Assembly (NCBI GenBank): GCA_905479135.1
Contig: CAJQLJ010000086.1
Location: 1-35,503, forward strand
From: an uncultured Campylobacterales bacterium
GTDB lineage: Bacteria; Campylobacterota; Campylobacteria; Campylobacterales; Arcobacteraceae
Direction: 5' to 3'
Length of the DNA: 35,503 nt
Below the pieces are notes generated by a model that had not been told where the DNA came from, did no database searches, and was given only the letters and a program-made list of their open reading frames with translations. Shown piece by piece: positions 1-35,503 of the stretch. The first letter of the stretch is position 1. Each line of letters starts with the position of its first letter. A program made the translations under genes and the position numbers.

Positions 1-38
1 AGAAATGTACTAACTAAAAAGATACTATGGAGTAATAT

Positions 39-374
39 ATGACAAAAAAAGAAAGTATAAATGTCGATAAATGTCCAGTAGAAACTGCTATTGACGGTTT
101 AGCTGGAAAATGGAAAATACTCATTCTTTGGTATTTAAAAGATGAGAAAAAAAGATTTAATGAACTTCAAAAACTACTTCCTAGAACAACTCAAAAGATG
201 CTTATTCAAAAATTGAGAGAATTAGAAGAGGATAAAATTGTACATAGAGAAGTTTATCCAGTCGTACCTCCAAAAGTTGAATACTCTTTAACGGAATATG
301 GGAAAAGTTTAAAACCTATTTTAAAGCAGTTATATATTTGGGGAGATGTTCATAAAAAGATGCTAAAAAAATAG
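39..374 (+). CDS. HxlR/DUF24-family winged-helix transcriptional regulator
   Basis: ORF with typical HxlR motif CPVETAIDGLAGKWKILILWYL and winged-helix region KRFNELQKLLPRTTQKMLIQKLRELEEDKIV. Confidence 0.9.
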   Translation: MTKKESINVDKCPVETAIDGLAGKWKILILWYLKDEKKRFNELQKLLPRTTQKMLIQKLRELEEDKIVHREVYPVVPPKVEYSLTEYGKSLKPILKQLYIWGDVHKKMLKK

Positions 375-379
375 CTCAT

Positions 380-1279
380 TTATGAACTAAGTAAATCTTT
401 CAAACTATCTTTTGGATTTTTACCCTCAAGTATTAGTTTAACTTCATTTGCTATTGGTGTGTAAATATCATGCTCTTTTGAAAGTTTAGATATTGCCTCA
501 GATGTCTTCACACCTTCTGCAACTTCTCCTAATTCTTCAAGAATTTCATCTAGTTTTTTATTTTTAGCAAGACCAAGTCCAACTCTATAGTTTCTACTCA
601 TTGGAGAACTTGCTGTTAAAAATAAATCTCCAGCTCCACTTAATCCTAAGAAGGTAGATTCTTGTGCTCCGAATTTTTTACCAAATCTATACATTTCTAC
701 TAAACCTCTTGATATTAATGAAGCTTGTGCATTTTTACCAAGACTTAAACCCTCGCAAATACCACTTGCAATTGCTAATACATTTTTATAAGCACCTGCA
801 ACTTCAGCACCTATTACATCTGAACTATAATAAGTTTTTATAAAAGTAGGAAAGAAAGGACTAAACTCATCATATAACTTTTTTGAACTTGAATTTAAGA
901 CAAGAGCACAAGGTAAAGCTTTAATTACTTCTGCTGCAAATGATGGTCCAGAGATAAAACCAATATTAGATGTAGGTACATAAGTAGAATAAATTTCATT
1001 TAAAAATTCTCCTGTATTAGCTTCAATACCTTTAGATGCAACTAGTATTTTTTGATTTTTAAATATAAAATTCTCTTTTAACCATGATTTTAATTGTTGT
1101 GCAGGAATTGTGATTATTAAATAATCACAATTAAGAGCTGTTTGTAAATCAGTAAAATTTTTTATATCTCTAGGAGTTCTTGAAGTTATAAAAGTTTCTT
1201 GATTTTGAGATAAAGCAAAATGAAGTGCTTGTCCCCATTTACCAGCTCCAATTACAGCAATTGTAGGTTTCTTTGTCAT
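380..1279 (-). CDS. gpsA: NAD(P)-dependent glycerol-3-phosphate dehydrogenase
   Basis: N-terminal Rossmann motif AVIGAGKWGQALHF, SGPSFAAEV, GLSGAGDLFLT. Start placed at internal ATG (MTKKPTIAVIG) because the longer ORF start (1321) lies in the gatB terminator hairpin. Confidence 0.93.
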   Translation of the reverse strand: MTKKPTIAVIGAGKWGQALHFALSQNQETFITSRTPRDIKNFTDLQTALNCDYLIITIPAQQLKSWLKENFIFKNQKILVASKGIEANTGEFLNEIYSTYVPTSNIGFISGPSFAAEVIKALPCALVLNSSSKKLYDEFSPFFPTFIKTYYSSDVIGAEVAGAYKNVLAIASGICEGLSLGKNAQASLISRGLVEMYRFGKKFGAQESTFLGLSGAGDLFLTASSPMSRNYRVGLGLAKNKKLDEILEELGEVAEGVKTSEAISKLSKEHDIYTPIANEVKLILEGKNPKDSLKDLLSS

Positions 1280-1308
1280 TTTAAGCCTTTGATTTAGTTG
1301 ATGTTTGT

Positions 1309-1339
1309 AAATAAAACCCATTTTAAATGAGTTTTATTT
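1309..1339 (-). terminator. Hairpin terminator downstream of gatB
   Basis: Near-perfect inverted repeat AAATAAAACCCATTT (1309-1323) / AAATGAGTTTTATTT (1325-1339) just after the gatB stop, T-rich on the minus strand. Confidence 0.65.
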
Positions 1340-1343
1340 TTTG

Positions 1344-2768
1344 TTATGAAAGTCTTTGTTTTAGTAATTCATTTACTTTAGCAGGGTTTGCAGTACCTTT
1401 TGATGCTTTCATAGTTTGACCTACAAAGAATCCAAATAACTTATCTTTTCCACTCTTATATTGTTCAACTTTATCTTCATTTGCTGCAATAATTCCATCA
1501 ATAATTTCTAAAATTGCTCCATCATCTGATACTTGTTTTAATCCAAGCTTTTCAATTGCTACATCTACTTCTAGAGTATTCTGCATTAAATAATCAAGCA
1601 CTTCTTTAGCTGCTTTTCCTGATATTGTTCCATCTTCAATTCGTTTTACAACAGTAGCTAATGTTTTAGCTTGAACAGGTGAGTTTTCTAATGTAATACC
1701 ATCAATTAATCGTGACGCTAATTCAACAGTTAGCCATGTAACTGCATTTTTACCAGTAATTTCTTCATTCATCATATCATCAAAGAAGTTTGCAGTTTCA
1801 AGTGATGCAGTTATAACAGCAGCATCATATTCTTTAATTTTAAAATCTTTTACAAATCTTTCTTTTTTCTCATCTGGAAGTTCAGGGATTTGTGAATACT
1901 TTTGCATCATTTCATCACTAATAACTACTGGCAAAAGATCTGGATCTGGAAAATATCTGTAATCAGCTGCATCTTCTTTTCCTCTCATTGAACGAGTTTC
2001 TCCTGTATCTGCATCAAAAAGTCTTGTTTCTTGAACAATTTCAGTAGAATGAATACCATCTTCCCATGCTTCAATATGTCTATTAACTTCATAGTGTATT
2101 GCTTTTTCAATAAACTTAAATGAATTCATATTTTTTATTTCACATCTTGTATTTAAGTTTGTATCCCCTTTTGGACGGATAGAAACATTAACATCCGCTC
2201 TAAAAGAACCTTCTTGCATATTTGCATCACTTATTCCTAAATATCTTACAATTGAGTGAAGTTTTTTAAGATATAAAATTGCTTCTTCTGCTGTTCTCAT
2301 ATCAGGTTCTGATACGATTTCAAGAAGAGGTGTTCCTGTTCTATTTAAATCTACTAATGATTCATTTGCAGCATGTTTACTTTTACCTGCATCATTTTCT
2401 AAATGAGCTCGTGTTACTCCAATAGTTTTTTGGTTCCCATCTGGAAAGTCAATTACTATTTCACCAAGTCCAACAATAGGAACTTCAAATTGTGAAATTT
2501 GATAACCATTTGGTAAATCTGGATAAAAATAATTTTTTCTATTAAAAATAGATTTTCTATTAACCTCTGATTTAAGCGCAGTTCCTAACATAATAGATTT
2601 ATGTACAGCTTCTTTATTTAATACAGGTAGAGCTCCTGGTAATCCTAAACATGTTGGACATACATTTGTATTTGGCTCTTCTCCAAAACTTGTTGCACAA
2701 GAACAAAATAGTTTAGATTTCGTATTTAATTGAACATGAACCTCTAAACCTATAATTACTTCAAACAT
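1344..2768 (-). CDS. gatB: Asp-tRNA(Asn)/Glu-tRNA(Gln) amidotransferase subunit B
   Basis: [63 protein letters not shown] motifs. Confidence 0.97.
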
Positions 2769-2784
2769 ATATTTCCTTTCTTTC

Positions 2785-3609
2785 TTATCTTATAATTTTT
2801 ATATCAGCTGTTAACTTTTGTTTTTCAAAAAAATCTTTTAAATATTTTTTTTCTCTTAAAGACATAACTTCATTAAATATTTTATTTTTCACAATTTCAA
2901 AATCTAATGTATCTATTCCCTCTTTTTTAATTACAAAAAGAGCATTGTACATTTTATTAGAAGTGAAAATCGGAGTAAAACTATTTTCTTTAGTATTATT
3001 TAAAAGATACTGCATTTGTGGGTCTAAGTCTTTTATTTGAAGTGTCAAAGGATTTCTTTGTACATCTTGTGGAAGTAAAAGTGGACTTTTTATTGCTGAT
3101 AATAATGATGATCTTTTATTTGTTATATATTGTACTATTGACACTGTTTTTACAGTTGTATAATTATTTTTATTAGTTTCATAATGTAATAGCATATCTT
3201 CATTTGTCGCTATTTTTAATTGACCTTGAACTAGTTTTTTAATTAATTTTTGTCTAGTAACTATACTTTTAGTTTCTTTTTCAAATATAGAATAATCAGG
3301 ATACTTTTGTTTAACTATCGATTTGAAAGTAAAAACATCCATATTATTAGAACTTGCTAATTTTTCAATGTAATCATTAATATCAAAAATATCTACATTA
3401 ATATTGTATTTTTGTAGTAGTTGATCATATAAAACATTGTCAATAAGAGAACTTACTGCTTTGTTTTTATCCATATTTTCTGTAAGCATTTTTTGATCAA
3501 TATCATAGAGTGTAATTGGGTCATCATTTACAGTAATCGCAATGCCATTTATTAAACCCGCAAATGATATATTTACAGATATAAGTAATATCAAAAATAA
3601 TTTATACAT
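2785..3609 (-). CDS. Signal-peptide-bearing SurA_N-like periplasmic chaperone / PPIase-related protein
   Basis: N-terminal signal sequence followed by [20 protein letters not shown], typical of SurA-like N-terminal domains; no clear parvulin signature. Confidence 0.65.
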
Positions 3610-3628
3610 TATAATTCCTTGTCTTATT

Positions 3629-3669
3629 AAAACAGATATTTTACCTAAATAATGGTAAATATCTGTTTT
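3629..3669 (-). terminator. Strong intergenic hairpin terminator after the D-lactate dehydrogenase-like gene
   Basis: AAAACAGATATTTTACC (3629-3645) / GGTAAATATCTGTTTT (3654-3669), one bulge, U-tract on minus strand. Confidence 0.75.
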
Positions 3670-3682
3670 GACTAAAAAAGAA

Positions 3683-6523
3683 TTAATTACTTTTTGCTTT
3701 TGTACACTTATTTATAAGATAGAAAATAGAATTGTAATCTAAACCAGAATGCTCAGATAATCCTATTTCACAAGTTTTTGAAGTTGAAAATGCATATTTA
3801 GCATTTTTTATACTTTTTGGAAGATCTCTTAATGCAGATTCATTTAATTCAGGAAAGTTGAATCCTCTATCTCCTGCGAATCCACAACATTTTACATCTG
3901 CTGGAATTATTACTTCATTTGAACACATTTGTGCTAAAGTTTTGAACTTAGTTTCTAATCCCATTTTAGAAGAACTACATGTTGTATGTATTGTAATAGG
4001 TTCATTTATTGGTGTAAAGTCTAAATCATTACTTAAAAAGTCTAGAGCGAACTCTATTGGTTCATAAAGTTTTAGATCACTTTTAAACTTTTCTATCATC
4101 GTTTTAGTACATGGGCTAGTATCACACAATACGGGATACTCACCATTATTTGTAGCTTTAATTAAAGCAAGTTCAAGTTGTGATGATTTTGTAGCTCCTG
4201 CTTGAAGAAAACCTTTTGAAGAAAATGGCATTCCACAACAAAGATTTGGTAAGTTTTCAGGAAAGATAATTTGGTAACCAGCTTTTTTTAATAATTCAAC
4301 GGTTACCTCAAATAATTCTTTCTCTTCTACACTTACATCACTTAGTCCCATAGTTCTATTTATACATGATGGAAAATAAACTACTTTTTTATCTGAAACT
4401 TGTTGTTCAAATTTTGTATTTATTTTAATTGGTTTTGGCAATGTTGCATTCCATTTAGGAATTTTTCCTTTAGAAAAATCTCTCATTGTTCCAGTCACTG
4501 TTTGCATACTAGCAGTTCCTAAAAGTTTATGCACAGCATTTGCGCTACCTAAGCCAAACTTCATTCCTTTTAGTGTCATTGAAAAATTATTTGCTACAAA
4601 GTTTGCAACATTTTTTGCATTAGGGCTTAATTGTTCTGCTCTTAAATGTTTAGTTAAATTTCCTGTATCAATATTTACAGGACATGAAGATGAACATAAA
4701 GAACAAGTAGCACAAGTTTCAATTCCATCATATTGGTAAAGTTCTTTATATTCTTTTGCTTCCTCAAGTTGACCAGTTTCTTCTAGTCTTGATATTTCTC
4801 TATTTATTACAATTCTTTGTCTTGGTGTTAATGTTAGCTCATTTGATGGACACGATGGCTCACAGAATCCACACTCAATACATTTATCAATGATTTCATT
4901 ACTTGCAGGCATAGCTTTTAAGTTTTTAAGATGAGCTTCTTGATCATCATTTATTATAACACCTGGATTTAGTAATCCTTTTGGATCAAATAATTCTTTG
5001 ATCTTCTTCATCATTACATAAGCATCATGTCCCCATTCAACTTCTATAAATGCAGCCATATTTCTACCCGTTCCATGTTCTGCTTTTAAGCTACCTTGAT
5101 ATTTAACAGCAACAGAATGAACTACATCATTCATAAACGCATCATATCTTTTTATTTCACTTGGATCTGAAAAATCTTGAGTAAATACAAAGTGGAAATT
5201 TCCTTCAAGCGCATGTCCAAAGATTAAGGCTTCAGTATACTTGTGTTTTTTAAATAAACCTTGTAATTCTAAAGCAGCTTCCGCTAGATATTCAATTGGA
5301 TAAGCAACATCTTCAATAATTACTGTTGTACCAGTTTGTCTTACTGCTCCAACTGCTGGGAATAAACCTTTTCTAATTTTCCAATAAAGAGTATATTCTG
5401 TTACATCTTTTGTAAAATAGATATCTCTTTCTACATCAAATTCTGCTAGCATTTCTTCAATTTGAGCTGTTTGAATATCAAGTTGATTGTCAGAAACTGC
5501 TCTTGTTTCAATTAATAAAGCTGTAATATTTTCACCAAAATCTTTGATAAAATCAGGCATTGCAGGATCATCTTCAATACTTCTTAATCCTGCTCTATCC
5601 ATTAATTCAACTGCATCAACAATAATAGTTTTATCATCACGTGCAAGTTTTAATTTTGTAACAGCAGAACATGCTTCTTCTATATCTTTAAAGTAAATTA
5701 GTGCACTTGCTTTATCTTTTAAATCTTCAACTGTGTAGTATGTAATTTCTTCAATAAAAGCTAAAGTTCCTTCACTACCAATTATTAAGTGTTCTAATAT
5801 TTCGAATTCATCTTCAAAATCAATTAATGCATTTAATGAGTAACCACATGTATTTTTTATTTTGAACTTTCGTTCTATTTTTGCTCTTAATTCTTCATTG
5901 TTTTTCGTGCTTGTTGAGAATTCTTTTAAATCTTTTAAGAATTGTGCATGTGTTAATTTAAATGCATTTTTACTCTCTATACATGATGTATCTAATTTTG
6001 TTCCATCACCAAAAATCAATTTCATTGATTTCAAAGTTTTATATGAGTTTTGAGAAACTCCACAACACATACCTGAGGCATTATTTGCAGCAATTCCACC
6101 AATCATAGCTGCATTTATAGAAGCTGGATCAGGTCCTATTTTTTTAGAATAAGGAGCAAGTAAATTATTTACTTGTTGACCTGTTAGTGCGGGTTGTAAT
6201 GAGATATAACTTCTATCATCAGATATTTTAAAGTTTGTAAATTTTCTTGATGTAACTATTAAAATAGAATCACTAATAGCTTGACCTGAAAGAGAAGTTC
6301 CAGCAGCCCTAAATGTAACGCTTAATTCTAATTCATTTGTTAATTTAATAATATCTTGAACTTCTTGTGCATTATCAGTTTTGATAACTATTTTTGGAAT
6401 TAATCTATAAAATGAAGCATCTGTTCCATAAGCTAATGTATGTAATTTATCAGTAAAAATATTTTTTACTGAGATCTTCTTTGAGATTTGATTATAAAAA
6501 TTTAAATATTTACCATCTAACAT
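3683..6523 (-). CDS. FAD-linked oxidase with C-terminal 4Fe-4S and CCG domains; D-lactate dehydrogenase (Dld-II-like)
   Basis: FAD_binding_4 region (VTFRAAGTSLSGQAISD, GPDPASINAAMIGGIAANNASGMCCG), HGTGRNMAAFIEVEWG, two ferredoxin motifs (CIECGFCEPSCP, CATCSLCSSSCP), CCG motifs (CCGMPFSSKG, CCGFAGDRGF). Confidence 0.88.
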   Translation of the reverse strand: MLDGKYLNFYNQISKKISVKNIFTDKLHTLAYGTDASFYRLIPKIVIKTDNAQEVQDIIKLTNELELSVTFRAAGTSLSGQAISDSILIVTSRKFTNFKISDDRSYISLQPALTGQQVNNLLAPYSKKIGPDPASINAAMIGGIAANNASGMCCGVSQNSYKTLKSMKLIFGDGTKLDTSCIESKNAFKLTHAQFLKDLKEFSTSTKNNEELRAKIERKFKIKNTCGYSLNALIDFEDEFEILEHLIIGSEGTLAFIEEITYYTVEDLKDKASALIYFKDIEEACSAVTKLKLARDDKTIIVDAVELMDRAGLRSIEDDPAMPDFIKDFGENITALLIETRAVSDNQLDIQTAQIEEMLAEFDVERDIYFTKDVTEYTLYWKIRKGLFPAVGAVRQTGTTVIIEDVAYPIEYLAEAALELQGLFKKHKYTEALIFGHALEGNFHFVFTQDFSDPSEIKRYDAFMNDVVHSVAVKYQGSLKAEHGTGRNMAAFIEVEWGHDAYVMMKKIKELFDPKGLLNPGVIINDDQEAHLKNLKAMPASNEIIDKCIECGFCEPSCPSNELTLTPRQRIVINREISRLEETGQLEEAKEYKELYQYDGIETCATCSLCSSSCPVNIDTGNLTKHLRAEQLSPNAKNVANFVANNFSMTLKGMKFGLGSANAVHKLLGTASMQTVTGTMRDFSKGKIPKWNATLPKPIKINTKFEQQVSDKKVVYFPSCINRTMGLSDVSVEEKELFEVTVELLKKAGYQIIFPENLPNLCCGMPFSSKGFLQAGATKSSQLELALIKATNNGEYPVLCDTSPCTKTMIEKFKSDLKLYEPIEFALDFLSNDLDFTPINEPITIHTTCSSSKMGLETKFKTLAQMCSNEVIIPADVKCCGFAGDRGFNFPELNESALRDLPKSIKNAKYAFSTSKTCEIGLSEHSGLDYNSIFYLINKCTKAKSN

Positions 6524-6545
6524 TTTGAGCCTTTTATTTTAAATA

Positions 6546-7913
6546 TCATCCATCAGTACTTGGATTAATTCCAAAGAACTCTGGATAGAAAGCAATTAAC
6601 ATTAATACTACAATTTGAATTGCAATAAATGGTAATACACCTTTATAAATTTGTATTGTTCTAACTGTTGCTGGAACTACCCCTTTTAAGTAGAAAAGGG
6701 AGAATCCAAATGGTGGTGTTAAGAATGATGTTTGTAAGTTCATCGCAATTAAAATAGCAAACCATACAGGATTAATATCTAAGTTCATAGCAATTGGTAC
6801 AAGAATTGGAACAATAATATATGAAATTTCAACAAAATCAATAAAGAATCCTAAAATAAGAATTGCTATCATTGTAAATATAATGAATCCCCATTTTTCA
6901 TCTCCAGGTAAACTCATCATAAAATGCTCAACAATTTCATCTCCACCTGTATATGTAAATACCATAGAAAAAGCTGTTGCACCAATTAAGATTCCAAATA
7001 CCATAGAAGTAATTTTTACAGATTCTAAAGATGCTTCTTTAACCATAGAAATTGAAAATGATTTATAAACAATTGCCAATCCAATTGCTCCTAAACATCC
7101 TACTGCTGATGATTCAGTTGGCGTTGCAATACCTGCAAAAATAGAACCTAGAACTAATAAAATTAGTGTTAGTGATGGAATAATATCAATTAAAGCTCGA
7201 ACTACTTGTTTTCCTTTTGAACCTCGTGTTGGATCAGATGGAATTGCTGGAGCCATTTCTTTATTAAAAAATGATATAACAACTATATATAATATATATG
7301 CACCTACAAGTGCTAATCCTGGACCAATTGCAGCTTTGAATAAATCTCCAACAGGAACTTGAAATACATCTCCTAAGATAATTAAAACAATTGAAGGAGG
7401 AATAATCTGCCCTAATGTACCAGAAGCACAAATAGTACCACAGGCAAGAGGAGTATTATATTTGTATTTCATCATAACAGGAAGTGAAATAACTCCCATT
7501 GCAACAACAGAAGCACCAACAACACCAGTTGAAGCTGCTAATAATGCACCAACTAATACAGTTGAAATAGCAACTCCACCTCTAATTTCTCCAAATAAGA
7601 AGCCCATTGATTCTAAAAGTCTTTCAGCAAGACCAGTTTTTTGTAAAACAATTCCCATAAAAATAAACATAGGAACGGCCATAAGAATTGTATTTTGCAT
7701 AATAGACATAATTCTAAATGGCATAAAGTCAAACATAAGTAGACCTTCCTCAAAGCCCTCAACCAAACCAACTTCAAGTCCATCATCAAAACCAATCTCA
7801 ACAATACCAGCAATAATTCCAAAAAGTACTGATACGGCTGCAAAAGTAAATGCTACAGGAAAACCAAATAGTAGCATTAGTAGTGCAGCAAAAAACATTA
7901 TAATACCAACCAT
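6546..7913 (-). CDS. dctM: TRAP transporter large permease (DctM family)
   Basis: Multi-TM protein with FGFPVAFTFAAVSV and TICASGTLGQIIPPSIVLIILGD motifs; 1-nt overlap with dctQ-like gene. Confidence 0.93.
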   Translation of the reverse strand: MVGIIMFFAALLMLLFGFPVAFTFAAVSVLFGIIAGIVEIGFDDGLEVGLVEGFEEGLLMFDFMPFRIMSIMQNTILMAVPMFIFMGIVLQKTGLAERLLESMGFLFGEIRGGVAISTVLVGALLAASTGVVGASVVAMGVISLPVMMKYKYNTPLACGTICASGTLGQIIPPSIVLIILGDVFQVPVGDLFKAAIGPGLALVGAYILYIVVISFFNKEMAPAIPSDPTRGSKGKQVVRALIDIIPSLTLILLVLGSIFAGIATPTESSAVGCLGAIGLAIVYKSFSISMVKEASLESVKITSMVFGILIGATAFSMVFTYTGGDEIVEHFMMSLPGDEKWGFIIFTMIAILILGFFIDFVEISYIIVPILVPIAMNLDINPVWFAILIAMNLQTSFLTPPFGFSLFYLKGVVPATVRTIQIYKGVLPFIAIQIVVLMLIAFYPEFFGINPSTDG

Positions 7914-8503
7914 TATTTATCTCCTTTATGTAATTTTTCTTCTGATTTATGAACATCTTTTACAATAATATCAATCTCACCATTTACCATATGAGGAGCT
8001 ACAGGATGTAATCCTCTATAAACATTTAAGTTTCTTATAAAAAATCCAATTGATGTAATTATAAGTAAGAAAAAAGATATAGGAATTAGTGATTTTACTA
8101 ACCATCTATTTGTAAGTCCACCTGGATCTCCACTTTGTTCCCCTGATTGATAAGCTTCTATTACATAATCAATTGAACCAAATCCAATTAATAGAGAAAT
8201 TGGTAATATAAAAAATATAACACCAAGCATATTAATAATTGCTTTTTTCTTATCTTTTAATGTATCATAAATTAAATCTACTCTCACATGGCCATCTTCT
8301 TTTAGTGTATAAGAAATACCTAATAGAATGATAATTGAAAATAGATGCCATTCCATTTCTTGCATTGCGATACTTCCTGATCTAAAGAAATATCTCATAA
8401 CAACATCATAAAATACATTCATTATCATTAATACCATTGCAATTGCTGTAATGTAACCAATGATATCTGCAAATTTGTCAAAAACTTTTTCTAGTTTTAA
8501 CAT
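7913..8503 (-). CDS. dctQ: TRAP transporter small permease (DctQ family)
   Basis: Four-TM protein with QEMEWHLFSIIILLGISYTLKEDGHVRVDLIYD, adjacent to DctM and DctP genes. Confidence 0.9.
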   Translation of the reverse strand: MLKLEKVFDKFADIIGYITAIAMVLMIMNVFYDVVMRYFFRSGSIAMQEMEWHLFSIIILLGISYTLKEDGHVRVDLIYDTLKDKKKAIINMLGVIFFILPISLLIGFGSIDYVIEAYQSGEQSGDPGGLTNRWLVKSLIPISFFLLIITSIGFFIRNLNVYRGLHPVAPHMVNGEIDIIVKDVHKSEEKLHKGDK

Positions 8504-8606
8504 TGTAAAATCCTTTTGAAATTGTTAATAAGTCAAATAAACATAAGTTTAGTAATAAAGTTAATGATATATTTATTGGACTTATTGTTTTTATTTAATA
8601 GTAGAA

Positions 8607-8635
8607 TATTCTAACTCTAGAAAAGAGTTAGAATA
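8607..8635 (-). other. Intercistronic stem-loop between dctP and dctQM
   Basis: Perfect 12-bp stem TATTCTAACTCT (8607-8618) / AGAGTTAGAATA (8624-8635), 5-nt loop, directly 3' of the dctP stop. Confidence 0.7.
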
Positions 8636-8640
8636 ATATT

Positions 8641-9714
8641 TTATAAGTTGTCTTTTAAGTATAAGTAATCAGACATTTTAGTCCACTCTCTAGCTTTCTT
8701 TTGGTAAGCAGCTTGTGAATCTAAAACTTTTTTAAGTAAAGGTTGTCCTTTAGTTTTTTCAACTAAAAGTTCGTCATTTGCTTTTCTCATAGCATCCATA
8801 ACTTCTTTAGGGAAAGTTTTGATTTTAATATTTGGATAATCAGCTCCAATTTTAGACCAAGCTTCTGAACTCATATGATAATTTTGAATATACATATCAT
8901 ATGCAGATAATTTCATAGCTGTAACTAAGATTGTTTGTAAATCTTTTGGTAACTTATTATATTTTCTTTCATTTACTAAGAACTGTAACTCAGTTGCTGG
9001 CTCATGCCATCCTGTGTAGTAATAAGGTGCAATTTTGTTGAATCCCATTTTAATGTCCATCCCAGGTCCAACCCATTCAAGTGCATCAATAGTTCCTCTC
9101 TCAAGTGATGTGTATAATTCACCAGAAGCAATATTAGTAACTGTTAATCCTAATTTTGCCATAACTTCACCAGCAAATCCAGGGATTCTCATTTTAAGAC
9201 CTTTTAAGTCATCCACAGTATTAATTTCTTTTCTAAACCATCCACCCATTTGATTTCCAGTGTTTCCACCAGGGAATGATAATACTTTATGTTTTTTATA
9301 TGCTTCTTTCATTAAGTCCATACCACCACCGTGATAGAACCATGCATATTGTTCAGGTGTAGTCATACCAAATGGCATAGTTGTAAATGGTAAAGTATTA
9401 ATATCTTTACCTTTCCAATAATATGATGCAGAGTGACCCATATCGTACTGACCACCTTTAACCATATCTAAAATACCAAGTGCTGCTTTATGTTTATTTG
9501 AAGCATCTACTCTAATTAGTAATCTACCATCAGACATTTCTTCAACCATTTTAGACATATTTAATGGTGCATCAATAAATGGACTTAGAGTTGATCCCCA
9601 AGTAGTTGCAAGTTTCCACTTGTAAACTTTGTCTTTTGCCATTGAGGCTGTACTCAATCCTGCTAGTAAAGCAGAAGCTACAAGTAACTTAGTCGTTGTT
9701 TTTAACATCATCAT
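8641..9714 (-). CDS. dctP: TRAP transporter substrate-binding protein (DctP family; 2-oxoacid/lactate-type)
   Basis: Signal peptide then YKWKLATTWGSTLSPF, GWFRKEINTVDDLKGLKMRIPGFAGEV, LYTSLERGTIDALEWVGP. Start at 9714 supported by AAGGAG just upstream; the longer ORF start (9750) lies upstream of the putative -10 box. Confidence 0.92.
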   Translation of the reverse strand: MMMLKTTTKLLVASALLAGLSTASMAKDKVYKWKLATTWGSTLSPFIDAPLNMSKMVEEMSDGRLLIRVDASNKHKAALGILDMVKGGQYDMGHSASYYWKGKDINTLPFTTMPFGMTTPEQYAWFYHGGGMDLMKEAYKKHKVLSFPGGNTGNQMGGWFRKEINTVDDLKGLKMRIPGFAGEVMAKLGLTVTNIASGELYTSLERGTIDALEWVGPGMDIKMGFNKIAPYYYTGWHEPATELQFLVNERKYNKLPKDLQTILVTAMKLSAYDMYIQNYHMSSEAWSKIGADYPNIKIKTFPKEVMDAMRKANDELLVEKTKGQPLLKKVLDSQAAYQKKAREWTKMSDYLYLKDNL

Positions 9715-9740
9715 TTTCTCCTTAGATTTGTTATGATCTA

Positions 9741-9777
9741 ATTTTAACAACTAGAAATGATAATGATATGATATTTT
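9741..9777 (-). promoter_or_regulatory. Putative dctP promoter and regulator site (shared with lutA)
   Basis: AAAATATCATATC (9777-9765), TATCAT direct repeat 11 bp apart (9773-9768, 9762-9757), -10-like TAAAAT (9746-9741). Confidence 0.6.
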
Positions 9778-9796
9778 TTATCATATTGTATAAAGT

Positions 9797-10441
9797 TTAT
9801 TTTATTTTAAAGATATATCCCGTATCAACAACCGTTTGAATATAATCATTTGTTAGTACTTTTCTTAAGCGTCTTATTAAACTTCTAATAGAGTCTAATG
9901 TTGCAAAACTTCCTTCCCATACATAGTTTTCTATGGTTTCATAAGATAAAACTTGATTTCTTTTAGTTAAAAAAAGATTTATAAGTAGTCTTTCTTTTTT
10001 AGTTAGTCTTTGCTCAAGTCCATTTATTACAAGTAAAGATGATTTATAATCAAAATAACAGTCTTTGTCAAAATGAATTAAGTCATCTTGTATCTTACAA
10101 AATTTTTCTATTTTTATTTCTAACTCGTCTATAAAAAATGGTTTCTTTAAGTAGTCATTACAACCAAAATCATATGACTGCTTAATATCATCAAGTTCAA
10201 CACTTGCAGATATTATAATTACAGGTATTTCATTATAATATTCCCTGATTTTTTTTAATACCTTAATTCCATCAACATTGGGTACATTAATATCTAAAAT
10301 AAAACAAGAAAAACCATCAGCAATTTTTTCTAAAGCTTGAGAACCATCAAAACATGATTCAACTTTATAGCCTTTAATTTTTAATCTTTTTGTAATAGTG
10401 GCATTTAATTTTTTATTATCTTCTAAAAGTAAAATATTCAT
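9797..10441 (-). CDS. OmpR/PhoB-type DNA-binding response regulator
   Basis: Receiver domain (LLLEDNKKL, FILDINVPNVDGIKVL, KKPF) and C-terminal winged helix (LTKKERLLINLFL, SIRSLIRRLRKVL, TVVDTGYIF). Confidence 0.93.
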   Translation of the reverse strand: MNILLLEDNKKLNATITKRLKIKGYKVESCFDGSQALEKIADGFSCFILDINVPNVDGIKVLKKIREYYNEIPVIIISASVELDDIKQSYDFGCNDYLKKPFFIDELEIKIEKFCKIQDDLIHFDKDCYFDYKSSLLVINGLEQRLTKKERLLINLFLTKRNQVLSYETIENYVWEGSFATLDSIRSLIRRLRKVLTNDYIQTVVDTGYIFKIK

Positions 10442-10442
10442 T

Positions 10443-12632
10443 TCAAACCTTTTTATGAGGTAGCTTAATAGTAAAGACTACGTTTTGTTCTTCATTTCTT
10501 ACGCTAATAGTCCCTCTCATTTTATCTTCAATAATAACCTTAGCCATATAAAGTCCTAATCCCGTTCCGTTACTTTTTGTTGTAAAATACGGTTGAAAAA
10601 TCGAGTGTATGATTTCTTCATCTATTCTTCCCGCATCATCAATAATCTCTATAGTATTATAGTTTACACATCTTTTGATATTAATATTAATATTTCCCTT
10701 CTCATTAGTATCTAGCTGTTTTTCAATAATCTTATTTTTTGCATTATTAATTAAATTTAACAATACTTGTTTAAATTCATTCTCATAACCATAGATAAGC
10801 AGTTCTTCATTTTTACTTTCATAATTAAAGTTCATTTTTATATTAGAATAGAATACTTGTTTTCCAATAATTTCATTTATTTCATGTAGTGATTTAGTAA
10901 TAGAAAAGAGTTTTTTCTTAGTTGATGGCTTTAGGAAATTTCTAAAATCATTTAGTGTTCTAGACATATATTTAATTTGAATCATTGAATCGTTAACAAA
11001 ATCATTAACCTCTATATCTTTCAACTCATTTAGTAAATAAGAGGTTTGAATATCTTGTACTAGAGCTGATAATTCAACTAAAGGCTCATTCCATTGATGA
11101 GCAATCGCAGCAATCATATCACCCATTTCTGCTAATTTACTTTGTTGTATCAAAAACTGTTTTTGTTGTACACGTTCACTAATATCATCCATAATGCAAA
11201 CAATACCACCTACTGTATTATCAATATTTTTATAAACAGCTTTATTTAAAATAATATGTTTCATTTGATTTGATGGTGTGTAAAATGTAAATTCAGAAGT
11301 TGATGTTGAAAAAGTTCTTAGTAACTCTTTATCAATAATTGTATTTTTTGATGCAACTTCATTTGTAAAAAAATCAAATGCAGTTTTTCCAATAACTTGA
11401 TCTCTATGTTCATTCACTAAGTTTGCAAAAGCTAAATTACAACCTAAAAACTTACCATCAATATTTTTATAATAAATAGGATTAGGAATAGTATCAAGAA
11501 GTACTTTATCAAATTCTAGTCTATTAGATAAAGCTAATTCAACTTTTAATCTTCTTTGAATATTTGCTCTTAAAGTTACAACTATAATACTTAAAATTAA
11601 TATTATAAGTATTGCTAAAATTAGAAATTTAGTAGCTTCTTTATATTGTAAACTCGGTTCATTTATAATTGTGTAATCATCAAAATATTTTGTAATATCC
11701 AGATTAAATCTTTCTAACTCATAATAATCAAACATATATTCATTTGGAGACTTTTCTAATATTGGAATTTCAGAGATTTCTTTTCCATTTAATAAGTCAA
11801 TAGCCATTTTTGATACAGCTTCGCCTTGACCTATTGCTGAGGTTAATAATCCTCCTACAATTCCATAGTTTAAATAAAAATCCCAGAGTCCATAAATAGG
11901 TACATTACTAACTTTTCTTATTTCTTTAAATCCTTGTTTATAAGTAAAGTGTTTACCTGCTGTATCTTTAAATAATAGTACAAATAAAATAGCAGTATCA
12001 TTATCTAATTGAGATACTTTTTTTGTTAAAGCATTTATTTCCAAGTTATCAACATATTCAATTTCAAACTCTTTTTTGTATTTTTTAATAATAGGTCTTA
12101 AGTCTCTTTTTACAGCATAACCAGTTTTTGAAGTATCATTAATAATGAGTAACTTTTTTAAATTTGGGTGCAAATCTTTAATCAATTTAAAGTTTTTTTC
12201 TAAATCAACTTGCTCAACTACTCCTGTCATATATTTTTTCATATAATTTTGCTCAAGAAATGCTTTATCAAAATTATTTATTCCGCAAAAAAGTACAGGT
12301 AATTCTTTGAATAAATATTCATGATAGTTTATTGCAAAATCAAAGGCATTATTATCACTAGCAATAATTAAGTCAAAGTTTCTTTTTTTGAATTGTTGTT
12401 TATAAAGTTTTGCTAATTGATCTAAATAAATTGGATCAGCAATTCTTTTTGTGTCCATATATACAGTTGTAAGTTCAATATCTTCTAAGTTTTGAAACTC
12501 TTTTTCAATTGTTTTAGAGATATCATCACTCCAAATATAACCCTTGTGGTAAGAGTGAAGTAATAAAACTTCTTTGGGCTTTTGAGCCATTAGAAATGTT
12601 ATAAAAAGTAAGCTAAATAGTATTATTTTCAT
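10443..12632 (-). CDS. Membrane sensor histidine kinase: N-terminal ABC-substrate-binding-like sensor, TM, PAS, HisKA, HATPase
   Basis: Signal peptide, periplasmic binding-like domain (KEVLLLHSYHKGYIWSDDI), TM segment LILAILIILILSIIVV, PAS (NPIYYKNIDGKFLGCN), H-box MIAAIAHQWNEPL, N-box NLINNAKNKI, G-box NGTGLGLYMAK. Confidence 0.9.
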   Translation of the reverse strand: MKIILFSLLFITFLMAQKPKEVLLLHSYHKGYIWSDDISKTIEKEFQNLEDIELTTVYMDTKRIADPIYLDQLAKLYKQQFKKRNFDLIIASDNNAFDFAINYHEYLFKELPVLFCGINNFDKAFLEQNYMKKYMTGVVEQVDLEKNFKLIKDLHPNLKKLLIINDTSKTGYAVKRDLRPIIKKYKKEFEIEYVDNLEINALTKKVSQLDNDTAILFVLLFKDTAGKHFTYKQGFKEIRKVSNVPIYGLWDFYLNYGIVGGLLTSAIGQGEAVSKMAIDLLNGKEISEIPILEKSPNEYMFDYYELERFNLDITKYFDDYTIINEPSLQYKEATKFLILAILIILILSIIVVTLRANIQRRLKVELALSNRLEFDKVLLDTIPNPIYYKNIDGKFLGCNLAFANLVNEHRDQVIGKTAFDFFTNEVASKNTIIDKELLRTFSTSTSEFTFYTPSNQMKHIILNKAVYKNIDNTVGGIVCIMDDISERVQQKQFLIQQSKLAEMGDMIAAIAHQWNEPLVELSALVQDIQTSYLLNELKDIEVNDFVNDSMIQIKYMSRTLNDFRNFLKPSTKKKLFSITKSLHEINEIIGKQVFYSNIKMNFNYESKNEELLIYGYENEFKQVLLNLINNAKNKIIEKQLDTNEKGNININIKRCVNYNTIEIIDDAGRIDEEIIHSIFQPYFTTKSNGTGLGLYMAKVIIEDKMRGTISVRNEEQNVVFTIKLPHKKV

Positions 12633-12657
12633 TAAAATCCTCTATTTAGCAATTATA

Positions 12658-13245
12658 TCAAGATTTAGTAAAAATTACATAACCAGACTTTGGACCATGA
12701 GCTCCAATAACTAAGGATTGTTCAATATCTGCAGTTTTTGAAGGTCCTGATATAAATACGCCGTACCCAGCATCTTCAAAATTTATTTTTTCATATGCTT
12801 CATGCATATTTGAAACAATTTCCTTCTCATCAATAACAATAACAATATTTTGTGCTATAAAATATAAAGATCTATGTCTATTGTTTTCATTTTTCATCCA
12901 AATAGCACCATTTTCTGCAACTGCAAAATTTCCACTTACTACAGCAACATCAATATTTTTTAAGTTGTGAGGATCTTCTTCATTATTTGAATCAAAGTTT
13001 CCTAAAGTAAAACCTTCAACATTTGAAGCTATTATTTTTTCATCTTTATATAATTCATGGATTGTTTTATCTAAGTCTTTTTTATCAATTTTTAATGCTT
13101 TTCCTCCAACACTTTCAATCATAACAGAGAATTTTTCAAACTTATTTTCATAAGTAGTTCCAAAGTTTTCATAAGATGGAAGTTCTATATCTACTACAAC
13201 ATTATTTTTTCTAATGCTAGCTAATATTTTATCTCTACTAGTCAT
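12658..13245 (-). CDS. lutC: L-lactate utilization protein LutC (LUD domain)
   Basis: LUD-domain protein (VVSGNFAVAENGAIWM, FISGPSKTADIEQSLVIGAHGPKS), overlaps lutB. Confidence 0.88.
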   Translation of the reverse strand: MTSRDKILASIRKNNVVVDIELPSYENFGTTYENKFEKFSVMIESVGGKALKIDKKDLDKTIHELYKDEKIIASNVEGFTLGNFDSNNEEDPHNLKNIDVAVVSGNFAVAENGAIWMKNENNRHRSLYFIAQNIVIVIDEKEIVSNMHEAYEKINFEDAGYGVFISGPSKTADIEQSLVIGAHGPKSGYVIFTKS

Positions 13246-14611
13246 TTAAATCTCCTTGCTCAAACATTTCTTTAAAACTTTTTTCTGCCATTTTTGGCAT
13301 ATCTCTTTGTTTTCCCCATATATTTGCTTTGCTATAAACGATTGAATTTGGAAGTTTAGGGACAATTTTTCTTGCCATCTTTCCAGCAAAATCAAATAGT
13401 TTTGGTTTAGTCATTAGCCATGAAGTTACTTTCATTGCCATTTTCTTTTTTGAATCAATTAGATTTAATTCACTTAAATCTTGTCTTCTTGAATAAAGTT
13501 GAGAATCTAAATCAATTTTTACAGGACAAACATTTGTGCATGAACCACATAAAGTACATGCAAATGGAAGAGAATTATGTTTTTCTGGTTCTTTTACAGA
13601 TCCTAAAATAGAACCAATTGGTCCTGGAATTACATATTCATACGAGTGACCACCTGATCTTCTATACACAGGACATGTGTTCATACAAGCTCCACATCTA
13701 ATACAGTTTAATGCTTTTTTGTATTTTGAAGATGATAAAAAATCACTTCTTTTATTATCAACGATAATAATATGCATTTCCCCTCCCTCAACAGGCGCAT
13801 GAAAATGTGAAGTGTATGAAGTAACAGGTTGTCCTGTAGCAGATCTTGCTAAAATTCTTGTAAAAACTGATAAGTCTTCAAGACGTGGTATTACTTTTTC
13901 AATTCCCATTGAAGCTATGTGAAGTTTAGGAACAGATGCTCCCATATCGGCATTTCCTTCATTTGTACAAACGACAACTCCTCCAGTTTGGGCAATCGCA
14001 AAATTAACTCCAGTCATTCCTGCTTCTGCATTTAGAAAATCTTCTCGTAAACTTTCTCGTGCTGATCGTGTAAGATATGTAGGATCATCATTACCAACTT
14101 CTGTTCCTAAGTGCTCTACAAATGTATCAGCGACATCAGATCTCTTAAGATGAATTGCAGGTAGAACTATATGTGATGGTGCTTCATCTCTTAGTTGAAC
14201 AATTCTCTCACCTAAATCTGTATCAATTACTTCAATACCACGCTCTTCTAAAAAAGGGTTTAGATGACATTCTTCTGTTAGCATCGATTTTGATTTAACT
14301 AATTTCTTTACATTTTTTTCTTTTAAAAGTTTATATGCTATTTCATTATGTTCTTTAGCATCTGATGCATAATGAATATTTATTCCTTTTTCTTTTGCAT
14401 TTTTTTCAAATTCTAAAAGGTATGTGTCAAGATTTGCCATTGTATGAGACTTGATTCGACTTCCGTATTCTCGTAATTGTTCCCATTCAGGAATAGTCTT
14501 AGTAGCTACATCTCTTTTTTCTCTAACAAACCATAATGCTTGGTCATGCCAATGCATTCTTTCATCGTTTGCTACAAATATTTTCGCATTTAGTGGATGA
14601 TTAGTACTCAT
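13238..14611 (-). CDS. lutB: L-lactate utilization iron-sulfur protein LutB
   Basis: LUD domain plus ferredoxin motifs CIRCGACMNTCPVYRR and CTLCGSCTNVCPVKID. Confidence 0.94.
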   Translation of the reverse strand: MSTNHPLNAKIFVANDERMHWHDQALWFVREKRDVATKTIPEWEQLREYGSRIKSHTMANLDTYLLEFEKNAKEKGINIHYASDAKEHNEIAYKLLKEKNVKKLVKSKSMLTEECHLNPFLEERGIEVIDTDLGERIVQLRDEAPSHIVLPAIHLKRSDVADTFVEHLGTEVGNDDPTYLTRSARESLREDFLNAEAGMTGVNFAIAQTGGVVVCTNEGNADMGASVPKLHIASMGIEKVIPRLEDLSVFTRILARSATGQPVTSYTSHFHAPVEGGEMHIIIVDNKRSDFLSSSKYKKALNCIRCGACMNTCPVYRRSGGHSYEYVIPGPIGSILGSVKEPEKHNSLPFACTLCGSCTNVCPVKIDLDSQLYSRRQDLSELNLIDSKKKMAMKVTSWLMTKPKLFDFAGKMARKIVPKLPNSIVYSKANIWGKQRDMPKMAEKSFKEMFEQGDLND

Positions 14612-15357
14612 ACTTCTTCTCCTAATAGGATTTGAACAACATGTTTTACTTTTATGGCTTGATTGTTTCTATTAATAATTCCATCCATATGCATTAAACA
14701 TGACATATCTGCACCTGTCATAATTGAGGCTTTAGAATCTATATGATCTTTTATTCTATCTTTTCCCATTGCAATTGAAAGGTCTTCTTGTTGAACTGAG
14801 AATGTTCCACCAAATCCACAGCATTCATCTTCTCTTTTTAAATTTACAAGTTCAATTTGAGGTACTTTGTTTAATAAGTTCTTCAATTTCGAATCATAAG
14901 GAATATTTAATTCACTAGCACTTGCAAGTTTTAATAGTCTGTGTCCATGACATGAATTATGTAATCCTACTTTATATGGATAAGGTTTACTAAAGTTTAA
15001 ATTTTCAACTTTAACAATATCATGTAAAAATTCACACACTTCATAAATTGAAGCTTTTACTTTATTATAGTCTTTATCATTATCAAAAAAAGGAGCATAG
15101 TGTTCTTTCACCATTGATACACAAGAACCACTAGGTGCAACAATATAATCATATTCTTTAAATATCTTTACAAATTGTTTTGCAAGTACATTAACATCTT
15201 TTGAGCATCCTGCATTTGCCATTGGTTGACCACAACATGTTTGACTTAGAGGGTAATCGATATTTAAACCTTGTTGTTTTAATATTTTATATGTGGATTT
15301 ACATATATCTGGGTATAGCTCATTCATAAAACAGGGGATAAACAAACCTATTTTCAT
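14608..15357 (-). CDS. lutA: L-lactate utilization protein LutA (CCG-domain Fe-S oxidoreductase)
   Basis: Two CCG-type motifs (CCGQPMANAGCS, CCGFGGTFSV); 4-nt overlap with lutB. Confidence 0.93.
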   Translation of the reverse strand: MKIGLFIPCFMNELYPDICKSTYKILKQQGLNIDYPLSQTCCGQPMANAGCSKDVNVLAKQFVKIFKEYDYIVAPSGSCVSMVKEHYAPFFDNDKDYNKVKASIYEVCEFLHDIVKVENLNFSKPYPYKVGLHNSCHGHRLLKLASASELNIPYDSKLKNLLNKVPQIELVNLKREDECCGFGGTFSVQQEDLSIAMGKDRIKDHIDSKASIMTGADMSCLMHMDGIINRNNQAIKVKHVVQILLGEEV

Positions 15358-15383
15358 ATAAACTCCTTTTAACTAGTTGAATA

Positions 15384-15420
15384 ATTTTATTCTTAATATA
15401 TGAAATAGATATGATATTTT
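15384..15420 (-). promoter_or_regulatory. Putative lutA promoter and regulator site (shared with dctP)
   Basis: AAAATATCATATC (15420-15408), TATCAT / TTTCAT direct repeat 11 bp apart (15416-15411, 15405-15400), -10-like TAAAAT (15389-15384). Confidence 0.6.
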
Positions 15421-15997
15421 ATTTTTTTAAAAAGATTGATATGTCATTTTCTAAATAATCCTCTTTTATTTCTATTTGAGAACATATGCTCTTACAAAAT
15501 TTAAGTACATGATTTATAGGAACATTACTTAAGTAATCATCTTTTAAAAAGTTGAAAACAAAGCCTTTTTTGGAAGCTTTATATGAATGCTTTATGAAAG
15601 TAAAAACTTCGTTTTCATCTAAAGTATTCATAGCACCACTACATAAATAATAATCAGCACTAGGAATTTTATCTTCAAGGATGTTTTTTAATATGAATTT
15701 CGTATTTAAAAATCTTTTTGAAGCTTTATCTATCATTTCTTCTTCACAATCGATTCCAATATAGCTTTCAGGATTTAAATTATTATCAAACAAATAATTA
15801 TAGTATTCTCCAAAACCACAACCCGCATCTACAATTTGACAACTTTTTATTTCATCAACAATAAAATTTGTTAGTATTTCAAATCGGATATATTGAGATT
15901 CTTCACAAGTCCAGTGAACGCCCCTTGCACTTATTCCATATTTTTTTATAACTCTTTTATAAAATTGAGTGTTGTTTTTATATCCAATGTTAGCCAT
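15419..15997 (-). CDS. Class I SAM-dependent methyltransferase
   Basis: Motif I IVDAGCGFGEYYNYL, followed by YIGIDCEEEMIDKA. Confidence 0.82.
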   Translation of the reverse strand: MANIGYKNNTQFYKRVIKKYGISARGVHWTCEESQYIRFEILTNFIVDEIKSCQIVDAGCGFGEYYNYLFDNNLNPESYIGIDCEEEMIDKASKRFLNTKFILKNILEDKIPSADYYLCSGAMNTLDENEVFTFIKHSYKASKKGFVFNFLKDDYLSNVPINHVLKFCKSICSQIEIKEDYLENDISIFLKK

Positions 15998-16000
15998 AGT

Positions 16001-16441
16001 TTAACAATTATTGATTTGTTCAATTATTACATTGTTATCTTTTAAAAATTTTGTGATTATTTCTGAATTTGTATGTTCATAAGCTTTGTCGTATACGATT
16101 CTCTTTATTCCACTAGCTATTAAATTTTTTGAGCACTCACTACAAGGTTCCAGGGTTACATAAATACTTGCATCCTCAATACTTATACCTTTTCTAGCTG
16201 CCCAAATAATTGCATTCATTTCAGCATGAATTTCATAAGTTTTAGACCAATCGTGATGATCTTTAGTATATTCACCATTCCAATGATCACTGCAATTTGT
16301 AAATCCAGCAGGTGTACCATTGTATCCTGTTGAAAGTATTCTTCCATCTTTTACTATTACGGCACCTACTTGTTTGGATACACACTTAGACGCACTTGCT
16401 ATTTCTTTTGCAATATTTATAAATGTTTTGTCTTTTAACAC
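16001..16441 (-). CDS. dCMP / cytidine-type deaminase (ComEB-like)
   Basis: Zinc-deaminase motifs EIHAEMNAIIWAA and LEPCSECSKNLIASGIKRIVY; VGAVIVKDGRILSTGYNGTPAG. Confidence 0.9.
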   Translation of the reverse strand: MLKDKTFINIAKEIASASKCVSKQVGAVIVKDGRILSTGYNGTPAGFTNCSDHWNGEYTKDHHDWSKTYEIHAEMNAIIWAARKGISIEDASIYVTLEPCSECSKNLIASGIKRIVYDKAYEHTNSEIITKFLKDNNVIIEQINNC

Positions 16442-16629
16442 TTCTTAGCCTTACAGTAAATTTTTACAAATTATAGCAAAAGATGATTTGTTTTGGTATT
16501 TAATGCATATTAAGGAGAAAACTTATCCTTAGTAGCTTAAATTAAGCTTATTTATTTTAGTAAAAATAAAAATATAATTAAACTTGTGATAATATAACAA
16601 AAATTTACAAACATAAGAAAAGGCTGACT

Positions 16630-17091
16630 ATGGATTTTAAAGAAATCAAAGAATTAATAAGAGTATTTGACAAAAGTGAATTAAACAAACTAAAAGTTAA
16701 AGATGGTGAGTTTGAAATATCTATGCAAAGTGGATTTGAAGGTGGTACTGTTGTAACTACTGCTGCACCTACAATTGCAGCTCCTGCACAAGTTGTTGCT
16801 ACACCTACTGCTGATTCAGCTGCGTCTGTTGCTGCACCTGCTTTAATTGCAGGAGATACAATTGATTCTCCAATGGTAGGAACTTATTATTCTTCTCCAT
16901 CACCTGAAGCACCAGCATTCATTAAAGTTGGAGATACAGTTAAAAAAGGTCAAACTTTATGTATTTTAGAAGCGATGAAAATTATGAATGAAGTTGAAGC
17001 TGAGTTTGATTGTAAAATCGTTGAGATTTTAGTAAAAGATGGTGATCCAGTTGAATTTGACATGCCAATTTTTACTGTAGAAAAAATATAA
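16630..17091 (+). CDS. accB: Acetyl-CoA carboxylase biotin carboxyl carrier protein
   Basis: Ala/Pro-rich linker and biotinyl domain with EAMKIMNEVEAEFDC. Confidence 0.97.
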   Translation: MDFKEIKELIRVFDKSELNKLKVKDGEFEISMQSGFEGGTVVTTAAPTIAAPAQVVATPTADSAASVAAPALIAGDTIDSPMVGTYYSSPSPEAPAFIKVGDTVKKGQTLCILEAMKIMNEVEAEFDCKIVEILVKDGDPVEFDMPIFTVEKI

Positions 17092-17103
17092 GAGTAGCTT
17101 GGT

Positions 17104-18456
17104 ATGGCTGAAATTAAAAAGATTCTAATTGCTAATAGAGGAGAAATAGTTCAAAGAGCTATCCGAACTATTAGAGAAATGGGTAAAAAGTCAGTAGCAG
17201 TTTATTCTGCTGGTGATAAAAATGCATCTTATTTAAAGCATGCTGATGAAGCTGTTTGTATTGGTGGAGTTAAATCTGTTGATTCGTATTTAAATATTCC
17301 TGCATTAATAACAGCTGCTGAAATGACTGGCTGTGATGCAATATTTCCAGGTTATGGTTTCTTGTCTGAAAACCAAGATTTTGTAGAAATTTGTAGACTT
17401 CATAACATAAAGTTTATTGGACCATCTGTTGAAGTAATGGAAAAAATGGCTGATAAATCTAAAGCAAAAGATGAGATGATAAAAGCTGGTGTTCCAGTTG
17501 TTCCTGGTTCAAAAGGTGCTGTTCATTCATTAGAAGAAGGTAGAAAAGTAGCAGCTGAAATTGGATATCCAATTATGGCAAAAGCATCTGCTGGTGGTGG
17601 TGGAAGAGGAATGAGACTTGTTAATAAAGCTGAAGATTTTGATCAGTTATTTATGGCAGCCTCTTCAGAAGCATTAGCTGCATTTGGTGATGGTACTATG
17701 TACTTAGAAAGATTTATTAATAACCCTAGACATATTGAAGTACAAGTTATTGGTGATTCTCATGGTAATGCGATTCATATTGGTGAAAGAGATTGTTCAC
17801 TACAAAGAAGACATCAAAAAGTTATCGAAGAATCACCTGCAATTTTATTAAATGATGAAACAAGAGCTCATTTACACAAAGTTGCAGTTGATGCAACTAA
17901 ATATTTAAAATATGAAGGTGCAGGAACTTTTGAATTTTTAGCTGATGATAAACAAAATATTTACTTTATGGAAATGAATACTAGACTTCAAGTTGAACAT
18001 CCAGTTTCTGAAATGGTATCAGGACTTGATATTGTTGAATGGATGATTAAAGTTGCTCAAGGTGAAGAATTACCTTCTCAAGAATCAATTAGATTCAGAG
18101 GACATGCTATTGAAGTAAGAATTACAGCAGAAGATCCAAATTCATTTTTACCAAGCCCTGGAAAAGTAACACAGTGGATGGTTCCTGGTGGAAGAAACGT
18201 AAGAGTTGATTCACATTTATACGCAGGATACGTTGTACCTCCTTATTATGATTCAATGGTTGGAAAGCTTATTGTTTGGGGAAGAGATAGAGAAAAAGCT
18301 ATTAACATTATGAAAAGAGCTTTAAATGAGTTTGAAGTTGAAGGAATTAGAACTACTATTCCTTTCCATAAAAAAATGATGGAAAATGAAGACTTTAATT
18401 CAAATAATTATGATACTAAATACTTAGAAAACTACAAATCACTTGATGATATTTAA
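17104..18456 (+). CDS. accC: Acetyl-CoA carboxylase biotin carboxylase subunit
   Basis: KKILIANRGEIVQRAIRTIREMG, ASAGGGGRGMRLV, MEMNTRLQVEHPVSEMVSGLDIVEW. Confidence 0.98.
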   Translation: MAEIKKILIANRGEIVQRAIRTIREMGKKSVAVYSAGDKNASYLKHADEAVCIGGVKSVDSYLNIPALITAAEMTGCDAIFPGYGFLSENQDFVEICRLHNIKFIGPSVEVMEKMADKSKAKDEMIKAGVPVVPGSKGAVHSLEEGRKVAAEIGYPIMAKASAGGGGRGMRLVNKAEDFDQLFMAASSEALAAFGDGTMYLERFINNPRHIEVQVIGDSHGNAIHIGERDCSLQRRHQKVIEESPAILLNDETRAHLHKVAVDATKYLKYEGAGTFEFLADDKQNIYFMEMNTRLQVEHPVSEMVSGLDIVEWMIKVAQGEELPSQESIRFRGHAIEVRITAEDPNSFLPSPGKVTQWMVPGGRNVRVDSHLYAGYVVPPYYDSMVGKLIVWGRDREKAINIMKRALNEFEVEGIRTTIPFHKKMMENEDFNSNNYDTKYLENYKSLDDI

Positions 18457-18483
18457 GAATTAAGGGTAAAAGCCCTTATTCTT
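18455..18483 (+). terminator. Putative accC hairpin terminator overlapping the stop codon
   Basis: AAGAATTAAGGG / CCCTTATTCTT with one bulge, loop TAAAAG; weak T-tract. Confidence 0.5.
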
Positions 18484-18509
18484 AAAGCTTAAATTTATAT
18501 TAAATTAGC

Positions 18510-18515
18510 TATAAT
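18510..18515 (+). promoter_or_regulatory. Putative -10 element for the DEAD-box helicase gene
   Basis: TATAAT in TTAGCTATAATCC, about 180 nt upstream of the start codon. Confidence 0.45.
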
Positions 18516-18696
18516 CCGCAAAATTATACACATATATATACCCATTCAACTTTGATAATAATTCATCAAAGATTTACTTTTGATAATCTAACTAAATTTT
18601 ACAAGATTAGAAGTACGTTATTCGTGCATTAATGGGATCAAATCCGACTTATATAAACGTGTGTATCAATTTTATAAATACATACTAAGGTAAAAA

Positions 18697-20262
18697 ATGA
18701 CTTTTAACGATTTTAATTTTAAAGAACAGTTACAAAAAGCAATCGACAGTGCAGGATTCAAAGAACCAAGTCCAATTCAACAAGAAGCAATTCCTATTGT
18801 TTTAGAGGGAAAAGATATGGTAGGACAAGCACATACAGGTACAGGTAAAACTGCTGCATTTGGACTTCCAGTTATTAATATGATGAAGGGACAACAAGGT
18901 GTTGAAGCTGTTGTAATCGTTCCAACAAGAGAACTTGCGATGCAAGTATCTGATGAACTATTTAGATTTGGTAAAAATTTAAACTTTAACACAGCAACTG
19001 TATACGGTGGACAATCTTACTCTATGCAATTAAGAAATATTGATAGAGCTTCAATTATTGTAGCAACTCCAGGAAGATTTTTAGATTTATTAAGAGGTGG
19101 AAAAATTAATATTAAACCATCTTATGTAATTTTAGATGAAGCAGATGAAATGCTTGATATGGGATTTTTAGATGATATTAAAGAAATATTTACATTTCTT
19201 CCTAAAGAAAGACAAACTTTACTATTCTCTGCAACTATGCCTCAAGCTATTAAAAGACTTGCAGAAAATATTCTTAAAGAACCAGCATTTGTTACATTAA
19301 CTAAAAAAGATGTTACAAACTCTAAAATTACACAAACTTATTATGTTGTTGATGAAAGAGAAAGAGATGATGCATTAATCAGATTATATGATTTTAAAAA
19401 TCCTACTAAATCAATTATTTTCTGTAGAACAAAAAAAGAAGTTGATAGATTATCTACATTCTTAGTTTCTCAGGGATTTATGGCAAAAGGTCTTCATGGT
19501 GATATGGAGCAAAGACAAAGAGAAGAAGCTATTAGAGCTTTTAAATCATCTAAATTAGAAATTCTAATCGCAACAGATGTAGCTGCACGTGGTCTTGATG
19601 TAAATGACGTTTCTCACGTATTTAACTACCATTTACCATTTGATTCTGAATCTTATGTACACAGAATTGGTAGAACAGGACGTGCAGGAAAAACTGGAAC
19701 TGCTGTTTCTATTGTAACTCCACATGAATTCAGAATGCTTCAAAAAATTGAAAAAAATATTGGTACAAAACTTGAAGGTAAAATCGTTCCAGATATTGAT
19801 TCAGTTAAAGTAAAAAAAGTTGCGGATTTAAAAGGTAAAATTACTGAGCAAGATATTAAAGATTATGCTTTAGAATTAGTTGAAGAGTTAAAAGAAGAAT
19901 TTGACATTTCAACAATTGCATTTAAATTAGCTTCAATGGTTGCATCTTCTACTTATGTAAAAGGTAATAATAACATTGGTAAATCTGAAAGTGACATCAA
20001 AAGATTAATTGAAAACGCTCAAAGAGGCGGTGGAGATGATAGAGGTGGACGAGGTGGCTCTCGTGGTGGATATAGAGGTGGAAACCGTGGTGGTGGAAAC
20101 AGAGGTGGAAGATCTGGTGGCGGAAGATCTGATGGTCGTTCTGGTGGAAATAGAGGCGGAAGATCTGATGGTCGTTCTGGTGGAAATAGATCTGAAGGTG
20201 GAAGATCTGATTCAAGATCATCTGCTCCTAGATCAGGTGATAGAAATAGAAGAAGAGATTAA
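18697..20262 (+). CDS. DEAD-box ATP-dependent RNA helicase with Arg/Gly-rich C-terminal tail
   Basis: AHTGTGKTAAF, PTRELAMQ, DEADEMLDMGF, SATMP, HRIGRTGRAG; RGG-type tail. Confidence 0.97.
   Translation: MTFNDFNFKEQLQKAIDSAGFKEPSPIQQEAIPIVLEGKDMVGQAHTGTGKTAAFGLPVINMMKGQQGVEAVVIVPTRELAMQVSDELFRFGKNLNFNTATVYGGQSYSMQLRNIDRASIIVATPGRFLDLLRGGKINIKPSYVILDEADEMLDMGFLDDIKEIFTFLPKERQTLLFSATMPQAIKRLAENILKEPAFVTLTKKDVTNSKITQTYYVVDERERDDALIRLYDFKNPTKSIIFCRTKKEVDRLSTFLVSQGFMAKGLHGDMEQRQREEAIRAFKSSKLEILIATDVAARGLDVNDVSHVFNYHLPFDSESYVHRIGRTGRAGKTGTAVSIVTPHEFRMLQKIEKNIGTKLEGKIVPDIDSVKVKKVADLKGKITEQDIKDYALELVEELKEEFDISTIAFKLASMVASSTYVKGNNNIGKSESDIKRLIENAQRGGGDDRGGRGGSRGGYRGGNRGGGNRGGRSGGGRSDGRSGGNRGGRSDGRSGGNRSEGGRSDSRSSAPRSGDRNRRRD
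20119..20190 (+). repeat. Perfect 36-bp tandem duplication in the helicase RGG tail
   Basis: GGCGGAAGATCTGATGGTCGTTCTGGTGGAAATAGA occurs at 20119-20154 and 20155-20190, encoding GGRSDGRSGGNR twice. Confidence 0.95.
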
Positions 20263-20271
20263 TCTCTTCTT
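20250..20271 (+). terminator. Terminator-like palindrome spanning the helicase stop codon
   Basis: Perfect 22-nt palindrome AAGAAGAGATTAATCTCTTCTT followed by TTTAATCTT; the TAA stop is at its centre. Confidence 0.7.
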
Positions 20272-20405
20272 TTAATCTTAAGAACACTATTTTTCTTTAT
20301 CTTTTTCTTCAATCCTATTTTTCTCTTCTTAAATTTACAAATTCTTTTACTATAAATTATAGACTATTCTAATAAATTAAGTAGCTTACCTATAAATAAT
20401 TTAAG

Positions 20406-20484
20406 CTTTATTAAAGGTTTAATAAGGAACTTTTCACTAAAATAATATCCACAAAAAATTACATATTGATTACAAAAGGGTTCC
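20406..20484 (+). promoter_or_regulatory. Structured leader of the PiT permease gene with alternative hairpins
   Basis: Hairpin A CTTTATTAAA-GG-TTTAATAAGG (20406-20427) shares GG with hairpin B GGAACTTTT (20426-20434) / AAAAGGGTTCC (20474-20484), which contains the Shine-Dalgarno. Confidence 0.4.
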
Positions 20485-20485
20485 T

Positions 20486-22066
20486 TTGGATATTAAAACT
20501 TTTAACACATTAGAAAAAGCTACAGATAAATCTATTTCAAGCTTTGCTAAACTTTCTCTTGCACTACTATTTATGGTAGTTGTTTTTCTATGGTCGTATA
20601 CTTCACATGGAGATGTACCTAACAATACATTTTTAATTATAGGTGCTGTATTTGGAGCTTACATGGCTATGAATATTGGTGCAAATGATGTTGCAAATAA
20701 TGTAGGACCAGCTGTTGGTTCCAAAGCTATGACATTAATGTGGGCTATTATTATAGCAGCTATATTTGAAGCAATGGGTGCTTTTATTGCAGGTGGGGAC
20801 GTTATCAAAACTATTAAAAAAGGTATTATTGACCCAGCTTTAATTTCAGATCCTCAAATCTTTATTTGGGCAATGACAGCAGCACTTTTATCAGCTGCAC
20901 TTTGGCTTAATTTTGCAACTTCAGTTGGAGCTCCTGTTTCTACTACTCACTCTATCGTTGGTGGAGTTATGGGTGGTGGTATTGCCGCTGCTGGATTTGC
21001 AATTGTTGATTGGGGAACAATGGGAAAAATTGCTGCTTCATGGATTATATCACCTGTACTAGGTGGTGTTATAGCAGCAGCTTTTTTATATTTTATAAAA
21101 ACAAAGATTGTTTATCAAAAAGATATGATTAATTCCGCAAAAGTTATAGTTCCTTACTTGATTGCAATTATGACTTGGGCTTTCTCTACTTATCTTATTT
21201 TAAAAGGTATTAAAAAGATAATCAAATTAGATTTCTTAACTGCTGCTGGAATAGCCTTAATTATTGCCGTAGTTGCATATATTTTAGTTAAGCCATTAAT
21301 TGCAAAAGCTGCTGATAAGTTGGAGAACTCAAGAGTAAGTGTAAATACATTATTTACAGTACCTTTAATATTCGCAGCTGCTCTTTTATCATTCGCACAC
21401 GGTGCAAATGATGTAGCTAATGCAATTGGACCATTAGCCGCTATTAATGATGCTGTTATGAATAGCGAAATTCATTCAAAAGTTGAAATACCATTTTGGA
21501 TATTAGCTGTTGGTGCTTTAGGTATTGCAGTTGGACTTGCATTATATGGACCAAAACTTATTAGAACAGTTGGTTCGGAAATTACTGAATTAGATCAGAT
21601 GAGAGCTTATTCAATTGCCATGGCTGCTGCTATTACTGTTATTATAGCCTCACAACTTGGACTTCCTGTTTCATCAACTCATATTGCTGTTGGTGGAGTA
21701 TTTGGAGTTGGTTTCTTAAGAGAATACTTGGATTCAAATGAAACAAGATTTTTACAAGGTTTAAGAAAAAAATTTAAAAAACATAAAAAAGAATTAGACT
21801 CAATGACAAAAGAACTTGATGAATTAGAAGCTCTTGAGAAGAAATCAAAATCTAATTACGTAAGAATTGTTGAGCTATATAAAGTTATTGAAGAAAAACA
21901 AGAAGTTGTTAAACAAGAGAAGAAAGATGTTAAAGAAGCAAAAAGTGTTAAATATGTAAAAAGAGATGCTGTTAAAAAAATTGTTGCTGCGTGGGTTATA
22001 ACAGTACCAGCTGCAGCTATTTTATCAGCTGCAATATTCTTTATGATTAAAGGTATTATGGGATAA
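20486..22066 (+). CDS. Inorganic phosphate transporter, PiT family (TTG start)
   Basis: Duplicated PiT signatures MNIGANDVANNVGPAVGSKAMT and SFAHGANDVANAIGPLAAI; GAPVSTTHSIVGG, GLPVSSTHIAVGG. Confidence 0.94.
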   Translation: MDIKTFNTLEKATDKSISSFAKLSLALLFMVVVFLWSYTSHGDVPNNTFLIIGAVFGAYMAMNIGANDVANNVGPAVGSKAMTLMWAIIIAAIFEAMGAFIAGGDVIKTIKKGIIDPALISDPQIFIWAMTAALLSAALWLNFATSVGAPVSTTHSIVGGVMGGGIAAAGFAIVDWGTMGKIAASWIISPVLGGVIAAAFLYFIKTKIVYQKDMINSAKVIVPYLIAIMTWAFSTYLILKGIKKIIKLDFLTAAGIALIIAVVAYILVKPLIAKAADKLENSRVSVNTLFTVPLIFAAALLSFAHGANDVANAIGPLAAINDAVMNSEIHSKVEIPFWILAVGALGIAVGLALYGPKLIRTVGSEITELDQMRAYSIAMAAAITVIIASQLGLPVSSTHIAVGGVFGVGFLREYLDSNETRFLQGLRKKFKKHKKELDSMTKELDELEALEKKSKSNYVRIVELYKVIEEKQEVVKQEKKDVKEAKSVKYVKRDAVKKIVAAWVITVPAAAILSAAIFFMIKGIMG

Positions 22067-22084
22067 GTAGGAGTTCCTACTTAT
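22063..22084 (+). terminator. Terminator-like hairpin overlapping the PiT stop codon
   Basis: Perfect inverted repeat ATAAGTAGGA (22063-22072) GT TCCTACTTAT (22075-22084). Confidence 0.5.
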
Positions 22085-22161
22085 TCAATAGAAAAATCTA
22101 TTATTCTATTTGAAAGATTTTATTATTTTATGATAAAATCACAAAAAAATAGGATTTTAAA

Positions 22162-23076
22162 ATCGAAGCTATATTATCTGTCCTTCCAATTTACTTTTTT
22201 ATTCTTTTAGGTTTCATAGCAAAAAAAGTTTTTAATGATGAAATTAATGAAAAGACTTTAGTTTTAATTTCACTCTACTTTTTCCAACCTATATTGATAT
22301 TTTGGGGATTAACTAAGGCTCCAATTGATTATGCCTTTATAGCATCCCCTATTGTATATCTAGTAATTGTCTTGATTGCTTTAGTACTATTATTATTCAT
22401 AAATAAAAAAATATTTAAAACAAGAGCTGATCAATCAATTTATTTAGCAACATCCTTAGTTGGAAATACTGGTAATTTAGGAATTCCTTTGGGTATTGCT
22501 CTTTTTGGTATTGCTTCCGTTCCTTATACAAGTATTATTAACATTGCAAATATTTTCTTTATTTATATATTTTCTGTTTACTTTTTTGCAAGAGAACAAT
22601 TTTCTCTTAAAGAAGCGATTTATTCAATTTTAAAGATACCTGGAATTTGGTTCGCTCTTTTAGCTCTTTTAGTAAATTATAGTGGTATGGGAATAAATAA
22701 AAATGTATATGTTGCACTTGAAATGGGTGCATATACTTCTATGGTAATTCAGTTATTAATCTTTGGTATGTATTTATCAAAAATGAAAATAAAAGCAATA
22801 CCTTGGTATTCAGCTTTACAAATAAGTTTTGTTAAGCATATTTTTTTACCATTATTTGGAATTTTTGTAATTTTGTATTTTACAGATTTAAATGCTTATG
22901 TAGCTTCTATACTTATCATGGAACTAATGGTACCACTTGCTGTTAATAATGTTAATTTAGCTGCTTTATACAACTGTAAACCATATGATGTTACTGCATC
23001 AATTTTAATATCATCTATTATTTTTTTAGTTTTTTTATATCCTTATATTCAAATCATTGAATATTTTATTAAGTAG
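22162..23076 (+). CDS. Auxin-efflux-carrier (AEC) family permease, apparent ATC start
   Basis: Homology-like reading continues upstream of the predicted TTG (22294) to ATC at 22162: (I/M)EAILSVLPIYFFILLGFIAKKVFNDEINEKTLVLISLYFFQPILIFWGLTKAP. AGGA at 22151-22154 gives suitable spacing; in-frame stop TAG at 22150. Confidence 0.75.
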   Translation: MEAILSVLPIYFFILLGFIAKKVFNDEINEKTLVLISLYFFQPILIFWGLTKAPIDYAFIASPIVYLVIVLIALVLLLFINKKIFKTRADQSIYLATSLVGNTGNLGIPLGIALFGIASVPYTSIINIANIFFIYIFSVYFFAREQFSLKEAIYSILKIPGIWFALLALLVNYSGMGINKNVYVALEMGAYTSMVIQLLIFGMYLSKMKIKAIPWYSALQISFVKHIFLPLFGIFVILYFTDLNAYVASILIMELMVPLAVNNVNLAALYNCKPYDVTASILISSIIFLVFLYPYIQIIEYFIK

Positions 23077-23084
23077 GTTTTATC

Positions 23085-24875
23085 ATGTGTGGAATTTTAG
23101 GTACAAATTTTTTATCAAATAATTTCAGTTCTTCATTAGAACTTTTAAATAATAGAGGTCCTGATTATCAAAAAAGTATAAAAGTTGAAAATAAAGAATT
23201 CGGACACACCAGACTTGCAATTATCGACTTAGATAAAGAAGCAAACCAACCAATGGTTTTTGATGATATTCTTATTGTTTTCAATGGTGAAATTTATAAT
23301 TATAAACAATTAATAATTGATGAGCAATTAGAGTGTAAAACTTCTTCTGATACAGAAGTTTTAATTAGGCTTTATCAAAAGTATCAAACAGATTTCTTAA
23401 ATAAATTAAATGGAATGTTCTCTTTTTGCATTTATGATATGAAAAAAGATAAGTATTTTTGCGCAAGAGATAGGTATGGTAAAAAACCTTTTTTCTACTA
23501 TTTCAAAGATAATAAATTTATTTTTTCATCTTCAATTAAATCAGTACTAAAATTACTTGATAAAAAACCAAATTTAAATAAAGTAGCAGTAAATAAATAC
23601 TTACAATATTTTGTTTCGTATGGAGAAGATACTTTTTATCAAAATATCTTAAAACTTGAAGCTGCTACTTATTTTACATATGAACCAAAAAAGTCAAAAG
23701 AACTATTAAAAAAAAGATTTTATAAAATAAATACATATAAGAAAATCACAGATGAACCTACTGCTTTAAAAGATATTGAAGAGCTTTTATTTCAAAGTGT
23801 TGAAAGTAGATTAGTAGGAGATGTTGAAGTTGGATCACTTTTAAGTGGTGGAATTGATAGTTCATTAATTTCAGCTTTGTATACAAAAATATCAGGAAAA
23901 AAGATAAATACTTTCTCTGTTGGATATGATGAGTATAAAAATTATTGTGAGTTAGATTACGCAAAAATAACTGCTGAGCATATAAATTCTAATCATAATC
24001 CAATTATCATAGGAAAAAAAGAATACATTGATAACTTTCATGATACTTTAGATGCTCTTGAAGAACCTCATGGTGATTCTGCTGCAATTCCTTTGAATAT
24101 ATTAACACAAAGGATTCATGAAAGTGGAATAAAAACTGTTTTATCAGGTGAAGGAAGTGATGAAATATTTTTGGGTTATGATAATTATGCAAAATTTTTA
24201 AAATACTATGAATTTGAAAAAACACTTTCAAGTGAGCAAGGCTTGTTTTTAAATAGTATAATTTCGGCACTGCAAAATAATACAAAAGAGAGTGAATATT
24301 TAAGAAGGATTGTTAAAAAGCAAACTTTATATAATTCTTTTGGAGAAATTTATACTGATATTCAAAGAAAAAAACTTTTTAATAAGCTTCCATCATATAA
24401 AAGTGAGAAAAGTAAAAGTGATCCTGTTGACTGGATGAGTTATATTGATTTGAAAATTTGGTTAGGTGAATCACTTCTATCAAAGGTTGATAGAATTTCA
24501 ATGAGAAATTCTTTAGAAGTTCGAACACCTTTTTTGGATTTTAATTTAGTTGATTATATGTTTTCTGTTGAATCTAAGATTAAAGTTGGAAATACAAACA
24601 AGTATTTATTAAAACAAATAGCATCTAAATATATACCAGAAAAAATAATAAAAAGAACAAAAAAAGGCTTTAATTCACCATTTAATGAATGGTTAAATGA
24701 AGAATATGGCAAATCAATGATAGAACTTGTTATTGATGTAAATAATACAAGTAATTTATTTAAAGAAGAGTATATAAGACATATATATGAGCTTTCACTA
24801 AATAAAAAGTTTAAGCAACATTTTTACTCTTTATTTGTATTTTCTTTATGGTTTAAAAAAGAGTATATTTCTTAA
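23085..24875 (+). CDS. asnB: Asparagine synthase (glutamine-hydrolysing)
   Basis: N-terminal nucleophile MCGILG, NNRGPDYQ, VFNGEIYNYKQL; synthetase domain LLSGGIDSSLISAL, VLSGEGSDEIFLGY. Confidence 0.95.
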   Translation: MCGILGTNFLSNNFSSSLELLNNRGPDYQKSIKVENKEFGHTRLAIIDLDKEANQPMVFDDILIVFNGEIYNYKQLIIDEQLECKTSSDTEVLIRLYQKYQTDFLNKLNGMFSFCIYDMKKDKYFCARDRYGKKPFFYYFKDNKFIFSSSIKSVLKLLDKKPNLNKVAVNKYLQYFVSYGEDTFYQNILKLEAATYFTYEPKKSKELLKKRFYKINTYKKITDEPTALKDIEELLFQSVESRLVGDVEVGSLLSGGIDSSLISALYTKISGKKINTFSVGYDEYKNYCELDYAKITAEHINSNHNPIIIGKKEYIDNFHDTLDALEEPHGDSAAIPLNILTQRIHESGIKTVLSGEGSDEIFLGYDNYAKFLKYYEFEKTLSSEQGLFLNSIISALQNNTKESEYLRRIVKKQTLYNSFGEIYTDIQRKKLFNKLPSYKSEKSKSDPVDWMSYIDLKIWLGESLLSKVDRISMRNSLEVRTPFLDFNLVDYMFSVESKIKVGNTNKYLLKQIASKYIPEKIIKRTKKGFNSPFNEWLNEEYGKSMIELVIDVNNTSNLFKEEYIRHIYELSLNKKFKQHFYSLFVFSLWFKKEYIS

Positions 24876-24932
24876 GAAACAAAAGTGTAAAATTGATAGT
24901 AATATAAATAATAATAATTAAAAGAGGACTAT

Positions 24933-25235
24933 ATGACAGTATTAATACCAGTAGATTCAACTTCTAGAGATGAATGTGTTATTGCATCGATTGAAGAGAA
25001 TAAATCTTGGGCTTTTGTGAAATTAGATGGTGGCAAAATTGCTAGTATTGAATTTGTAGATAGAAGAGAAGAAATATTAGAATGGATCGATGCAGTGATT
25101 GTAATAAATGATCAGGAGTATGTATGGCCATTTATGGATGAAGGTATAATTGCTTTAGTAGCACCAACACAAAAAAGTATAGATGAAGTTGTCGAAGCTT
25201 TTTTATTTAAAGACTTACACGATTTTTCAATATAA
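24933..25235 (+). CDS. Hypothetical protein; possible NifX/dinitrogenase-cofactor-like fold
   Basis: Start TVLIPVDSTSRDE and C-terminal KSIDEVVEAFLFKDL resemble small NifX/NafY-type proteins; weak remembered similarity. Confidence 0.5.
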   Translation: MTVLIPVDSTSRDECVIASIEENKSWAFVKLDGGKIASIEFVDRREEILEWIDAVIVINDQEYVWPFMDEGIIALVAPTQKSIDEVVEAFLFKDLHDFSI

Positions 25236-25247
25236 ATGATTCAACAA

Positions 25248-25276
25248 TTTAATTAAGAGTATTACTCTTGATTAAA
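25248..25276. terminator. Bidirectional terminator between convergent genes
   Basis: TTTAATTAAGAGT (25248-25260) ATT ACTCTTGATTAAA (25264-25276), one G-T wobble; includes the sdhB-like stop codon. Confidence 0.7.
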
Positions 25277-26006
25277 ATCCTGCATTTGGATCAAATCCCA
25301 TATCCTGCATTCCAAAATCCATATCAGAATTAAAATTAGTAAAGTTAGGATTATCATAACCTTTTTGTACAGATATATTTTGTAATTGTAATATGTCTGC
25401 TTTAGGATCAATTCCTTGAGGACATACCAAAGTACATGCAGAACATAAAGTACAATCCCATATTCCTTTATCTTGTATAGAATCAATCACAGAAGACGAA
25501 TCAAGCACTTTTTTATCATTGACATATCTTAGTGCTCTTGTTAGTGCGAAAGGTCCAAGAAACTCTTTATTTACTTCATATACGGGGCAAGAACTATAAC
25601 AGGCATTACAAAGAATACAGTTGCTTTGAGTATCAATTATTTTTACATCTTTTTCTGATATTTTAATTTCACTATTTACTTGAAGAAAGGCTTTAGATTT
25701 TTTTATTAACAATGTTTCATGTGAAACATCAACAACTAAATCTTTTATTACTTCTCTATTTCTTAAAGGTTCAACTAAATCATTTTCATTTATTTTCATT
25801 TTGCAAGCTAATTGTTCAATACCATTTACTCTAACTGCACATGAACCACAAATACCACTTTTACATCCACATCTAAAAGTTAGAGTAGCATCTTTTGTAG
25901 CTTTTATTTCTGTAAGTGCTTGAAGCAAATTTGTTTTACTCGTCTTAAAAGAATCAATAGAATTTTGACTATTTTGTTTATTAAATCTTTTTATACTTAT
26001 ATTCAT
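25272..26006 (-). CDS. sdhB: Succinate dehydrogenase / fumarate reductase iron-sulfur subunit
   Basis: 2Fe-2S motif CGCKSGICGSC, 4Fe-4S motifs CILCNACYSSCP and CTLCSACTLVCP. Confidence 0.88.
   Translation of the reverse strand: MNISIKRFNKQNSQNSIDSFKTSKTNLLQALTEIKATKDATLTFRCGCKSGICGSCAVRVNGIEQLACKMKINENDLVEPLRNREVIKDLVVDVSHETLLIKKSKAFLQVNSEIKISEKDVKIIDTQSNCILCNACYSSCPVYEVNKEFLGPFALTRALRYVNDKKVLDSSSVIDSIQDKGIWDCTLCSACTLVCPQGIDPKADILQLQNISVQKGYDNPNFTNFNSDMDFGMQDMGFDPNAGF
25713..25728. promoter_or_regulatory. parS-like ParB-binding palindrome inside the sdhB-like gene
   Basis: TGTTTCATGTGAAACA, one mismatch to the widely used parS consensus TGTTTCACGTGAAACA. Confidence 0.45.
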
Positions 26007-27607
26007 GATACTTCCTCAAAAGATAATTGTAGGTTATTATCAATCTTTTTTATTAGTGAATTTTTTTGATAAGACTCTCTTTCTTCAGGATAATCATTTC
26101 TATAATGAGAACCGCGACTCTCTTTTCTATTTAGTGCAGTTCTTGCAATTACTTCAGCTATTTCAATCATATTTAAAAACTCTAGGAACTCTACTAAGTT
26201 TTTGTTATATTGTTTGGATTTATCTAAAATACCCATTTTGGGGATTTTATTTTTTATTTTTTCTAACTCTTTTATTGCAAATTTTAGATTTTGTTCATTT
26301 CTAAAAAGACCAACGTTATCAAAAAAAAGTTTGCCTAAATAGTCCTTATTTTCATAGAAATTTATTTCATTTGTATAAGTGTATATCTGATTTATATATG
26401 TTTTTTGTTTTAACAATTTTTTAGAAGTAGTATTGTCTATATCCTTTATCTCTTTAGCATTATTTGATGCATTTATTCCTGCTACTTTTCCAAAAGTAAC
26501 TATTTCTAGTAATGAATTACCACCAAGTCTGTTTGCTCCGTGTATTGAACTTTGTGCAACTTCACCACATGCATATAAAGATACTATATTTGTTTTTGAT
26601 TCAATATCAGTTTTTATTCCACCCATTGAATAATGAGCTGCAGGATTTATAGGTAATAGTTCTTCTTCAATATTAACTTTTGAAAACTCTAAAGCTAATT
26701 TTTTTTCTTGAGGCATAACTTGATTTATTTTATCATGTCCTAAATGTCTTAGGTCTAAGTAAACTTTTTCATTTGATTTAATTTTTGTGAATATAGCACG
26801 TGCAACTTCATCTCTTGATTTTAATTCATCTATAAATCGTTTACCATCTTTATTTAATAAATAACCGCCCTCGCCTCTAGCACTTTCACTTACTAGAATA
26901 TTGCTATCAACTAAAGCTGTTGGGTGAAACTGAACGAACTCAATATTAGATAAAAAAGCTCCACACTTTAAAGCAATAGCCAACCCATCACCAGTATTTG
27001 CAAATGAGTTTGTTGTAAAATTTGTATAAATTCCAGCATAACCACCACTTGCAAGAATTGTACTTTTTGATTTAATCTCTATTATTGCACCACTTACAAT
27101 ATCAATAGCAATAACACCAAAACATACATTGTCTTCAATAATTAAATCTAATAATATATGTTCATTTATAAACATAATATCATTCTTAATACATTGATCT
27201 AATAAGGTGTGAAGTATTTTAAGACCCGTATAATCACTTGAATAACAAGTTCTTATTTTTTCTGTACCTCCAAATTTTCTTTGAGCAATGTTATCACTTT
27301 TATTTCTAGTAAAAGGAACACCTATCTTGTCTAGCCAGAAAATTGTTTCTTTAGCATTTTTACACATAAAGTTTATGTTCTCTTTATTTGATAAGTTACA
27401 AGAAGCTTTAAATGTATCACTCACGTGTGTGTTAACACTATCGTCATCTTCATATAAAACTGCATTTATTCCGCCTTGTGCTTGTACAGTTTGTGAGTGG
27501 GTTGGATAGGTCTTTGAAAGAATTGCAACTTTCGAACCATTTTGCTTTGCATTTAAAGCAGCTGTTAATCCTGCTGCTCCTGAGCCTATAATTAATACAT
27601 CATACAT
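26003..27607 (-). CDS. sdhA: Succinate dehydrogenase / fumarate reductase flavoprotein subunit
   Basis: VLIIGSGAAGLTAALNA, FVQFHPTALV, ESARGEGGYLLNKDGKRF, HYSMGGIKTD, HGANRLGGNSLLE. Confidence 0.9.
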   Translation of the reverse strand: MYDVLIIGSGAAGLTAALNAKQNGSKVAILSKTYPTHSQTVQAQGGINAVLYEDDDSVNTHVSDTFKASCNLSNKENINFMCKNAKETIFWLDKIGVPFTRNKSDNIAQRKFGGTEKIRTCYSSDYTGLKILHTLLDQCIKNDIMFINEHILLDLIIEDNVCFGVIAIDIVSGAIIEIKSKSTILASGGYAGIYTNFTTNSFANTGDGLAIALKCGAFLSNIEFVQFHPTALVDSNILVSESARGEGGYLLNKDGKRFIDELKSRDEVARAIFTKIKSNEKVYLDLRHLGHDKINQVMPQEKKLALEFSKVNIEEELLPINPAAHYSMGGIKTDIESKTNIVSLYACGEVAQSSIHGANRLGGNSLLEIVTFGKVAGINASNNAKEIKDIDNTTSKKLLKQKTYINQIYTYTNEINFYENKDYLGKLFFDNVGLFRNEQNLKFAIKELEKIKNKIPKMGILDKSKQYNKNLVEFLEFLNMIEIAEVIARTALNRKESRGSHYRNDYPEERESYQKNSLIKKIDNNLQLSFEEVS

Positions 27608-27615
27608 TATGAATA

Positions 27616-29019
27616 TTATTTAGAAAATATTAATTCAGCCCATTCTGTAATTGGACCTCTTAATACTTTTTGTAATTTAATAGCGAAAGTATTTACTAAA
27701 CTATTTTCAGTTTTAGTTGATTTAAGCAATGTTGTTAATGAGTTTGTGTATTTATTTACATAGAAGTTATCTATTTGTTTATTAGATCCTAGTATAACAA
27801 CTTTTGATGTATTATCTATTCTAGATAATACCATTTGCATTGTTTTGTTTGACATGTTTTGCGCTTCATCAATTATAATAAATGAATTTGAAATGGTTCT
27901 TCCTCTCATTTCTCCTACCCACATTGTTTCTATACTGTAATTTTGAATCATTTGTTCAACTCTTGTACTTACTTCACTATCATCAAGTTCACTCATATGT
28001 TCAATATTCTTTTTAGAGTTTCTTTTTTTATACTCACTTCTTATTATATACTCTAAACTATCCATTAATGGATGGTTATAAATTTTGAATTTTTCTTCAA
28101 ATCCTGGTAGATATCCAATATCTTCACCTTTATCTAAAGATTCAACAGAGTTTCTAATGTAGATGATTTTTTGATATTTTTTTTGTCTAACAAGTTTTAA
28201 TGCACCACTTAATGCTAGTAAAGTTTTTCCTGAACCAGCTTTTGCTTCAACTATTAATACATTATAAATGTGTGAAATTATTGCATTTGAGAAGAATAAT
28301 TGTTCTTTATTCAAAGGTGTTATTATTTGATTTCTTATTTCTGTTTCATCTAAAACTTTTATTCTTTTATTTTGAATATTTGCTAATACTACTTGATCTG
28401 AATCTTTGACTTTAAAACAGTATGAATAATTATAAGGTTTATGCTCTTTATCAAATAATGATATTTCTTTATTATTAAAATCTTCTAAGTCATTAAAGTT
28501 TATTTCAATATCTTTTATAAACTCGTATTTAAAGTCATCTTTATTGGATCCTAGAAGTGATTGAGTTTTTATATCAAGTGATACAGCTCTTGTTCTTGCC
28601 ATTATATCTAATGATAAAAACTCTATTTGTTTTTCATAATACTTTTTTGAAAAACTTGCAATTTCCAGTATTTTTCTATCATTAATTATATTTAAAGATA
28701 CATTTTTAGTATTAATATGATATTCATCTTTAGAGATAATATCTATTACAGCATTTTGTACCGCTTTAATTTCTAGTCTTATTATTTTATAATTCTCTTT
28801 ATTCAAGCTTGACTTAATTACTGAGTTTTCTAATATCCTAGCAAATTCTCTTGCTTGAAAATTTATTTCATCAAAACCAGATTTCTTACTATCAATTTCA
28901 TCTAAAACTGTTTCAGGAAGAATGATTAAATTCTTACTGTCTTGTGATAGTTTAAAAATATTTGTTGCATCTTCTAATAGGATATTTGTATCAAGTACAT
29001 AATATTTATCAAAACTCAT
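27616..29019 (-). CDS. PhoH-family ATPase with N-terminal PIN domain
   Basis: PIN-like start KYYVLDTNILLEDATNIF; PhoH Walker A VEAKAGSGKTLLALSGAL and FIIIDEAQNMSNKTMQMVLSRI. Confidence 0.93.
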   Translation of the reverse strand: MSFDKYYVLDTNILLEDATNIFKLSQDSKNLIILPETVLDEIDSKKSGFDEINFQAREFARILENSVIKSSLNKENYKIIRLEIKAVQNAVIDIISKDEYHINTKNVSLNIINDRKILEIASFSKKYYEKQIEFLSLDIMARTRAVSLDIKTQSLLGSNKDDFKYEFIKDIEINFNDLEDFNNKEISLFDKEHKPYNYSYCFKVKDSDQVVLANIQNKRIKVLDETEIRNQIITPLNKEQLFFSNAIISHIYNVLIVEAKAGSGKTLLALSGALKLVRQKKYQKIIYIRNSVESLDKGEDIGYLPGFEEKFKIYNHPLMDSLEYIIRSEYKKRNSKKNIEHMSELDDSEVSTRVEQMIQNYSIETMWVGEMRGRTISNSFIIIDEAQNMSNKTMQMVLSRIDNTSKVVILGSNKQIDNFYVNKYTNSLTTLLKSTKTENSLVNTFAIKLQKVLRGPITEWAELIFSK

Positions 29020-29534
29020 TATTTTTCCTTTTGTTTAAAAACTTTATACACTATATATGAACCTATAACTAAAGTAATTGACGTGAATAATATAGAAAAT
29101 GTTTTAGTAATTACATACGCAACTACTAATAGTGCTAATATTGTTGGAACTTCATTGTATGCTCTAAAAAATTTTCCACTTCTTTCATAATCATTTCTTT
29201 CTAGCTTTTTTCTATAATATCCTAAGGAATATGAATATACTATAAGAAAAAATACAAAAAACAGTTTTGCATACATCCATCCACCTGTTTCACTTGATAA
29301 CAAAACTGGATTTAAATATAGTATTACAATGCCACTAATAATTGTAGCCCACATCGCTGGAATACCAATATATTTATACATTTTTAGTTCTTGTATTTTT
29401 ACAACATCAACAAAATCTTTCTTGTCTTTGTTTTCAGTATGATATACATAAAGTCTTGGTTGATAAAAAAGCATTGCCATCCATGACATAACTGCCATAA
29501 TATGAAAAGTCAATATCCAAGTGTAGTATTCCAT
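29019..29534 (-). CDS. hemJ: Protoporphyrinogen oxidase HemJ-like membrane protein
   Basis: FHIMAVMSWMAMLFYQPRLYVYH, FRAYNEVPTILAL, about 170 aa multi-TM. Confidence 0.85.
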   Translation of the reverse strand: MEYYTWILTFHIMAVMSWMAMLFYQPRLYVYHTENKDKKDFVDVVKIQELKMYKYIGIPAMWATIISGIVILYLNPVLLSSETGGWMYAKLFFVFFLIVYSYSLGYYRKKLERNDYERSGKFFRAYNEVPTILALLVVAYVITKTFSILFTSITLVIGSYIVYKVFKQKEK

Positions 29535-30733
29535 TACGAATCCTTATTTTTTATTTTGTTAATCCAGTCATTTAATGTTTTTTCATAAGCTATGTTTTTA
29601 CTCTTGTAAAACTTTAAATCTTTTTCTAAATACTCTTGTTCTACATAGCCACCATAATCATGAGGATATAAATAGCCTATATGCTCTGAATCTAAATGTT
29701 TTGGTATGTTTAATACTTCTCCATCTTTTATGTCTTGTAGAGCTTTATTAATAGCTTTATAAGCACTATTAGATTTTGGACTTGATGTTAGATAGATAAT
29801 ACACTGTGCTAATATTATCCTAGATTCTGGATAACCAATTTTATTACATGCAGTCATAGTATTTACACTTAAATTTAATGCATGAGGATTTGCATTACCA
29901 ATATCTTCACTTGCAAAGATTACTAATCGTCTAGTAATAAAATCTATACTTTCTCCTGCATTTATTAATCTACTCATATAATATAAAGCAGCATCAATAT
30001 TTGAACCTCTTATTGATTTAATCATTGCGCTTGCTAAATCATAATGTGTATCAGATGAAGAAACTCCATCTCCTATTACATTTTCTCTTAACTCTTTAAT
30101 CAAAGTGATATCAATTTCTTTTGAAACTTTATATGAAAAGTTTAAAAGTGTAAGCATTGCCCTAGCATCTCCTGAACTTGAATGTATCAAATGTTCTTTA
30201 GCTTCTTTGCTTATATTTACATCAATATCAATCAAAGCAACTGAAAGAATTTTTTCCATTTCTTCTTTTGTAAAAGCTTTAAATTCATAAAGAAAAGATC
30301 TAGATCTTATTGCATTTGTTAAAGTAAAAAATGGATTTTCTGTACTAGCCCCTATTATTGTAGCATCATAATTTTCCATAATTGGAAGCAGTACTTCTTG
30401 TTGGTTTTTTGATAGTCTATGAACTTCATCTATAAAAATTAAAGGTTTAATTAAAGCATTTTTGTATCTGTCGAATACTTTACGTAAATCTTCAACTTTA
30501 ATACTTGTAGCATTAAAATAGTAATAATCAGTACCTATTTCTTTAGCTATAATTTTAGCTAAGGTAGTTTTTCCAGTTCCAGGTTTTCCATAAAAGAATA
30601 AGTGAGGAATGTCTTTTTTTTTGATAAGTTTAAATAGTGCTTTGTCTTTTGATATTATGTGAGATTGACCAACAAAATTATCTAAATTTGTTGGCCTAAG
30701 TTTGTTAGAAAGATCTGTCATCTTCACTTTCAT
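29534..30733 (-). CDS. rarA: Replication-associated recombination protein A (MgsA/RarA AAA ATPase)
   Basis: LRPTNLDNFVGQSHI, FYGKPGTGKTTLAKIIA, FIDEVHRLSKNQQEVLLP, GASTENPFFTLTNAIRSRS. Start may be the internal ATG (MTDLSNK). Confidence 0.95.
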   Translation of the reverse strand: MKVKMTDLSNKLRPTNLDNFVGQSHIISKDKALFKLIKKKDIPHLFFYGKPGTGKTTLAKIIAKEIGTDYYYFNATSIKVEDLRKVFDRYKNALIKPLIFIDEVHRLSKNQQEVLLPIMENYDATIIGASTENPFFTLTNAIRSRSFLYEFKAFTKEEMEKILSVALIDIDVNISKEAKEHLIHSSSGDARAMLTLLNFSYKVSKEIDITLIKELRENVIGDGVSSSDTHYDLASAMIKSIRGSNIDAALYYMSRLINAGESIDFITRRLVIFASEDIGNANPHALNLSVNTMTACNKIGYPESRIILAQCIIYLTSSPKSNSAYKAINKALQDIKDGEVLNIPKHLDSEHIGYLYPHDYGGYVEQEYLEKDLKFYKSKNIAYEKTLNDWINKIKNKDS

Positions 30734-31508
30734 TTAAAAAGCTTCTTAAGTTTCTATATTCTTCTTTTGAAAGAAATCTACTTTTACCAGTTGGTAAGTT
30801 ATTTAGTGAAATACCACCAAATTCATATCTTTTTAGATCCATTATATCAAGTCCAAAGTGAGCAAAGAATCTTCTTAGTTCTCTATTTTTACCTTCAACA
30901 ATTGCTACTTTAATTTTAGAAAAGTTTTCCGTATTTGATTGAATACTATAACCAATAAATGGTGCGAATGTCATAGATTTAATTTTACTAGTCTTAAATG
31001 CACCATCTGTAGCATCTTCAAGTTCTAAACCTTGCATCATTGCAGATTCAACTTTCGGACCAATTGTTCCGTTTACTTTTAGCTTATATTTTCTTTCTAA
31101 ATTTGAGTGCATTAAAGCATCAACAATTTTTACAGAATCAGATAATAATAATAAACCTTCACTTGCATAATCAAGACGTCCTACAGACATGAAATGTTGA
31201 TATCTTTTATCTAATGAATCATAAATTGTTTTTCTACCTTGAGGATCTTTTTTAGATACGATTTCACCTTTTGGTTTGTTGTATATAATAACAGTAGGCA
31301 ATTTGTTTTTATCTTCTTTGATTAAAGTTTTATTGATATGTACTTCATCATTAATAGTTACTTTAGTAGCAAGATTATCTACAACTTTACCATTAACTTT
31401 TACTTTACCCTCTTCTATTAATCTATCAGCTTCTCTTCTTGAATATTTACTATTATGAGATAAAAACTTATTTAATCTTGTTTCTTCTAATTCTTCTTCG
31501 TGTTTCAT
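30705..31508 (-). CDS. rRNA pseudouridine synthase (RluB/RsuA family)
   Basis: S4 domain LNKFLSHNSKYSRREADRLIEEGKVKVNG; YNKPKGEIVS, VGRLDYASEGLLLLSD. Confidence 0.94.
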   Translation of the reverse strand: MKHEEELEETRLNKFLSHNSKYSRREADRLIEEGKVKVNGKVVDNLATKVTINDEVHINKTLIKEDKNKLPTVIIYNKPKGEIVSKKDPQGRKTIYDSLDKRYQHFMSVGRLDYASEGLLLLSDSVKIVDALMHSNLERKYKLKVNGTIGPKVESAMMQGLELEDATDGAFKTSKIKSMTFAPFIGYSIQSNTENFSKIKVAIVEGKNRELRRFFAHFGLDIMDLKRYEFGGISLNNLPTGKSRFLSKEEYRNLRSFLNESEDDRSF

Positions 31509-32467
31509 TTTATTCCAGCTTCTATTAAGTCATGTATGTGAAGAACACCAATTAATTTGTCTTCTTCATCTGTTACAATCAATAATTGTATTTTATAATC
31601 TTCTATTACTTGCAATGCATCACTAGCTAGTAAGTCTTTATTTTTTAATATTTTAGGATTTTTAGAGGCTAATTCTTCTACTTTACAATCAATTGTAAAA
31701 TCCTCATTCATTAAAGCTCTTCTTAAATCTCCATCACTCAATAATCCAACAACTTTATTTCTGTCATCTGTAATTATTACACTACCTAATCTTCCTTCAC
31801 TCATTTCTAATATTGCATCTTTAAGTTTTGTTTCACGTGAAACGATTGGAAGATTATCTCGTCTTAATAAATCATCTACTTTTACAAATAATTGTTTACC
31901 TAAACTACCACCTGGATGAAATGATGCAAAATCTTTCTTTTGAAAATTTCTTTTTTTCATTAAACATACAGCTAAAGCATCACCCATAGCCATAGTAAGA
32001 GTTGTTGATGACATAGGAGCTACATCTAATGGACAACCTTCTTTTTCAACATTAATATCAATAAATACATTTGAATATTTAGCTAATGTAGAGTTTTCAT
32101 TTCTAGCCATTGCAATTAGTGGAATATTAAATCTTTTTAAATGAGGAAGAATTTGAACTAATTCTTCACTCTCTCCTGAATATGAAATTCCAAGAACAAT
32201 ATCTTCTTTTCCTATCATTCCTAAATCACCATGCATAGCTTCAGTAGGATGTAAAAAGAATGAACTAGTACCTGTACTTGCCAGTGTTGCAGCAATTTTT
32301 GTACCCACTAGTCCGGATTTTCCTACACCTGTAATTATAAGTTTACCTTTAGAACTAGTAATTAAATCAACAGCTTTTTCTATATCAAAAGATATTTTTT
32401 GTGCTGCTTTTTCTATCTCTCTAGCCTCTGTCAAAAGAAGATCTTTAACTATTTGTTTAAAATCCAT
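31505..32467 (-). CDS. kdsD: KpsF/GutQ arabinose-5-phosphate isomerase (SIS + CBS domains)
   Basis: ITGVGKSGLVGTKIAATLASTGT, FFLHPTEAMHGDLGMI, ASFHPGGSLGKQL, CBS pair. Confidence 0.93.
   Translation of the reverse strand: MDFKQIVKDLLLTEAREIEKAAQKISFDIEKAVDLITSSKGKLIITGVGKSGLVGTKIAATLASTGTSSFFLHPTEAMHGDLGMIGKEDIVLGISYSGESEELVQILPHLKRFNIPLIAMARNENSTLAKYSNVFIDINVEKEGCPLDVAPMSSTTLTMAMGDALAVCLMKKRNFQKKDFASFHPGGSLGKQLFVKVDDLLRRDNLPIVSRETKLKDAILEMSEGRLGSVIITDDRNKVVGLLSDGDLRRALMNEDFTIDCKVEELASKNPKILKNKDLLASDALQVIEDYKIQLLIVTDEEDKLIGVLHIHDLIEAGIK
31829..31844. promoter_or_regulatory. parS-like ParB-binding palindrome inside the kdsD-like gene
   Basis: TGTTTCACGTGAAACG; the 14-bp core GTTTCACGTGAAAC is a perfect palindrome and matches the canonical parS core. 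Confidence 0.6.
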
Positions 32468-32479
32468 TATACTTCCTTA

Positions 32480-34441
32480 TTATTGTACAAATACAGTAGG
32501 TACAATCATTGGGTATTTTTTATATTTTCTAATACAGTGTTTTCTTACAACTTTTCTTAATTCATCTTCTAACATTCTAGTATTCTTAAAAATACCAGGT
32601 TTAACATTTGCTAAAAATGTTGCAAGTAAATCTTCAATTTCTTTAGCAAAGAACTTATCTTGTTTATCTGGAACTAAACCAAATGATGTAACTTTAACTT
32701 TTTCTGCTAATGTTCTATCATTTTCGTTTACTTGAGCAACAATCATAACAACACCTTCATTAGCCATTGTTTGTCTGTCAATTACAATATCATCAGAAAT
32801 TTTATGATTTAATTGATTATCAATATATACTTTACCAGATTTTACAGTTTTAACTTTTTTCATATACTTTGGAGTAACTTCTATTTGCTCACCTGCATTC
32901 ATGATATATAAGTTTCGCTCTAAAATACCACAATCCATTCCAGTTTTTCCGTGCTTTAATGCATGATTATATTCACCATGTACTGGCATAAAGAATTTAG
33001 GTTTAACAAGTCTTAACATTAATTTTTGTTCTTCTTGTGCTGCGTGACCTGATACGTGAATATCTGGATAGTCTTGGTATGCTACTTTTGCTCCAGCTTT
33101 TAATAAATTATTTAAAATTCCAGAAACACTTGCTTCATTTCCAGGAATTGCTTTTGCTGATAAAACAATTTGATCGCTTGGTTTGATTTTAATATGTCTA
33201 TGTTCATGAATTGCCATTCTATATAATGCTGACATTGGTTCACCTTGAGAACCAGTTGTTACAATTAAAACTTCTTCATCTTTATATTTATTAACTTCAT
33301 GCGCATCAATAAAAGAGTCTTTAGGAAATTTAACATAACCTAAACCCATTGCTAAGTCTAAGTTTTTTTCCATTGATCTACCAATTACACAAACTTTTCT
33401 TCCACTTGCAATTCCTCTCTCAATTGCTTGAGAAACTCTGTGAATATTTGATGAGAAAGTAGACATAATAACTCTACCTTTTGCACTAGCAAAAATTCTA
33501 TCAAATGTAGGACCAACAGTTTTTTCAGTTCTTGTAAATCCTGGTGAGTGAGAATTTGTTGAATCAGACGTTAATAATAAAACACCCTTCTCTCCATAAT
33601 ATGCTAGTCTATGTAAATCTGTAGGATATCCATCAATTGGAGTATGATCTATTTTAAAATCACCTGTGTGAATCATTGTACCAGCTTCTGTTGTAACTGC
33701 AATTGCAGATGAATCAATAATTGAGTGAGTTACATGCATCCACTCTACTTCAAATTCACCAATTTTAATAGGTTTTCTTTTTTCAATACATCTAAAGAAT
33801 TTTCTAAATTCTCTCATTTTATGTTCATCGAACTTAGAACCAATCATTTCTAATGGTAATGATGTTCCATAGATTGGGAATTGCATTTCTTTAAATAAAT
33901 ATGGCATTGCACCAATATGATCTTCATGTCCATGAGTAATAATAACAGCTTCAATTTTATGCTTGATTTCTCTTAAATAAGTAAAATCAGGAATTAAAAT
34001 ATCAACACCGTGCATAGTTTCATCAGGGAAGTTCATACCAACATCAACAATAATTGCAGACTTATCAGTCTCTATAATCATCATATTTCCACCAATTTCA
34101 CCTAATCCACCTAGTGGAGTAATTCTCATTTTAGCAGATGTATTTAAGTTTAATTTGTAGTGAGGATTTAATCTGTCTTTTTGAATTTTTTCATTAACTA
34201 AATGACCTTTCTTTAAGTCATTCATCCAACCATCACCTGTCATTTCTGTAGGTAGTTTTACTTTTGGTCTTCTATTTGGGTTTGGTTTTCTATTTTGATT
34301 AGGATTAGGTTTTTGTACCTTCTCAGAAGTTGGTTTTCCTTCTTGTTTATTATTTTGCTTATTTTCTGCTTGTGTATTTTGAGCAGGTTTCGCAACAGTT
34401 TCTGTCTTCACAGTAGTTTCTTGTGTTTTAATTTCTTCCAT
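32480..34441 (-). CDS. rnj: Ribonuclease J with long N-terminal disordered extension
   Basis: MRITPLGGLGEIGGNMMIIE, ITHGHEDHIGAMPYL, HTGDFKID; N-terminal Lys/Gln/Asn/Pro-rich extension of about 100 aa. Confidence 0.95.
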   Translation of the reverse strand: MEEIKTQETTVKTETVAKPAQNTQAENKQNNKQEGKPTSEKVQKPNPNQNRKPNPNRRPKVKLPTEMTGDGWMNDLKKGHLVNEKIQKDRLNPHYKLNLNTSAKMRITPLGGLGEIGGNMMIIETDKSAIIVDVGMNFPDETMHGVDILIPDFTYLREIKHKIEAVIITHGHEDHIGAMPYLFKEMQFPIYGTSLPLEMIGSKFDEHKMREFRKFFRCIEKRKPIKIGEFEVEWMHVTHSIIDSSAIAVTTEAGTMIHTGDFKIDHTPIDGYPTDLHRLAYYGEKGVLLLTSDSTNSHSPGFTRTEKTVGPTFDRIFASAKGRVIMSTFSSNIHRVSQAIERGIASGRKVCVIGRSMEKNLDLAMGLGYVKFPKDSFIDAHEVNKYKDEEVLIVTTGSQGEPMSALYRMAIHEHRHIKIKPSDQIVLSAKAIPGNEASVSGILNNLLKAGAKVAYQDYPDIHVSGHAAQEEQKLMLRLVKPKFFMPVHGEYNHALKHGKTGMDCGILERNLYIMNAGEQIEVTPKYMKKVKTVKSGKVYIDNQLNHKISDDIVIDRQTMANEGVVMIVAQVNENDRTLAEKVKVTSFGLVPDKQDKFFAKEIEDLLATFLANVKPGIFKNTRMLEDELRKVVRKHCIRKYKKYPMIVPTVFVQ

Positions 34442-35222
34442 CTTTTACCTTTGTATACAATTGGCTATACAAAGATGAACTAACTTCATGAGGTCTTATA
34501 TTATCACTAAGGCTTAATTCTTCATAATATTTGGATACTAAATCTTTACTTATAATTGAAGAAAGGTTTTTTGATAATTTCTTTCTAGGCTGAATAAAAC
34601 AGGCCTTTAGAAATTTATTAAAATCTTTGTCAATTGATTTATTCATATCTTTTCTAATATAAAGTATTGAAGACATAACCTTTGGTCTAGGATCAAATGA
34701 TTCAGGGGGAACATCAAATAATATTCTTGATTCAATTGAAACTAAATCAGCAATAACTCCTAAAGATGAAAACTCTTTATCCTTAGGCTTTGCCGAGAAT
34801 TTTAAAGCTACTTCTTTTTGGATCATTACTATGATACTTTCACAGTTATTGTCTTCAAACGCTCTTAATATAATATTTGTTGCAATATAGTACGGTAAAT
34901 TTGCTATTAAATCATATTTACCATTATGTAGAGTTTCTTGTTTATCCCAAGCCTCTAAAACATCAGTGTGGATCAGTTTTAGTCTATTCTCTTCAATCTC
35001 TATTGCAAATTTTGACTCTAAAATACTGATTAGATCAGTATCTACTTCATAAGCAGTCATCTCTTTGTACTTGACTAGATTTTTAGTCAAATCACCTAAT
35101 CCAGGCCCAATTTCCACTAGGTGGTTGTTATTGTTGGGCATCGATTGGATGATCTTATCCAAAACCGTAGTATCTTTTAAAAAATTTTGACCGTATCGTT
35201 TTTTTGCTTTTATATTTTCCAT
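34428..35222 (-). CDS. rsmA: 16S rRNA (adenine(1518)-N(6)/adenine(1519)-N(6))-dimethyltransferase
   Basis: KKRYGQNFLKDTTVLDKI, LVEIGPGLGDLTKNL, DLIANLPYYIATNIIL. Confidence 0.96.
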   Translation of the reverse strand: MENIKAKKRYGQNFLKDTTVLDKIIQSMPNNNNHLVEIGPGLGDLTKNLVKYKEMTAYEVDTDLISILESKFAIEIEENRLKLIHTDVLEAWDKQETLHNGKYDLIANLPYYIATNIILRAFEDNNCESIIVMIQKEVALKFSAKPKDKEFSSLGVIADLVSIESRILFDVPPESFDPRPKVMSSILYIRKDMNKSIDKDFNKFLKACFIQPRKKLSKNLSSIISKDLVSKYYEELSLSDNIRPHEVSSSLYSQLYTKVKDGRN

Positions 35223-35295
35223 AATTGCTAATAGTATAACTGCTTTTAACTTACATTTAGATAATATCTATCTTAATAATAATTAAGGAATTTAC

Positions 35296-35503
35296 TTGAG
35301 TAGTTTTGCAAAACGAATTATACCTTGTTTAGATGTTGATAATGGAAGAGTAGTAAAAGGAATTAACTTTGTTGGACTTCGTGATGCAGGTGATCCTGTT
35401 GAGGTTGCAAAAAGGTACAATAATGAAGGTGCTGATGAAATAACTTTTTTGGATATTACGGCAAGTCATCAAAATAGAGGAACAATTGTAGATATTGTGA
35501 AAC
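35296..35503 (+). CDS. hisF: Imidazole glycerol phosphate synthase subunit HisF, 3'-truncated by window end (TTG start)
   Basis: Translation from [77 protein letters not shown] upstream. Confidence 0.93.

Follow-up and report, generated by a model that had tools for sequence, protein, structure and literature searches.

The dctP and lutA promoters of a lactate uptake and oxidation locus in an uncultured Campylobacterales bacterium carry the same direct-repeat element at the same position, and we consider it likely (probability about 0.82) that this element is the activator operator of the OmpR/PhoB-family response regulator encoded between them at 9797-10441; binding and activation are deduced here from sequence patterns. 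The window is the whole 35,503-nucleotide stretch of DNA that was analysed, and all of the features described in it below lie on its minus strand.

The lactate locus and its two-component system

The cluster runs in the order lutA-lutB-lutC-kinase-regulator and then dctP-dctQ-dctM-dld-like oxidase, as assigned by Pfam. The lut operon begins with lutA (14608-15357; CCG), which is followed by lutB (13238-14611; LUD_dom and LutB_C, with a score of 432 bits for the NCBIfam model TIGR00273 (LutB/LldF), just below its cut-off of 444.8) and lutC (12658-13245; LUD_dom). The sensor histidine kinase gene (10443-12632) encodes an ABC_sub_bind-like N-terminal domain, a PAS domain and a HATPase domain. The TRAP solute-binding protein gene dctP (8641-9714; DctP) is the first gene of a dctPQM(-dld) unit that continues with dctQ (7913-8503; DctQ), dctM (6546-7913; DctM) and a dld-like FAD/Fe-S oxidase gene (3683-6523; FAD-oxidase_C, FAD_binding_4, Fer4 and CCG) whose product is probably a D-lactate (2-hydroxyacid) dehydrogenase. 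Between dctM and dld, 18 relatives' loci (among L059-L081, L158 and L161) have a 34-41-codon open frame, mostly ending in QQRIYTVPRLE followed by the stop codon, and in L070 and L075 the element described below sits directly 5' of this small frame. The same position in the window (6523-6546) is a 22-nt gap without it, and one search of the window's genome, run without a positive control, did not find the frame.

The regulator (9797-10441) is the proposed binding protein. It consists of a receiver domain (PF00072, 81.3 bits) and a Trans_reg_C winged helix (PF00486, 49.6 bits), both above their cut-offs, and its score of 92.5 bits for the PhoB model TIGR02154 falls far short of the 296.2-bit cut-off, so that it is not identified as PhoB itself. 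Its recognition helix, SIRSLIRRLRK, is nearly invariant among orthologues. The original prediction had called this regulator orphan-looking, a description that did not hold, because the gene of its HATPase_c kinase (10443-12632) directly adjoins it. The gap from lutC to the kinase gene is 25 nt and that from the kinase gene to the regulator gene is 1 nt; therefore the lutA promoter most likely transcribes the kinase and regulator genes as well, and, judging from this gene order, the regulator is probably co-transcribed with lutABC and hence autoregulated.

A paired element at the dctP and lutA promoters

An exact 13-mer, AAAATATCATATC, occurs at 9765-9777 and at 15408-15420, in both cases 51-63 nt 5' of a start codon (the dctP ATG at 9714 and the lutA ATG at 15357). 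Read directly from the sequence, the dctP promoter element (9741-9777) is AAAA-TATCAT-ATCAT-TATCAT-TTCTAGTTGT-TAAAAT, with its -10 box at 9741-9746, and the lutA promoter element (15384-15420) is AAAA-TATCAT-ATCTA-TTTCAT-ATATTAAGAA-TAAAAT, with its -10 box at 15384-15389. Both are thus instances of TATCAT-N5-TNTCAT-N10-TANAAT, in which the half-sites repeat directly at 11 bp and a rigid gap of 10 nt separates them from the -10 box. The original prediction was accurate in these particulars: the 13-mer begins 63 nt before each ATG, the second half-site (TATCAT at dctP, TTTCAT at lutA) lies 11 bp after the first TATCAT, and TAAAAT is found 27-32 nt before the ATG at both genes. Its assignment of the 11-bp repeat to the layout used by OmpR/PhoB-family regulators also agrees with published operators, in which direct repeats at 11 bp are an established form for this family (PMC4415409, PMC3798270). 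Across the promoters that we scored, the information content resides mainly in both half-sites, in the -10 box and in the run of A that precedes the first half-site, and nearly all have the N10 spacing to a TANAAT-like box.

When the 30 upstream regions of the window are compared with one another, no identical run at equal offset is longer than the 13 nt of the dctP/lutA pair (the runner-up is 9), and a same-offset run of at least 13 nt arose in 1.8% of first-order Markov simulations. A 13-mer common to any two offsets is not significant among these 30 regions, as 76% of the simulations reach it. The same-offset match is therefore only modest within the window (about 2% by chance), and other evidence matters. 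In the 1.52-Mb genome assembly (88% complete) the exact 13-mer has three copies. The third (on contig C91) was rejected as a site; it lies within a coding region that belongs to a cluster of type II secretion genes and does not match the full pattern. The 34-nt pattern ATATCAYN7TCAYN10TANNAT has exactly two matches in the genome, the dctP and lutA promoters, and its reversed control has 0 matches there.

Conservation of the element among relatives

We surveyed 107 genomes of the family, of which 73 have an orthologue of the kinase and 34 do not. Base composition and gene content suggest that this family is Arcobacteraceae-like. The element pattern is present in 70 of the 73 and in none (0/34) of the genomes without the kinase (Fisher 8e-25, uncorrected for relatedness). 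By genus, 13 have both kinase and element and 7 have neither, and within a single genus (g10) the element is found in 21/23 kinase-bearing and 0/9 kinase-less genomes. Thirteen genera keep the element 5' of lutA and dctP, and in the orthologous loci of relatives (stretches of at most 20 kb) gene order and element are mostly retained. Absence of the element upstream of lut and dct orthologues had been named in advance as an outcome that would count against the prediction, and the opposite was found.

Individual promoters were scored as matches over 17 defined positions, for which shuffled sequence gives ~12; these positions were picked after part of the sequences had been seen, so the scores are biased upward (the pattern counts have their own reversed controls). 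All of the dctP promoters (57/57) reach 16-17. Of the 70 lutA promoters, 66 reach 15-17 and the remaining four (G017, G115, G126 and G127) have degraded sites of 13-14/17. In front of lutA in L074, L075 and L080 the distance to the ATG is longer, yet the 10-nt gap from the second half-site to the -10 box is unchanged. Where dctPQM-dld has been relocated about 14-16 kb away (G009 and G011) or to a separate contig (G008), the element is retained. In G013, which has a lutA (63% identical) but not the kinase, the element is absent, and G030 has the kinase, lacks lut and still has the element at dctP. Because lutA, the kinase and the regulator are usually inherited as one block, co-occurrence alone cannot tell an element bound by the regulator from one that belongs to the inherited module; the most telling cases, though few in number, are for this reason G013, G030 and the dctP genes that have moved.

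The element also follows lactate function across unrelated transporters. In 12 genomes DctPQM is replaced by the unrelated L-lactate permease LctP (PF02652), and the lctP promoter has the element in 12/12, in the form AATCAT-N5-T[TCA]TCAT-N10-TAATAT or close to it (15-16/17). In G034, G061 and G065, where dld heads its own unit, dld has its own element directly upstream. The lctP and dld promoters, together with the 70/73 versus 0/34 co-occurrence with the kinase, support the suggestion of a small lactate regulon under the local pair, and lactate is the probable signal, judging from gene content. Most second dctP paralogues (64-77% identical) are without the element; G024 and G030 have a site or partial one. 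The half-sites are short and AT-rich. In some family genomes the pattern also matches at places that are not near lactate genes, which may mean either a wider regulon or chance matches among them.

Outside the family, a genome from another family of the order (G040) has the 34-nt pattern 11 times, mostly as ATATCAY-AAAAATATCAY, which suggests a different OmpR-type regulon. A more distant relative in another family (L083, G055) has an adjacent pair whose kinase is 34% and whose regulator is 46% identical to those of the lactate locus.

Related kinase/regulator pairs

Other kinase/regulator pairs of this kind (kinases about 33-36% identical) adjoin other transporters. Loci with a PF00939 transporter have a box of the same geometry, [AT]GYCAY-N5-NGYCAY-N10-TANNWT; when all 107 genomes were searched, this pattern occurred once each in 27 of them, 19 times directly before the transporter gene, and its reversed control had no match. 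A further pair adjoins an operon that starts with aspA; in L150 this operon has the box AGTCAC-N5-GTTCAC-N10-TAGAAT, and L164 has a similar one. The regulator of G035 is just 51% identical, and the dctP promoter of this genome reads TGTTAT-N5-TGTTAT-N10-TACAAT. When the family was searched for this variant, the sites in G035 and G119 conformed to the layout; the pattern also has background matches, so the variant is only suggestive. The recognition helices differ accordingly, SIRSLIRRLRK in the lactate regulators and mostly NIR-x-MIKRLRKK in the PF00939 group. There is perhaps an even chance that the paralogous pairs beside carboxylate transporters use one fixed layout (half-site, N5, half-site, N10, -10 box) in which the half-site letters alone differ and constitute a specificity code, namely TATCAT for lactate, [AT]GYCAY for PF00939 transporters and possibly TGTTAT (the divergent lactate lineage) and AGTCAC/GTTCAC (aspA).

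In L066, L067 and L068 the lactate pair is accompanied by another, convergently oriented kinase/regulator pair that shares about 50-60% identity with it, and in G009 the pair of this second, convergent type comes after acyl-CoA/ketoacid genes. Boxes of the form AGTCAT-ACTAA-AGTCAY-N10-TATAAT occur at G036:C1:286768, at G020:C1:261132 and in four other g12 genomes; those in G036 and G020 have a paralogous kinase gene no more than about 7 kb away, and the boxes have no long frame starting within 160 nt.

Proposed mechanism and alternatives

We propose that two regulator DNA-binding domains would sit head-to-tail on the half-sites TATCAT and T-N-TCAT, 11 bp apart. If the -10 box is placed at -12 to -7, the half-sites would fall at roughly -39 to -34 and -28 to -23, and the bound dimer could stand in for a -35 element and recruit RNA polymerase. 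The ABC_sub_bind-like sensor region of the kinase, probably periplasmic, would sense lactate or a related 2-hydroxyacid, and the phosphorylated regulator would then turn on lutABC-kinase-regulator, giving positive feedback, and dctPQM-dld.

The same local regulator might instead repress these genes when lactate is absent. This is the main alternative and we regard it as unlikely, although a site that overlaps the core promoter would suit a repressor too and the direction of control cannot be read from sequence. The gap to the -10 box is rigid in more than 120 promoters and the position over the -35 region fits the PhoB activator layout, whereas repressor sites commonly tolerate more positional drift. 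There is a negligible probability that the two promoters share the 13-mer by chance, owing to their AT-rich sequence, or because it is a feature of promoters in general. The modest same-offset statistic and the ready sharing of 13-mers at any offset within the window would allow it, but it is contradicted by the cross-genome conservation, by the presence of only two full-pattern matches in the genome, by reversed controls near zero in this genome and in the family genomes, and by the recurrence of the element at the non-homologous lctP promoters. On the conservation, chance is rejected as the origin of the shared element.

It is also quite improbable that the element is bound by a more global regulator (for example PhoB-like or CemR/HP1021) and that the adjacent two-component system is incidental. 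The half-site and 11-bp repeat do resemble the E. coli PHO box CTGTCAT (PMC4415409), and Campylobacter jejuni CemR (Cj1608) binds the lctP promoter, lut and lctP both being down in its mutant (PMC11334517), so additional control of this kind is possible. In most genomes, however, the element is concentrated on lactate genes; had a global regulator been responsible, its box should still be found at other promoters of the genomes without the kinase, where the count is 0/34, and the paralogous kinase/regulator loci have half-sites of their own near their own transporters. Activation by the locally encoded regulator is thus the reading that we prefer.

Relation to known systems and significance

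The PHO box is made up of two direct-repeat units of 11 nt on which an OmpR/PhoB-family regulator binds head-to-tail (PMC4415409). The lactate element has a similar TCAT core and would be bound in the same way. The element is nevertheless not a PHO box: its half-site is TATCAT rather than CTGTCAT, it stands before lactate genes, the linked kinase is distinguished by an ABC_sub_bind-like sensor region, and no link to phosphate was seen in the linked genes. The ArcA box likewise has direct repeats with 11-bp centre-to-centre spacing (PMC3798270), but ArcA sites vary in number and position, whereas the lactate element has two repeats at a rigid distance from the -10 box. LurR of Desulfovibrio is also reported to regulate lactate oxidation genes within a network of two-component regulators (PMC6456213), in a different organism and operon from those considered here. 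CemR, too, is a response regulator from Campylobacteria whose action extends to the lactate permease and lut genes; it is described as atypical, probably redox-responsive and wide in its effects on energy metabolism (PMC11334517), and, unlike the regulator at 9797-10441, it is not encoded in a lactate locus of this type. A search of openly licensed papers found no prior description of the lactate regulon; the mechanism is familiar, and the regulon appears not to have been described previously.

Through these results a lactate uptake and oxidation module that occurs in about two thirds of the genomes examined from the family gains a regulator and a site together with a likely function, and the element is a ready pattern for finding further members of the regulon. 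If the proposed code is true, specificity would be readable from linked recognition helices and operators. The lactate pair and its paralogues also supply regulators and sites that are naturally matched, on which one can test by what means closely related response regulators escape cross-talk.
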